From Methanococcus aeolicus Nankai-3 (GTDB lineage: Archaea > AGJL01 > Methanococci > Methanococcales > Methanococcaceae), in NCBI RefSeq assembly GCF_000017185.1, contig NC_009635.1, positions 808,563 to 872,562 of the forward strand: a DNA stretch of 64,000 bases, written 5' to 3'. The stretch's first letter is position 1; every line of letters begins with the position of its first letter. Shown here in pieces: positions 1-64,000 of the stretch. The notes below the pieces were generated by a model. That model had not been told where the DNA came from. It saw nothing but the letters and a program-made list of their open reading frames with translations, and made no database searches. A program made the translations under genes and the position numbers.

Positions 1-247
1 ATTCATGCACCATTGAAACATTTGCCGCATAAATTGTAATTCCTCTTTCTGCTTCTTCTTCATCAAAATCTAATGCAAGCTGGTCTCCTGCAAGGTCTTT
101 TGATATCATTCCAGCTCCTGCTAAAAGGTTATCTGATAAAGTTGTTTTCCCATGGTCAATGTGGGCACAAATTCCAATATTTCTAATTTGGTCGTGGGTC
201 TCCATCAAGCTCACAACCTGTTCAACCATTTTTGCTCTTCTTCCCAT
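1..247 (-). CDS. fusA: Translation elongation factor EF-2, N-terminal part (cut by window edge)
   Basis: Only the first 82 codons are in the window; the gene runs off the left edge. EF-2 is the cytosolic GTPase that drives ribosomal translocation. The translated N-terminus shows the P-loop AHIDHGKT near residue 33 and the switch I motif RGIT near residue 70, typical of the EF-G/EF-2 family. The ATG at 247 is preceded by a purine-rich AGAGGAG ribosome binding site. It is the last gene of the rpl30e-nusA-rps12-rps7-fusA string, 188 bp after rps7 with an AT-rich spacer, so it may have its own promoter. Confidence 0.97.
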
Positions 248-435
248 TGGTTTCTCCTCTAATATGATTATTAATAATGGATATATGTTATGTATATATA
301 ATATTCTATTTCCACAATATGATATATAATAAAATAAAGTTCATAAAATATGTATTATTATGTAAAATATGAGTAATAATAGACAATAATGTATTTGAAT
401 ACTATTATTACAATCATATATATATTTTACTAAGA

Positions 436-1002
436 TTATCTTGCAGACTGTGCAACTCTTTCTTTTTCTTCTTTTTTCCTTACAGCGAAACTTCTTTGCA
501 TATCTGCTTTTGAAGCAAACATAATTTCGTCAGCTAAACACTGTGCAGCTGATTTTTTATTTTTGTGAGCTGAATTTAATGTTCCTATTGCGATGTTTCT
601 TAAAGCTGTATCCAATCTTCTTGATGGCGATACATCCACAGATTGAAGGAATGCAATTCCCCCGTAGGAGATTCTTGTGGTTTCTTCTCTTGGTCCGCCA
701 TTTTCTAATGCTTCAACCAATACTTTAACAGGGTTTTCGTTTGTTCTTTTTTCAATTATTTCAAAAGCTTCTTCAACGATACTTAATGTTACTTGTTTTT
801 GACCGGTGTTTTGTTCTGCCCTCATTAAATTATTTACTAATCTTTCTACAATGTTCATTTTTGCTTTTTCGAACATTCTACCTGAGTTTCTTCCTGATGT
901 ATGAGGTACAAAAATTGGTTCAAGGTTAATGTAATGTCTTAAACTTGGGTCTTTAACAACAATTTCTGTGGTGTCCCATTTATTAAACAATTTTATTTCC
1001 AA
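436..1002 (-). CDS. rps7: 30S ribosomal protein S7 (uS7)
   Basis: 188 codons, the usual length for archaeal uS7, which nucleates assembly of the small-subunit head on 16S rRNA and contacts E-site tRNA. Recognisable features are the [20 protein letters not shown] segment (about residues 50-70) and the [10 protein letters not shown] segment near residue 105. It lies between rps12 and fusA, the str-operon order conserved in archaea and bacteria. The 65-bp gap from rps12 suggests cotranscription. Confidence 0.97.
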
Positions 1003-1067
1003 TGTCTCACCTAATTTTAATTTTAAATAATTTTTCTTTTATGATATTTGTGGGTATATTGAGTTAA

Positions 1068-1511
1068 TTATCTTCTTACTTTTTCTTGTCTTCCTCTAAC
1101 AAGCTCTCTCATTGAGTTTTTACCTACCATAACAACTCTAAATCTAACTCCTGGGATATCCCCTTTAGCTTGCCCACTTGGACCACCAATTCCTTCAATA
1201 ACTACCTCATCGTGTTCGTCTATGAAGTTAATAGCATGGTTTCCTGGTGCAAATGCTGTAACAACTCTACCATTTTTAATTAATTGAACTTTAACACATT
1301 TTCTAATAGCTGAGTTTGGCTGTTTTGCTTCCAATCCTACTTTCTCAACTACAATTCCTCTTCCCATAGGAGCTCCTCCCAATGGGTCGGATTTTTCTTT
1401 TAATTTCAATGCTTTATTTACATATTTATAATGGTGCCATCTGCTTTCTTTTCTTTTTAATACAATTTTTCTTCCAGCAAACTCTCCCTTTGGGGACTTA
1501 CTTCCTGACAC
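1068..1511 (-). CDS. rps12: 30S ribosomal protein S12 (uS12)
   Basis: Decoding-centre ribosomal protein. The conserved loop [15 protein letters not shown] (about residues 70-85) and the [16 protein letters not shown] segment identify archaeal/eukaryotic-type uS12. I place the start at the GTG at 1511, giving [11 protein letters not shown], because GGTGATTACC lies just upstream; an in-frame GTG nine bases further up is part of that ribosome binding site. About 147 residues, as usual in archaea. The gene follows nusA by about 56 bp in the same transcription direction. Confidence 0.95.
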
Positions 1512-1567
1512 GGTAATCACCTAATATTATTACTTTTTATTCTTTTATTATTAATATAATATTTTAA

Positions 1568-2122
1568 TTATTCAGTTTTTTCAATGATTTCCTTAGGTTC
1601 ATTGGATTGTTTTTCAGCTGGTTTGTCTGTTGATTGTTTTTCAGCTGGTTTGTCTGTTTTTGGTTTATTGGAGTTGAATTTTTTAGGAGGTCTTGAATCT
1701 GAAATTACTTTAATATTTGTTGCATCGGTTAATCTTTTAATTATATCAACAGTTCTATTAATGTTCTTTCCTCTATCTCCCACAATTGATTTCCTTAATT
1801 TAGGATGCACTCTAACATATACAACCAAATCATCATTGTATTTTTTAACCCATACATCATCTAATTTTAATGGAGCCAATAAATTCCTTACAAATTGTTT
1901 TAAATCTGTGGAATACTCAACAACATCTATTCTTTTTCCGAACTTTTCAGTGGCATTCCTAACATTTTCTCCACCTTTTCCAATTGCAGCCCCTATGTCT
2001 CCCTCCTTAACAATGAATATAATTCTTTCATCATCGGAGATGCAATCCATTACCTCGGCATTAGTTATTTTTTCAAATAGTGCCATCTTCATAATGCCGT
2101 CCTTATCAAATTTAACCTTCAT
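1568..2122 (-). CDS. nusA: Archaeal NusA-like transcription/RNA-binding protein
   Basis: Short archaeal NusA, which has two KH RNA-binding domains and lacks the bacterial N-terminal and S1 domains. KH motifs are visible as IGAAIGKGGENVRN (about residue 45) and SIVGDRGKNINRT (about residue 113). Archaeal NusA usually has about 140 residues; this one has 184 because of a hydrophilic tail. The tail contains TDKPAEKQS twice in tandem and ends Glu/Lys-rich, so it is probably disordered. The start ATG follows GGTGATGCT. It sits between rpl30e and rps12, its standard archaeal place. Confidence 0.95.
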   Translation of the reverse strand: MKVKFDKDGIMKMALFEKITNAEVMDCISDDERIIFIVKEGDIGAAIGKGGENVRNATEKFGKRIDVVEYSTDLKQFVRNLLAPLKLDDVWVKKYNDDLVVYVRVHPKLRKSIVGDRGKNINRTVDIIKRLTDATNIKVISDSRPPKKFNSNKPKTDKPAEKQSTDKPAEKQSNEPKEIIEKTE

Positions 2123-2156
2123 AGCATCACCATATATAAAATATAAATTTTTTTAA

Positions 2157-2480
2157 TTATTCTTCATCGTCTTCTTCGTCTTCTTCGTTTATTATGTTCA
2201 AAATTGTTGAGTTTCCTGGATCCATAACAATAAGTGCAGAAACAGGGAATGGCTTACCACATATTGCCCCTAATTCTAATGATATTGACTCATGTGTATA
2301 AACCGGTATATCTGATAATTTAGCATAATAATTAATATCTTCGTTAACATCTTTTATGCAGTTTTCTGCTACTATTATAAGTTTTCCTTCGCCATGTTTT
2401 ATGTTTTTTAGGACTTTTTTTGTCCCCAATACTACGCTACCGGTATCTACTGCTACCCTTATAGACCTATTTATATCCAT
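2157..2480 (-). CDS. rpl30e: 50S ribosomal protein L30e
   Basis: 107 residues of the L7Ae/L30e fold, which binds kink-turn RNA. The segment [20 protein letters not shown] near residue 13 and IIVAENC near residue 36 are typical of archaeal L30e. The C-terminus ends in an acidic run ([10 protein letters not shown]). It is the first gene of the nusA-rps12-rps7-fusA transcript. Upstream lies a 398-bp AT-rich spacer separating it from rpoA2, with a TATA-like TTTATAATTTT tract on the minus strand near 2556-2570. Confidence 0.95.
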
Positions 2481-2878
2481 TGTTATACCTCTTTCTCATT
2501 TATTTCTCCAGAGGGTTTCCCGTGTTTATGGAATGAAATAATATAAAATTATTATAAAATTATAAATATCTTCATTCCTTAGAGAATTCCCAAACTGTGT
2601 TTTTAATATTTTATGTTTATAACTCAATTACATAGTTAAAAGGTATTTTTATACTTTATGTATATTATTATATTTAAATTTAAAAATAATTATTAATTAT
2701 TATAAAACAAAGTTTGAATATTGATATTATAATAAATATTTTAGCTTTTAATCATAACATATTTATGAAAAAGACCAATAATTTACTATAATAAAATAAA
2801 TTAATAAAAAATATAGTAGTAGATTAATGACAATAATAAATTAATAACAAATATAAAAATTATATATTTCATTAATTA
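2481..2878. other. Intergenic spacer, rpl30e-rpoA2
   Basis: 398 bases, extremely AT-rich. No convincing open frame of more than about 60 codons, RNA-like GC-rich island or copy of the dispersed repeats was seen. It probably carries the promoter for the rpl30e-fusA transcript at its low-coordinate end: the minus strand has AT-rich TATA-like sequence at about 2556-2570, some 75 bp before the rpl30e start codon. Confidence 0.5.
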
Positions 2879-4072
<1,194 letters not shown>

Positions 4073-4235
4073 TTATTCCACCATTTTAAGGGTATATCTT
4101 AAATGTTTAAATTTAAAAAAATAATATTAAATAATATAGATGAAATAATTAAATATGCATATATGTATATGGTGTGTTTGGGAGCTCCACACAACAATTA
4201 TATGTAAATCCCATATTTTATTTATTCATTCTATT

Positions 4236-6902
4236 TTATTCATATTTTGACTTAACTTTTGTAAATATTTTGTCTAAATCCACAGATTTTCCATGGTCGG
4301 CCTTTGCAGGGTCTACTCCATCATCCCCGTAGGTAAATTGAACAATCATCCCTTTTGAATCTCTTACAGATGTATCATATTCTACTTTTAGGTCTTGAAG
4401 AGCATTTACCAATCTTCTTTGCATGTATCCAGATTGTGCCGTCCTAACAGCCTGGTCCACTAATCCTTCTCTTCCCCCCATGGCGTGGAAGAAGTATTCT
4501 GTGGGCGTCATACCTGTTTTATAGCAACTCCTAACGAAACCGTGGGATTCTGCGGATAAACTTCCTTTTTCGAAGTGAGGTAGCGTTCTATCTCTGTATC
4601 CCCTAAATATTCTTCCTCCCCTAACTGCCTGCTGACCAACACAACCGGCCATCATTGTAATATTCAACAATGAACCTCTTGCACCGGTCCTTGCCATTAC
4701 TGCTGCATGGTTTGTTTTACTTAAATTTCGTTCAGCAACCTTACCTGCATCATCCCTAGCCTTACCCAATACCTGCATAATATATGCTTCCCTTGATTCT
4801 TCTGGGCTTCTTCCAGGCAGTAATTCAAGTGTTCCGTTTTCATATTCTTTAATTATTTCTTCAACTTCTTTTTCTGCTTTATCCAAAGTCGCCTTTATTT
4901 CCTCAACAGACTCTTCTGAAATATCTTCATCGTCAATACCAGTTGTAAAACCTTTTATCATCATGGATTTTATGGACATTTTTGTTGAAGTATCAAGGAA
5001 TATTCTTGCTTGTTCTGAACCAAATTCTTTAACTAGGGTATTTAATATAATTCCTGCCTCAGAACCATATCCATTTTTATCAATAACTCCTTTCAGGAGC
5101 TCCCCATTTATTATTACCACATAGGAATCATGAGGGCAGTCTTCTTTTTCACAAATTTCACATTTTTTACAAGTTTTTGCCCTATATTTTAGAGTTAATT
5201 CCTTAGGAAGTGTTTTAGAAAATAGTGTTCTTCCGCTGTATAATTCTACTCCATCTTCAATTTTATCAGGAGCTCCCAAATCCATTTCAAGATTGGCACT
5301 TCTTAACAATATTGAAGCTTCATCTTTTGTAAAGTAGGAACTTGTTAACACATATGCCCCGGATATGAAATCGTGAATTGCCCCAATAATTGGACCACCA
5401 TATCTGGGAGAAACAATATGATTTTCTACAAGCATTATTGCCTCAGCCTCTGCTCTAGCCTCTTCTGATTGAGGAACATGTATGTTCATTTCATCTCCAT
5501 CGAAGTCAGCATTGTAAGGCGGACATACACAAAGATTGTGTCTAAATGTCCTATACGGCAAAACTTTTACCCGGTGTGCCATAATTGACATTCTGTGTAA
5601 TGAAGGTTGCCTGTTATATAATACAATATCTCCATCAATTAAATGTCTCTCGACAATCATTCCTTCTTCCACTTTTTCCGACCAAAGTTCTTTAACTTTA
5701 TCAGTTATTTTTATTTTATATTCTTCTTCCTTTCCATCTCTTGTCTTTACTTTTTTGATAAGATAGTTAACACCAGGGTGATTATCTGCACCATTTGCTA
5801 TGAGCTCCCTTATTTTATCAATATTGTATTTTGTGACCTTCTCAGGAATGGTTAATTCTTTTGCTATTTGCTTTGGAATACCTACTTCATTTATACTTAA
5901 TCTTGGGTCGGGCGAAATAACGGTCCTTGCTGAGAAATTTACCCTTTTACCTGCAAGATTATGCCTAAATCTACCTTCTTTACCTTTTAACCTTTGAGCA
6001 ATAGTTCTGAGCGGTCTTCCACTTCTATGTCGTGCGGGAGGTGTTCCAGGTGCTTCATTATCAAAGTAGGTATTTATGTGGTATTGTAATAAATCCCAAA
6101 GGTCTTCAATAATTAAGTTAGGAGCTCCTCCCTCAATATTTTCGTCTAACCTCTGGTTAATTCTGATAATATCAACTAATTTATGGGTTAAATCGTCCTC
6201 ACTTCGTTCCCCACTTTCAAGCGTAATAGAAGGCCTAACTGTAACTGGTGGCACAGGTAGGCTTGTTAAAATCATCCATTCAGGTCTTGCTACTTCTGGA
6301 TTAACACCTATTAACATACAATCTTCATCAGGTATTTTTTCTAGAATTTCTCTAACTTCTGAAGACATCAGTTGTTTTTGGGTTTTTCCTTCTATCTGCA
6401 AATAAGCCGTTGGTTTAGAATATTTTATATCATATTTAGTTTCGCCACAGTACGGGCAGATATCTTTTCCGGCCCCTTCTTTTAACACATCGTCAGCCAA
6501 TTGCCATTTATCTCCGCCTTCTTCTTCTAAAGTTTCCATTTTTTTAAGGTATTCCATTCTTCTGGTTTCACTTAAAGCCACCTTTCCACAGTGCGGACAT
6601 ACAGCCTTTAGTATTTTGTATATGTCTTTTGCATACCCGATATGGACAGCAGGTTTTGATAACTCAATATGTCCAAAATGACCAGGGCATGTTCCTACCC
6701 TTCCCCCGCAGGTTTTACATACAAGACCCGGATCTATTACTCCCAATCTAGTATCCATTAAACCTCCATCTATGGGGTATCCATCATCATCATAAGTATC
6801 AGCAGTTACAATTTTCGCTACTGAAATTTTTCGGATATATTCTGGAGATAATAAACCAAATACTATTCCCCCGATTTCTTTTGGAATGTCATATCTATCC
6901 AT
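4236..6902 (-). CDS. rpoA1: DNA-directed RNA polymerase subunit A' (Rpo1N)
   Basis: 888 residues, the N-terminal catalytic part of the largest subunit. An N-terminal zinc site is visible as CKTCGGRVGTCPGHFGH near residue 62, a second CPYCG site lies near 150, and the absolutely conserved Mg-binding loop NADFDGDEMNIH is near residue 465 and uninterrupted by an intein. A four-cysteine insertion CKKCEICEKEDC near residue 580 may bind another metal. GGTGATTTA precedes the ATG. The gene is separated from rpoB1 by 498 bp holding two repeat elements, whereas these genes normally abut. Confidence 0.98.
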   Translation of the reverse strand: MDRYDIPKEIGGIVFGLLSPEYIRKISVAKIVTADTYDDDGYPIDGGLMDTRLGVIDPGLVCKTCGGRVGTCPGHFGHIELSKPAVHIGYAKDIYKILKAVCPHCGKVALSETRRMEYLKKMETLEEEGGDKWQLADDVLKEGAGKDICPYCGETKYDIKYSKPTAYLQIEGKTQKQLMSSEVREILEKIPDEDCMLIGVNPEVARPEWMILTSLPVPPVTVRPSITLESGERSEDDLTHKLVDIIRINQRLDENIEGGAPNLIIEDLWDLLQYHINTYFDNEAPGTPPARHRSGRPLRTIAQRLKGKEGRFRHNLAGKRVNFSARTVISPDPRLSINEVGIPKQIAKELTIPEKVTKYNIDKIRELIANGADNHPGVNYLIKKVKTRDGKEEEYKIKITDKVKELWSEKVEEGMIVERHLIDGDIVLYNRQPSLHRMSIMAHRVKVLPYRTFRHNLCVCPPYNADFDGDEMNIHVPQSEEARAEAEAIMLVENHIVSPRYGGPIIGAIHDFISGAYVLTSSYFTKDEASILLRSANLEMDLGAPDKIEDGVELYSGRTLFSKTLPKELTLKYRAKTCKKCEICEKEDCPHDSYVVIINGELLKGVIDKNGYGSEAGIILNTLVKEFGSEQARIFLDTSTKMSIKSMMIKGFTTGIDDEDISEESVEEIKATLDKAEKEVEEIIKEYENGTLELLPGRSPEESREAYIMQVLGKARDDAGKVAERNLSKTNHAAVMARTGARGSLLNITMMAGCVGQQAVRGGRIFRGYRDRTLPHFEKGSLSAESHGFVRSCYKTGMTPTEYFFHAMGGREGLVDQAVRTAQSGYMQRRLVNALQDLKVEYDTSVRDSKGMIVQFTYGDDGVDPAKADHGKSVDLDKIFTKVKSKYE

Positions 6903-6962
6903 TAAATCACCTTATATTATGGCATAATTATTAAATGTCCTAAATATCTCTAATATACTGAT

Positions 6963-7107
6963 ATAGTATGTTCAGAAACTCCTTTGGTTTAGCAATTTTA
7001 ATTGCTTAACTTTACACCATAATGGATTATTATTTAATAATTTCGTTGTTGTTTATATGATATATGAAGTCTTTTTAGACATTCGAGAACAGACTTGAAC
7101 ATACTAT
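6963..7107. repeat. Inverted-repeat element, family 2 (copy between rpoA1 and rpoB1)
   Basis: The ends are perfect 12-bp inverted repeats: ATAGTATGTTCA at 6963 and TGAACATACTAT ending at 7107. The 145-bp interior has no coding potential. The same terminal word recurs at about 42276-42394, and a related GTGTTCGGAAAGTC form occurs near 11668-11811 and 23898-24030, so this looks like a dispersed, non-autonomous element. Confidence 0.65.
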
Positions 7108-7144
7108 GATTAAAGATTAATAATAATTAAAAAATACACGAAAT

Positions 7145-7363
7145 ATAGTTAATCTTCAATAACTGTCCTTTATCCGTCCAAATCATTGAATAAAATCTCT
7201 TCGAGATTTTATACAAAAGCATAGCTTTTGTAAACAAAATCCTTTTAGGATTTTGTACAAAATCGAAGATTTTGTAAATAAATTTCTTCATTATTGATAA
7301 ATATGGAGAGATTTTAGCTTTTAATCTAGAACAGTTTGGTGAAAAATACCGAAGATTGACCAT
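7145..7363. repeat. MITE-like element, family 1 (copy 1)
   Basis: 219 bp bounded by ATAGTTAATCTTC and the near-complement GAAGATTGACCAT. The left end continues AATAACTGTCC-TTATCCGTCC, shared with copies at 13390, 29858, 32179, 34141 and 40141. The middle (7192-7275) is an array of four short perfect hairpins such as AAAATCTC-ttc-GAGATTTT and ACAAAAGC-ata-GCTTTTGT. An open frame on the minus strand is an accident of the repeat. Confidence 0.8.
7192..7275. repeat. Array of four mini-hairpins inside MITE copy 1
   Basis: Four consecutive palindromes, each with a 7-9 bp stem and a loop of about 3-6 bases: AAAATCTC/GAGATTTT, ACAAAAGC/GCTTTTGT, ACAAAATCC/GGATTTTGT and ACAAAATC/GATTTTGT. The stems differ in sequence but all are self-complementary. 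Confidence 0.8.
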
Positions 7364-7399
7364 ACATAATAAATATTAAGAATATAATTAAAAATATAA

Positions 7400-9244
<1,845 letters not shown>

Positions 9245-9348
9245 CTTTTTAACCTAATAAATTTTATTGAATATGACAATTAATATAATAGTAATAATTA
9301 TCATTAAATATAATTAAAAATTTAAATATATATTATTTAAAATATAGA

Positions 9349-10881
9349 TTAATAACTATCCTTAGCCGATTTTACATATCCTGATTCTTTTAATAAATCA
9401 ATTATTTTATCATCTTGTTCCTGTGTAGTGATTTCACACATTACTGCTATGTTTTTAACCAAACCACAGTTTGGACCCTCAGGAGTTTCTGATGGACAAA
9501 TTTTTCCCCACTGTGTAGCATGTAAATCCCTTGCTTCAAAGTGTGGCTGTGACCTAGATAAAGGAGATACCAATCTTCTAAGTTGCGAAACTGTTGCCAA
9601 ATAACTTGTTCTATCAAGTAATTGACTAACTCCAGTTCTACCGCCAACCCAGTTTCCTGTTGCCATAGCATGTCTTATTCTTTCAGTTAAAACATCACTT
9701 CTAACTGCGGCTTGAATTGATGGAGATTTATTTCTTATTGCCTGTCTCTCTAATTGGTATTTCATATCTTTGTTCAATTGGTTAAATGAATACCTAAAAA
9801 GGTCTTCCATAAGGTCCCCTGCTAATTTTAATCTTTTATTTGCATAGTGGTCCTTATCATCTTCAACCCTCAATCCCAAATATAATTCTATGGCATTTTT
9901 GGCCATTCTACCTAAATAAATACATTTTTCAAACAAATTTTCCTTTTTAACGCCCATATGTGGCAATAAATAGTTACAAAGTATAGTTTCAGCTCTTTTA
10001 AGCCTATATTCTTTTGGCTGACCTGGGGCCACTCTTTTTCCGATATATTCCAGAGCATCTTCTCGGGTTATTACTTGATGTTCCTCTCTTGTTTCTAGTA
10101 TGTTTGCTATCAACTGCATACTAACAGCAGGGTCTTCCGAAATTATTTTAAATACTGCACTATCATTTTCAGCACCTAATGCTTTTAACAATATCACAAG
10201 TGGAATATTTCCAGACATTCCTGGGAAGGACACATTTAATCTTCCATCGTCGTGTTTTTCCACAGCACATAATGCCCTAAATCCATGTCTTGTTGAAAAT
10301 ACTTTTGCAATATAAACTGGTTTTCCTGTTTTTTCTACTTTCTCACACAATATTCTATTTGGAATTAAATCCTCCTGTGCTACAACTGCCTTTTCTGAAC
10401 CATTAACAATAAAATAGCCCATAGGGTCTCTTGCGTCTTCCCCCATTTTTACCAATTCATCTTCGGACTTACCATTTAAATGACATATAATGGAACCAAG
10501 CATGACAGGGAGCTCCCCAATATAGGCCTCAACAGTTTCTCCCTCTTCTACTTCATATTTATTACCTTCTTCATCTTCACCTCCGCCCATTATAGGAGTA
10601 ATTTCCAAATATAAGGGGGCCGAGTAGGATAAATTTCTAATTCTTGCCTCAACTGGATAAATTTCCTTAACAGAGCCGTCTGCTTCTTTATTTATCGGTT
10701 TTCCTACTCTAACTTTTCCAAATTTTACTTTGAATCCTCCTTTTACTTCTGCCTCAATAGGAGCTGCTTCGTCGATAACTTTTTGGATGCTATTTTCCAC
10801 AAATTTATTATATGAGTTAATATGGTGTTCAACCAAACTATTTTCTTTAAAAAATTCGTCAACAATTATACGGGATTCCAT
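9349..10881 (-). CDS. rpoB2: DNA-directed RNA polymerase subunit B'' (Rpo2N)
   Basis: 510 residues, the N-terminal half of the B subunit (protrusion, lobe and fork). Typical segments are YFIVNGSEKAVVAQE near residue 155, the fork region RTSYLATVSQLRRLVSPL near 428 and the near-terminal ATQWGKICPSETPEGPNCGL near 460. The ATG follows a GGGGGAAAATC purine tract. A run of TTTATATTTATATTTATA on the minus strand at about 10904-10924 is a probable TATA box, so rpoB2 may start its own transcript rather than depend on rpoH. Confidence 0.98.
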   Translation of the reverse strand: MESRIIVDEFFKENSLVEHHINSYNKFVENSIQKVIDEAAPIEAEVKGGFKVKFGKVRVGKPINKEADGSVKEIYPVEARIRNLSYSAPLYLEITPIMGGGEDEEGNKYEVEEGETVEAYIGELPVMLGSIICHLNGKSEDELVKMGEDARDPMGYFIVNGSEKAVVAQEDLIPNRILCEKVEKTGKPVYIAKVFSTRHGFRALCAVEKHDDGRLNVSFPGMSGNIPLVILLKALGAENDSAVFKIISEDPAVSMQLIANILETREEHQVITREDALEYIGKRVAPGQPKEYRLKRAETILCNYLLPHMGVKKENLFEKCIYLGRMAKNAIELYLGLRVEDDKDHYANKRLKLAGDLMEDLFRYSFNQLNKDMKYQLERQAIRNKSPSIQAAVRSDVLTERIRHAMATGNWVGGRTGVSQLLDRTSYLATVSQLRRLVSPLSRSQPHFEARDLHATQWGKICPSETPEGPNCGLVKNIAVMCEITTQEQDDKIIDLLKESGYVKSAKDSY

Positions 10882-11026
10882 GATTTTCCCCCTTATTTAA
10901 AATTATTATAAATATAAATATAAATATGCTTATTAGTATGCTAAATATATAGAACGATAATTAATAATTCAATACAAGAAATAATATAAATATATTAATA
11001 TATATTGAGAATTAAAATTCTATTGA

Positions 11027-11049
11027 ACAAAAACTATTCTAGTTTTTGT
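11027..11049. repeat. Perfect mini-hairpin between rpoH and rpoB2
   Basis: ACAAAAACTA-ttc-TAGTTTTTGT, a 10-bp perfect stem with a 3-base loop, located 68 bp past the rpoH stop codon. It matches the style of the hairpin arrays in the MITE-like elements. It could act as a terminator or processing signal for rpoH. Confidence 0.6.
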
Positions 11050-11116
11050 AGCTCTCCACTTCGCTTCGATAATTCTAAAAAAATACTCACTTTTTCCTTC
11101 GAAAATGGAAAAATAC

Positions 11117-11667
<551 letters not shown>

Positions 11668-11811
11668 AAAGTTGTTCGGAACTCTTTGTAGTGGCATATC
11701 CCATAATTTGGGAGATTATGCGCCAGATCATTATATGGTTATTATGGACCATCGGGTAAAAACCTTGATTTTCACCATATTTGAAATTTGACTTTCCGAA
11801 CACACCATATA
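11668..11811. repeat. Inverted-repeat element, family 2 variant
   Basis: Left end GTTGTTCGGAACTC and right end GACTTTCCGAACACACCATAT form an imperfect inverted repeat (GTTCGGAA/TTCCGAAC). The right end, read on the other strand, matches the left end of the copy near 23898 (ATGGTGTGTTCG-AAAGTCAAA). The interior is relatively GC-rich for this genome and holds a hairpin, GGCATA-tCCCA-taat-TTGGGA-gat-TATGCGCC, at about 11692-11724. It lies just upstream of the DUF39 gene. Confidence 0.45.
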
Positions 11812-11857
11812 GGATACATATACAATATACAATACAATTTATGCGAGAGAGGAAATT

Positions 11858-13393
11858 ATGAAAACCATAGCAGAAATTAATGAAAAAATAAAGAATAATG
11901 ATGCAGTAGTTGTCAATGCAGAGGAAATGATTAAAATCGTAGAAGACATTGGTTCAAAAAATGCATCAAAAGAGGTAGATATAGTTACAACCGGAACTTT
12001 TGGTGCAATGTGTTCTAGTGGAATATTTTTAAACTTTGGACATTCTGACCCACCAATAAAAATGATAAAAACATACTTAAACGGAGTGGAGGCATATTCG
12101 GGAGTTGCAGCAGTAGATGCATATTTAGGAGCAACCCAGCCCAATTCTGATGATGATATTGATATAAACTATGGTGGGGCCCATGTAATTGAGGACTTAG
12201 TAGCTAAAAAAGAAATAACATTAAAAGCTGAAGGTTATACTACCGATTGCTATCCGAGAAAAAAAGTATCCACCACCATAACAATCGATGATTTGAATCA
12301 GGCAATAATGATTAATCCAAGAAACTGTTATCAATCATATGTGGCCGCAACAAACAGTCTGGATGAAAAATTATATACCTACATGGGAACATTACTTCCA
12401 GAATTAGGTAATATAAACTATTCTGGAGCTGGACAACTTAATCCACTACAAAATGACTATAACAATACCACCAAATCATACAATACAATCGGCATCGGAA
12501 CAAAAATATTTTTGGGTGGTGCAGAGGGTTATATCATTGGAGAAGGAACCCAGCACAGCCCAGATACTAAATTTGGAACTATAATGATAAAGGGAGACCT
12601 TAAAGAAATGGATAAAAAATACATAAGGGCATCTACAATTCCAAAATATGGCCCATCATTATTTGTAGGAATGGGTGTTCCAATACCTGTATTAAATGAA
12701 GAGGTTGCAAAATCTTGTGCCATTAGAGATGAGGATATTGAAATACCAATTTTAGATTATGGAGTTCAAAGAAGAGACCGACCTGTAATAGGTAAAACAA
12801 ATTACAAGGAATTACGAACTGGTGAAATAACCACCAAATTAAATATCGATGGAGAAATAATTGAAGAAACCATAAAAACAGCATCAGTTTCAAGCTATAA
12901 AAAATCAAGGGAAATCGCCGAAGAACTAAAAAAATGGATATTAAAAGGAGATTTCTTATTAACGGAACGGGTAAATCCATTAAGTTATGCCGCCCCTAAA
13001 CCTATGAAAGCCCAGGCCAAACTTGTTGGAGATATTATAAGCAAACCACCAATTTTAGCAAATCAAAATATATCAATTAATGAAGCTTCAAAAATATTAA
13101 TTGAAAATGGCATTAATCATCTCCCAATAGTGGATGAAAATAAAAATTTAGTGGGAATAATAACTTCATGGGACATAGCCCGAGCAGTTGCCCAAAATAA
13201 AAACTCTATATTGGAGATAATGACTGCCACCGTAATTAGTTCCACAGTTGATGAGCCCATTGATGTATTGGCAAGAAAAATGAGCATATACAATATTTCA
13301 GGAGCTCCAATATTGGACAAAAATAAAAAAGTAGTTGGAATGATTACTGCGGAAGACCTTTCAAAATTAGTAGGAATTAGAGCTAAATTATAG
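11858..13393 (+). CDS. L-aspartate semialdehyde sulfurtransferase (DUF39-CBS, homocysteine biosynthesis)
   Basis: 511 residues. The N-terminal 380 match the DUF39 homocysteine-biosynthesis family (MA1821 of Methanosarcina acetivorans); two CBS domains follow (about residues 390-450 and 455-508), with the typical ITSWDIARAV and ITAEDLSKLV motifs. The family inserts sulfide-derived sulfur into aspartate semialdehyde to make homocysteine. Candidate persulfide cysteines are Cys52 (GAMCSSG) and Cys131 (TTDCYPR). Its partner NIL-ferredoxin gene follows. The TAG stop codon at 13391-13393 lies in the terminal repeat of an inserted MITE-like element, so the last residues may have been altered. Confidence 0.9.
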   Translation: MKTIAEINEKIKNNDAVVVNAEEMIKIVEDIGSKNASKEVDIVTTGTFGAMCSSGIFLNFGHSDPPIKMIKTYLNGVEAYSGVAAVDAYLGATQPNSDDDIDINYGGAHVIEDLVAKKEITLKAEGYTTDCYPRKKVSTTITIDDLNQAIMINPRNCYQSYVAATNSLDEKLYTYMGTLLPELGNINYSGAGQLNPLQNDYNNTTKSYNTIGIGTKIFLGGAEGYIIGEGTQHSPDTKFGTIMIKGDLKEMDKKYIRASTIPKYGPSLFVGMGVPIPVLNEEVAKSCAIRDEDIEIPILDYGVQRRDRPVIGKTNYKELRTGEITTKLNIDGEIIEETIKTASVSSYKKSREIAEELKKWILKGDFLLTERVNPLSYAAPKPMKAQAKLVGDIISKPPILANQNISINEASKILIENGINHLPIVDENKNLVGIITSWDIARAVAQNKNSILEIMTATVISSTVDEPIDVLARKMSIYNISGAPILDKNKKVVGMITAEDLSKLVGIRAKL

Positions 13394-13517
13394 TTAATCT
13401 TCAATAACTGTCCCTTATCATTTCCAATTTAATGGATTTCTTTGGGTTTAGTAGTTTATTGGGACAGTTTAGTTTAACTACAAAATGATTTAGTGAAATT
13501 GTCCGAAGATTAACTAT
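13390..13517. repeat. MITE-like element, family 1 (copy 2)
   Basis: 128 bp from ATAGTTAATCTTC to GAAGATTAACTAT, with the shared left-arm text AATAACTGTCCCTTATC and right-arm text GTGAAATTGTCC. It sits between the DUF39-CBS gene and its ferredoxin partner and supplies the stop codon of the former. A further small hairpin, AAAATCT-tttgt-AGATTTT, lies just beyond it. Confidence 0.8.
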
Positions 13518-13590
13518 TTAAAATCTTTTGTAGATTTTACAGTCGCATAGCTGTTATGAAAGAAAATTTAGAGATTTAAGAGGTTAAAAT

Positions 13591-13986
13591 ATGAAAAAAA
13601 GAATATACTACTGGGTGGAAGAGAAATACACCAACCAACCCATCATTTCAGAAGTAATATTGGAAACAAAAGTAATGATGAATATATTAACCGCAAGAAT
13701 AGAACCAAATGAAAGTTTTTTAATGCTTGAATTAAATGGAAACAGCGAAGACATTAAAGCAGCCATTCAAAGATTATTGAATTATGGAGAAATAGAAGAT
13801 GTATCCAAATCCATAAAACAAAATGAAGATAAATGTATTGACTGTGGTGCCTGTGTTGTTCATTGTCCAGTTAAAGCCATAAGTGTAGAAGAATATAAAA
13901 TAATATTTGATTATGACGAATGTATTGGATGTAAAAACTGTGTAAAAGTATGCCCCACTAATGCGGTTGAAGTATTGGACGAATAA
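13591..13986 (+). CDS. NIL domain-4Fe-4S ferredoxin, partner of the aspartate semialdehyde sulfurtransferase
   Basis: 131 residues. An N-terminal NIL domain (about residues 1-75) is followed by two 4Fe-4S motifs, CIDCGACVVHCP (about residue 87) and CIGCKNCVKVCP (about residue 112). This is the MA1822-type ferredoxin that works with the DUF39 protein in homocysteine formation, probably delivering electrons to reduce persulfide. It is separated from that gene by a MITE-like insert, so the two may no longer be tightly cotranscribed. AGAGGTTAAAAT precedes the ATG. Confidence 0.9.
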   Translation: MKKRIYYWVEEKYTNQPIISEVILETKVMMNILTARIEPNESFLMLELNGNSEDIKAAIQRLLNYGEIEDVSKSIKQNEDKCIDCGACVVHCPVKAISVEEYKIIFDYDECIGCKNCVKVCPTNAVEVLDE

Positions 13987-14084
13987 TAAATTAATAAATT
14001 AATTTTTTTATATTTTAAACATTTATTTTTTTTAGATGTTATTTTTTTATTTATATTATTTATATTATGATGATGGCTGATATT

Positions 14085-15002
14085 ATGAAATGTAGTTTAT
14101 GCAAAACCAACCCAAAAATATATTACCAAAGACATTCAGGATTAAATTTCTGTAAAGAATGCTTTATAAAATATATTTTAAAAAGAGCAAGAAAAACAAT
14201 AGGTCGAAAAAACATAACTAAGGATATGACTATTATCGTTGGATTAAGCGGTGGAAAAGATAGTTTAGTTATGGCCCATGTTTTGAAGGAGCTCTATAAA
14301 CCAATACCAAACACAAGAATAATAGGTGTTATGGTTGATGAAGGAATTGAAGGATATCGAAAAGAAGGAATAACTCATGCAATAGAATTTTGTGAAGAAT
14401 ATAATATGGAATATAAAATAGCAACATTCAAAGAAACCGTAGGCTATAATTTAGATGAAATTGTAAAGATAGCAAAAGAAAAAAATGTAAACCTAAATCC
14501 ATGCACATTTTGCGGAGTAATTAGGCGAAAAATATTAAATAAGGTATCTTTAAATGAAAATGCCGATTATCTTGCAATTGGGCATAATTTAGATGATATA
14601 GCACAAGCCGTAATGATGAATTACATTAAGGGGGACATCAATAAATTAGCAATATTAGGAAAAGATGCAGGGAGCTCCCTATTTGTAAAAAGAATGAAAC
14701 CATTACAAGACATTCCAGAGCATGAAGTATTGCTATTTGCAGATTTAATTGGTTTGAATTATCACAAAGACCCATGTCCATATTCCTCTATATCATATCG
14801 GGCGGAAGTATCTGATATAGTTGAAAATCTTGAAAAAAAACACCCTGGAACATCATATTCAATTGTTTCAGGATTTAAAAAACTCATTGAACATATTCCA
14901 GTTGAAAAAAATATGAGTATTTGTAAATATTGTGGTGAAGCTGGGAGCTCCGAAATATGTAAATCATGTGCCCTTTTGGAAAATTTAGGAATAAGAGTTT
15001 AA
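14085..15002 (+). CDS. ncsA: tRNA U34 2-thiolation ATP pyrophosphatase, NcsA/Ncs6/CTU1 type
   Basis: About 305 residues of the TIGR00269 PP-loop family. It has an N-terminal zinc finger (CSLCKTNP and CKECF), the PP-loop SGGKDS near residue 55, the central CTFCGVIRRK cysteine motif and a C-terminal zinc finger (CKYCGEAGSS and CKSC). These enzymes adenylate U34 of tRNA and insert sulfur; the methanococcal relative carries an Fe-S cluster. I prefer the ATG at 14085; the upstream ATG at 14067 adds MMMADI with no better ribosome site. Neighbours are other sulfur-transfer genes. Confidence 0.85.
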   Translation: MKCSLCKTNPKIYYQRHSGLNFCKECFIKYILKRARKTIGRKNITKDMTIIVGLSGGKDSLVMAHVLKELYKPIPNTRIIGVMVDEGIEGYRKEGITHAIEFCEEYNMEYKIATFKETVGYNLDEIVKIAKEKNVNLNPCTFCGVIRRKILNKVSLNENADYLAIGHNLDDIAQAVMMNYIKGDINKLAILGKDAGSSLFVKRMKPLQDIPEHEVLLFADLIGLNYHKDPCPYSSISYRAEVSDIVENLEKKHPGTSYSIVSGFKKLIEHIPVEKNMSICKYCGEAGSSEICKSCALLENLGIRV

Positions 15003-15031
15003 TTTAATTCTTATTTTATTGTATTTTTATA

Positions 15032-16252
15032 TTATTCATTATTTTCTACTTCTTCTTTTATCTCTTCTTTTTTTGCATTTCTTTCCAATCTTTCCTCAAT
15101 ATATCTAATTTCTCGAATATCTGCATTGGTTATTGGATGAATAGGAACTGCAAAACATTTTATTTCTTTACTTATCGATATTTCATATGTGCCGATTTCT
15201 TTTGCCTTATTTATTATTTCCTGTTTATCAAATCCTATAAGTGGCCTAAGTATTGGGAGCTCCACACCTTCACTAATCACAGCAAGATTTTTTAAAGTTT
15301 GAGATGCAACCTGTCCCAAATTATCTCCATTCACTATGGCATGACAATTATTTTCTTTTGCATATTTTTCTGCGATTTTTAACATTGTTTTTTTACAGAA
15401 CACACAGGCATATTTTTCTCGATTTATTTTCTTTAAATTGCTAACTATATTTTTTAATTCCTCTTTATAATCTACAACAATCAATTCAGAATTACAATCA
15501 TAATCATTTAATACGCCACATAATTTTTTAGTTTTTTCGAGTCCTTCTTCGGATAATTTCATATGTAAAAATACAGCATTGCAGCCCCTTTTAATAATAT
15601 AATAGGATGCTACGGAACTATCTATCCCATCAGACAATAAAACCAACACTTTTCCCTGTGTTCCAACAGGTATTCCACCAATTCCCCTAATTTTTTTTGT
15701 AAATATCATTGCATTATCCATTAACTCAATATTTAACAATATATCTGGATTTTTTAAATCTACTTTTAAATTTATAGGGCTGTCTTCATATCGTAATGCT
15801 ATGGAGCTCCCAATATGGGCACTTAATTCCATTGAATTCATTTTAAATTTTTTCTTAACTCTCTGGGTTTTTACGGCAAATGTAATAATATCTTTTGTTT
15901 TGTTTGTTTCAGTATTAATTTCTTTATCAAATACTTCTATTGCCAATTTTTCAATTTCATTTATATCTAAATTACATTCCAAAATTGGACTGTATGATAC
16001 AATACCAGATATTTTGCCCAATAATTCTAGAGATTTATCTAAATTATCCTTATTTATGGTCAATAATAATCTTGTATGTAATATATCGACCTCCGAATAA
16101 ATATTATATTTTTTAAGTGTATTTTTAATATTTTCTTTAAGGGTTTGTTCAAATCTTTTTCTTGTCCCTCTTGCCTTTGTTCCAATCTCGCCATATCTTA
16201 CTATTACTTTAATAATATTATTATTATCAATATCTTCATTATTATTATTCAA
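15032..16252 (-). CDS. thiI: tRNA 4-thiouridine synthase ThiI
   Basis: 406 residues: an N-terminal ferredoxin-like/THUMP region (about 1-185) and a C-terminal PP-loop domain with SDGIDSSVASYY near residue 207. There is no C-terminal rhodanese domain. A CxxC pair, ACVFCKKTM, lies near residue 283 and corresponds to the cysteines required by methanococcal ThiI for 4-thiouridine at position 8 of tRNA. It is convergent with the ncsA-like gene, with 29 bp between the stop codons. Confidence 0.92.
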   Translation of the reverse strand: MNNNNEDIDNNNIIKVIVRYGEIGTKARGTRKRFEQTLKENIKNTLKKYNIYSEVDILHTRLLLTINKDNLDKSLELLGKISGIVSYSPILECNLDINEIEKLAIEVFDKEINTETNKTKDIITFAVKTQRVKKKFKMNSMELSAHIGSSIALRYEDSPINLKVDLKNPDILLNIELMDNAMIFTKKIRGIGGIPVGTQGKVLVLLSDGIDSSVASYYIIKRGCNAVFLHMKLSEEGLEKTKKLCGVLNDYDCNSELIVVDYKEELKNIVSNLKKINREKYACVFCKKTMLKIAEKYAKENNCHAIVNGDNLGQVASQTLKNLAVISEGVELPILRPLIGFDKQEIINKAKEIGTYEISISKEIKCFAVPIHPITNADIREIRYIEERLERNAKKEEIKEEVENNE

Positions 16253-16376
16253 TTTTTCACCTGATATATTTTATATATTATATAGGAGTATAGTTATATA
16301 TAATATATATAAATATAATATATTATCCATATAGCCTGTGAAAATATAAACGAAACCTTTATAAATAAGTGAAAGA

Positions 16377-17381
16377 ATGATTAATATAAAAGAATTGAAA
16401 AAACATTGTGACCCATCATATCTAACAATTAGAAATGATAAAATAATAATCAATAATAAAAGATTAGCGAGACTATCAAAGGACAAAATAGAACAAATTG
16501 AACAAGAATTCAACATTCCAATAATTTATTCTAGGAAATATGAAGAGATATCTCAAAGAATAGGCAGATATATTTCAAAACACCAAATAATTAGCCCAAA
16601 AGACCATATCATAGTTGGTTTAAGTGGTGGAAAAGATAGTTTAGCATTATTGCACTTATTAGAGCCATATAGGCGAAAATATGGGATAAAAATATATGCT
16701 ATAACAGTGGATTTGAATATTGAAAATAATAGGCCATGGAGTGAAACAAATAAAAACATGGACAAAGTAATAAACCATTGTAAAAATCTGAATATCCCCC
16801 ACAAAATAATAGGTTATGACCAAGATGTAGTTCAAATGTCTAAAATATTATCGGAGAATACAAAGGGAATAGAATATTCCCCATGTTTTTCATGCTCTGT
16901 GGTTAGGCGACATGTATTAACTAACTTTGCCAGAGAGCTCTTTGAAAAAGAAATCCAAAAAGATGAAAAAATAGACGAGAACAAAATAAAAATATGTTTT
17001 GGCCATACCTTGGAGGATAATTCAGATACAATATTGGCGAATATCTTAAAGGGGGATGTTATACGAACCCTTGAACCATTGAAACGATTCCACAATTCTG
17101 AATTTGACTATGGTAAATTCAAAGTTAAATTGCAGGATTGCATATTAATAAGACCTCTATTGAGTGTATCTGAAAAAGATATACTAAAGGCGCTTAATGA
17201 ATGTGATTTAGATTATTACCATGACAAGAATGAATGTCCATATAGTAGGGAAAATGGAGACGGCATTAGGAAAAAATGTCATGAAGTTCTTGGAGCCCTT
17301 GAAAAAGATGTAAAAAATATAAGGGAGATGGTAATTTCTTCCGCATTAAGCACTATTGAACACTATAAAAAGGAAAAATAA
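16377..17381 (+). CDS. PP-loop ATPase, TtcA/TIGR00269-like, probable tRNA thiolation
   Basis: 334 residues. A family-specific N-terminal region of about 75 residues precedes the PP-loop motif VGLSGGKDSLALLH near residue 80. The paired cysteines CFSCSVVRRH near residue 165 and the late NECPYSREN cysteine resemble the iron-sulfur cysteine pattern of TtcA and Ncs6 enzymes. Unlike the ncsA-like neighbour it lacks flanking zinc fingers. It probably modifies a tRNA base with sulfur, but the target is unknown. It runs divergently from thiI and 36 bp ahead of thi4. Confidence 0.75.
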   Translation: MINIKELKKHCDPSYLTIRNDKIIINNKRLARLSKDKIEQIEQEFNIPIIYSRKYEEISQRIGRYISKHQIISPKDHIIVGLSGGKDSLALLHLLEPYRRKYGIKIYAITVDLNIENNRPWSETNKNMDKVINHCKNLNIPHKIIGYDQDVVQMSKILSENTKGIEYSPCFSCSVVRRHVLTNFARELFEKEIQKDEKIDENKIKICFGHTLEDNSDTILANILKGDVIRTLEPLKRFHNSEFDYGKFKVKLQDCILIRPLLSVSEKDILKALNECDLDYYHDKNECPYSRENGDGIRKKCHEVLGALEKDVKNIREMVISSALSTIEHYKKEK

Positions 17382-17408
17382 AAATAAGTAATAATTAATA
17401 TAAAATAA

Positions 17409-18209
<801 letters not shown>

Positions 18210-18306
18210 ATTTATTTGCAAATATAAATTATAAATTATTTTTTTATCTCTTTAATTTTTTATATTGTTATATTATTTCATTTTTAATCTGGTATAATCT
18301 GATATT

Positions 18307-18801
18307 ATGGACAATTTACAAATTAGAAAAATAAATAAAAAAGAAGATTTAATAAGAGTTTCGGAAATAGAAAAAAATTCTTTTGAATATAGTTATCCAT
18401 TCTCGTTATTATATTCTTTATATAATTCATTCCCAAATGGATTTATGGTGGCCGAAAATAAAAAAAATAGTTATATCGTTGGATATATCATTGCTACAAT
18501 AGAGTGGGGAAATGGTCATATAGTATCTATTGCTACGGATTCCAAATATCGGAACAGAGGCGTTGGAGGAATTTTATTGGGTAGTATAGAAAATTATTTA
18601 TTTAAAAAATATAATGTAAAAAATATAATTCTTGAAGTGAGATTTGACAATACAAATGCACGAAAATTTTATTATAAACGGGGATATTTCGATAAAAGGT
18701 TAGTAAAAGATTATTATGATGATGGTTCTGATGCCATATTAATGGTAAAGAAAAATCCAAATATTGTAAATAATGACCCCATAATTGTAAATATGTGGTA
18801 A
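18307..18801 (+). CDS. GNAT family N-acetyltransferase (RimI-like)
   Basis: 164 residues of GNAT fold. The acetyl-CoA loop is visible as RNRGVGGILLGSIE near residue 80, and the late NARKFYYKRGYF strand near residue 118 is typical of RimI/Ard1 N-terminal acetyltransferases. The substrate may be ribosomal or other protein N-termini. The stop codon lies one base before the ATG of the radical SAM gene, so the two are cotranscribed. Confidence 0.85.
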   Translation: MDNLQIRKINKKEDLIRVSEIEKNSFEYSYPFSLLYSLYNSFPNGFMVAENKKNSYIVGYIIATIEWGNGHIVSIATDSKYRNRGVGGILLGSIENYLFKKYNVKNIILEVRFDNTNARKFYYKRGYFDKRLVKDYYDDGSDAILMVKKNPNIVNNDPIIVNMW

Positions 18802-18802
18802 T

Positions 18803-20170
18803 ATGAAGAATAATAATAAAAATAACAATAAAATAAAAATAACAATTTACTCTCCTAATTATTATACATATGGGGCCATGGTAATAGGCGGAGCTCTCCA
18901 AAAATCCAACACAAAATATAATATAAAATTAATCAAAAATATTGATGATAATAATTTAAAATTACTTTTAAAGTCTGATTTTGTTCTTTTAAGTTTATAT
19001 TCTACTTCTCAAATTATTGATGAAAATTTAAAAAATATTGTTAATTTTATAAAACGAAAATCAAAAAACACAAAGATATTTGTTGGAGGTCCTGTGTCGG
19101 CATATCCTGAAATTATATTGGGGGAGCTCCCTGTTGATGGCGTAATAATTGGGGAAGGAGAATTGATAACACCAAATATAATTGAAGGTAGTAAAGAAGG
19201 TCTTGCATATCGAGACATAAATAATAATGAAATTATAATAAATACTCCCAAATTAAAAAAATTGGAAACATTGCATGCCGATTTACTTATACCAAATAAT
19301 ATAGCAAATCAAAGCATAAGGGGGGCAAATGTTTATATTGAAACCCATAGGGGTTGCATAGGAAATTGCACATTTTGTCAAGTGCCTAAATTTTTTGGAA
19401 AAGAAATAAGAAGCAAACCATTAGATGAAGTGCTAAATGAAGTAAAACAGTTCAAAAAAAGAGGGGTTAAAAGAATAGCAATAAGTGGGGGGACTGGAAG
19501 CCTATATAACTTTAAAAAAGAAGTAAATAAATCTATGTTTATTGAATTATTAGAAGAAGTTTCAAATATAATTGGAGCTAAAAATTTATCTGTTCCAGAT
19601 ATGAGGGTGGATTATGTTGATGAAGATACTTTAAATGCCATTAAAAAATATACTATCGGTTGGGTTTTTTTTGGGCTAGAAAGTGGTAGCGACAATATCT
19701 TAAAAAGTATGAAAAAAGGAGTAAGCGTAAAAAAGAATTTAAATTCCATAGAGTTAGCAAAACAGTGCAGCGTTAAAGTAGGTGGTAGTTTTATTGTGGG
19801 AGCTCCCAACGAAAAAGAAATTGACCACCTACTTACAAAGGATTTTATTGTTGATGCCGAGCTTGATGATATATTTGTATCCATGGCAGAGCCTATCCCA
19901 AAAACAGAGTTATGCAACTTGGTATTGGACACAGATATTAAAAATAATCCGTCGTTTAAACCCCACAACGGACAGTACAAAAAATTAAATTTAACAGAGG
20001 GTGAAGCCCGATGTTTTGATTTAATGCTACATTCTGAAAACTGGAAATCTAATCCAAACATGATAACAAAACAACTATATTCTATATTATTAAATGAATC
20101 TAAAAAAGATGGAAAAAATATAAGAAACATTACAGAGCTAATATTTAAATATGATAAATATTTAATATAA
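18803..20170 (+). CDS. Cobalamin-binding-domain radical SAM protein (MJ_0865-like)
   Basis: 455 residues. The N-terminal 150 resemble a B12-binding Rossmann domain (FVGGPVSAYPE and VIIGEGE segments). A radical SAM core follows, with the cluster motif CIGNCTFCQ near residue 184 and the SAM-binding AISGGTGSLYN. The overall arrangement fits the B12-binding radical SAM family of methanogens typified by MJ_0865. Relatives of this class methylate unactivated carbons, for example in methyl-coenzyme M reductase, but the substrate cannot be read from the sequence. GTGGTAAT serves as ribosome binding site; the gene is coupled to the GNAT gene. Confidence 0.8.
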   Translation: MKNNNKNNNKIKITIYSPNYYTYGAMVIGGALQKSNTKYNIKLIKNIDDNNLKLLLKSDFVLLSLYSTSQIIDENLKNIVNFIKRKSKNTKIFVGGPVSAYPEIILGELPVDGVIIGEGELITPNIIEGSKEGLAYRDINNNEIIINTPKLKKLETLHADLLIPNNIANQSIRGANVYIETHRGCIGNCTFCQVPKFFGKEIRSKPLDEVLNEVKQFKKRGVKRIAISGGTGSLYNFKKEVNKSMFIELLEEVSNIIGAKNLSVPDMRVDYVDEDTLNAIKKYTIGWVFFGLESGSDNILKSMKKGVSVKKNLNSIELAKQCSVKVGGSFIVGAPNEKEIDHLLTKDFIVDAELDDIFVSMAEPIPKTELCNLVLDTDIKNNPSFKPHNGQYKKLNLTEGEARCFDLMLHSENWKSNPNMITKQLYSILLNESKKDGKNIRNITELIFKYDKYLI

Positions 20171-20321
20171 TAAGCTTTATTATTTTTTAGTATTATATTA
20201 TTTATTTTAAAATATATTTTTCTATTTTTTTATGATAATTTAACTATAATGAATAATAATAAAATAAGTAAATAATTATGTAAAAAATAATTTATAAAAA
20301 TTTACAAATTTTGGTGAGACA

Positions 20322-21338
20322 ATGAAAAAAAGAGTAGAAGCGAACCCATTTAGAAAAATACCTACAATATTATATGCGGATGAACTATTAGACAAAGCAC
20401 ATAATAGAGCTGAAAAAGTTGCAGGTGAGTTAAGAAAAACCACAAGAGGAGAAAGTTTATATAAATCGAGAATAATCGAAGAGCAAAAAATAAGAGCTAC
20501 TACGGCCGTTATATCCGACTATTTATCAACCGTTGTAAAAAAAACTCCTTCCGTGGATAATTTAGACCCATTTTATAGGGAAATTCTTGAAATATTAATC
20601 GATACAGATGATTTTAAAAAATCTTTGGGGGCCCTAAACTGGGCATCAGATTTCTCCAAAAAATTAGGTTCTATGTATGGTAGAAGGGTACATAAAGCAG
20701 GGTCTGCAAGACATACTTCAATAATTAGAAAACAATTTAACGGTAGAATATCTTCTGTTGTAAAGCAAATTTATCCAAATTTAGCATGTATTGCAGTTGC
20801 AAGAGAAAAATTAAAGAATCTACCAACTGTTAAAGATATGCCTACGGTAGTTATAGCAGGATACCCCAATGTAGGAAAATCCACATTATTAAGAAAATTA
20901 ACAAATGCAGAGCCTGAAATAAATGCATATCCATTCACAACAAAAGGATTAAATGTTGGTTATTCGGATTATGGAATACAATTTGTAGATACTCCCGGAG
21001 TATTGGATAGACCAATTTATGAGAGAAATGATATAGAGCTACATGCAGTTGTGGCTTTGAACTATCTCGCAGATTTAATTGTTTTTGTGATGGACCCAAC
21101 AGAATATTGTGGTTATACCATTGAAGAGCAAATCAATTTAACAAACGAAATTGAAAAAACCTTCAAAGTGCCAATAATAATCATAATAAATAAAATAGAT
21201 ATTGAAGGATATGAAGAAAATCTTAAAATAGCAGAACGGGAATTAAGTAGTAAATTCGATATAATACGAGCATCAACTGAAAACGATATAAATATTGATG
21301 TAATTAAAAAAGAAATTATGAATAAAATAGATTTATAA
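20322..21338 (+). CDS. Nog1-like GTPase, probable ribosome assembly factor
   Basis: 338 residues. An N-terminal helical domain (about 1-165) precedes a GTPase domain with P-loop GYPNVGKSTLL near residue 180, the YPFTTKG switch, the DTPGVLDRP Walker B motif and NKID near 288. This is the Obg/Nog1 superfamily architecture; the eukaryotic homologue matures the 60S subunit. GGTGAGACA precedes the ATG. It ends convergently with the P-type ATPase gene, about 50 bp apart. Confidence 0.92.
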   Translation: MKKRVEANPFRKIPTILYADELLDKAHNRAEKVAGELRKTTRGESLYKSRIIEEQKIRATTAVISDYLSTVVKKTPSVDNLDPFYREILEILIDTDDFKKSLGALNWASDFSKKLGSMYGRRVHKAGSARHTSIIRKQFNGRISSVVKQIYPNLACIAVAREKLKNLPTVKDMPTVVIAGYPNVGKSTLLRKLTNAEPEINAYPFTTKGLNVGYSDYGIQFVDTPGVLDRPIYERNDIELHAVVALNYLADLIVFVMDPTEYCGYTIEEQINLTNEIEKTFKVPIIIIINKIDIEGYEENLKIAERELSSKFDIIRASTENDINIDVIKKEIMNKIDL

Positions 21339-21388
21339 TTATTCATTATATTATTTAGTATATCCGGTGTATTATTTTTTATATTTTA

Positions 21389-23803
21389 TTATATATTTAT
21401 CTTTTTTATCGTTATCCTTTTAACTATGTCAGTTATGAACATCCAAACTATGGCATATGCCCAAATGAATACTGCCAACTTCCAACCTATTGGAGTCATA
21501 AATATACCATAAACAGCAATAATGGTTGCTATTATTTCTGTCCCAAATGTTCCGGCAAGTAATAATTTGTTTGGATATGGTTTTTTCCAGAAATGGTCTT
21601 TTATCCTTGTTACATACAGCGTTGAATGACCTGCAATTATAAGTTTTAAAAATATAAATGTCTGTATCTCGGGTCTGCTTAATGCCAATATAATATCTGC
21701 CACATAAAATATTAAAAATGAACTCACAACACCGGCAAAACCCAATACTGTCGATATTAGAAGTATTTTTTTCATATTCCAATTTACTGGTTCTTTCTGT
21801 TCTATGACATTATCATGGGCTATTGCCAGTATAGGTATATCATTTAAAATTGCAAGCAATACTATCATTAGGGCAGTTATGGGGTAGAAATTAAATATAA
21901 TTATTGAAAATACCATAAAGAACAAAATTCTAATGGTTTCCGTTATTCTGTAAATAACATAACTTTCCATTCTTTGAAATATCCTTCTTGCTTCACGGAT
22001 GGCATCTGTAACAACCAATATTCCAGGAGATAACAATACAATATCAGCGGCAGCTCTTGCGGCGTCTGTGCTTCCTGACACAGCCATACCACAGTTTGCC
22101 TTTTTAAGTGCGGGTGCATCATTTATGCCATCTCCTGTCATACCAACAAAATGCCCATTTTTTTGGAGAGTATCCACTATATTATATTTATGCTCTGGAA
22201 ATACCCCCGAAAATCCATCTGCGTCATCTACAAGCTTTTTAATCTCAGATTCTTTTTTTATCTTTAAAAGCTTATTCATTGATATAATATTATCCCCTAT
22301 TCCGAGCATTCTTGCTATATTTTTGGCTATGGCTATATGGTCTCCGGTTATCATTTTTATATGGATACCAAGATTTTTTATATTCCTAATAGCAAGTGAT
22401 ACATCTTCTCTTGGCGGGTCATATAATGGAATAATCCCAATAAAGTCCCATTCTTTACCTGTATTTACTGCTACACCCAATGCCCTGTATCCAGATTCTG
22501 CAAGTTTATCAACCGTGTCAAAAACTTTTTTCTTTAAATTTTCTTCCAAATTACATAATTCTGCGATTACTTGGGGAGCTCCTTTTGTAGTTCTAAATTT
22601 TAAATTGGTTTCAGTGTCGTCCATTACTTCTATTTCGGATTCTGCTCTCTTTATAATTGGATCAAATGGAATATAATTTAATAATTTATATTTTTTTAAT
22701 TTTTCCTTTAAATTCAATTTTTTTAATTCCTCAAAGATTGCCAAATCAATAGCGTCCGCATCTTCTTCTTTTGATGCTAAGGAAGCATAAAATATTACAT
22801 CTTCTTTTTTAAAATTATTAAATGGAATTAATTCACCACAGACAAGCTGATTTTTTGTTAAAGTTCCTGTTTTATCGGAGCATAACACATCAACACTCGC
22901 AAGCTCTTCAATTGCTACTAATTTTGTTACAACTACCTGTTTTTTTGCTAAATTTAGGGCCCCAATAGCCATAGTAATAGATAAAACAGCAGGCATTGCC
23001 ACAGGAATTGCTGCCACAGCTAAGACCAGTGCAAATCTTAAAGTTTCAATCAAACTTTCATGCCGATATACTGAAACAATGAATATGACTGAAATCAATG
23101 TCACTGCAAGAATTATCAAATAATTTCCAACTGCCATAATCATTTTCTGGAATGAACTTACAGTTTTTGCACCCTCAACTAATTTTACAGTTTTTCCAAA
23201 ATATGTGTTTATCCCAGTATTCTTAACAACTCCCATTACTTCTCCTTTTTTTACAATCGAACCGGAATAAACAATGTCACCAATTTTTCTTTCATTTGGA
23301 AGAGATTCGCCTGTTAATGCAGATTCATCCACTGTAATACATCCTTCCTTAATTATTACCATGTCAGCAGGCATGACATCTCCAATTTTCACTCGTATTA
23401 TGTCGCCTGGAACAAGTTCCTTTGCTGAAATGATTTTCCAGGAATTGGCCCTAAGAACTTTTGCCTTTAATACCATTTTCTGTTTCAAAACATCTATAAC
23501 ATTTTGTGCCTTATGTTCTTCCCAGAATCCAATAATTCCATTTACTAAAAGAAGTGCCATTATTATTCCAAATTCAGCCCAATCTTTAACAATTGCTGAT
23601 AAAATTGCTGCTACTTCAATCATCCATGGAATTGGCCCCCAAAAATAAGATAAAAATTTTAATATTGGGTTTATTTTTTTTCCTAAAATTTTATTATATC
23701 CATATTGTTTTAATCTATTTTTAGCTTCCTCATCGGATAAACCTATTTCCTTTGAAGTATTTAATGAATTCAACAACTCATTTATATCCTTCTTTTCCTC
23801 CAT
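21389..23803 (-). CDS. Plasma-membrane proton-efflux P-type ATPase (type IIIA)
   Basis: 804 residues with the full P-type ATPase layout: cation-transporter N-terminal domain, TGES actuator motif near residue 165, phosphorylation site CSDKTGTLTKN near 308, nucleotide-binding region, and hinge motif TGDGINDAPALK near 554. Multiple transmembrane segments flank the catalytic core. The PEGL-equivalent AAIPVAMPAVL in membrane helix 4 fits the type IIIA H+-ATPase family (homologue of MJ1226). Upstream lies a 360-bp spacer containing a family 2 repeat. Confidence 0.93.
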   Translation of the reverse strand: MEEKKDINELLNSLNTSKEIGLSDEEAKNRLKQYGYNKILGKKINPILKFLSYFWGPIPWMIEVAAILSAIVKDWAEFGIIMALLLVNGIIGFWEEHKAQNVIDVLKQKMVLKAKVLRANSWKIISAKELVPGDIIRVKIGDVMPADMVIIKEGCITVDESALTGESLPNERKIGDIVYSGSIVKKGEVMGVVKNTGINTYFGKTVKLVEGAKTVSSFQKMIMAVGNYLIILAVTLISVIFIVSVYRHESLIETLRFALVLAVAAIPVAMPAVLSITMAIGALNLAKKQVVVTKLVAIEELASVDVLCSDKTGTLTKNQLVCGELIPFNNFKKEDVIFYASLASKEEDADAIDLAIFEELKKLNLKEKLKKYKLLNYIPFDPIIKRAESEIEVMDDTETNLKFRTTKGAPQVIAELCNLEENLKKKVFDTVDKLAESGYRALGVAVNTGKEWDFIGIIPLYDPPREDVSLAIRNIKNLGIHIKMITGDHIAIAKNIARMLGIGDNIISMNKLLKIKKESEIKKLVDDADGFSGVFPEHKYNIVDTLQKNGHFVGMTGDGINDAPALKKANCGMAVSGSTDAARAAADIVLLSPGILVVTDAIREARRIFQRMESYVIYRITETIRILFFMVFSIIIFNFYPITALMIVLLAILNDIPILAIAHDNVIEQKEPVNWNMKKILLISTVLGFAGVVSSFLIFYVADIILALSRPEIQTFIFLKLIIAGHSTLYVTRIKDHFWKKPYPNKLLLAGTFGTEIIATIIAVYGIFMTPIGWKLAVFIWAYAIVWMFITDIVKRITIKKINI

Positions 23804-23897
23804 TTTCCCGCCTCACAAATTAAATAAATTTAATTGTTGTTTGTTTTTAATGTTTTATATAATATAACATTAAAAAGTTTATTATAATTTATAAATA

Positions 23898-24030
23898 ATG
23901 GTGTGTTCGAAAAGTCAAAATCCGAGGAATTTATTTTGATAAATCAGAAAACTAGCTGATTTAACCGATATTTAATATTATATATATTTGCAGTATTTTT
24001 ATGTAAAAAGTTCTTGAATATTCCATAATT
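23898..24030. repeat. Inverted-repeat element, family 2 variant
   Basis: Starts ATGGTGTGTTCGAAAAGTCAAA, matching the complement of the right end of the copy near 11811. Its right side, TGTAAAAAGTTCTTGAAT, matches TGTAAAAAGTTCTTTAAC in the copy at 42276-42394. It occupies part of the 360-bp spacer between the S10 operon and the P-type ATPase gene. The boundaries are approximate. Confidence 0.45.
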
Positions 24031-24163
24031 AAATATTAAAAAATTAAATCATGATTTATATTCTAAAAAAGTTTTTAATTCTTTTTAATATTAAAAATTA
24101 ATATAAATATATGGATTAAGTTTTATAAAAAAAATAAAAAATAAAGAATTTAATTTAGTTAGA

Positions 24164-24652
24164 TTATTTAATTGGAACAAACATTGAACCTCTTGTAGCT
24201 CCCATACCTGGGCTACCGTGTTGAACAACTTTTCTTGATGGAGCAAATTCTCCCAAGAATCTTCCAATTGCTTCTTCAACTAATTTTACTTCGATAAATT
24301 CTTTACCATTGTAGATTCCAAAAGGAAGTCCTATCATTTCAGGAGTAATTACGAAATCTCTGCAATGTGTTCTGATTGTTCTTGGGTCTTTACCCCTATT
24401 TGCCAATCTTCTTGCTTTTTTGATTTTCATTACTAATTTCCTTTGTTTAGGGGTAATTCCTTTTTTCATGCTTCTTCTCTGTCTAGCTGGAACTATTTCC
24501 ATGAACTTTTTAATAGGCATTTCTTGGAGCTCCCCTAATGTGAATCCTTTATATTTGAATTCCACTCTTCTTCTTGGTCCTACTTGTTTTCTATTTTGTT
24601 TTCTCTTACTTCTAGCAGAACCTTTTCCAGAAAACTTTTTTTGTTTTGCCAT
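24164..24652 (-). CDS. rps19: 30S ribosomal protein S19 (uS19)
   Basis: 162 residues; archaeal uS19 is longer than the bacterial form. Segments RTHCRDFVITPEMIGLPFG (about residue 90) and NGKEFIEVKL are diagnostic; S19 binds 16S rRNA in the small-subunit head. The N-terminal 25 residues are very basic. This is the last gene of the L3-L4-L23-L2-S19 group; L22 and S3 do not follow, as I recall is also true in M. jannaschii, where the S10 cluster is split at this point. Confidence 0.96.
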   Translation of the reverse strand: MAKQKKFSGKGSARSKRKQNRKQVGPRRRVEFKYKGFTLGELQEMPIKKFMEIVPARQRRSMKKGITPKQRKLVMKIKKARRLANRGKDPRTIRTHCRDFVITPEMIGLPFGIYNGKEFIEVKLVEEAIGRFLGEFAPSRKVVQHGSPGMGATRGSMFVPIK

Positions 24653-24715
24653 GGTTTCACCATAATTATATCAATGTTTTATGCATATTTAAATTAACTT
24701 AAATAATTAACTTAA

Positions 24716-25438
24716 TTATCTTTTCCCGGTTCTTCTTGCAGCTATGTGCCCAACTTTTCTACCTGGTGAGGTATGTCTTGATATTGTTGTTGGTTTTCCT
24801 GCATGTTGCGTATTTCCCCCTCCAAATGGGTGATCTACGGCGTTCATTGCAACACCTCTAACTCTTGGCCACAACACAGCTTTTGCTTTCATAGCATGGT
24901 ATTTTTTACCTGCTTTTGTGATAGGTTTTTCTTTTCTACCTCCACCAGCAACTACTCCAATTGTAGCCCTACACATAGGGTTCAATGTTTTCATGTGTCC
25001 GGACGGTAATTTAATTATTGTTTTACTTACATCATGAGTTATAACATGAGCATAACAACCACCAGACCTTACTAACTTCCCGCCGTCTCCAGGGATTGTT
25101 TCAATATTATATACTGGAATACCTTCTGGAACTTCCCCTAATGGTAAAACATTTCCAGGTTTTATTTCAGCACTTATTCCACATTCGATTGTATCTTTAA
25201 TCTTCATACCTTCTGGAATTAAAATTAATCTTTCTTCTCCATTGTCATATCTTACTCTTGCAATTGGGGAGCTCCTTCCAGGGTCGTGGAGTATGTCGAT
25301 TATTGTTCCAATAATTTTATCCTTTCTTTCGGATTCATCGAATTTCCTATATTTTACCGCTCCCTTTCTTTTATGGGTTGGTGAGGTATATCTAGGAGTT
25401 CCTTTACCTCTATTTTGGGATTGTAATCGCTTACCCAT
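24716..25438 (-). CDS. rpl2: 50S ribosomal protein L2 (uL2)
   Basis: 240 residues. The C-terminal peptidyl-transferase-proximal loop is clear: RGVAMNAVDHPFGGG near residue 195, including the conserved histidine, followed by GRKVGHIAARRTGKR. N-terminal RNGKG-like basic segments bind 23S rRNA. The neighbours rps19 and rpl23 are in the conserved S10-operon order, separated by spacers of 63 and 92 bp. Confidence 0.97.
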   Translation of the reverse strand: MGKRLQSQNRGKGTPRYTSPTHKRKGAVKYRKFDESERKDKIIGTIIDILHDPGRSSPIARVRYDNGEERLILIPEGMKIKDTIECGISAEIKPGNVLPLGEVPEGIPVYNIETIPGDGGKLVRSGGCYAHVITHDVSKTIIKLPSGHMKTLNPMCRATIGVVAGGGRKEKPITKAGKKYHAMKAKAVLWPRVRGVAMNAVDHPFGGGNTQHAGKPTTISRHTSPGRKVGHIAARRTGKR

Positions 25439-25530
25439 TATATCACCTAATTAAGTGTATTAATGTGTTTTATGGTATATTTTTTATCTGGTTATTATAA
25501 TCCATAAATCCAAATATATTAAATATATAT

Positions 25531-25791
25531 TTAATATATTCCTAAATTAGCAGCTACTTCTCCTGCATCGTATTCATCTTTTAACTTGATGTATGCCTTT
25601 TTCTTACCTTTTGGAGTAATTAATGTGTTTAAGTCTTTAACTTCTACATCAAATAACTCTTTAACGGCATTTTTTACATCAGTTTTTGTAGCCTTTTTAT
25701 CAATATAAAATACCAATTTATTTTCCTCTTCAATGAGTTTCATTGTTTTCTCACTGATAATTGGCATTTTAATAACATCGAAAGCATCCAC
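25531..25791 (-). CDS. rpl23: 50S ribosomal protein L23 (uL23)
   Basis: 86 residues. The sequence DAFDVIKMPIISEKTMKLI at the N-terminus and KELFDVEVKDLNTL in the middle match archaeal uL23, which lines the exit tunnel mouth and is the docking site for SRP. I place the start at a GTG at 25791: GAGGTGA lies 5 bases upstream. A further GTG nine bases up overlaps that ribosome binding site and is less likely. Confidence 0.94.
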   Translation of the reverse strand: MDAFDVIKMPIISEKTMKLIEEENKLVFYIDKKATKTDVKNAVKELFDVEVKDLNTLITPKGKKKAYIKLKDEYDAGEVAANLGIY

Positions 25792-25850
25792 GCCATTCAC
25801 CTCAATGGATATACTTATATTATTATCGTAGTAATTTTTTGACTATATAA

Positions 25851-26609
25851 TTAAAATCTTTTGTTTATTTCTTCAACAGCTGATTCAGTCCAAAGTGTTA
25901 ATCTTCCAGAATCTGCACCAGGTGCTATATGCATTACCCCTAAATCATTGGCAGATATTACATCTACTCCAGGAAGATTTTTCGAAGCTTTAACTGCATC
26001 ACATGCACCACTTACAACAACCAAAACACTTTTTGGTTTTCTGTATTTTCTTCCTCTTAATTTACCAATTCCAGACCTAATTTTTATTCCGTCTTTTGCT
26101 CTTTGAACATCCCCATCTAAACCTAAGTTTTTGAATGTCTCCAATACTTCTTTTGTTTTTTTGAGGGATTCGAAATCATCAGATACAATTAATGGAACTG
26201 ATGGAACAGTCTCAACAACATGTCCTCTGTTTTTTACCATTTCAATGTTGGCTGATGCCGCTATTGCACTAGCTAATGCTTTTAATCTTTCTTTTTTGTT
26301 TACTCTTTCATGAAGAATCTTTTCAACTTTTGGAGGGTGACATCTTCTTCCACCAACTGCTTGTGGAACAAAAGCTCCCGCTCCTTGTCCTGTTCTTTGA
26401 ACTCTTGCTCTACCATGTCCTTTACCGATTGATTTCGCAGAAGTCCTTTTACCTGCCATTAGGTCTACTCCTTTTGGCTGTAATCTTGCAGTAAATGATG
26501 ATAAGAATGCCCTCTTAATTAAATCAGGTCTGTATTCTGTTTCAAATACCGCAGATAATTCGGTTTCTCCTTTTTCGGAACCGTCCATGTTATAAACTTT
26601 AACTTTCAT
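25851..26609 (-). CDS. rpl4: 50S ribosomal protein L4 (uL4, archaeal L4/L1e type)
   Basis: 252 residues of the archaeal/eukaryotic L4 type. The extended loop region contains [20 protein letters not shown] near residue 65 and GGRRCHPPK. The start is taken as the ATG at 26609 ([10 protein letters not shown]) because GGGTGTT lies just upstream; four extra upstream codons are possible. L4 lines the exit tunnel, and in bacteria it represses the S10 operon through the leader, which is relevant to the leader hairpin upstream of rpl3. Confidence 0.95.
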
Positions 26610-26777
26610 TATAACACCCATCCGTGTTTATTGTGTATTTAACTACATCTATATTATATTGTTATATTTCATTATTGGGCATAAATAATCCAAATATGCC
26701 ATTTATTTACAATAATTCATATTTGTGATATATGGGTAACATATGATTTATAATCCCATGATATCATAAATTCTTGA

Positions 26778-27779
26778 TTAGTTTCCTTGTTTAGATTCTG
26801 TGCTCACATATGTAAGTTCTGGCAATCCAAATTTGTCTTCAGGGTTTCTTATTGCTTCCCTTAATACAACCATTCTTTTTGCAGGTCCTTGAACTGAACC
26901 TTTAACTAAAACATAGTTGTTTTTAACAACTCCGTAATTTAAAAATCCTCCTTTTGGAACAATTTCTGAACCATTTTCTCCGATTTTTAATATTCTTTTG
27001 TTGTATTCTGTTCTTTGGTGGAATCCTACTTGTCCAGCCATTGGCACAGTCCACATGATTCTTTTTGGTGTCCATGGTCCAATAGAACCTGTATGTCTTC
27101 CAACCCCTTTGTTTTGGTGTTTTCCAAACTGAATTTTAATTCCCCATCTTTTAACAGGTCCTTGGAATCCTTTACCTTTTGTGATAGCTACTGTATCAAT
27201 GAACTCTCCGCCGGTGAAAACATCATTTATTGATAATTTTTTACCAATAATATCCTTAGCATAAGCTATTATATCGGAAATATTCTTTCCACCGATTTTT
27301 ATTTCAATGATTTCTGGCTTTTTCTTTGGTAAATTTGTATCTTTTGGATTTGTATGAACAATTGCCCTAACTTCTACAATTTTATCAGCTACTTCGTCCA
27401 ATTTTTCAGTATTTGCTTTTGGTTCCTTAGGTAAATTGATTTTCCTACCTAATTCTTTATCAAATGAATCAGCCCAAACTTCCGTTAATGCCTTTAAACC
27501 TTTTGTATCTTTTCCATAAGCTCTGATACCTGCTATTGTGATATCAGGTGCTTCCATCACGGTAACAGGAGTAAATACATCCTGATCAGCATTTGGACTT
27601 TTAGGATTATTTTCTTTGTATAAAGCATGAGTTGTTCCTGCCTTATATACTGGGAATGCCAATAATTTAACAGTTTCTCTTTCTGGCCATGACCTAATTT
27701 TTGGAACAGGTCTTTTTGCTCTTTTTCTTGGACTAAATGCCAAAGAACCTCTACGAGGTCTGTTTCTTTTCATACCCAT
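26778..27779 (-). CDS. rpl3: 50S ribosomal protein L3 (uL3)
   Basis: 333 residues, the archaeal/eukaryotic long form of uL3. Landmarks are [15 protein letters not shown] at the N-terminus, [14 protein letters not shown] near residue 195 and [16 protein letters not shown] near 218. The ATG follows a near-perfect AGGAGGT ribosome binding site. It is the promoter-proximal gene of the L3-L4-L23-L2-S19 operon, preceded by a GC-rich leader hairpin and a TATA box at 27892-27899. Confidence 0.97.
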
Positions 27780-27827
27780 GGTATTACCTCCTGAAATGAT
27801 TTATTGGTTGTAATTTGATATATAATT

Positions 27828-27864
27828 CCCACGGCCATAACTATAAAATAGGCACGGCCGCAGG
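27828..27864 (-). promoter_or_regulatory. Structured 5' leader hairpin of the S10 ribosomal operon
   Basis: On the minus strand, CCTGCGGCC (27864-27856) pairs with GGCCGTGGG (27836-27828) through 9 base pairs including two G-U pairs, enclosing a smaller CTAT-ttt-ATAG hairpin. It is GC-rich in a very AT-rich spacer. It lies 49 bases upstream of the rpl3 ATG and starts about where transcription from the TATA box at 27892-27899 should begin, so the mRNA would carry a 5'-terminal hairpin. A ribosomal-protein autoregulatory site is a reasonable inference, not shown. Confidence 0.6.
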
Positions 27865-27891
27865 TATCAATATACAGATAGTTGTTTAATT

Positions 27892-27899
27892 TTTATAAA
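27892..27899 (-). promoter_or_regulatory. TATA box for rpl3 operon
   Basis: TTTATAAA on the minus strand, 113 bases upstream of the rpl3 ATG. Initiation about 25 bases downstream falls near 27868, at the base of the GC-rich leader hairpin. Confidence 0.5.
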
Positions 27900-27942
27900 T
27901 AATTAATTTCAGTAATTGAAATTAAAATATATTAAAAAAAAT

Positions 27943-27980
27943 AAACCTGTCGATAGCATTCGCTTTTTCAGGTTTCGACA
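27943..27980. other. Compact element with two mutually exclusive hairpins
   Basis: AAACCTG (27943-27949) is complementary to CAGGTTT (27969-27975), and TGTCGA (27948-27953) is complementary to TCGACA (27975-27980). The pairings share bases, so they cannot fully form together. AGC-attc-GCT adds an inner 3-bp stem. On the minus strand a T-rich run follows. It lies between the divergent rpl3 and translin-like genes, upstream of the rpl3 promoter. Confidence 0.45.
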
Positions 27981-28118
27981 TAATGCCTTATCATAGTTAT
28001 GTATTGTAGTATATATACTTAACCATCTCATAATTATTATAGTATATAGTATTTAAATAATATTGCGATAACAATTTTAATAATAACTTAAACAAACAAC
28101 AAAACAGAAGGGAGCTCC

Positions 28119-28736
28119 ATGGAAAATCAAAATCAAAATTTATTAAAATACTTTGAAGAAAAAGATAAATATAGAGAAAACTCTTTAAAATTATCTCGTG
28201 AAATTGTAAGAGAATGCGGAATAACAATAAGACACATACATAAAAAAGATAATAATATATCATTTGACAATTTGATAAATAAATTGGATAAATTAGCCGA
28301 ATTGGTAAAAAATAACAGCGATTTAAACAAATATATAAATACACCACAACAAGAATTTGTTGAGGCCATTGTATTTTATAATATAACCTATAAAAATAAT
28401 ATATTAAGTTATTCGGATTTTAAAGATACAACTAAAAACATAAATATAAACATAAAGCCAGAAAATTATCTATTGGGTTTATGTGATGTCATTGGAGAAT
28501 TAAGACGAATGATATTGGAAAATATTAAAAATGACAATATTAAAAATGCTGAAAAATATTATAAATTTATGGAAGAATTATATGATTTTATAATGTTATT
28601 TGATTGCTATAATATTGTAGATGGTTTAAGAAGAAAACAGGATGTATCTCGAAGCCTGTTGGAGAAAACTAATGGCGATTTGGTTTATTTTATTGAAAAT
28701 ATAAAATTAAGAGAGATATTAAAAAACAGACAATAA
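28119..28736 (+). CDS. Translin/TRAX family protein, archaeal
   Basis: 205 residues, mostly helical. The pattern QEFVEAIVFYNI near residue 85 and LLGLCDVIGELRRMILENI near 120 matches the translin/TRAX family, where acidic residues in these helices form the RNase centre of TRAX; archaeal members form octameric RNA-processing barrels. The start lies just after a GGGAGCTCC palindrome that probably also serves as ribosome binding site (GGAGCTCCATGG). It is divergent from the S10 operon and 23 bp upstream of the DUF368 gene. Confidence 0.8.
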   Translation: MENQNQNLLKYFEEKDKYRENSLKLSREIVRECGITIRHIHKKDNNISFDNLINKLDKLAELVKNNSDLNKYINTPQQEFVEAIVFYNITYKNNILSYSDFKDTTKNININIKPENYLLGLCDVIGELRRMILENIKNDNIKNAEKYYKFMEELYDFIMLFDCYNIVDGLRRKQDVSRSLLEKTNGDLVYFIENIKLREILKNRQ

Positions 28737-28759
28737 GATAAATAATAAAAAGTGATACA

Positions 28760-29614
28760 ATGAAAAAGGAGCTCCTAACAATATACTTAAAAGGAATATG
28801 TATGGGCATTGCAGATATAATTCCAGGAGTTTCTGGTGGCACCATTGCATTAATTACGGGCATATATGATAGATTAATTACGGGAATAAGCAATATTAAT
28901 ATTAAATTCATACCACATATATTAAAAAAAGAATATGGCGAAGCAAAAAAACATATTGATAAAATAGATTTTAAATTATTTATTCCATTGGTTTTAGGTA
29001 TTGGCACTTCTTTTATGATTATGTCTAATTTAATTCATTATCTATTAGAAAATTATGTTGCCATTACCTATTCATTCTTTTTTGGATTAATATTGGCATC
29101 TGCCTTAATATTATTTAAAGAGGTAAAAAAATTATCCATTAAAATTATTCCAATATTTATTGTTGGTTTTTTGTTTGCTTTCTCTGTTGTGGGTTCTGAA
29201 TATATTCAATTGGGGCATTCTCTACCTATTTTATTTGCTTCCGGAGCTCTGGCAATTTGTGCCATGATATTGCCGGGAATTTCGGGGGCATTTATATTAT
29301 TATTTTTAAATCAATATAGTTATATAATATCATTAATTAATGGATTGCAAATTACGGAGCTCCTTGTTTTTGGTGCCGGCGGTATTGCGGGATTATTTTC
29401 ATTTTCTAGATTTTTGTCCTACATATTACATAACCACAGAAGTGCCACAATGTTATTTTTAACGGGTTTAATGCTGGGGGCCCTTAGATTTCCATATCAA
29501 AATATAGTTGAAAATATCAATACTGCAAATCCGTTATTCCTTGGAATTTCCTTAATTTGCGGATTTTTAATAGTAATGATTATGGAGGGAGGATTTAATA
29601 AAAATAAAATATAA
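28760..29614 (+). CDS. DUF368 membrane protein, polyprenyl-phosphate transporter family
   Basis: 284 residues with about eight hydrophobic segments. The signature GMGIADIIPGVSGGTIALI-like repeat occurs near residue 15 (ADIIPGVSGGT) and again near 170 (MILPGISGAF), the inverted-repeat feature of DUF368. Bacterial DUF368 proteins flip undecaprenyl phosphate; in an archaeon the probable substrate is dolichyl phosphate from S-layer glycosylation. GTGATACA precedes the ATG. It follows the translin gene by 23 bp. Confidence 0.85.
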   Translation: MKKELLTIYLKGICMGIADIIPGVSGGTIALITGIYDRLITGISNINIKFIPHILKKEYGEAKKHIDKIDFKLFIPLVLGIGTSFMIMSNLIHYLLENYVAITYSFFFGLILASALILFKEVKKLSIKIIPIFIVGFLFAFSVVGSEYIQLGHSLPILFASGALAICAMILPGISGAFILLFLNQYSYIISLINGLQITELLVFGAGGIAGLFSFSRFLSYILHNHRSATMLFLTGLMLGALRFPYQNIVENINTANPLFLGISLICGFLIVMIMEGGFNKNKI

Positions 29615-29695
29615 ATATAAATATATAATTTTTTATTAAAAAATTATATTAAAATATATATAAATTAATAGATATATTTTCTTAAAAAAATAAAA

Positions 29696-29769
29696 TGGAC
29701 TGAGCGGGATTTGAACCCGCGGCTTCCGCATAGCCAATGCGGCACTCTCCCAAGCTGAGCTATCAGCCC
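29696..29769 (-). tRNA. tRNA-Ala (anticodon GGC)
   Basis: Acceptor stem GGGCTGA/TCAGTCC contains the G3-U70 pair that marks alanine tRNAs, with A73. The anticodon stem CCGCA/TGCGG encloses loop TTGGCTA, so the anticodon is GGC. The base after the anticodon is U37, unusual because this position is nearly always a purine. T-loop is GGTTCAAATCC. No encoded CCA. A TATA-like TATATATT lies about 45 bases upstream. Confidence 0.93.
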
Positions 29770-29857
29770 AATATAATATATACAATATATAGAGTTAAAA
29801 AGTAAAAAGTAATATATATAGTTTATGGTGTGGAGCTCCAATACCAACACCAAAATT

Positions 29858-29992
29858 ATAGTTAATCTTCAAAAACTGTCCCTAATCCGTCCCAACGCAT
29901 TTTATAATATTGTTTTATTTTTGCTAATTTTATGGTTATTTTGCATTTTAATATGAGAGGGGGTTTAGTGAAATTGTCCGAAGATTGACTAT
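29858..29992. repeat. MITE-like element, family 1 (copy 3)
   Basis: 135 bp from ATAGTTAATCTTC to GAAGATTGACTAT, with the shared AACTGTCCCTAATCCGTCC left arm and GTGAAATTGTCC right arm. It lies between the tRNA-Ala gene and the 3' end of purM. Confidence 0.85.
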
Positions 29993-30002
29993 ATTATAAT
30001 TA

Positions 30003-31058
30003 TTATTCCATTATCATTTTTTTACCATTATAATCAACTACAACAGTATTTTTAACCACTTTACCATTTACCTCTACTTCGTCCTCTATTTTTCCAATTA
30101 TTGAAGCAGAAATATTATACTTTTCAGATATTTTTATAATTTCTTCGGCATCTTTTTCATCTACAACAACACAGAACCCAATTCCCATATTAAATGTTTT
30201 AAACATTTCCTCGTCTTTCACATTTCCAATATTTTGTATTTCTTTAAATATAGGCAATGGTTCAGGCAAATTATCAATCAAATAAACTATATTTTTGTTT
30301 AATCTTATTATTTTTCTAAATCCGCCTCCGGTAATATGTGCCAATCCTTTAACGAAAACCTCGGAATTAATCATTTCCATTACTGGTTTTACATATATTC
30401 TTGTAGGAGTTAGGAGCTCCTCGGCAACAGTTTTTCCATATGACAATTTATCATTTATACCCAAACCAGCAATATCGAATAAAACTTTTCTTGCAAGGGA
30501 TAATCCATTACTGTGTATTCCCGCACTACTAAGCCCAACTATCACATCTCCCTTTTTAATATCTTTACCCAATATCAATTTACCTTTTTCAGCAATGGCA
30601 AGAACTGTTCCAGCTATATCAACACCTTTTACCATATCGGGAAGTGAGGCAGTTTCTCCACCAATTATATTTATATTTGATTCTTTTAATCCTTCATTTA
30701 ATCCTTTTCCAATTTGTTTTGCCATGTCCTCTGTAATGTCCTCAACAGCCATATAATCCACAAGAGCAACAGGCTCGGCCCCAATACAAATAGCATCATT
30801 CACATTCATAGCTATCATATCAATAGGCACAGTATCAAATTTATCTGCCATTTCTGCCACTATCATTTTACTACCTACTCCATCGGTACATAGCACAAGA
30901 TAATAATTCCCAAATTCAATTGCACCAGCATAATGTCCTGCCAATTCCTCGGCCGGTTTTATGTCGTCTGTTCTTTTAAATTTTATTTGTGATACCAATG
31001 CCTTTATTATTTTATCTTCTTTGTAAATATCTACTCCTGCATCCTTATATGTTATCAT
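30003..31058 (-). CDS. purM: Phosphoribosylformylglycinamidine cyclo-ligase (AIR synthetase)
   Basis: 351 residues; fifth step of purine synthesis, ATP-dependent closure of the imidazole ring. Conserved features are the N-terminal TYKDAGVDI, the GTDGVGSK-type motif (CTDGVGSKMIVAE near residue 57), AMNVNDAICIGAEPV near 83 and HITGGGFRKIIRL near 240. Length is normal. The start follows GGTGAGAAA. The stop codon lies 11 bp from MITE copy 3. Confidence 0.96.
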   Translation of the reverse strand: MITYKDAGVDIYKEDKIIKALVSQIKFKRTDDIKPAEELAGHYAGAIEFGNYYLVLCTDGVGSKMIVAEMADKFDTVPIDMIAMNVNDAICIGAEPVALVDYMAVEDITEDMAKQIGKGLNEGLKESNINIIGGETASLPDMVKGVDIAGTVLAIAEKGKLILGKDIKKGDVIVGLSSAGIHSNGLSLARKVLFDIAGLGINDKLSYGKTVAEELLTPTRIYVKPVMEMINSEVFVKGLAHITGGGFRKIIRLNKNIVYLIDNLPEPLPIFKEIQNIGNVKDEEMFKTFNMGIGFCVVVDEKDAEEIIKISEKYNISASIIGKIEDEVEVNGKVVKNTVVVDYNGKKMIME

Positions 31059-31202
31059 TTTCTCACCAAAATTGTATTTTATAGTAATAGTTCTATTATG
31101 CCAAGTGTTCGTTGATTGACTATAATTGCTTAATAATTCTATTTTACTATTAATTTATATTTATTTATTGTTATTGTTGTTTTTATTATTTTTTTTATAT
31201 TT

Positions 31203-32123
31203 TTAATTTTTATCAATATTTGCCAAATTTTTCTGCAACTGTTTATTACTTAATAAAACGCTGTCTTTTAAATCCACTCCAATAAATTCTGCAACAGGGT
31301 CACATTTTGCCTTTAAAATATAGTATAATTTCTTATGATTTAAATTATATTCTGTCAAACTCTCAAAATTCCCCATTCCCTTAGCAATTATTAAATCAGC
31401 TTGTTCAAACTCTTTTAAAAACTCTTCTGAGCATTCTTCTAATATTATACCTATTATATCACTACCTGTGGTAATTACCTTCGCAAATTCATTTATCTTT
31501 AAATTTTCAGCATCTTCCATTGTGGCATCATTTAATATCGGTTTTCCTTTTACAGCTACTACAATATCATTTATATCATTTACATATTTTTTTATCATTT
31601 TAATCAGTAATATATCAAAAACAATTTCTCCTGCATTATCGCAAATATATAAAACCTTTTTAGCAGATTTTAAATCTTCCAATAATTCTTTTGAACAATC
31701 TATTTTTAACTCGCTATTTAATGTATGTTCTATCATTGGAACAATATCTTCACTTATGCTAAATGGTCCAAAATCAATAGAATTTCCTGCGATAGTTGCC
31801 AAAACACATTTTTTTAATCTATCTAATTCATTGTCGCTATTTTTTATTTTATTTTCAACATCTTCTATGTAGTTTTGTGCTGTATCATTTGCCGTTTCTT
31901 TTAATCTCTTATATGGGTCTTCACAATTACTTATTTTTTTAAAGTGCCTATGAATAACAGTGCCCATCCAAGCTGGAACTGCATTATTATGATATTCTTC
32001 ATTTATTACAGGCATGCAACCTTTTACTAACCTAAATTGCTCTATCTCGTCATCTGTTACTTCAATTGAAATATCTACAATTTGCCTAATTATACAAGTT
32101 GCACATTCTGGTTTAATTTTCAA
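31203..32123 (-). CDS. DUF89 family metal-dependent phosphatase (damage control)
   Basis: About 306 residues. The N-terminal PECATCIIRQ motif near residue 5, the nucleotide-like ICDNAGEIVFD loop near 160 and AKGMGNFESL near 245 match archaeal DUF89 (ARMT1/PanK4-type) phosphatases, which hydrolyse damaged phosphometabolites. I choose the TTG at 32123 because GGTGATTTT lies just upstream, instead of the farther upstream in-frame ATG at 32156, which has no ribosome site. The substrate is unknown. Confidence 0.82.
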   Translation of the reverse strand: MKIKPECATCIIRQIVDISIEVTDDEIEQFRLVKGCMPVINEEYHNNAVPAWMGTVIHRHFKKISNCEDPYKRLKETANDTAQNYIEDVENKIKNSDNELDRLKKCVLATIAGNSIDFGPFSISEDIVPMIEHTLNSELKIDCSKELLEDLKSAKKVLYICDNAGEIVFDILLIKMIKKYVNDINDIVVAVKGKPILNDATMEDAENLKINEFAKVITTGSDIIGIILEECSEEFLKEFEQADLIIAKGMGNFESLTEYNLNHKKLYYILKAKCDPVAEFIGVDLKDSVLLSNKQLQKNLANIDKN

Positions 32124-32178
32124 AAAATCACCTAATTTAGTGTTGTGTGTATTCAAAGCTCATTCATAATACGAAATT

Positions 32179-32416
32179 ATAGTAAGTTCAATAACTGTCC
32201 CTTATCCGTCCCATATTATTTAACTAATTTCTTTATTTATTGATATTTCGTAGAGATTAGCTTTAATATGATCTCTAAATTTTCCTCTGAAAAATTTATA
32301 CGACCTTAAAAATTCCTCCGGAATTTTGGGTCGTAAAAACTCCTTCGGAGTTTTGAGATCGTAAAAATCGCTTTGCGATTTTGAGATGGTTTAATGAAAA
32401 AGACCGAAGATTGACC
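32179..32416. repeat. MITE-like element, family 1 (copy 4, long form)
   Basis: 238 bp, with a slightly degraded left end (ATAGTAAGTTC-AATAACTGTCCCTTATCCGTCC) and right end GAAGATTGACCAT. The interior holds three mini-hairpins at about 32308-32384: AAAATTCC-tcc-GGAATTTT (inside a CGACC/GGTCG outer stem), AAAACTCC-ttc-GGAGTTTT and AAAATCGC-ttt-GCGATTTT. Confidence 0.8.
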
Positions 32417-32509
32417 ATATAGAAAAAGTATAATAATTATAATATTTATGGAGCTCCGAAAAATTATGATAATTAAAGAATATACTGTATAAATTATATG
32501 CATGCGTAA

Positions 32510-32881
32510 TTATCTTAATATTGTCAATGACATAATTCTTCCAACATATATCATGATTAAACAGCCCATTACATTAATAAATATGTTGGTTAAAAATTTA
32601 ATATGTTCATTATTTTCTATTAAAGAAAATGTCTCATAACTAAATGTAGAAAATGTAGTTAATGCTCCACAAAAACCAGTTATTATTAATAACCTATATT
32701 CTGGCGAGATATCAATTACTGTGGAAGAATACATTACAAAACCTACGATAAAGCTTCCAATTAAATTTACAATAAATGTTCCAGTTGGTATCCCGAATTT
32801 AGCAGGAATTATGCCACTTATGACATATCTGAGTATTGCACCAATAAATCCACCGATACCAATTATAAGGAGCTCCTTCAA
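32510..32881 (-). CDS. crcB: Fluoride channel FluC/CrcB
   Basis: 123 residues with four predicted transmembrane helices. Conserved features are GGFIGAILRY (about residue 9), GTFIVNLIGSFIVG near 37 with the family asparagine, and GFCGALTTFSTFSYE near 70 containing the Na+- and F--coordinating Thr/Phe/Ser stretch. It forms a dual-topology dimer that exports fluoride. The start is a TTG after GGTG. I see no fluoride riboswitch consensus in the short leader. Confidence 0.93.
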   Translation of the reverse strand: MKELLIIGIGGFIGAILRYVISGIIPAKFGIPTGTFIVNLIGSFIVGFVMYSSTVIDISPEYRLLIITGFCGALTTFSTFSYETFSLIENNEHIKFLTNIFINVMGCLIMIYVGRIMSLTILR

Positions 32882-32992
32882 ATTTACACCATTAAGTATA
32901 TATATAAAATAATAATATGTTATTGATAGTCATTATTAAAACGACTAAAACAAGATAATAATACGATAATATAAATGATAATGATTATTTAT

Positions 32993-33067
32993 GGGCTCGT
33001 GGTTTAGTCTGGATATGATACTGGACTTCGGATCCAGTGATCGGGGGTTCGAATCCCTCCGAGCTCG
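32993..33067 (+). tRNA. tRNA-Arg (anticodon TCG)
   Basis: Anticodon stem CTGGA/TCCAG encloses loop CTTCGGA, giving anticodon TCG. The acceptor stem GGGCTCG pairs with CGAGCTC, with one G-U pair at 2-71, and G73. T-loop GGTTCGAATCC is normal. 75 bases, no intron, no encoded CCA. Confidence 0.95.
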
Positions 33068-33102
33068 TTTTATTTTTTTTATTAATTAAATTAATTTCAT
33101 AG

Positions 33103-33669
33103 TTAGATAGGGTTTTTATTATTAATAATGGACATAATTAATTTATCTAAATTAATTAAATAATCTTCATAATTTCCTTCATTAATTATCACATAATCAG
33201 ACATAGCTATAACTTTACCTATGGAGAAATCCAATTCCCTGTAATCTCTCTCTATGAATTTATCCCATTCAGCCGTATCGTCTTCCCTATTTCTTGAAAT
33301 TAATCTTTTAAATCGGGTCTTTGGCGAAGAATGAATTGATACAATAATCAAATCATAAAATTTTTTAAAATACTCTACTTCATACAGGCTTCTTATGCCC
33401 TCTATAATAATAAAATCATTGGAGTTTTTATTATATTGTTCTTTAATATATTCAATACATGGAACGGCAATTGCCTCATTTCCATATTTTTCCCTTAATC
33501 CTATTGCAGTATTTCCCACATTAGTCGGATTTAACTCCAATCCCTTTTTTTTAGTTTCATGTCGTACAATATCGCCCATGGATATTATTGGAATATTATG
33601 TTTTTTTGCTATTTCAAATATGGCATTTTTTCCCGAACCAGGCATTCCTGTAATTCCTATTAACTTCAT
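33103..33669 (-). CDS. UPF0200 P-loop nucleotide kinase-like protein
   Basis: 188 residues of the UPF0200 family (MJ1399 type), adenylate-kinase-like. P-loop [11 protein letters not shown] at residue 5; MGDIVRHE near 32; [14 protein letters not shown] near 93 and [10 protein letters not shown] near 118, with an arginine-rich lid. The substrate is not known; dephospho-CoA or a nucleotide has been considered for the fold. It lies 8 bp after the pilin gene in the same direction. Confidence 0.85.
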
Positions 33670-33677
33670 ATTATTAC

Positions 33678-33872
33678 CTAATCTACTGTTGATAGTGCAT
33701 TCATTGTAATTTCTGATGATTTGTTTATTGTATCCATATTTATATCCCTTACATTAATTGCCGATTTAAGCATATAATATCCAACAAGTGTAGCTCCCAC
33801 AATGACTGCAAATGTCAATAAACCAAACTCCAAACTAATTTGAGCTTTTTTTGAAATTATTTTCTTTATCAT
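33678..33872 (-). CDS. Class III signal-peptide protein, type IV pilin (DUF361, EppA substrate)
   Basis: 64 residues. Basic N-terminus [10 protein letters not shown] is followed by [15 protein letters not shown], the QXSXEXXXL class III signal motif cleaved by the prepilin peptidase EppA in methanococci. The hydrophobic helix (about residues 13-32) then forms the pilus core. The remaining 30 residues are small and polar, like minor or short methanococcal pilins. It is adjacent to UPF0200 and a DEVH helicase, the same grouping (MJ1399-MJ1401) I recall in M. jannaschii. Confidence 0.88.
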
Positions 33873-34140
33873 AAATCTCCCACCATAATCATATATGAAT
33901 TATAATTTATCATAAAATAATAGATATATTCGGAGCTCCCTGAAATAATAAAATATCAATTTAACATAATATTTATTATTTGGATTATATATATTATATA
34001 TTCTTAATTATTACTATTATTACCATTGTTTATTATTAATATTATTTATTGTTAATTATAAAATAATAATAGTTATTATAAATTAATCAGCATTATAGAA
34101 AAGCCTCAAAGTTATTAAAATAATTACTCCAATTTTAATT

Positions 34141-34257
34141 ATAGTTAATATTCAATAACTGTCCCTTATCTGCCCTAAATCATTATCATTATCTATTTTA
34201 GTAATAATAATTAGCTTCATTAATATACTTAACTGAAATTGTCCGAAGATTGACTAT
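34141..34257. repeat. MITE-like element, family 1 (copy 5)
   Basis: 117 bp from ATAGTTAATATTC to GAAGATTGACTAT, with left arm AATAACTGTCCCTTATC and right arm CTGAAATTGTCC. It lies in the 468-bp divergent spacer between the pilin and helicase genes; the rest of that spacer (33873-34140) is AT-rich, holds one GGAGCTCC and no gene I can see. Confidence 0.85.
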
Positions 34258-34341
34258 AAGCATTCTTTTATCTACTTTATAAATATATAGATTAACAAAG
34301 TAATTCGTCGATTTACTACGAACCATAAATTTGGTGATATA

Positions 34342-36846
34342 TTGATTATTGTGAGAAAATTAAAAAGGAAAAAACAAAAACAAGAAATTGAGATAATGGA
34401 TTTATCGAATAAAATAAAATATTATGCTATTATGAGACAGGTTGGGCAAAATTTATCCCTCCACAAATGTAAAGAAGAAAACAAAAACAACATAAACCCA
34501 ATTCAACCTTCAAAAGTGTTAGCCGTTTTGAGAAGCAAAAAAATATATTTAAATAATGACCCCGAATCCCTAACACTTGAAGACTTTTTTAAAAAAAATA
34601 ATATTTCATATAAACTTATAGAGCTATGCCCATTTTGCTTAATAAAAAATCAATATACGGAACTAAATAATGAATATTATAAATTCCACAATCATAAAAT
34701 ATGTAAAGACTGTGCCATTGATGAGGTAAAATTAGAGGTAGATATTGGCGAAGAATTTATTGAAAAATTATTAAATAAATTTAAAGATGTAAATAAAGTA
34801 ATAGATATATTTAATATAAAAAATCCGATAAATCACCCAGAATTAACTAAATATGATACCATAACAGGAGGTAAAGAGGACAGAATTAAAAATTATAAAA
34901 TAGATGAATTAAATATACCAGATGAATTAAAAGAAATTATACGAAAGAAAAAAATCAGGGAGCTCCTACCGGTTCAAACTCTTGCCGTAAATGGCGGACT
35001 ATTGGATGGAAAAGATTTAGTAATTACTTCGGCAACCTCCTCGGGAAAAACTCTTATAGGGGAGCTCGCAGGAATTAAAAATTTAAAGGAAAATAAAGGA
35101 AAATTTTTATTTTTGGTGCCATTGGTGGCTTTGGCAAATCAAAAATATTTGGAATTCTATGAAAAATATAAAAATATATTTTCTGTTAGTTTAAGAGTTG
35201 GAATGGGGCGACTATCAGAACATAAACAGGACGAAATTAGCACAGACCCCAATGCAGATATTATTATTGGAACTTATGAAGGTATTGATTATTTGCTTCG
35301 TTCTGGAAAATTAAATGATATTGGAACTGTGGTAATTGATGAAGTTCATTCACTAAATATGGAAGAAAGAGGAGCAAGAATTGATGGACTTATTGGTAGA
35401 TTAAGATATTTAAAAAATATCAATAATAAAAATAGAGATAATAAAAATAATATACAACTAATATATTTATCTGCCACAATAGGAAATTCAAAAGAATTGG
35501 CGAATTTTTTAAATGCAAATTTAATAATATATAAGGGAAGACCCGTTCCACTTGAAAGACATTTAATTTTTGCCAAAAATGATTACAATAAAATTAATTT
35601 TATAAATGAAGTTGTTAAAAAAGAATTTAACAAAAAATCAAAACAAGGATTTAAAGGACAAAGTTTAATATTTACATACTCACGAAAAAGAGCCGAATAT
35701 TTGGCAAATTTATTAAATACAAGAGGAATAAAATCAGATTATTATCATGCAGGTATGGAATATAAAAGAAGAAGAGAAGTAGAAAGAAAATTTATGAGTC
35801 AAAAAATAATGTGTGTAATTACCACTTCGGCACTTGCCGCAGGTGTAGATTTCCCGGCATCAACGGTAATTCTTGAAAGTTTGGCCATGGGTGGGGATTG
35901 GCTAAATCCATCAGAATTTCAACAGATGTGCGGTAGGGCAGGAAGAAAAGGTATGCATAATTTAGGAAAAGTTTATATGATGGTAGAATTGGGTAAAAAA
36001 TATCATGCCAAAATGGGAAATACTGAGGACGAAATAGCCTTTAAATTATTGAGCTCTGAACCAGAAGATGTTATCGTAGAATACAACGAAGATGAGGAAT
36101 TAGAACAAATATTAGCAAGTATTTCATTTATTGATAAATACCACAAACCAGCAGAATATACAAAATTAAAAAACATGAAATTAATGGGCAAAAATCATGA
36201 TCTAAATTATATTGTTGAAACATTGAATAATTATAATATGGTGGAGCTCCACAACAGACACAATAAAAATAAAACAATGAGCACCACAAAATATGGATAT
36301 AGCACAGCAATATCATTTTTATATCCCAAGGATGCCGAAAAAATCAGGAAAAACCTACGAAAGCCTATTATGGATTTAGTAGGATATATAAATCCATTTG
36401 AGAATTTATATATTCCTCCACATATTAAAAATAAAATTTCAAAGGTAATAAATACAAATATACCATCTAAATTTATAGATGGTTATGAAATTATAAAGGA
36501 AAATGTTTCAAAAATAACAGACAAAGAATTAAGGGAGAATATATTAATTTGGATAATTGAATTTGATGGCATGATTGAAGAAGATATTATATTATATTTC
36601 TCGAAATATATATTAAATCTCAGAGCAAACAAAAAAACACCCGCACAGATTTCAAAAATATTGTATGATAATTACAACATTCAAACTTATTCAGGAGATA
36701 TATACTCATACCTTGAAAATAGCATTAAGGTATTGGATGCCGTTGAAAGAATTGGAAACATATATAATAAAAAAATAGGGGCTGAGGCAAAAATTTTTAA
36801 AGAAAATATTTCAAATCCATATAAAAAGAAAAAGAAAAATGATTAA
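34342..36846 (+). CDS. Ski2-like DEVH-box helicase, archaeal
   Basis: 834 residues. A cysteine-bearing N-terminal region (CPFC near 96 and CKDC near 126, perhaps a zinc site) precedes the helicase core: motif I TSATSSGKTLIGEL near 230, motif II DEVHSL near 332, motif III LSATIGN, motif V TTSALAAGVDFP and motif VI QMCGRAGRKG. It matches a superfamily 2 Ski2/Hel308-like helicase conserved in methanogens (MJ1401 type). The TTG start follows GGTGAT; a later ATG at codon 19 is an alternative. Its role in DNA or RNA metabolism is unknown. Confidence 0.85.
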   Translation: MIIVRKLKRKKQKQEIEIMDLSNKIKYYAIMRQVGQNLSLHKCKEENKNNINPIQPSKVLAVLRSKKIYLNNDPESLTLEDFFKKNNISYKLIELCPFCLIKNQYTELNNEYYKFHNHKICKDCAIDEVKLEVDIGEEFIEKLLNKFKDVNKVIDIFNIKNPINHPELTKYDTITGGKEDRIKNYKIDELNIPDELKEIIRKKKIRELLPVQTLAVNGGLLDGKDLVITSATSSGKTLIGELAGIKNLKENKGKFLFLVPLVALANQKYLEFYEKYKNIFSVSLRVGMGRLSEHKQDEISTDPNADIIIGTYEGIDYLLRSGKLNDIGTVVIDEVHSLNMEERGARIDGLIGRLRYLKNINNKNRDNKNNIQLIYLSATIGNSKELANFLNANLIIYKGRPVPLERHLIFAKNDYNKINFINEVVKKEFNKKSKQGFKGQSLIFTYSRKRAEYLANLLNTRGIKSDYYHAGMEYKRRREVERKFMSQKIMCVITTSALAAGVDFPASTVILESLAMGGDWLNPSEFQQMCGRAGRKGMHNLGKVYMMVELGKKYHAKMGNTEDEIAFKLLSSEPEDVIVEYNEDEELEQILASISFIDKYHKPAEYTKLKNMKLMGKNHDLNYIVETLNNYNMVELHNRHNKNKTMSTTKYGYSTAISFLYPKDAEKIRKNLRKPIMDLVGYINPFENLYIPPHIKNKISKVINTNIPSKFIDGYEIIKENVSKITDKELRENILIWIIEFDGMIEEDIILYFSKYILNLRANKKTPAQISKILYDNYNIQTYSGDIYSYLENSIKVLDAVERIGNIYNKKIGAEAKIFKENISNPYKKKKKND

Positions 36847-36864
36847 AACCAAATAATATATATC

Positions 36865-37623
36865 TTATCTTGTTTTATTTAAGAAGTAATCCAATATTGC
36901 TAAACCGCCACCATAACATACAGGTTCTGGATGCAGTGATATATAGAATTGATATTGTGAATCCTTATAATCAAATAATGCCTCATGTTTCCTATATTCA
37001 ATTTCATTTTTTGGGATATACCAGGTGTATTCATTATTTGTGATTTTTTTAATAGTGCCGTTTGGATAAATTAATTTATCGGTTAATATTATTGTGTAAT
37101 TATGATTAAGAATTACATATGTAGAATCATTACTTAATGCCCATGCAGGTGGAAGAAATAAGGTCATATTATCAAACCCGCATTTTGACATTATAGTTTC
37201 GGCATCATGGAGTTTTTTTGAAGATTCACTTTTTGAACAATTGAATTCATGATATGTATGTTTATAACCATGAAGTTCAATTTTATACCCTCTTTGTTCT
37301 AATTGGTGCAAATAATCAACAAATTCTTTATTTTTCCTTAAGTCCCATTTTCCACCACTATATGGGTTTTCAAGATCTGGAATTACAAATAAAATTGTAT
37401 TGTTGCTACAATTGTATTTGTCGATTATTGATGTAATTTTTTTTAATTTATTAAAATATGCTGGACTTACATCATGAACTAAAATAATTGGTTTTTTAAT
37501 AGATTTATTTGATATATCGCTTAATGGGTTAGATTTATGGTTGTTATTTATCTCAAAGATAGATATTAGTAATATTAATATAATTGTTAAAAAAACAAAA
37601 GAATATAATATTTTTTTATTCAT
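36865..37623 (-). CDS. Membrane-anchored DUF2334 polysaccharide-deacetylase-like protein
   Basis: 252 residues. One hydrophobic N-terminal segment (about residues 4-23) suggests a signal anchor with the enzyme outside. The deacetylase fold is supported by ILVHDVSP near residue 48 (metal-binding HD), ELHGYKHTYHEF near 117, LPPAWALSN near 157 and the late ISLHPEP near 230. The family deacetylates cell-surface N-acetyl sugars; the substrate here is unknown. It is convergent with the helicase gene, 18 bp apart. Confidence 0.82.
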   Translation of the reverse strand: MNKKILYSFVFLTIILILLISIFEINNNHKSNPLSDISNKSIKKPIILVHDVSPAYFNKLKKITSIIDKYNCSNNTILFVIPDLENPYSGGKWDLRKNKEFVDYLHQLEQRGYKIELHGYKHTYHEFNCSKSESSKKLHDAETIMSKCGFDNMTLFLPPAWALSNDSTYVILNHNYTIILTDKLIYPNGTIKKITNNEYTWYIPKNEIEYRKHEALFDYKDSQYQFYISLHPEPVCYGGGLAILDYFLNKTR

Positions 37624-37732
37624 TACTTCCCCCCCATATTTTATATATATCTTTAAAAAAGTTAAAATATATATTACTTATTACAAATAAATTATACATT
37701 CCAATTAATAAATATATACCCCTATAAAAAAA

Positions 37733-37805
37733 TGCGCCAGCTGGGATTCGAACCCAGCTTATTGGCTTGGAAGGCCAAAGTGATACCAGACTACACCACT
37801 GGCGC
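37733..37805 (-). tRNA. tRNA-Gly (anticodon TCC), copy 1
   Basis: Acceptor GCGCCAG/CTGGCGC with A73; anticodon stem TTGGC/GCCAA around loop CTTCCAA gives TCC. T-loop GGTTCGAATCC. 73 bases, identical to the copy 152 bp upstream on the same strand. Confidence 0.96.
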
Positions 37806-37884
37806 AATGTTAACCTATGAAATAATATATAATAAATAACAAATAACAGACATTTAATTGTCTTAATCATAATCGTATAAAAAA

Positions 37885-37957
37885 TGCGCCAGCTGGGATT
37901 CGAACCCAGCTTATTGGCTTGGAAGGCCAAAGTGATACCAGACTACACCACTGGCGC
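37885..37957 (-). tRNA. tRNA-Gly (anticodon TCC), copy 2
   Basis: Identical in all 73 bases to the neighbouring copy, but the flanking sequences differ, so the duplication covers only the gene. It is 26 bp after tRNA-Gly(GCC), probably one transcript. Confidence 0.96.
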
Positions 37958-37983
37958 ATGATATAATATTAAATATATTAAAG

Positions 37984-38056
37984 TGCGGTCTCCGGGATTC
38001 GAACCCGGGTGTCGGCCGTGGCAGGGCCGTATGATACCAGGCTACATCAAAACCGC
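37984..38056 (-). tRNA. tRNA-Gly (anticodon GCC)
   Basis: Acceptor GCGGTTT/AGACCGC with A73; anticodon stem CGGCC/GGCCG around loop CTGCCAC gives GCC. T-loop GGTTCGAATCC. 73 bases, no intron. It is the first of three glycine tRNA genes in a row. Confidence 0.96.
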
Positions 38057-38110
38057 TTATTATCATTTAACAATCCTTAATTAATTCAATCAATCAATAC
38101 AAAGGAACTT

Positions 38111-38977
38111 CTAATATATATACTTTTCGGTTTTATTGTTTATTTCTTTAATCCATTCTATATTATCTCTTAAAATACATCTCGCAACAGATACAAAATC
38201 ACAATATTTTAACATATTTTTTGCATCATTAATGGAATTTACTGAATTATTTCCAATTATTATCTTATCTTTAAAATTATTCCTTAAATCCATTAAATAA
38301 TCTAAATCAGCACAATTTTTATTTGGATAAAAACAGTCAATATGCAACCCATCAAAATAATCTTTCACATTGTTTAAATTATTTATCAATTCATTTGAAG
38401 AAATAAAATTTGCCCTAATTTTTAAAAAAATTGGAGTGGAGCTCCCATGTAATTGCCCATTTAATTGCCCACTTAATTCATTGTTTATTTTATTTATTAT
38501 TTTTAAATTATTTTTCAATATTCTATTATTTTCTTTTTTTAGGAGCTCCTGCCCAATTCCTAAATCTGTAATTTCTTTTTGTCTGCAATGACAATTTAAT
38601 TCAAAAATATCGGAATGTTGCAATATGGTTTTTATTTTATCTATGGATTTATTTATATCCTTAAATCTAACATTCACAGAAACGGGAGCTCCGCTTTCTT
38701 TTGCATCCATTATATTTTGTTGTATTATGTTATCGAACTCATCTAAATTGTATAAAAACTCTTTTCTTCCCCGATTTACAATTTTCTCACTGGCAATTTG
38801 ACTATCTTTGTCCAAATCATATGCCCCAATACAAACTATAGCAAATAGATTTTTGTATTTTTTACAAAATTTTCCATCTGTAATTCCTGCCATTGGGGCA
38901 AGGACTATTTTTTTATTTTTACTTATTTTATTCTTTAAATTCAACAAATTATTATTTTTATTATTTTTATTATACAT
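38111..38977 (-). CDS. TIM-barrel protein, nifR3/dihydrouridine synthase-related archaeal family
   Basis: About 288 residues. The VLAPMAGITDGKF motif near residue 25 is the FMN-binding start of Dus-like TIM barrels, and FELNCHCRQKE near 135 holds the family cysteine-containing turn; IIGNNSVNSINDAK and VSVARCIL form the phosphate-binding end. It fits the archaeal nifR3-related family (MJ0144 type). Function, perhaps tRNA dihydrouridine formation, is unproven. The start is uncertain: the ATG at 38977 lacks a good ribosome site, and an in-frame TTG at 39031 overlapping gch3 is possible. Confidence 0.72.
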   Translation of the reverse strand: MYNKNNKNNNLLNLKNKISKNKKIVLAPMAGITDGKFCKKYKNLFAIVCIGAYDLDKDSQIASEKIVNRGRKEFLYNLDEFDNIIQQNIMDAKESGAPVSVNVRFKDINKSIDKIKTILQHSDIFELNCHCRQKEITDLGIGQELLKKENNRILKNNLKIINKINNELSGQLNGQLHGSSTPIFLKIRANFISSNELINNLNNVKDYFDGLHIDCFYPNKNCADLDYLMDLRNNFKDKIIIGNNSVNSINDAKNMLKYCDFVSVARCILRDNIEWIKEINNKTEKYIY

Positions 38978-39021
38978 TTTATCAAAATTGTATGGGTGGC
39001 GTATATAATAATATAATAATA

Positions 39022-39840
39022 TTATTTGCAATCCATATTTACTCCTAATGTCCGTTGATTTACTATATTGCCTACGGCATATTCTTCATAATTTAATGTA
39101 TATACCTGAGTAGCCGTTTTTTTGTCCCTTATTAATTCCAATCCAATATCTGCCATATTTGAAGCATCTTCGGCAGTTTTACCAATTCCAATTCCTGCTT
39201 TTAAATCAATTCCTGTTGAATTTTTAATATTTTCAAACATCTCTAAAAAATCTTCTTCTGTCATTCCATTACATGGGGCCATAAAATTATCTCCGCCAAT
39301 AAAGAATCCCATTGCATTATATTTTTTTAGTTCTTTAATCAGTGCTAAATGAACTTCATTAACACTAACATATGTGTCATAAGCATTTTCTAAATCTGTT
39401 AGCGTTCCAGTGATGTCATTTATATCAACATGGGCAAGTGTCACAGTATTTTCTATTGAATTATCCAATTCTTCAATATCTAATATTTCAGTCCTATATT
39501 TATCTTGGGCACTTCCTTTATTTTGAATTTTTGCAGTTGCAATTTTCTGTGCTTCATAAGGAGTTTCCGCAACCCCAGATGCCATACTAACAGTAAAAGG
39601 ATATCTATTTTTAATACTATCTTGTATTCTCTTATGTGTCTCCGTGTCAATACCATTGGTAATAGCCATAAGATTGTCAAATCTAGTATAAAATACCAAT
39701 CCTTTATGAGCTCCAAACTGTAAATTTAAATCACTATATAGTCGTGATTGCAATGCCTGCAAATCACTTTCCCTTCTGGGATTTGGAGTAACTGTCCAAG
39801 GTCCATAATTATCTATTTGTATAATCGTTATCTGAATCAT
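39022..39840 (-). CDS. gch3: GTP cyclohydrolase III
   Basis: 272 residues. This archaeal enzyme opens GTP to a formylaminopyrimidine (FAPy) nucleotide, the entry to F420 deazaflavin and riboflavin synthesis. Diagnostic segments are [20 protein letters not shown] at residues 8-27, [17 protein letters not shown] near 43 and [14 protein letters not shown] near 178; the two nucleotide-cyclase-like halves are a known feature of the family. GATGATATC precedes the ATG. The nifR3-related gene follows directly, as in M. jannaschii. Confidence 0.95.
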
Positions 39841-40140
39841 GATATCATCATTGTTATTTTAGCAATTGACTTAATCCCATAAATAATAATATATTATAAA
39901 AATAATAATTATGGGGCATATATTTAATACTTATTAATTATCCTATATAATATAGATTATATTTTATATTATTTGTTTTTATTTTATTAATGTTGGTATA
40001 AAATATATTAATAAAGAATATTATCCACATTCGGGACCATACATTAAAATCTCCGTCCATATCTCGTTTTATATATTTAAGCATATCGTCTTAGATATAT
40101 TATATAAACAAACGGTGAAATATCATGCATGCCCTAAAAT
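39841..40140. other. Intergenic spacer upstream of gch3
   Basis: 300 bases, AT-rich for the first 170 and somewhat less so at 40020-40130. No open frame, tRNA or clear hairpin was found. It should contain the gch3 promoter on the minus strand, where several TATA-like tracts occur, and ends at a MITE-like element. Confidence 0.4.
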
Positions 40141-40198
40141 ATAGTTAATCTTCAATAACTGTCCTTTATCCACCTTAAATAGTCCGAAGATTGACTAT
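40141..40198. repeat. MITE-like element, family 1 (copy 6, minimal) fused to the 3' end of cofD
   Basis: Only 58 bp: ATAGTTAATCTTC-AATAACTGTCCTTTATCC directly joined to AGTCCGAAGATTGACTAT. The last codons and the TAA stop of cofD (40175-40177) lie inside it. Confidence 0.85.
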
Positions 40199-41155
40199 AA
40201 ATTTTGCAAGGTTTATTTTATCTTCAATTGTTTTCATTATTGTATTTGTATATGCCACAGCAGTATTGGAATCACAGCTATTTACTTTTAATTCAAAATC
40301 TTTATTTTTATCAATATTGTCTAAAATCATGGTATTTATATTAATACCTAAATCATTGTAGAATTTACAGACGCCCTCTGCACTTACAGGATATCCTTTT
40401 GCCTTCATTAATATTCCAGCTGGACCACTGACAGCACCCTCTCCAATAATGGGAGATACGGCAACTACTGGTTTATTACTTTCAATTATTGTATCTTTAA
40501 TATCTTTAATACTTAATATGGGAGCTATTGAAGTTATGGGATTCGATGGACCAATTATAATAATATCACTATTTTTAATACATTCTATCGTTTTGCTTGG
40601 AGCTCCCGCATAATTAGAATTTTCATAAAAAATATCAACTACGGTAGCATTTCCCCTTCTATTAATCCAAAAGTCATGAAAATCAATAAGATATTTATTA
40701 TTGTTTTCATTGATTAATATTTTGGTTCTAACGATATCATCGGTCATTGGAAATATATTTGCCTTTATTCCAAATAATTCTTTTTCCATTTTTATTATTT
40801 TAGATAATGGATAACCTTTATTTATATAATGCGTTTTATGCATCTTTAAAGCCCTATCTTTATCCCCTATTCTAAGATTTTCCCCAAATGTATTGTTTTC
40901 TTTATTTTCAAACTCTTTAATTGTATTATGGGCGATAAATGTATCTCCCTTAACACCATACCAGGTGTCCTCATTTATTTGATTGGATAGCGTATATAAT
41001 ACAGTATCTACATCAGGAGATAAATATAAATCACCTACCATAGTATCTTCGCCAGTATTTACTATTACAGAAATATCTTCTTCTGGCAAAATTTCTTTTA
41101 ATCCTTGTATTAATTTGGGAGCTCCTGTTCCTCCTGATAAAATACAAACCTTCAT
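40175..41155 (-). CDS. cofD: 2-phospho-L-lactate transferase CofD (F420 biosynthesis)
   Basis: 326 residues. CofD joins a lactyl phosphate unit to the deazaflavin FO, giving F420-0. Family motifs: LSGGTGAPKLIQGL at residue 5, NTGEDTMVGDLYLSPDVDT near 34 and GPSNPITSIAPIL near 202. The last seven residues, IVNLRTI, and the stop codon are read from the right arm of a MITE-like repeat, so the natural C-terminus has probably been replaced. A glycosyltransferase-like gene lies 9 bp upstream, a pairing I recall as MJ1255-MJ1256. Confidence 0.93.
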   Translation of the reverse strand: MKVCILSGGTGAPKLIQGLKEILPEEDISVIVNTGEDTMVGDLYLSPDVDTVLYTLSNQINEDTWYGVKGDTFIAHNTIKEFENKENNTFGENLRIGDKDRALKMHKTHYINKGYPLSKIIKMEKELFGIKANIFPMTDDIVRTKILINENNNKYLIDFHDFWINRRGNATVVDIFYENSNYAGAPSKTIECIKNSDIIIIGPSNPITSIAPILSIKDIKDTIIESNKPVVAVSPIIGEGAVSGPAGILMKAKGYPVSAEGVCKFYNDLGININTMILDNIDKNKDFELKVNSCDSNTAVAYTNTIMKTIEDKINLAKFIVNLRTI

Positions 41156-41164
41156 AATAACCCC

Positions 41165-42244
41165 TTATCTATTATCTATAATATTTTTTATATTTTCTCT
41201 ACCGTTATATTTTTTACATATTTCACTTAATTTTTCGGCATTTTTAAAATAAATATTGTTATTATTCATCTCATCAATAGCATATTTTAAATCATTTAAA
41301 TTTCTATGGGATAGTTGGATACCACATTTTAACTCCTGTATTTTTTTAGTATTATTTTCCTGTTCTGGATGGTCTAAATCAGGAATTGTAATCATCGGCT
41401 TCCCAAAACTAATGGCCTCCATAAGGGTAGAATGTCCGCCATGGCAAACCACAAAAGAACAATTTTTCATTAATAATCCTATGTCCTTGGCCACAGGTAT
41501 TACTTCAACAGTTTTTGATTTTTTATTATTTATTTTTTTTGCAACTTCATGACTTCCACAAACCATTTTTATTTTTAAATTTTTTTCTTCTGCCAATTTA
41601 TTTAATTCTTCCAATATTCCAAATCTATATTCAAATCCACCAATGATACTTAATATATAATCGCCCCTGTTTACAACATAATCTTTTAAGTCATATCGTA
41701 TCAATGGCCCCAGATACATTGAATTTCCTATGTTTTTTAAATTATATTGGCATATTGTATTTGGTGCAGGTAAGTCTGGTATAATAACATTTTTCGCAGA
41801 TTTGTTAATTGCATTTAATATTTTCATAACTGGATAAACCACTATTTTCTCCTTTTTATGGGTTCCCGTATAATTTTGATTTGTCATTATATAATATGGT
41901 ATTTTTAATAGTTTTGAAGCTACTATGGTACTATATTTACAGTCCGATATTACTATATCTGGATTATATTTTTTTATTATATTTTTTTCTATTAATATTG
42001 CTTTTGCTGGGTTGTATTCGTTATTAAATATGCTTCTTTTAATATCAAATTTTCCATTTTTTCCGGTTAGTTTTATTTCTGGGCATGTTTCAAAAACTTT
42101 GTAATTATATTTTTCTATAAATTCCTTACTTTTCCCATATGCAATATATGCCACATCATGCTCCTTAGATATCTCTTGACCCATAGCAATGCATCTTGTT
42201 GTATGCCCCAATCCTTCCCCACATACAGAAATTAGTATTTTCAT
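41165..42244 (-). CDS. Glycosyltransferase family 28/MurG-like protein (MJ1255 family)
   Basis: 359 residues. The N-terminal [20 protein letters not shown] resembles the glycine-rich loop of GT-B transferases, and the C-terminal [20 protein letters not shown] motif near residue 275 is the UDP-sugar-binding site of MurG-like enzymes. I start at the ATG at 42244, preceded by GGTGAAAT; a longer frame would run into a repeat element. It lies 9 bp before cofD, so they are probably cotranscribed. Acceptor unknown. Confidence 0.85.
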
Positions 42245-42275
42245 AATTTCACCAATAGATAAATTATGCCCAAAT

Positions 42276-42394
42276 ATAGTATGTTCAAAAAGTCCATTCT
42301 TTAAATATCCAGAAATACATGGAATTTCGACCACAAAATATAAAGAATATTTATTGTATATTTGTTTTACTGTAAAAAGTTCTTTAACATACTA
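42276..42394. repeat. Inverted-repeat element, family 2
   Basis: Left end ATAGTATGTTCAAAAAGTCC and right end AAAGTTCTTTAACATACTA form imperfect inverted repeats; the left end is the same word that bounds the copy at 6963-7107. It sits between the glycosyltransferase gene and the CWB2-like gene. Confidence 0.55.
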
Positions 42395-42417
42395 GAACAT
42401 ATAAAATTTATACATAT

Positions 42418-43410
42418 TTATTTCTCAACATATGCTCTCAAAAACCTATGTGGAATATCATATTTATCTACGGGGATTTTTTTGGACCATAATTGTGTTT
42501 TTGCCTCATTTAGAGACTGTTCAACATCGTTATTTGTTAAATATAATTCTTTTGCCTTTTTAAGCACAATTATATTTGTAGACACAATTATACTATTATT
42601 AACACTATCATTATTATATTCGATTATATATTTTTTATCATTTCCCATAATTGCAGGAGCTCCCAAATATTTTGACAGTAATAATGCAGACGGATTATTT
42701 TTATCTACGATAACACCATAATGTGAGTTTTTGATATTGACTGGAATATAACCAAATTTCTCAATATCATTACCATAGCAATTCGTAATATTGTCAATGT
42801 TTGGTTTTTTTATAACGATTATTTTTTTTGGGACTTCCACCACATTATTTCTACTGTATGTTCCAATTAATCGGTTGTTTTTGTATATATGCACAGTATC
42901 TTTATTATAATACCTAACAACTTCATTTGGATTAAACACCATTACGCCCACATAAACTGGAATATATTGATTTGAAACTTTTACAACATTAGAAAAATTA
43001 TGGGCATTTACTAAAACCATTGTTTTATTAGTATTTAATTGTTTTATTACTTTCTCGTTTGTTTCTACCCTATCCATGCCCCAAATTCTAACTACGGTTC
43101 CATATTTTTCCAAATCTTTTTCTATATCATAAGAAATAGCTTTATTCCCTCCTACAATTACTATTTTTTTAGGATTTATTGCCGATATAATTTGTTCTAC
43201 TTCTGGATTTAATTTATCACCATTGGTTTGAAGTATTACTCCATCATTTTCATAGGCATAATTTATGGCCGATAGGCAATCTACCCAATTATCATTTGTG
43301 ATAACCACAACATCTACTAAGGAAGGTTTTTCTTCCCCTATTGTGATTGCATTTGTCCCATTAATTAAAATTATTAAAAATGATAATATAATATATTTGA
43401 TTTTTTTCAT
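42418..43410 (-). CDS. Secreted CWB2-repeat-like (cell wall binding repeat 2) protein
   Basis: 330 residues. A cleavable-looking signal peptide (MKKIKYIILSFLIILINGTNA) is followed by a region matching CWB2 repeats: VDVVVITNDNWVDCLSA near 33, KIVIVGGNKAISYDIEKDL near 77 and VVRIWGMDRVETNEKVI near 98. A second degenerate unit follows. CWB2 repeats attach proteins to cell surfaces in Gram-positive bacteria; in an archaeon they probably interact with S-layer glycans. The ATG overlaps the TAA of the upstream regulator gene (TAATG), giving translational coupling; GGTGG lies 5 bases before it. Confidence 0.78.
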   Translation of the reverse strand: MKKIKYIILSFLIILINGTNAITIGEEKPSLVDVVVITNDNWVDCLSAINYAYENDGVILQTNGDKLNPEVEQIISAINPKKIVIVGGNKAISYDIEKDLEKYGTVVRIWGMDRVETNEKVIKQLNTNKTMVLVNAHNFSNVVKVSNQYIPVYVGVMVFNPNEVVRYYNKDTVHIYKNNRLIGTYSRNNVVEVPKKIIVIKKPNIDNITNCYGNDIEKFGYIPVNIKNSHYGVIVDKNNPSALLLSKYLGAPAIMGNDKKYIIEYNNDSVNNSIIVSTNIIVLKKAKELYLTNNDVEQSLNEAKTQLWSKKIPVDKYDIPHRFLRAYVEK

Positions 43411-44999
43411 TATAACCACCCATTTAATTCGTCAGATATTATTAGCTTATTTATCCTTCCGATTTTTACCTTTCTAATTATCCCTCTCTCCACCAAATCC
43501 GACACTATCCTTGAAACCTTTGGTTTAGTTAATCCCGTTATCTCCACAATTTCCTTTTGTGTGATTTCTTCCTTACTTTTTATTAAGTTAATTATCATTT
43601 TTTCATCCTCTGTCAAGATATTCATAAACATCTGTTCTTTTGTTTTTTCGTAATTATCTAACAGATTTTTAAATTCAATTATTTCTTTTTCTTTTTTCCT
43701 AAGCTCTGACCGATATTTTAGTAATTCTTTATTTAGCCCATCAATTTGCTGTTTATATTCTTGCTCTTTCTGTAATTCCTGTTCCTGTTTTTTTTGCAAT
43801 TTTTGTTCCTGTTCCTGTTCCATTGCATTGATTGCTTTATTCAATTCCTCTATTTTTAGAGTTAATTCACTTATTTTTGAATTTAAGGTTTTATTGGTCG
43901 TTTCAATCTTTTCTATGTATGCGTCTTTATTTTTCAATTTATTTTTTAAATCATTATTTGATTTCTCCAAACTGGTTTTTAATTCAGATATTAATACATT
44001 TAATTTATTATTTTCATTTTTTAAATTATTTAACTCCTTATTTAATTCAGATATTGATTCATCTTTGAGATTTAATTCATGTGTTGCAATGTTTAATTTA
44101 TTTTCCAAATCTTTTTCCAGTTCTTTCAGTTTATTATTTGATTTAATTTGTTCGTCATTATATTTTTCTTTAATAATATTTATTTCATCCAATAATTTTT
44201 CTTTTTCTTTTAATATTTCCTTTATTGTGTTATTTTTCCGCCTATTTTTATTTTTTTCATAATATATTCCATAAAATGAACCCAGTGTAATCAATATGAG
44301 CACACCACATAACATATAATATATGGTATCTAATCTTCCATTTTGAGTTTCTACTATGTTGCTGTTATTTGTATTTGGAGCCAGTATAGCATAGGATACA
44401 GTTGAAGTAAAAAACTTATCGGAGCTCCTAAGCTGTTTATTCCATTTTACAAATATCCTTTTTCCATCTGTGTCAATTGTATAATCTTGTGGAGTGATAC
44501 TTAATAGACCCTCAGCAGGAGACACCACCGAAGCACCCATTGGAAGCTTTATAATCATTGTAAAATCAGAATCCACAGCAGGAACACTAAATGAAAGTAA
44601 TTTCTTATTTTCTTTATCCCAAACCAAGTCCCCAGTAAACGAAATAATTAGATTTCCTTTTTCACCTTTTTTTATGGGATTTTTAAATTTAATTATTACT
44701 TCTGTGGAGCTCCCTGATAATATGCTTGAATAGGTATCCAATTCACTACTTGACTTAACATTTAAATTATTTATTTTATGTGGTATTATGTAGGTAATTT
44801 CTTTGATTTCTTCCGTATTATTATTATATATCTCTAAATTTATTGTTGTATTTATTTTATTGTTTGAATCAATATCACAAACTACGACATAATTTTCAAA
44901 TTTTATGGCACTGGCCGAATTAAATATGCCCAGTGATAGCAACAATAATAATGAAAATAATATTTTAAATTTTTCAAATTTTTTAAACCTGCTCACCAT
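43410..44999 (-). CDS. Membrane-bound one-component regulator: extracellular sensor, coiled coil, winged HTH
   Basis: 529 residues. Signal peptide (about 10-31); extracytoplasmic beta-rich domain (32-225) with KLPMGASVVSPAEGLLSI; one transmembrane helix (about 226-246); long charged coiled coil (about 255-440) with Gln/Glu-Lys repeats near 400; and a C-terminal winged helix with ITQKEIVEITGLTKPKVSRI near 475 and a DLVERGIIRKVKIGR wing. This is a MarR-like DNA-binding domain tethered to the membrane, with the sensor outside. It is translationally coupled to the CWB2-like surface protein, which may be its ligand or target. Relatives occur in methanogens; signal and regulon unknown. Confidence 0.8.
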   Translation of the reverse strand: MVSRFKKFEKFKILFSLLLLLSLGIFNSASAIKFENYVVVCDIDSNNKINTTINLEIYNNNTEEIKEITYIIPHKINNLNVKSSSELDTYSSILSGSSTEVIIKFKNPIKKGEKGNLIISFTGDLVWDKENKKLLSFSVPAVDSDFTMIIKLPMGASVVSPAEGLLSITPQDYTIDTDGKRIFVKWNKQLRSSDKFFTSTVSYAILAPNTNNSNIVETQNGRLDTIYYMLCGVLILITLGSFYGIYYEKNKNRRKNNTIKEILKEKEKLLDEINIIKEKYNDEQIKSNNKLKELEKDLENKLNIATHELNLKDESISELNKELNNLKNENNKLNVLISELKTSLEKSNNDLKNKLKNKDAYIEKIETTNKTLNSKISELTLKIEELNKAINAMEQEQEQKLQKKQEQELQKEQEYKQQIDGLNKELLKYRSELRKKEKEIIEFKNLLDNYEKTKEQMFMNILTEDEKMIINLIKSKEEITQKEIVEITGLTKPKVSRIVSDLVERGIIRKVKIGRINKLIISDELNGWL

Positions 45000-45075
45000 T
45001 TTATCACGGATTATATATCCTATACCCTACACATTTTAAAACTGGATGTTTATATAATCAAAATAATATTTAAAT

Positions 45076-45206
45076 ATAGCCAATCTTCGAACTTTTTCAC
45101 ACATAGAATACACAGATAAAACTGTGTTATTCAAATACATATAATGTTAAACCTATAATTATTTAATTATTTTGGACTATCATAGGATAGTTTTTGAAGA
45201 TTGACT
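45076..45206. repeat. MITE-like element, family 1 (copy 7, divergent)
   Basis: 131 bp from ATAGCCAATCTTCGAAC to GAAGATTGACTA, with a divergent interior. It occupies the 315-bp spacer between the regulator gene and argJ. The rest of that spacer is AT-rich without visible genes. Confidence 0.6.
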
Positions 45207-45315
45207 AAATATAGTTAATGTGTATGTTAAAGAACATAAATATTTAAAAAAATAAAGAAAATAAAAAAAATCGTAATATATTATTTTATAATTTTGTATT
45301 ATGCTACATTATGTA

Positions 45316-46554
45316 TTATGTGGTGTATTCTGAGTTTATTTTAACATATTCATGCCCCAAATCACAACCAAACGCCGTATTTTCATAATCTCCCATTTTT
45401 AAATCAACTATTATTTTTATTTCCTTACTTTTCATAATATTTTCAGCCACCATTAATTCTTCCGTTCCTTCGTCTGCAATGGGAGCTCCACTATTTACAA
45501 GCATAACTTCATTATTGGAATCACCAATTATTATATCTATTTTGTCCATATCAATATCTATCCCACTATATCCCACAGATGCCGCAATTCTTCCCCAATT
45601 TGGGTCTTCTCCATATAGTGCAGTTTTTACCAGAAGAGAGCGAACAACTGATTTTGATGCTTTTACTGCATCTTCTTTTGAAGGAGCTCCCTTTACCATT
45701 ACTTCCATTAATTTTGTAGCCCCTTCCCCATCCTTTACCATTAATTTTGCCATCTCAACACATACAAATTGTAGAGCTTCATCAAATAATTCTTTACATT
45801 CATTATTATTACTATAATTTACACCGCTTTCGCCGTTTGCCATTACAAAAACAGTATCATTTGTAGAAGTGTCCCCATCTACAACAGCATTATTAAATGA
45901 TTCATTTACGGCATTTTGAAGGGATTTTGTTAAATCTTTGTTGGATATATTTATGTCCGTAGTTATAAAACATAACATTGTAGCATGTAGCATATCGGGA
46001 GCTATCATTCCTGCACCTTTTGCCACAGCTCCAATTCTCACAGGAGTTCCATTTACTTCAAATTCTACGGCAACAGTTTTTGGAAAGGCATCTGTTGTCA
46101 TTATGGATTTGGCAATGTTATCATTGTTATTTTCTTTTTTTAGTAATTCATTTGTTTTATGTATTCTATCTTTTATAATGTCCATTGGCATTTTTCTACC
46201 AATTACTCCCGTAGATGCAACCAAAACACTATTTTCTGGAATATTTAATAAATTTGCAGTTTCTTTTATCATCTCTTTTGAATCATAATATCCGTTTTTT
46301 GTAAAACAATTAGCGTTCCCACTATTTACCACAATTGCCCTTATTTTGCTTCTGTTATTTTCTAAAATTTCCTTTGATAATATTACCGGATGAGCCACAA
46401 CTTTATTTGTTGTGAAAGTTGCAGAAGTTTCGCATTCTTTTTCTGAATATATGATTCCTACACCATATTTTCCTTCTTTAAGTCCATTAGCGTTAAATCC
46501 TTTTGGAGCAACTACTCCATTATCTATTATTTTAAATTTAAGGTCAGATTTCAT
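45316..46554 (-). CDS. argJ: Glutamate N-acetyltransferase / ornithine acetyltransferase
   Basis: 412 residues. ArgJ recycles the acetyl group from N-acetylornithine to glutamate in arginine synthesis. It is made as a precursor that cuts itself before a threonine; the site is visible as MLHATMLCF near residue 188, with the new N-terminal Thr. Other motifs: VNSGNANCFT near 75, VVDGDTSTNDTV near 226 and GEDPNWGRI near 318. Normal family length. GGTGAAAAA precedes the ATG. Confidence 0.95.
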   Translation of the reverse strand: MKSDLKFKIIDNGVVAPKGFNANGLKEGKYGVGIIYSEKECETSATFTTNKVVAHPVILSKEILENNRSKIRAIVVNSGNANCFTKNGYYDSKEMIKETANLLNIPENSVLVASTGVIGRKMPMDIIKDRIHKTNELLKKENNNDNIAKSIMTTDAFPKTVAVEFEVNGTPVRIGAVAKGAGMIAPDMLHATMLCFITTDINISNKDLTKSLQNAVNESFNNAVVDGDTSTNDTVFVMANGESGVNYSNNNECKELFDEALQFVCVEMAKLMVKDGEGATKLMEVMVKGAPSKEDAVKASKSVVRSLLVKTALYGEDPNWGRIAASVGYSGIDIDMDKIDIIIGDSNNEVMLVNSGAPIADEGTEELMVAENIMKSKEIKIIVDLKMGDYENTAFGCDLGHEYVKINSEYTT

Positions 46555-46608
46555 TTTTTCACCAAATGCAACACATATTATAAGATAAAATAAAATATTC
46601 CATCAATA

Positions 46609-47811
46609 TTATCTAATTAAATAATATAAAACTGTTGGCAATACTAAAACACACATCATATAGGACATATTTACTTTTGTTTTTACACATAAAATCCCTA
46701 AAAACACCGACACCATATAGACAATTAAATAATATATTAAATAGTTGGAAAAATACCCCAATACAAATATAACTGCACTACAAAATATCAATAAATAAAA
46801 TGAAATTTTTCCATAATCTACCTTATTCATATATCTTAAAAAATATTTTGCCACAAAACATAGGGCAAAAAATCCAAAACCTGCTATAATTAACATATAT
46901 ATTGCAATATCATAATTTAAATTAATATTTAAATCTTTCATAGCAATTGCCGTTCCACTTCTCCCAGTTCCAATCAATAATAATGCCAAAACTGAAAAAA
47001 CTTCATTTGATAAGGTTATAGAGCCCTGAGATACTAAAAAATTTTTAATGTCATTTTCTTTTATAATTTTACTTAAAAAGAAATTTATCTGGGCTCCCCC
47101 AATAGCCGGTAAAAAAATCCTAAAAAATCCCCCGACCGTTCCAGCAATGGCAGATTTTAAATGAGATAAATCAAATTCTGGAAACGATATAATCTGGTGA
47201 GTTAATTTACTAGTTTTTAAGTTTTCGATTAATAATGGAATGGCAAACATTCCAGTAAATAAGGGTGTTAAAATATTTTCTATTGGTGGGCCATTATATA
47301 ATACAACAAAACCAAGAATGCCAGAAAGCACCATTATAATTATACTCCATATTTTATTACTTGAAAAAATAACCGTAATAATTATCAACAACAATAAAAC
47401 AAAAGGAATAAATGGTTTAAATAATGCATACAATCCATTTAAATCAAAATTTAATAATAATATCAGAAATAAAAAACATAGTGAGAAAATTATTCCAATA
47501 AATCCTCCCATCCCGCACAAAATTATGCCTTCATATCCTTCCCCATTTTTTGTTAAATTATGTAGAGGTATGACGGATACAGCGGTCTCATCGTCGGGAG
47601 CTCCGATGAATGCAGAGGGAATATAATTTATAAAATAATGGGTTATAACCATACCGATTAAAAAAGAAGTAAAGCTATTTGTTGGAATAATTGGCAAAAA
47701 TACAAAAGAAATAGGTAGAATCGTGTTTGGGTGAATTCCGGGAAGTAAACCCGTAAATATTCCGCAAATGCCACCCATAAATAAAAAAGGTATATCTGTT
47801 AAATTATTCAT
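46609..47811 (-). CDS. TctA-like permease (DUF112, tripartite tricarboxylate transporter family)
   Basis: 400 residues with about ten hydrophobic segments. The N-terminal GIFTGLLPGIHPNTILP (about residue 18) and SAFIGAPDDETAVSVIP (about 65) match the archaeal TctA/DUF112 family, smaller than bacterial TctA. No TctB or TctC partner is adjacent, so the archaeal form may work alone. The transported compound is unknown. Confidence 0.82.
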   Translation of the reverse strand: MNNLTDIPFLFMGGICGIFTGLLPGIHPNTILPISFVFLPIIPTNSFTSFLIGMVITHYFINYIPSAFIGAPDDETAVSVIPLHNLTKNGEGYEGIILCGMGGFIGIIFSLCFLFLILLLNFDLNGLYALFKPFIPFVLLLLIIITVIFSSNKIWSIIIMVLSGILGFVVLYNGPPIENILTPLFTGMFAIPLLIENLKTSKLTHQIISFPEFDLSHLKSAIAGTVGGFFRIFLPAIGGAQINFFLSKIIKENDIKNFLVSQGSITLSNEVFSVLALLLIGTGRSGTAIAMKDLNINLNYDIAIYMLIIAGFGFFALCFVAKYFLRYMNKVDYGKISFYLLIFCSAVIFVLGYFSNYLIYYLIVYMVSVFLGILCVKTKVNMSYMMCVLVLPTVLYYLIR

Positions 47812-47908
47812 TTTTTTATCCTGTTTATTTAGTTTTATTCAATAATATATAACAATATACAAATAATATATAACTACTAAATAACTACCGATAATTAATA
47901 ATAAATAA

Positions 47909-48514
47909 TTAATTTTTTGAGCACCATTTACATATATTATAACCTAAATCAATTGCATCCTGTTCACAATAAAAATATTTTCTATTTCCATCTTTTATTT
48001 TCTTCCCATATGGGCAATTTGGATTTATATGATATAATTTACTACTTTTTGAAGCCCAAATATTTGTCGGATTTGGTGATAAATATATATCTTTTTCATA
48101 ATTTTCCTTTTTAATTAATTTAAAATCCCCTATATCTTTTAAAACTATGGCGTATATCCCATTATACACACTAATTGTCCCAATAACTTCAATTTTATCC
48201 CCTTCTTTTATTGTTGGTGTTGTGCTTTTAATATAGTTTGTTAAGTCGTTATTCACATCATCAAATGCCACTATTCTTAAATCCCCGCCCGTATTATCTC
48301 TTATTTTAATATATTTTATTTTTTGAATATGATTATATTCGTCTTTATATACCCCCATAGATTGAATTATTCCATCTATTACTACGAAATCTCCTTCCTT
48401 AATTTTTGCAATATCTTTATTTCCTGGTTCTATGTTGTACATATATAATATCCCTGTCCCTAAAACCATACAAATAAACGATATAATCATGATTGTTTTA
48501 TCATTTATTTTCAT
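47909..48514 (-). CDS. Membrane-anchored OB-fold protein with C-terminal Cys/His metal motif
   Basis: 201 residues. One N-terminal transmembrane segment (about 8-27), an OB-fold-like domain (about 38-130; GDFVVIDGIIQSMG and EGDKIEVIGTI), and a C-terminal domain with YHINPNCPYGKKI and NICKWC that resembles the Ada-like or nuclease-associated zinc-binding modules. It is probably outside the membrane and may bind nucleic acid or another oligomer. Function unknown; expression is independent, since neighbours are 97 and 172 bp away. Confidence 0.6.
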   Translation of the reverse strand: MKINDKTIMIISFICMVLGTGILYMYNIEPGNKDIAKIKEGDFVVIDGIIQSMGVYKDEYNHIQKIKYIKIRDNTGGDLRIVAFDDVNNDLTNYIKSTTPTIKEGDKIEVIGTISVYNGIYAIVLKDIGDFKLIKKENYEKDIYLSPNPTNIWASKSSKLYHINPNCPYGKKIKDGNRKYFYCEQDAIDLGYNICKWCSKN

Positions 48515-48686
48515 AATTTAGCATATATTCTTTATTATATTTATGGATTATTATATGACCATATTAATTTTCCTAATATCGATGAACACATCAAATTTTT
48601 TAAAAAGAAAATTATATATACTATATTTATACTATTAAGTAATATAAATTATGAATTAGATATTAAAAAATCCAATAGGTGAAAAT

Positions 48687-49187
48687 GTGAAAAAAATAAC
48701 TCCGCTAACTGTGGGTCTTATTACCGGATTTTCTGCGGCGATATTACAGGCATTTTTTAAAATAACTGCCCCGCCTGCATACGGGATATGTATTGCCTGC
48801 CATACCCGAGATTTGGTAAATTGGATGGTGAATAAAACTGGAATATTGGGAGATACCACATTATTTGTAGCTCCTGTTTTTAAAGATGCTGCCACCGGAC
48901 TTGTGGCTTCAGAATTTGCTCCTGTTTTAACTGTTGTAGGTATTTTTGTTGGTGCTTTAATTGCTTCAAATGCACACAAAGAGTTTAAATTTAAACAAAC
49001 TCACAACCCATTGTTAGGTTTTGTTATTGGTATTTTAGTAGTGATATTCGCATTGTTAATGGGTGGTTGTCCAGTTAGGGAATCTCTTAGGGCTGCATAC
49101 TTTGATATTATAGCCATTATAAGTTTAATCGCCATGTTTATTGGTATTGTAGTAGCTAGTGAAGTATATTTAAAAAAGAAAATTTAG
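48687..49187 (+). CDS. YeeE/YedE family transporter, first half
   Basis: 166 residues, about four to five membrane helices. The family's characteristic cysteine motifs are present as GICIACHTRDLVNW near residue 30 and LMGGCPVRESLRAA near 125. Bacterial single-chain YeeE (TsuA) imports thiosulfate through such cysteines and is about twice this size; here two adjacent genes each encode a half. The start is a GTG following GGTGA. The second half lies 68 bp downstream, after a TAA trinucleotide repeat. Confidence 0.85.
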   Translation: MKKITPLTVGLITGFSAAILQAFFKITAPPAYGICIACHTRDLVNWMVNKTGILGDTTLFVAPVFKDAATGLVASEFAPVLTVVGIFVGALIASNAHKEFKFKQTHNPLLGFVIGILVVIFALLMGGCPVRESLRAAYFDIIAIISLIAMFIGIVVASEVYLKKKI

Positions 49188-49198
49188 AGTAATAAAAT

Positions 49199-49222
49199 AA
49201 ATAATAATAATAATAATAATAA
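49199..49222. repeat. (TAA)n microsatellite
   Basis: About eight consecutive TAA units between the two YeeE/YedE half genes. Confidence 0.8.
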
Positions 49223-49255
49223 TTGAAAATAAAAAAAATACTGTGTGGTGGTATT

Positions 49256-49729
49256 ATGTATATTCACGCAATTGGAACTTTATTGTTTGGTATTGTTTTG
49301 GGATATTTATTCCAACGGTCAAGAATGTGTTTCGCAGGTGGAATGAGAGATTTTTATCTTGTAAAAGATAGTTATTTATTAAAAGGTCTATTTGGAACAA
49401 TAGCCGGGGCATTTATTGGATATGCCATATTTAGTGCTATGGGACTTATTAGTGCATTTCCATGGGCATTATCAAAAGGATTATTAGTTCCAATCCCAGG
49501 AGACCCAATTGGTGCAAGTGGTAGTGTCATGGGGCATATAATATTGGCATGTATCGGGGGCTTTGGAGTAGGATTTTTATCCATAATTCAAGGTGGCTGT
49601 CCTTTAAGAAACTATGTAATGGCAGCAGAAGGGAACAAAACAGCAATTACCTATGTATTGGGTTTAGCAGTTGGTGCAGTAATATTCCATTTATGGGTGG
49701 CTCCATTTGTTAAATCATTAGGTTTATAG
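49256..49729 (+). CDS. YeeE/YedE family transporter, second half
   Basis: 157 residues, membrane-embedded. The cysteine motifs RSRMCFAGGMRDFY near residue 22 and IQGGCPLRNYVMAA near 117 mirror those of the first half gene. I start at the ATG at 49256 with GGTGGTATT before it. Together the pair should form one sulfur- or selenium-compound channel. The next gene encodes a DUF3343 protein, a domain linked to selenium and sulfur metabolism. Confidence 0.85.
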   Translation: MYIHAIGTLLFGIVLGYLFQRSRMCFAGGMRDFYLVKDSYLLKGLFGTIAGAFIGYAIFSAMGLISAFPWALSKGLLVPIPGDPIGASGSVMGHIILACIGGFGVGFLSIIQGGCPLRNYVMAAEGNKTAITYVLGLAVGAVIFHLWVAPFVKSLGL

Positions 49730-49852
49730 CCCATATTTATTTATACTATTTTTTTAATTTATTTTTATAACCATTATAATATTTTATTTTTTAGATATTT
49801 AATTATAATAAATAATAATTTACAAAAACATGATATACCATGAGTTGAAAAT

Positions 49853-50431
49853 ATGGCGTTTAAAACTTTGAAAAAAATAATCTCCAATAACATTAAAGAT
49901 AAAAATATAAAAGCTCCGAAAAATAAAAACGAAAAAAAAGGAATAATAATATTTAGTAATGTTAAGGAAACCATGAAATCAGAACAGATATTAAAAAAAT
50001 CCAGATTTAATATTAAAGTTGTAGCTCCCCCAATGGAAATAAGAGAAGGTTGTGATTTAGCCATTGAATATGACTTAATAGATGAATTTGGAATCCAAAA
50101 TACCCTTGAAAAAAATAAAATTGCACCTACTAAATATATTTCGGCTGAAAATTACTCTCAAAAGCCATTGGAATTGGTAAAAATTAAAAAAATAGACAAC
50201 TATACTATGGTTAGATGCGGAAATATGAAAATAACCATTGATGAAAAAGGAGATATAGTAAATGTATCAGGGGGAGGATGTCCCGATGTTCCATATTTAA
50301 CACTTAATTTAAAAGGTAAAAATATTAATAATTTAAAAATAGAAGACAACCCAAAAAATTTAGGTTATTCATTATGTGCATATACATTAAATAAAGCATT
50401 TGTGAAAGCCCAAGAGTTGGCGAGGCAATAA
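49853..50431 (+). CDS. DUF3343-containing protein, sulfur/selenium-associated
   Basis: 192 residues. Residues 30-100 fit DUF3343 (IIIFSNVKETMKSEQILKK and VVAPPMEIREGCDLAIEY), a small domain found with YedE and YedF proteins, with a conserved Cys at REGCDLAI. The C-terminal part (about 105-190) contains SGGGCPDVPYLTLNL and has no clear name to me. The stop codon is followed one base later by the next ATG, so the two are coupled. A role in handling thiosulfate or selenium is inference from the neighbours. Confidence 0.65.
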   Translation: MAFKTLKKIISNNIKDKNIKAPKNKNEKKGIIIFSNVKETMKSEQILKKSRFNIKVVAPPMEIREGCDLAIEYDLIDEFGIQNTLEKNKIAPTKYISAENYSQKPLELVKIKKIDNYTMVRCGNMKITIDEKGDIVNVSGGGCPDVPYLTLNLKGKNINNLKIEDNPKNLGYSLCAYTLNKAFVKAQELARQ

Positions 50432-50432
50432 C

Positions 50433-51254
50433 ATGATAATAGCAGGAACTATGCCAATTAAAGGAATGGATTTAATCAAAGGAGCTCCCAAATTATGCAA
50501 CAATAAAATAATTATAAATAATAAAGAATTTCCAGTATCTATGGGGACGGGGGCTTTAATAGGAGCATCTTTAAAAACTATGGAATATTTTGGAGTAGAA
50601 AATAATATAACAGCAATTACGGCAGGAGACATCGGAGAAGGAGATGGTAGTTTAAAAATATATGACGAATTAAGAGAAATAAATGACGATTTGGCAATAA
50701 TCCACTACATAAAACCAAAAATAACAAAAATAAAAGAAGTTGATTTTTCCGGTAAAGTAATAGGTGATGCTGGTGGAATGTATGTGGGAAAAGCGGGGGA
50801 AATAGGGGATAAATTTTATATGTTTTTTCCAGATGTCGGAGAGCTTTCTTTTTTGGCTGACGAAGAGGCATCCCATCCTGCCTATGTGAGAGGATTTATA
50901 TCAGAAATTGACGATAAAGAAGTGCCCGAACTTATAAAAAGAGCACATAATCAAAAGATGCCAAAGCACATGGTAGTTAAAGGAAAAACCGACTATATCG
51001 TTGAAGATGGCAATATTGTCGATACCGTGGGAGCTCCCTTAATTGAGGCCATGGAATGCATAGGTGGAACAGGCGATAGTTTAACAGGAATTGTATCTTC
51101 TTTAATAGCCGTAGGATATAAACCTACAAAGGCGTCATTAATAGGATGCACCATAAACAGAAAATTAGGACAGAAAATAAATGCAAAACCAAATACACAA
51201 ATTTCCGAAATAATAAATGCAATTCCAGAAGTTTTAAAGGAAATGGACATATAA
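50433..51254 (+). CDS. Carbohydrate-kinase-like (NAD(P)HX dehydratase-related) protein
   Basis: 273 residues. The C-terminal IGGTGDSLTGIVSSLIAVGY near residue 210 is the GTGD anion-hole motif of ribokinase-like enzymes, where the aspartate is the usual catalytic base. The N-terminal half has ITAGDIGEGDGSLKIYDEL and DAGGMYVGKAGE segments that differ from known sugar kinases. It is coupled to the DUF3343 gene and to the YeeE/YedE pair, forming a four-gene run. Substrate unknown. Confidence 0.65.
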   Translation: MIIAGTMPIKGMDLIKGAPKLCNNKIIINNKEFPVSMGTGALIGASLKTMEYFGVENNITAITAGDIGEGDGSLKIYDELREINDDLAIIHYIKPKITKIKEVDFSGKVIGDAGGMYVGKAGEIGDKFYMFFPDVGELSFLADEEASHPAYVRGFISEIDDKEVPELIKRAHNQKMPKHMVVKGKTDYIVEDGNIVDTVGAPLIEAMECIGGTGDSLTGIVSSLIAVGYKPTKASLIGCTINRKLGQKINAKPNTQISEIINAIPEVLKEMDI

Positions 51255-51338
51255 ATTATTAAAATAATTTTTTAATTTTTTATGGGGCTCCGAAAACCAT
51301 ATAGAACCATACAACTAAATTATTAGATTATGGAAAAC

Positions 51339-51346
51339 TTTATATA
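51339..51346 (+). promoter_or_regulatory. TATA box for tRNA-Ile
   Basis: TTTATATA after a purine-rich GGAAAAC element that could act as BRE. Initiation would fall near 51370, giving a leader of about 20 bases before the mature tRNA. Confidence 0.5.
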
Positions 51347-51389
51347 CTAAAATACCTTATCTCATTGTGCATCAAACAAACAGTTGATT

Positions 51390-51464
51390 AGGGCGGTGGC
51401 TTAGACTGGTTATAGTGCTCGGCTGATAACCGAGTGGTCCGGGGTTCGAATCCCCGCCGCCCTA
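51390..51464 (+). tRNA. tRNA-Ile (anticodon GAT)
   Basis: Acceptor AGGGCGG/CCGCCCT with A73; anticodon loop CTGATAA gives GAT. T-arm CGGGG-TTCGAAT-CCCCG. 75 bases, no intron, no CCA. The last 17 bases (from 51448) are the start of a 147-bp tandem repeat that extends downstream. Confidence 0.96.
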
Positions 51465-51800
51465 CTATTTTTTTAAGTAGATATATTTGTATATGCATAT
51501 ATATTTATTTTATTATATTATTATTTTTAGGTTCCGAACATCACAAAGTGATGTTTGGATTTTGGATAGCACCCTTTTTTAAAGGGTGCGTTCTGAATCC
51601 CCGCCGCCCTACTATTTTTTTAAGTAGATATATTTGTATATGCATATATATTTATTTTATTATATTATTATTTTTAGGTTCCGAACATCACAAAGTGATG
51701 TTTGGATTTTGGATAGCACCCTTTTTTAAAGGGTGCGTTCTGAATCCCCGCCGCCCTACTATTTTTTTAAGTAGATATATTTGTATATTTATATTTATTT
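51448..51800 (+). repeat. 147-bp tandem repeat beginning in the 3' end of tRNA-Ile
   Basis: Two full identical units (51448-51594 and 51595-51741) and a partial third (51742 to about 51800, with a small internal deletion). Each unit begins GAATCCCCGCCGCCCTA, the 3' end of the tRNA, and contains two hairpins: ACATCAC-aaa-GTGATGT and GCACCC-n9-GGGTGC. Since 147 is divisible by three, the array produces a spurious long open frame. Confidence 0.95.
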
Positions 51801-51882
51801 TATGGGAGCTCCACCACCAAATTATTTTTTATGTTAATTTCTTTCTCTGACATTATGGGTATATTTTTTGAACATACTAAAC

Positions 51883-51890
51883 TTTAAATA
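51883..51890 (+). promoter_or_regulatory. TATA box for the structured RNA
   Basis: TTTAAATA, about 21 bases before the first paired base of the RNA candidate at 51904, a suitable distance for archaeal initiation. Confidence 0.45.
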
Positions 51891-51903
51891 ACTTAACATA
51901 CTA

Positions 51904-52027
51904 GGTTTCTGCGAGGTATGTCGTCGATGACATGCCTCAGCGAATGATGACAGTTACCCCCGCGGACTGAAACAATATTTATTTTTGTTTCAGGATGACG
52001 ACATCAGCACTATCTGACGCAGCTACC
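51904..52027 (+). ncRNA. Structured non-coding RNA, box C/D-like with additional stems
   Basis: A GC-rich island in AT-rich DNA. A closing stem pairs GGT (51904) and CTGCG (51909-51913) with CGCAG (52018-52022) and ACC (52025-52027). Inside is a 9-bp hairpin AGGTATGTC/GACATGCCT (51914-51937) and a 9-bp hairpin CTGAAACAA/TTGTTTCAG (51967-51993). Box C/D signatures are C ATGATGA (51944-51950), D' CTGA (51967), C' TGACGA (51996-52001) and D CTGA (52014-52017); the C'-D spacer is exactly 12 bases. It could be a C/D guide RNA with extra stems, or a leader of the downstream cbiH gene. ATGTCGTC (51918) can also pair with GACGACAT (51997), an alternative fold. Confidence 0.65.
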
Positions 52028-52081
52028 AAAACAAAACGATGAATATTATTTTTTTAATTTTATAATTTTATGTGTGATATT

Positions 52082-52837
52082 ATGCTATATATTGTTGGAA
52101 TAGGTCCGGGAAATAAAGAATATTTTACGGAACAGGCTGAATCTGTTTTAAATTCCGTTGATTCAATTGTATGCTATAAAGGATATGAAAAATTTATAAA
52201 AAGATTTAATAAACCAATTTACACATCAGGAATGAAAAAAGAAATAGATAGAGTGGATTATGCACTAAAAGAAGCAAAAAATAAAAATATAGCATTGGTA
52301 TCAAGTGGAGATGCCACAATATATGGAATGGCTTCACTATCCTATGAATTAAATAATAAAAATAACTATAATGTTGATATAGAGGTAATAAGTGGCTTAA
52401 CTTCTGCAAGTTTATGCTCTGCAATATTGGGAGCTCCATTAAATCATGACTTCGCCGTTATTAGTTTAAGTGATTTATTAACTCCATTAGACATCATATT
52501 AAAAAGAGTTAATAGTTTATTAATGGGAGATTTTGTTATTGCCATATATAATCCACTTAGTAAATCCAGAAAAGAGCCATTTTTAAAGTGCTTTGAAATA
52601 ATACAAAATCATTCCAAACAAAATAATTTAAATTTGGTTGTAGGAATTGTAAAAAATGCAGGAAGAGATAACGAAGAATATAAAATGACCACAATAAACG
52701 ATTTAATGGATAATTTAGAGGAATACATGAAATATATTGATATGAATACAACCATAATAGTTGGGAGCTCCAACACAAAAATAATAAACAATAAAATGAT
52801 TACTCCAAGAGGGTATTTAAATAAATATTTAAAATAA
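52082..52837 (+). CDS. cbiH: Precorrin-3B/cobalt-factor III C17-methyltransferase
   Basis: 251 residues of the SAM-dependent tetrapyrrole methylase family. Conserved: MLYIVGIGPGNKEYFT at the start, ALVSSGDATIYGMAS near residue 72 and SGLTSASLCSAILGAPLNHDFAVISLSD near 101-128 (in several separate motifs), and AIYNPLSKSRKEPF near 156. It methylates C17 with ring contraction in anaerobic cobalamin synthesis, needed for corrinoid methyltransferases of methanogenesis. The ATG at 52082 is preceded by GTGATATT. The upstream structured RNA has no B12-box of known cobalamin riboswitches. Confidence 0.92.
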   Translation: MLYIVGIGPGNKEYFTEQAESVLNSVDSIVCYKGYEKFIKRFNKPIYTSGMKKEIDRVDYALKEAKNKNIALVSSGDATIYGMASLSYELNNKNNYNVDIEVISGLTSASLCSAILGAPLNHDFAVISLSDLLTPLDIILKRVNSLLMGDFVIAIYNPLSKSRKEPFLKCFEIIQNHSKQNNLNLVVGIVKNAGRDNEEYKMTTINDLMDNLEEYMKYIDMNTTIIVGSSNTKIINNKMITPRGYLNKYLK

Positions 52838-52877
52838 TTGGGAGCTCCTTTAATATATAAATATATATTTTTTATTA

Positions 52878-53230
52878 TTATTCTACGGTTATTTCATATC
52901 TTACTGTTTTAACCATGCTATCGCTTTCCCATAGGTTATAGTTAAATATTATTGTGGCGTGTCCTTTTTTCAGACCTACGACATTCCAATGATGGGTGCC
53001 CCCGCTTCCAACTTTGCCATTATTCGTAGTACTGTAATTATTTGCCGTAATATTAATTATTTCATTATTATCTATGACATAGTCCCACATATACCTGTTG
53101 TAGGATTTTCTTCAAGGAATATGGTAAACGATTTAGAAACTTTTATATTTTTATTGTGTGTTGTTTCGTCAATATTATATTCAGTTAAATATATAAATAT
53201 AGCAATCAAAGCAGGAGCTCCTATCTTCAT
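52878..53230 (-). pseudogene. Chagasin-family (I42) protease inhibitor, frameshifted
   Basis: The N-terminal frame (ATG at 53230) encodes a short hydrophobic start and runs to KSFTIFLEENPTTG, the first conserved loop of chagasin inhibitors (NPTTGY). One extra base then breaks the frame near 53093. The following frame continues YMWDYVIDNNE, then GKVGSGGTHHWNVVGLKKG and IIFNYNLWE, the second (GxGG) and third (RPWE-like) loops, to the stop at 52878. Read across the shift it is one chagasin domain of about 116 residues. Either a real recent frameshift or a sequence error. Confidence 0.75.
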
Positions 53231-53286
53231 AATACTGCCAAAAAAGATATTTATATTTTTATTATTTTTAAACTATAAATTTAACA

Positions 53287-54231
53287 TTATTTTTTATCAA
53301 TTTTATAGTTTAAAATATCTTTTCCAAAATCAAATTTTATTTTTGTACTAATAGCATGTTTTGGACAAACCGAGGAACATGTGCTACACAATATACATTC
53401 TGTTGATAATATCCGTTTATTTTCATTTTTATAGTCTAATAATTTTATATCCATTGGGCAATTTTTTTCACATAATCCGCAATCTACACATTTATCTTTA
53501 TCTATTGACATTTTAATTAAAGAAAATCTTCCTAATATGTTCTGTATCGGCGGAATAGGACATAAATATTTACAAAATGCCCTATTGTCATTAAATGCAA
53601 AAGCCAAAATAATTCCCGATAAATAATATAACAATAGCCCCACAACAAACCACAATATTTCTCGTTCTGGATAATTGTATATTGTATATCCTCTGTTCCA
53701 GAAATAAAGCACAATACCAAAAGATAGAAATAATACAATATATTTAACAATTCCTAAATTTTTTATTCTTCCTCTTGATTTTTTGTATGGCAATAATTCA
53801 AATATCATAACTATCCAACAAGCCCAACCGCAAAATCCCCGTCCAAATATTATTGGACCAAATATTTTTGCAATTAAATAATGAATTGTAGAGCCTGCAA
53901 AAATCCCTCCGAATAGATAAAAGAAAAATCCTTCCATTTGCATATTTTCTGTTCTTATAAATCCAACATAAACCAGTAAATAAATACCTATTAAAAATAA
54001 TATTATTCTTCTTATTGTAGGGATTAATTTTCTGGGAGCTCCGTTTATAAGGAATAGTCCTAATGCAATACTACTGCCAATATATACAAAATTAAATATT
54101 AAAAATATGTTTTTTGTTTTAAAATAAGTAAATAATGCATAACCCATAAATACCGCAAATAGGGTTAAAGAACGACCCATATCATTTAATGATAAATTCC
54201 ATTTATTAGATTTATTATTATCATCATCCAT
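53287..54231 (-). CDS. NapH/CcoG-like membrane polyferredoxin
   Basis: 314 residues. About six membrane helices, with the family motifs GRGFCGWACWIV near residue 130 and CKYLCPIPP near 218, then two 4Fe-4S clusters: CVDCGLCEKNCP near 246 and CILCSTCSSVCP near 277. Such proteins pass electrons across or along the membrane. It stands alone, with no dedicated oxidoreductase partner nearby, so its role is unknown. It is divergent from thrB. Confidence 0.85.
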   Translation of the reverse strand: MDDDNNKSNKWNLSLNDMGRSLTLFAVFMGYALFTYFKTKNIFLIFNFVYIGSSIALGLFLINGAPRKLIPTIRRIILFLIGIYLLVYVGFIRTENMQMEGFFFYLFGGIFAGSTIHYLIAKIFGPIIFGRGFCGWACWIVMIFELLPYKKSRGRIKNLGIVKYIVLFLSFGIVLYFWNRGYTIYNYPEREILWFVVGLLLYYLSGIILAFAFNDNRAFCKYLCPIPPIQNILGRFSLIKMSIDKDKCVDCGLCEKNCPMDIKLLDYKNENKRILSTECILCSTCSSVCPKHAISTKIKFDFGKDILNYKIDKK

Positions 54232-54323
54232 TTTTCCCCCATGATCCTTAATCTTTTATATATTAATGACGAATAGATACATACTATAATATAAAATATT
54301 TATTATATATGGTTGGTGATTTT

Positions 54324-55262
54324 ATGAAAATGGTTAAAATATGTTCTCCTGCAACTTCTGCAAATTTAGGTCCTGGTTATGATGTTTTTGGATTAGCACT
54401 AAATAATCCTTATGACACAATTACGGTGAGTATAGTAGAAGAAAAAGGAGGAAATGAAACCCTCTCAAATGAAAAAATAACCATATCAATGGAAGGAGAG
54501 AAATGCGAAGAGATACCTACGGCAGTAGATGAAAATACTGCGGGAGTTGTAGCAAAAAAAATGATGGAAGATTTCAATATAGATAAAAATATACAAATCC
54601 ACATAGAAAAAGGAATAAAGCCCGGAAGTGGTTTAGGTAGTAGCTCGGCATCTTGTGCAGGAGTTGCCGTTGCAATAAATGAACTATTTGGTTTGGAGCT
54701 CCCAAAATTAGAGTTGGTAAAATATGCATCATTGGGAGAAGCTGTTGCCGCAGGAGCTCCACATGCTGACAATGTTGCACCTGCAATATATGGCGGTTTT
54801 ACAATGGTGGTAAATCAAGACCCCTTGGAAATAATACATATTCCAGTAGAATTTGAAGTATTGGTGGCACTACCAAATATACAAATATCTACAAAAGAGG
54901 CAAGGGAATTAGTTCCAAAAGAAATTCCAATAAAAGATATGGTAAATAATGTAGGAAAAGCCTGTGGAATGATTTATTCATTACATGATAACAATGTAGA
55001 ATTATTTGGAAAATATATGATGCAGGATGCCGTAGTTGAACCATGTAGGGCTACGCTAATTGATAATTATTCAGAAGTCAAGGAAAAAGTAAAAGATTTA
55101 GTATATGGAATTACCATAAGTGGCTCAGGTCCTGCAATAATCTCATTACCTAAAAAAGAATGCGTATTAGAAGTTAAAAAAATATTTAAAGAAACTTGGG
55201 ATTGTCCAATATACTATACTACGCTGGGGGCTGGGGCATATGTAGTAAAGGAAGAAGAATAA
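54324..55262 (+). CDS. thrB: Homoserine kinase
   Basis: 312 residues of the GHMP kinase family. It phosphorylates homoserine in threonine synthesis. The N-terminal [20 protein letters not shown] motif and the ATP-binding [14 protein letters not shown] near residue 100 are clear, and a C-terminal [14 protein letters not shown] matches the family. The chosen ATG (54324) follows GGTGAT; the upstream ATG at 54309 would include that site. Normal length. Confidence 0.95.
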
Positions 55263-55311
55263 CAGACATATAGTTAATATTATTCTTTTATTATATGATT
55301 ATATTATATTT

Positions 55312-56067
55312 TTACAACATTCCTAAATATTTGTGGATTTGTGATGTGCATATTACGCTATCACCCAAATGATTACCACAAACCTCCATTATTTTTAAAA
55401 GATTTTGCTGAGATGGTGATTTTATATCTTTAAATGGGCTAACTGGTTGAATACATAAAATAATATCGTCCCCAATATCTGATAAATCCTTTGCCACTTG
55501 TTCAACTGTTTCAGGTGTTGTATTTTCCATAATTACAACCTTACCATATACATCAGAACCCAAATTATATAATTTTTCAATTGATTTTAATTCATTGTTG
55601 TATAATTCATCGTATTTTTTACTGTTAAAATTATTAAAATCAAAATGCTCCTTTAATTTTATGTCTATCGAAGAATAATCAAAATAATTAATTTTATCTG
55701 GAAACATTCCGTTGCTTTCTAAATGTGTTTTATGGCCTAAATCATTTAATATATCGGAGTATTCTTTAATTTTATCTGCATATAATAATGGCTCACCACC
55801 AGTAAATGAAATAGCAAATAAATCAGGCGTCTTTATTTTATTAATTATTTCAATTAAATTGTTGTTTTCTGCCGTATTTATATATTCTTTAAATATTCCA
55901 CTCCCGGATACTTCTTCAACTCTGCACGGCATATCATTTTTTGTATATTCATCACAGTAAATACAGTTAAGAGGACAGCCTTTAAATCGAATAAATATAT
56001 ATCTTCGCCCAATAAATTTTCCTTCGCCCATAATCGACGAAAAGACTTCACTAATCAAAATAATCAC
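55312..56067 (-). CDS. queE: 7-carboxy-7-deazaguanine synthase
   Basis: 251 residues, radical SAM. QueE makes the deazaguanine core; in archaea it feeds archaeosine in the tRNA D-loop. Motifs: FSSIMGEGKFIGRRYIFIRF at 9-28 and the cluster site GCPLNCIYCDEY at about 31-42 (CX3CX2C), then the SAM motif FTGGEPLLYADKI near 90. Convergent with thrB, 49 bp apart. Other queuosine/archaeosine genes are not in the window. Confidence 0.93.
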   Translation of the reverse strand: MIILISEVFSSIMGEGKFIGRRYIFIRFKGCPLNCIYCDEYTKNDMPCRVEEVSGSGIFKEYINTAENNNLIEIINKIKTPDLFAISFTGGEPLLYADKIKEYSDILNDLGHKTHLESNGMFPDKINYFDYSSIDIKLKEHFDFNNFNSKKYDELYNNELKSIEKLYNLGSDVYGKVVIMENTTPETVEQVAKDLSDIGDDIILCIQPVSPFKDIKSPSQQNLLKIMEVCGNHLGDSVICTSQIHKYLGML

Positions 56068-56254
56068 CGTTTTTATTTTATATTAAAATCATTTTACCGT
56101 TATACCATTAATATTTTATTTTTTATGTATTATATCTTATTTACAATATAATTCTTATAATAGATATATTTATATACTATGAAATCAATCTATAATTAAC
56201 CATAAAATGGTGAATACATACTAAATAAATTATACTACCTTAGGTGAAATAAAT

Positions 56255-56458
56255 ATGTTTAATGATAGTCCAAAAAATGTTCCTGTTGAAGAAGGAAAAG
56301 AATACGATGTAACAATAGAAGATGTAGGAAGAGGGGGAGACGGAATAGCAAGACTCGAAGGATTTGTTATATTCGTACCTGAAACAGAAAAAGGGGAAAC
56401 ACTTACAATTAGAATCACATCCGTAAAACAAAAATTTGCTTTCGGAGAAAGATTATAA
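56255..56458 (+). CDS. Stand-alone TRAM domain protein
   Basis: 67 residues, almost all TRAM domain: KEYDVTIEDVGRGGDGIAR near residue 14 and GETLTIRITSVKQKFAFGERL at the end. TRAM binds RNA, and single-domain versions in methanogens act as RNA chaperones or cold-response proteins. GGTGAAATAA precedes the ATG. A TATA-like TTTATATAC lies at about 56168-56176. Confidence 0.93.
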   Translation: MFNDSPKNVPVEEGKEYDVTIEDVGRGGDGIARLEGFVIFVPETEKGETLTIRITSVKQKFAFGERL

Positions 56459-56609
56459 TTTAAGTGTATTTTTATTTTTCTTTTTTTTTAGCAAAAATTA
56501 ATCCATATATATAGATATTTCGTTAATTATTTTAATATAATCCCACATATTTAGTCCAACCATAGAATTATATAGTTTTTTTAAATAACATTATATATGA
56601 AAATAATTA

Positions 56610-56644
56610 AGGCTCGTTATTCAATAAATACGAATGAACGGCCT
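56610..56644. promoter_or_regulatory. Interrupted palindrome at the promoter of the M20 peptidase gene
   Basis: AGGC-t-CGTT-ATTC is complementary to GAAT-g-AACG-GCCT around a 9-base loop. It begins 12 bases after a TATA-like TTATATAT (56591-56598) and so overlaps the expected transcription start, as an operator would; as RNA it would be a 12-bp bulged hairpin. Confidence 0.5.
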
Positions 56645-56670
56645 AACAAAATAAAATATAAGGTGTATAT

Positions 56671-57942
56671 ATGAACCTAATGGACGAGACGGTGGAAATA
56701 TCATCGGAATTAATTAAAATAAATTCAGTAAATCCAGAATTTGGCGGAGTAGGGGAAGAAAAAAAGTCAAAATTCGTATTGGATAAACTAAATGAATATA
56801 TAAAAAAATATAATATTAAAAATTATTCAATAAAACAATATAATATAAAGGACGATAAAGACATAATACGACCAAATATTGTGGCAAAATTTGATTTTGG
56901 AAAAGAAGAGACACTCCATATAATTTCTCATTTAGATATTGTGCCAGAGGGAGATTTAAATTTATGGAGTAATCCACCATATAAGCCAGTAATTAAAGAT
57001 GGGAAAATTTACGGCAGGGGCAGTGAGGACAACCATAAAGGAATAGTTTCTTCATTATTATTAATGAATATGATTTTTCAAAACTCCAATTTCAACAACA
57101 AAAAATTATTTAATCCAAAATATAATTTAAGCCTAATATTTGTATCTGATGAAGAATGTGGAAGCAAATACGGAATACAGCACATACTAAAACGAAAACA
57201 AGAGATATTTAAAAAAAATGATTTATTTATTGTTCCAGATTTCGGAGCTCCCGATGGAAATCTTATCGAAATTGCAGAAAAAAATATATTATGGATTAAA
57301 TTTAAAATCAAAGGAAAACAATGTCATGGAAGCACCCCAAATAATGGGGTTAATGCCGATGTATTGGCCTTTAATTTTGCAAATAATCTTTATAATTATT
57401 TATATTCAAAATATAATAAAAAAGACGAATTATTTAATCCTGCCTACTCTACATTCGAACCTACAATATTATCAAATAACATTGAGAATACAAATACAAT
57501 TCCTGGATTGGTGGAATTAAATTTTGATTGCAGAATATTGCCAGATTACGATATCAACAAAGTCTTAAAAGATATAGATAATTTCATAGATAATTTCATA
57601 AATAAAATCCCCGAATATTTAATATTTTACGATAAAGAGGAATTAAAAAATATTACCATTGATTATGAGATATTAAATAAAGAACAATCTCAAAAAACTC
57701 CAAAAAACTCCAAATTAGTATTGGAACTGAAAAATGCCATTAAAAAAGTATTGAATAAAGAACCCATATTATGCGGAATGGGCGGAGGAACTGTTGGGGC
57801 ATTTTTAAGGGCGGAAGGATACAATACAGTAGTTTGGGGAATTGGAGAAGAGACGGCACATCAGCCCAATGAACATATAAAACTTAATGATTTAATAAAA
57901 ATGGCTAAAATATATTATGAAATTATGGAGGGATTTAAATGA
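56671..57942 (+). CDS. M20 family metallopeptidase (ArgE/DapE-like)
   Basis: 423 residues. Zinc-site motifs are [11 protein letters not shown] near residue 88, [10 protein letters not shown] near 113 and [10 protein letters not shown] near 157; a dimerisation domain with [13 protein letters not shown] near 220 follows, and AHQPNEHI near 395. This is the M20/M28 di-zinc amidohydrolase family, substrates being dipeptides or N-acyl amino acids. Lysine synthesis in methanococci uses the aminotransferase route, so DapE function is unlikely. It overlaps the ITPase gene by 4 bases (ATGA). Confidence 0.88.
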
Positions 57943-58520
57943 AAATTTATTTCGCAACTGGAAATCAGCACAAAATTAAAGAAGCAAATATTATACTACA
58001 AGATTTAAAAAATAAAAATATATCTATCGAACAGATAACGATGCCATATCCTGAAATTCAAGGGACATTGGAAGAAGTTTCGATATTTGGAGCAAAATAT
58101 ATTTATGATACCATAAAAAAACCGATAATTGTAGAGGATAGTGGATTTTTTGTAGATTCACTTAATGGTTTTCCTTCAACATATTCAAAATTTGTGCAAG
58201 AAACCATTGGAAATAAAGGAATTTTAAAGCTATTGGAAGATAAAAATAACGAAAAAAATGAAAACAATAGAAGTGCATATTTTAAAACAGTTATTGGATA
58301 TTGTGATGAAAATGGAATTAAATTATTCCGGGGAATTGTAAAAGGAAAGGTATCTAATGAAATAAAAAGTAAAGGTTATGGATTTGCATATGATAGTATT
58401 TTTATCCCCGATGGAGAAAATAGAACATTTGCAGAAATGAAAACAGAGGAAAAAAGCAATATTTCCCATAGAAAAAAAGCATTTGAGGAATTTAAAAAAT
58501 TTTTAAATGATGTATTTTGA
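57939..58520 (+). CDS. rdgB: XTP/dITP diphosphatase (HAM1/RdgB family)
   Basis: 193 residues. Removes inosine and xanthosine triphosphates. Motifs: [12 protein letters not shown] at residue 4, [12 protein letters not shown] near 33, [19 protein letters not shown] near 66 and [14 protein letters not shown] near 147. Matches the archaeal ITPase first characterised from M. jannaschii (MJ0226). Overlaps the end of the peptidase gene, suggesting one transcript. Confidence 0.95.
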
Positions 58521-58522
58521 AA

Positions 58523-59182
58523 CTAATTATTTATACTATTTAATATATTAATTTTTTTCCATTTCCAACCGTTATTGGTATAATTTATTTCAAATATATC
58601 TCCTTCATTAATTTTATAGCTCCGATAATATTTTAAATCTTTATTATCTAAATAACATAATAATATCCTTATTGCTGTTTTATGGGAAACTGCAATAATT
58701 TCTATATTGTTTCCATTTTCAGCATCTTTTTTAAATTTATTGTATATTTTATCCAAAAATTTTACCATATTTTTTGCAACATTTTGGGGAGCTCCTGCTT
58801 TTGGCGGAGTATTTTTTGAAGGATTTTCTTCCCATTTTTTATATAATTCTTTATATTTTTCTTTAATATCTTTTCTATTCATTTTTTCCCACTCTCCAAA
58901 ATCCATTTCAGCTAGTAAATCACATTGATATAGTGGAATATCATTTTCTTTGTTGGAACATATTACCTCTTTAATAATTTCTGCGGTGTGCCTTGCTCGT
59001 TTTAATTGACTTGAATATATTTCTTTAATTGGTTTGTCAATAAAAAATTTTGCCATTTGTTTTGTTTGGCTAATTCCTTTTTCAGTTAAATTTGCATCGG
59101 TTACGCCAACAAAAATATCATTTCCTGCATCTGTCTCCCCATGCCTCATTAAATAAATTTTAATATTATTTGATATTTCCAT
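58523..59182 (-). CDS. Histidine phosphatase (phosphoglycerate mutase-like)
   Basis: 219 residues. The catalytic RHGETDAG motif is near residue 13, QLKRARHTAEII near 58 holds the second arginine, GEWEKMN near 95 and AVSHKTAIR near 165 hold the remaining active-site residues. This superfamily includes alpha-ribazole phosphatase (CobC/CobZ role) and generic phosphatases. It ends 2 bp from the ITPase stop codon, convergently. Confidence 0.88.
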   Translation of the reverse strand: MEISNNIKIYLMRHGETDAGNDIFVGVTDANLTEKGISQTKQMAKFFIDKPIKEIYSSQLKRARHTAEIIKEVICSNKENDIPLYQCDLLAEMDFGEWEKMNRKDIKEKYKELYKKWEENPSKNTPPKAGAPQNVAKNMVKFLDKIYNKFKKDAENGNNIEIIAVSHKTAIRILLCYLDNKDLKYYRSYKINEGDIFEINYTNNGWKWKKINILNSINN

Positions 59183-59207
59183 AATATCACCGGTGTTTTT
59201 ATTTTTA

Positions 59208-59254
59208 GGTGATATTAGTCTAAAAATCTGTGATTTTTAGCATATAATATCGCC
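59208..59254. promoter_or_regulatory. Two-tier hairpin between histidine phosphatase and trmO
   Basis: Outer stem GGTGATATTA/TAATATCGCC (10 bp, one G-U pair) and inner stem TAAAAATC-tgt-GATTTTTA (8 bp). It lies 26 bases upstream of the minus-strand phosphatase start and well ahead of trmO, so it may be in the phosphatase leader. Confidence 0.5.
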
Positions 59255-59409
59255 CCTTATATTTTGTATATATGTCATATTCTATATTTGATATTCCATA
59301 TATTATTATCTTTACTTAAAATATGTGTAAATTATAATATACACAATAATAAAATAAAAAAACAGAATAAAATAAAAAATAACAACATAAACAAAAAGAG
59401 GGAATTAGT

Positions 59410-59781
59410 ATGAAATCATCATTTAAAATATATGCCATAGGAAACATTAATCAAATTAAAGATAAAACTATATTAAATATATTCAAAGAATATTCTGATG
59501 GATTAGCAGGGTTAAAAGAAAAAACTAAAATTTCTTTGCTTTTATGGTTCGATAAAAGTGATACCCCAGAAAAACGAAAAATATTAAAAGTTCATCCGAG
59601 AGGAGACACAAAAAAACCAATTCGGGGAGTTTTTTCGACAAGGTCCCCATTTAGACCAAATCCAATAGCTGTATATGAGACAGATATTTTAAAAATAGAG
59701 GAAAATAAAATATACATTGATAAAATTGATGCCTTTGAAAATACGCCGATAATAGATATTAAAATAGGTATGGAACAATGA
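59410..59781 (+). CDS. trmO: tRNA N6-threonylcarbamoyladenosine37 methyltransferase TrmO (TsaA family)
   Basis: 123 residues. The motif IRGVFSTRSPFRPNPIAVYE near residue 74 is the SAM-binding signature of the TsaA/TrmO beta-barrel family, which methylates t6A37 of some tRNAs. Archaeal members are short single-domain proteins such as this. AGAGGGAATTAGT is upstream of the ATG. The neighbour is an unrelated methyltransferase in convergent orientation. Confidence 0.9.
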   Translation: MKSSFKIYAIGNINQIKDKTILNIFKEYSDGLAGLKEKTKISLLLWFDKSDTPEKRKILKVHPRGDTKKPIRGVFSTRSPFRPNPIAVYETDILKIEENKIYIDKIDAFENTPIIDIKIGMEQ

Positions 59782-59805
59782 ATAATAAAATGATATATCT
59801 TTATT

Positions 59806-60438
59806 TTATATTTCCGCGCACACCACAACAAAGCTTCCATCGTCGTTATTTTTAAGTTTAACTTTCTCATAAATAATATTTTTATAGTTTAGTTTATTTA
59901 GCATGTTTAAAACATCATTTAATGAATAAAATTTAGCATTTTTATAAAATTTACTATTGTCTTTTTTGGATTCGTAAAATCTTCCAAATAAACTATCTTT
60001 ATCAATAAAACCAATAATAAGCCTACCATTTGGCTTCAAAACTCTTTTTATTTCCCCAAGTGCTTTAATGGGATTATTTAAAAAACATATCGTTGTGGTC
60101 ATTAATATATAATCAAAAAAATTATTGTCAAAAGGGAGCTCCTCGGCAACACCAATATATATTTTTATACCCCTATACTTTGCAATATCTGCCATTGATT
60201 TTGAAGGCTCTAACCCATATTTAATACCAAATACTCCTGCAAATCTCCCGGTTCCCACTCCGATTTCTAAACCTATTTCTTTTTCATTTTCTTTTTCCGA
60301 TTTTGGAATGTATTTTTTTATTGCCTTAACTTCTAATTTATATATCTCTTTATTTTCGTCATACCAGCTATCATATTCTTTGGCATAGTTATCGAATGAA
60401 GAAGAATTTAATAAATAATTATTGTTTTGTTCCCCCAT
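59806..60438 (-). CDS. Class I SAM-dependent methyltransferase
   Basis: 210 residues. Motif I LEIGVGTGRFAG near residue 52, then LEPSKSMADIA, a PFDNNFFDYILMTTTICF post-I segment near 97 and LKPNGRLIIGFID near 137. Generic UbiE/Methyltransf_11 type; the substrate cannot be inferred. Its frame ends 24 bp beyond the convergent trmO stop. Confidence 0.85.
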   Translation of the reverse strand: MGEQNNNYLLNSSSFDNYAKEYDSWYDENKEIYKLEVKAIKKYIPKSEKENEKEIGLEIGVGTGRFAGVFGIKYGLEPSKSMADIAKYRGIKIYIGVAEELPFDNNFFDYILMTTTICFLNNPIKALGEIKRVLKPNGRLIIGFIDKDSLFGRFYESKKDNSKFYKNAKFYSLNDVLNMLNKLNYKNIIYEKVKLKNNDDGSFVVVCAEI

Positions 60439-60528
60439 AATCCACCAGTTATTTAATCATAAAATAAGATATTAATAGTTATGTTTCTTATATATTCATT
60501 ATATAATACCATATAAAATGGTGGTATT

Positions 60529-60834
60529 TTGATTAATGAAATTATTAGAGAATCAAAAGATAAAAACGGCATATTAATAGATGTGGAAATATCCTCCAAT
60601 GCAAAGAAAAATGAAATAGGCGAAATTAATGAGTGGAGGAAAAGGCTAATTATTAAAATAAAAGCTCTTCCCGTTGATGGGAAGGCGAATAAAGAAATTG
60701 CAAAATTTTTCAAAAAAACCTTTGGAAAAGATATAATAATAGTTTCAGGTTTGACCTCCTCTCAAAAAACCATTTGTGTTATTGGTGCTACCAAAGACGA
60801 AATAATAGATAAAATATTAAAAAATAATATTTAG
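60529..60834 (+). CDS. UPF0235/DUF167 (YggU-like) protein
   Basis: 101 residues. KIKALPVDGKANKEIAKFF near residue 46 and GLTSSQKTICV near 80 are the family hallmarks. Function unknown despite wide distribution. The start is a TTG preceded by GGTGGTATT. It lies about 100 bp upstream of the YcaO gene. Confidence 0.88.
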   Translation: MINEIIRESKDKNGILIDVEISSNAKKNEIGEINEWRKRLIIKIKALPVDGKANKEIAKFFKKTFGKDIIIVSGLTSSQKTICVIGATKDEIIDKILKNNI

Positions 60835-60934
60835 TGAATAATTATAAATAAATATAAATAAATATAAATAGGTATTATTAATAGATATTAATAGATATTT
60901 AATATAATAATAAATTAAAATTATCCGTGGTAAA

Positions 60935-62149
60935 ATGTACGACTCAATAAATTATAATGTAGAAACATACAGAGTTTGCTCTCCCGAAGAAACTTGGAAC
61001 AAGATAAAATCATTAACAAAAAATATAAATATTGAAATTTTAGAAAGAATTGACAATTTAGATAGAATTGGAATTCCAGTTTATTCTGCAAAAAGAATTG
61101 TAAAAAGCCCCGAAAATGAAAATGATACAAAAGAAAAAATAGTAAAATATCATTATGGTAAAGGAGCTACGGACATTCAAGCAAAGGTTTCGGCAATAAT
61201 GGAGGCAATTGAAAGATATTCCATGGGATGCCTTAATGAACCCGCTACCAAAAATCCAGAAAATCCAATAGATTTAAAGGAGTTGGTGCTATCCAAAGAA
61301 TCATATAAAAATATAAATCAAATAAATAATAATATAAATAATATTGAATGGACAGCCTGCCATGACATAATTAACGATGAAATTATCGATATTCCTGTAA
61401 ATGCCGTATGCCACCCCACAGAGGGAAAGCTTTTTAAAAGTAATACTAATGGAATAGCATCAGGAAACACAAAAGATGAAGCGATTTTCCACGGCACCCT
61501 TGAATTAATAGAAAGAGATTCTTGGAGTATAGCCGAAATATACAATAAAACCCACACAAAAATAAACACAGATGGGGCAAAAAATCCAATAATACACGAA
61601 TTAATGGATAAATTTAAAGATGCCAATATAAATGTAGTTTTAAAGGATTTAACTAGTGATATTGGTATCCCCACAGTTGCCGCCGTATCTGATGAACCTG
61701 TTTTAAAAGACCCTGCTTTATTGTGTATTGGAGTAGGTTGCCACATTAATCCAGAAATAGCAGTAATTAGGGCACTTACAGAAGTAATTCAAAGTAGGGC
61801 CACCCAAATACAAAATAAGAGAGACGATACAATTAGAGGAGATATTGTACGAAAGGTCCAATATGATAGACTGATAAAAGTCCATAGAAAATGGTATGGG
61901 CATAAAGATGAGATAAATATAGAGGAGCTCCCAAATAATGCAAAATTAAATTTAAAAAAGGACCTAAATGTCATTAAAAATAAATTAATTGATACGGGAT
62001 TCGATAAATTAATTGTTGCTGATTTGAAAAAACCAGAAGTTGGAATTGATGTTGTTAGAATAATAATTCCTAAAATAGAAGTTTATTGTATGGATAGAGA
62101 TAGAATTTCACCTTGGATAAGAGAAAGAATGAAAAATATTAAAAATTAA
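60935..62149 (+). CDS. ycaO: YcaO protein, McrA-glycine thioamidation (methanogenesis marker 1)
   Basis: 404 residues. YcaO ATP-binding motifs are visible: GKGATDIQAKVSAIMEAIERYS near residue 76, ASGNTKDEAIFHGTLELIERDS near 175-196 and GVGCHINPEIAVIRALTEVIQSRA near 270. In methanogens this protein, with TfuA or alone, converts a glycine of methyl-coenzyme M reductase to thioglycine. No tfuA lies next to it in this window. The C-terminal SPWIRERMKN is typical. GTGGTAAA precedes the ATG. Confidence 0.85.
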   Translation: MYDSINYNVETYRVCSPEETWNKIKSLTKNINIEILERIDNLDRIGIPVYSAKRIVKSPENENDTKEKIVKYHYGKGATDIQAKVSAIMEAIERYSMGCLNEPATKNPENPIDLKELVLSKESYKNINQINNNINNIEWTACHDIINDEIIDIPVNAVCHPTEGKLFKSNTNGIASGNTKDEAIFHGTLELIERDSWSIAEIYNKTHTKINTDGAKNPIIHELMDKFKDANINVVLKDLTSDIGIPTVAAVSDEPVLKDPALLCIGVGCHINPEIAVIRALTEVIQSRATQIQNKRDDTIRGDIVRKVQYDRLIKVHRKWYGHKDEINIEELPNNAKLNLKKDLNVIKNKLIDTGFDKLIVADLKKPEVGIDVVRIIIPKIEVYCMDRDRISPWIRERMKNIKN

Positions 62150-62165
62150 AAATTTACAAAATCTA

Positions 62166-62265
62166 ATATTTTGAATTCAAAATCTTCGATTTTGTACAAA
62201 ATCCTAAAAGGATTTTGAATTCAAAAGCTCTGCTTTTGTTCAATATCCGAAGGATATTGAGATTT
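62166..62265. repeat. Array of four mini-hairpins after ycaO
   Basis: CAAAATC-ttc-GATTTTG, CAAAATCC-taaaa-GGATTTTG, CAAAAGC-tct-GCTTTTG and CAATATCC-gaa-GGATATTG in series (62178-62259). Same style as the arrays inside MITE copies 1 and 4, but without the family 1 terminal repeats. Confidence 0.8.
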
Positions 62266-62323
62266 TCCACCCTGTGAAAAAAATAAGAATAAAAATAAAA
62301 TTATAAAATATTAATACGATATA

Positions 62324-62776
62324 TTAACATCTTACTTTAAATGTCCATGTTGTATTATTATTTTCCTCATCATATTCTACTTTTTCAAATGATGCTTTAC
62401 AATTCCTAATGTCATTAATTACATAAGCATATATTATACAGGGGGCTACTGTAATAGGTATATTTTCCTTATTTAACTCCAAAACACTTTCTCTCAATAC
62501 TGGATTTATTACTTCCAAAACCGCCAATCCATCATTTTCCGAATAAATTAAATCATCACAAAGTCCCAAATCTTCGATGAATGCTTTTTTTAATGACTCT
62601 TCGGATAAATTATTTTTATCGACTATGTTTTGAGAATGAAGATATTCTACAACATATTTTGCCGATAATCTAGAAATTGACCTAGAACTTGGTCCAACTA
62701 CTTGAAATACTGCTTTATTTACCACATATATCATTCCATTTAATAACGCCCTAGATTTTATAATATCACCACTCAT
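62324..62776 (-). CDS. Unknown conserved-type protein, possibly V4R-like
   Basis: About 150 residues from the ATG at 62776 (an ATG at 62851 would add 25 residues with no ribosome site). I do not recognise it with certainty. Segments VGPSSRSISRLSAKYVVEYL near residue 25 and NIPITVAPCIIYAYV near 110 suggest a small alpha/beta ligand-binding domain; V4R is one possibility. The ribosome-site-like GGTGATATT stands before an in-frame ATA, 15 bases past the ATG, where other genes here have ATG, so the start may have mutated. Confidence 0.5.
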   Translation of the reverse strand: MSGDIIKSRALLNGMIYVVNKAVFQVVGPSSRSISRLSAKYVVEYLHSQNIVDKNNLSEESLKKAFIEDLGLCDDLIYSENDGLAVLEVINPVLRESVLELNKENIPITVAPCIIYAYVINDIRNCKASFEKVEYDEENNNTTWTFKVRC

Positions 62777-62957
62777 TTGCCATTTATTATCGATACTAGA
62801 TATAATTATTTTATAATATATATGCTTTATTATATTTTTTAATAATGGCATTTAATAGATTAATAATATCAATTATATATTGTGATGCATATATTTGATA
62901 AATTAATATATTTTAAAAATAATAATAAAAAATATGTAAATATTTATATATTACCAT

Positions 62958-63091
62958 ATAGTGTATAACCTAGATTATATTCTAGAACTTTTTGCACTAA
63001 TGGGTATGTAAAATATATATTAGTTTAAATTTCCATTAAAATACTTTAAGATTTTTTTAACCCGTAATGAACATACATTCCGAACAGACTA
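62958..63091. repeat. Possible degraded family 2 inverted-repeat element
   Basis: Begins ATATAGTGTATAACC, contains TAGAACTTTTTGCAC and ends GAACATACATTCCGAACAGACTAT, words that resemble parts of family 2 copies. Weak; the boundaries are uncertain, and the right end touches the stop codon of the DUF354 gene. Confidence 0.3.
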
Positions 63092-64000
63092 TAAATACTC
63101 ACAAATTTTTTCAAAAATTAAATTAGTTGGGTCCTCTAATTTTGGCATTTTATTTTTCTTACCAATATTGTCAATTACATATTTTACTATTTTATCTATT
63201 GATTTCGTATGTATCATGAGATTTTTTTTCATAAGGTATGTATCTACGCCCAAAATATTTTGAGGGTAGCATGAAACCGTAGGAATCCCCATAACTGCGG
63301 ATTCCCTATTCATAGTTCCTCCTGCTCCAATCATAGCATCGGCATGATATATTAGAGATATTGCATCAATACTATGGGGCACTACGGCATTTAGTGATTT
63401 ATATTTTTCTTTCTGGGCATCTGTTCGCGAGAATGCTACAATATTACAATCTATTTTTTTATTTAATTTTTCAATGATTTTTGGAATAATATCTCCATTT
63501 CCATTGCAGTATGAAGAATTAGGGCAAGACCTCATTATAATTATTGGCATTTCAGGATTTAGGTTTAATTCATTAACGATATTTTTATTAATTGGAATTA
63601 TTCCATTTAATCGGGAGTTAATATTTGCAACTTCACATGTTCCATTAAAAGAAATAAAATCCCTTCCCCCCTGTTTCCTTAACATTGTTTTATTTATTCC
63701 TTCTGGAACTATTAAATCATTTACCAATGGCATAGTTAATCTATTTTGGGCTTCGGCATACTCATTATCTACTGTAAAAATTGATGGAATGCCAAGTCCA
63801 AAGGCTACCCGAGGGAGCTCCACAGAATGTTTTGCAATTGCAACTTTTGGTTTGTTGTCTTTTATTACTTTTGTTAAGCCAATAATTCGTTCTGTGGAAT
63901 TTATAAGTTTTTCTTCCGTAGTTCCTCCGTGTTTCCCTATTAAAATTGGTTTTGATGTGTAATTATATAAATTAACAATATTTTCTAAATTTTTAAAATC
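63089..64000 (-). CDS. DUF354 family protein (glycosyltransferase-like), 5' end beyond window
   Basis: The frame is open to the right window edge; the 304 visible codons lack the N-terminus. Segments GKHGGTTEEKLINST, KPKVAIAKHSVELPRVAFGLG and HADAMIGAGGTMNRESAVMG (the last near the C-terminal third) match archaeal DUF354, which has a GT-B-like fold related to UDP-GlcNAc epimerase and glycosyltransferases. Function is unassigned; surface sugar metabolism is plausible. Confidence 0.85.
   Translation of the reverse strand, partial: DFKNLENIVNLYNYTSKPILIGKHGGTTEEKLINSTERIIGLTKVIKDNKPKVAIAKHSVELPRVAFGLGIPSIFTVDNEYAEAQNRLTMPLVNDLIVPEGINKTMLRKQGGRDFISFNGTCEVANINSRLNGIIPINKNIVNELNLNPEMPIIIMRSCPNSSYCNGNGDIIPKIIEKLNKKIDCNIVAFSRTDAQKEKYKSLNAVVPHSIDAISLIYHADAMIGAGGTMNRESAVMGIPTVSCYPQNILGVDTYLMKKNLMIHTKSIDKIVKYVIDNIGKKNKMPKLEDPTNLIFEKICEYL

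Follow-up and report, generated by a model that had tools for sequence, protein, structure and literature searches.

Based on the analysis reported here, we propose that the structured RNA at positions 51904-52027 of the window (the whole 64,000-nucleotide stretch of Methanococcus aeolicus Nankai-3 DNA that was analysed) is almost certainly the product of a free-standing gene for a dual-guide box C/D sRNA, with 23S rRNA as the predicted substrate of methylation. An earlier annotation made from the letters of this DNA alone (hereafter the sequence-only reading) had offered an elaborate guide RNA, a new RNA class, or a leader controlling cobalamin synthesis, and it is the elaborate guide RNA that the boxes, the guides, their targets and the phylogeny all fit. 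The window RNA is an old, widely common guide with longer hairpins; for the most part it is ordinary, and it is no vitamin B12 switch. Its core is of a known kind, and its extra stems are a lineage variant.

The RNA occupies a GC-rich structured island located between a tRNA-Ile gene, with its tandem repeats, and cbiH. The island folds at -41.7 kcal/mol (z = -3.9), and none of 200 shuffles folds as well. The closing stem and the two internal hairpins were found where the sequence-only reading had put them, and the C box, the D box, the 12-nt guide between C' and D and the suitable TATA box that it had listed are all present. The features, all on the plus strand, are the following.

51883-51890, +: TATA-like element TTTAAATA, a putative promoter element of the sRNA as judged from its position
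51904-51913, +: 5′ strand of the terminal stem (GGU ... CUGCG), paired with 52018-52027 in the minimum-energy and constrained folds
51914-51937, +: 5′ hairpin of 9 bp, AGGUAUGUC-GUCGAU-GACAUGCCU, predicted by folding between the terminal stem and the C box, making a three-way junction
51940-51942, +: GCG, which could pair with CGC 52018-52020 as the stem adjacent to the C/D kink-turn
51944-51950, +: box C, AUGAUGA, invariant in 22 aligned homologs
51952-51962, +: D′ guide AGUUACCCCCG, complementary to CGGGGGUAACU of 23S helix 69
51963-51966, +: box D′, CGGA, a variant of CUGA, its position aligned across 30 homologs
51967-51993, +: extended stem-loop of the D′/C′ kink-turn (CUGAAACAA ... UUGUUUCAG), in a register common to 30 homologs
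51995-52001, +: box C′, AUGACGA (AUGANGA in nearly all homologs and a true AUGAUGA in several)
52002-52013, +: D guide CAUCAGCACUAU, complementary to 23S CCAGUGCUGGUA
52014-52017, +: box D, CUGA, invariant in 22 aligned homologs
52018-52027, +: 3′ strand of the terminal stem (CGCAG CU ACC), in the minimum-energy and constrained folds
52070-52837, +: cbiH/cobJ (precorrin-3B C17-methyltransferase; TIGR01466, 297.9 bits), the downstream gene outside the sRNA

The terminal stem forms a duplex of -11.8 kcal/mol, and the GCG:CGC pairing is an alternative to CUGCG:CGCAG within it and the counterpart of a UG:CA pairing in relatives. We infer that the guide gene is transcribed, and the position of the TATA-like element suggests that the 5′ end of the sRNA probably lies nearer 51909-51914 than 51904. 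On the upstream side, the tRNA-Ile (GAU) gene is followed by a tandem array at 51390-51800 (period 147, 2.4 copies, 98% match), whose unit includes the final nucleotides of the tRNA gene (GAATCCCCGCCGCCCTACTA), and the array reads as a repeated duplication of the tRNA-Ile 3′ end and the region beyond it. On the other side, a gene at 53290-54231 on the minus strand, convergent with cbiH, encodes a NapH/MauN-like ferredoxin-type membrane protein, with a score of 67.8 bits that falls short of the cut-off for the family.

The sequence-only reading had suggested a search of Rfam and of the Methanococcales genomes, which bore out the conservation of the core and of the D′/C′ pairing and gave no Rfam family match. 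A core model based on sequence only, built from a 22-sequence alignment and searched against 36 Methanococcales genomes, gave one strong match in 35 of them (E 1.8e-12 to 2.7e-19), the sole genome without a match being 54% complete; in a phylum-wide search the matches came from Methanococcales only. The blastn match of the relatives begins at the C box, and the 5′ hairpin is therefore not common at the sequence level. No family reached threshold for the window RNA in the Rfam scans, and the plausible match of lowest E, the Pyrococcus C/D sRNA sR28 (RF01136), scored 16.7 bits against a gathering score of 39 and so leaves the RNA outside that family; the box layout is alike, but the guides do not match. 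Beyond the order, the exact pattern of C box plus first guide was found in Methanoculleus, Methanoregula, Methanocorpusculum, Methanolobus, Methanohalophilus, Haloquadratum and Halonotius, that is, in Methanomicrobiales, Methanosarcinales and Halobacteria, nearly always within a compact C/D RNA. The second guide differs across these euryarchaeal orders (loci L090-L208), being of a GCAGGG type in Methanomicrobiales and of other types in Halobacteria and Methanosarcinales, and therefore the two guide halves evolve as modules. Seven C/D sRNAs were detected by RNA-seq in Methanococcus maripaludis, a member of the same order, according to PMC4644070, and homologs of the window RNA occur in all the Methanococcus-type genomes searched.

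As in archaeal box C/D guide sRNAs, a box C of the RUGAUGA form and a CUGA box D lie near the RNA ends, and internal D′ and C′ boxes are present, with D′ degenerate. The host genome encodes members of the fibrillarin (PF01269, 316.6 bits), Nop (PF01798, 215 bits) and L7Ae (PF01248, 97.9 bits) families. The D′ box had been read as buried in a 9-bp hairpin, at the CUGA of 51967-51970, which is a mis-assignment by 4 nt: the true D′ box is the CGGA that precedes the hairpin, since the alignment places D′ four bases earlier, at 51963, and a D′ at 51967 would move the target by 4 nt. In 29 relatives the box D′ stands right after the invariant guide GUUACCCCC(A/G), as CUGA in 26 and as CCGA or CUAA in 3, and beyond it come, in the arrangement of a kink-turn, a stem or short spacer, a loop of 3 nt (mostly GAU) and a GANGA core. 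The rejected CUGA makes up the first four bases of the predicted D′/C′ kink-turn stem, which begins CUGAAACA. Across the 30 homologs, whose stem sequences differ, native arms form 5.6 of 6 pairs, and arms exchanged between species 3.2. Within this one orthologous sRNA (loci L209-L238) the D′/C′ spacer extends from 3 nt (G001, G004) to 40 nt (G012) with a constant box register, which is a wide range for an orthologous C/D sRNA, and in the long spacers the stem sequence varies with the pairing maintained.

The first guide gives a precise prediction. All 11 bases of the D′ guide pair with 23S helix 69, and 12 of 12 when the next base is included; within the rRNA operon of the window genome, the guide fits 23S GCGGGGGUAACU without mismatch, which only 1 of 200 shuffled guides equalled, and the target site does not differ among the genomes viewed. 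With box D′ at 51963, the N+5 rule sets C51958 opposite the fourth G of GGGGG in GCGGGGGUAACU, as expected of a guide to 23S G1950 (E. coli 1909), and the predicted target of the D′ guide is the G equivalent to E. coli 1909, which is Gm1950 in Haloarcula marismortui. The yeast snR63, a eukaryotic snoRNA, guides 25S Am2256, which we take, if the numbering is right, to be the equivalent helix 69 position across domains. PMC2584109, published in 2008, places Gm at H. marismortui 23S 1950 (E. coli 1909) in helix 69, proposes a candidate C/D sRNA to guide it, for which 25 archaeal genomes have homologs, and names Pyrococcus sR41 as a possible equivalent of this guide. The haloarchaeal guide and the window RNA share the target nucleotide predicted by the N+5 rule, a likeness of target. 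The C-box/D′-guide pattern of the window RNA is likewise found in Halobacteria and other orders; the differences are that the second guide changes between orders, and that the window RNA has a lengthened D′/C′ stem, a 5′ hairpin and a CGGA box D′. A new RNA class is unsupported, given that the literature already describes a guide for 23S G1950/1909 to which the core corresponds.

The second guide, at 52002-52013, can pair with 23S CCAGUGCUGGU, which lies some 50 nt upstream of the helix 69 site. The sequence-only reading had been right to see a guide here and wrong in taking its exact complement AUAGUGCUGAUG as the target, which is not one of the best-scoring sites in rRNA; the site conserved between species is CCAGUGCUGGUA, with one G-U. 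In the window species the guide forms 9 bp with this site, which puts it in the weakest class, and in the window genome alone CCAGUGCUGGUA is not the best-scoring rRNA site, as others score equally and 134 of 200 shuffled guides do as well. The support for this target is comparative: in all 21 genomes scored, the guide forms 8-11 Watson-Crick pairs and at most one G-U with 23S CCAGUGCYGGUA, in duplexes of 9-11 bp. The guide carries G where 23S has GCCGG (Methanocaldococcus-type genomes) and mostly A where it has GCUGG (Methanococcaceae); G004 is the exception to this covariation, its pairing being kept by a G-U. Antisense elements directly upstream of both D and D′ are kept across species in these 21 genomes. 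The predicted target of the D guide is the U in CCAGUGC, within 23S CCAGUGCUGG. This site probably belongs to helix 68, presumably near E. coli 1841. Helices 68, 69 and 71 of 23S rRNA are methylation hotspots, and the target sites of double guides are often within 100 nt of each other, as stated in PMC4644070.

The variant D′ box could instead mark an orphan or degraded guide, wherein D′ would no longer support methylation and the D side alone would work, as CGGA is the sole such replacement of CUGA among the 30 homologs. However, the D′ guide is perfectly kept, the CCGA and CUAA variants occur in relatives, and with AUGACGA as box C′ the G there would pair with a C in the kink-turn, and we consider a degraded guide improbable. 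Far more remote is the idea that the RNA acts in cis on cbiH, as a leader or riboswitch controlling cobalamin synthesis through a competing 8-bp helix. The RNA does stand about 50 nt ahead of the cbiH start on the same strand in the window and seven relatives, and the complementarity between 51918-51925 and 51997-52004 that had been noticed as a possible switch does exist. It is not a conserved switch, though: when forced, the helix is about 5.4 kcal/mol worse, an 8-bp inverted pair arises by chance in 5% of shuffles of the window RNA, and relatives with the same architecture hold no counterpart (longest 3-5 bp). The synteny also speaks against a leader; asked whether the RNA is always next to cbiH, the comparison gives 8 of 30 homologs, always with cbiH downstream and on the same strand, and the other 22 lack cbiH within loci reaching up to ~1.5 kb on each side yet keep both guides. 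Since just these eight adjoin it, a cobalamin leader is unsupported, and the adjacency looks like a gene order common to part of the family. No cobalamin riboswitch family matched in Rfam, either at the gathering threshold or at E up to 5.

For the dual-guide sRNA itself, there is the further matter of whether its 5′ hairpin with the three-way junction and its long D′/C′ stem define an elaborated C/D subclass of Methanococcus and Methanothermococcus, perhaps gained repeatedly, with an extra role, for example as a platform for proteins, in protecting the ends, or in the control of circularisation or guide loading, a proposal that we regard as unlikely. Folding with boxes and guides held unpaired predicts the terminal stem, the 5′ hairpin and the C/D core for the window RNA and for four relatives of the Methanococcus type (G013, G015, G018, G019), whose hairpin sequences differ from that of the window, and the D′/C′ stem stays paired despite changes in sequence and length, as such a role could favour. 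The three-way junction that the sequence-only reading had recognised is predicted for these five; for most homologs, among them the congeneric G003, neither hairpin nor junction is. Moreover, while none of 500 shuffles folds as well as the window hairpin, those of the four relatives are equalled by 44-183 of 500 (9-37%), and no conserved hairpin sequence was seen, as a specific protein site would need. No near-copy of the window hairpin (at most 3 mismatches) was found elsewhere in its own genome or in 40 relatives. The 3′ strand of the outer stem, GCUACC, is weak evidence alone, because it is kept also in species without the hairpin. G003 carries the identical TTTAAATA and an identical AACATACTA stretch ahead of its C box with no hairpin, and the window hairpin therefore reads as an insertion of ~37 bases in the window lineage, as suggested by these shared flanks. 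The elaborated form was found neither in Rfam nor in the literature searched.

For the dual-guide sRNA, we propose that box C/D and box D′/C′ would each form a kink-turn bound by L7Ae and then by Nop5 and fibrillarin. The D′ guide, placed on 23S helix 69, could direct 2′-O-methylation of the G that corresponds to E. coli 1909, and the D guide, about 50 nt upstream and probably on helix 68, could direct methylation of a U. The hairpin inserted 5′ of box C would convert the terminal stem into a three-way junction, and together with the longer D′/C′ stem it is probably a stabilising or end-protecting elaboration.

In conclusion, this work takes a supposed new RNA class and a supposed cobalamin switch off the list of candidates, and offers in their place a clear picture of a single ancient guide, in which the helix 69 half is kept across euryarchaea while variation falls on the second guide and on the outer stems. 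The D′-C′ spacer of Methanococcales, extending from a few bases to ~40, provides a natural series for the extra structure tolerated by the C/D RNP.
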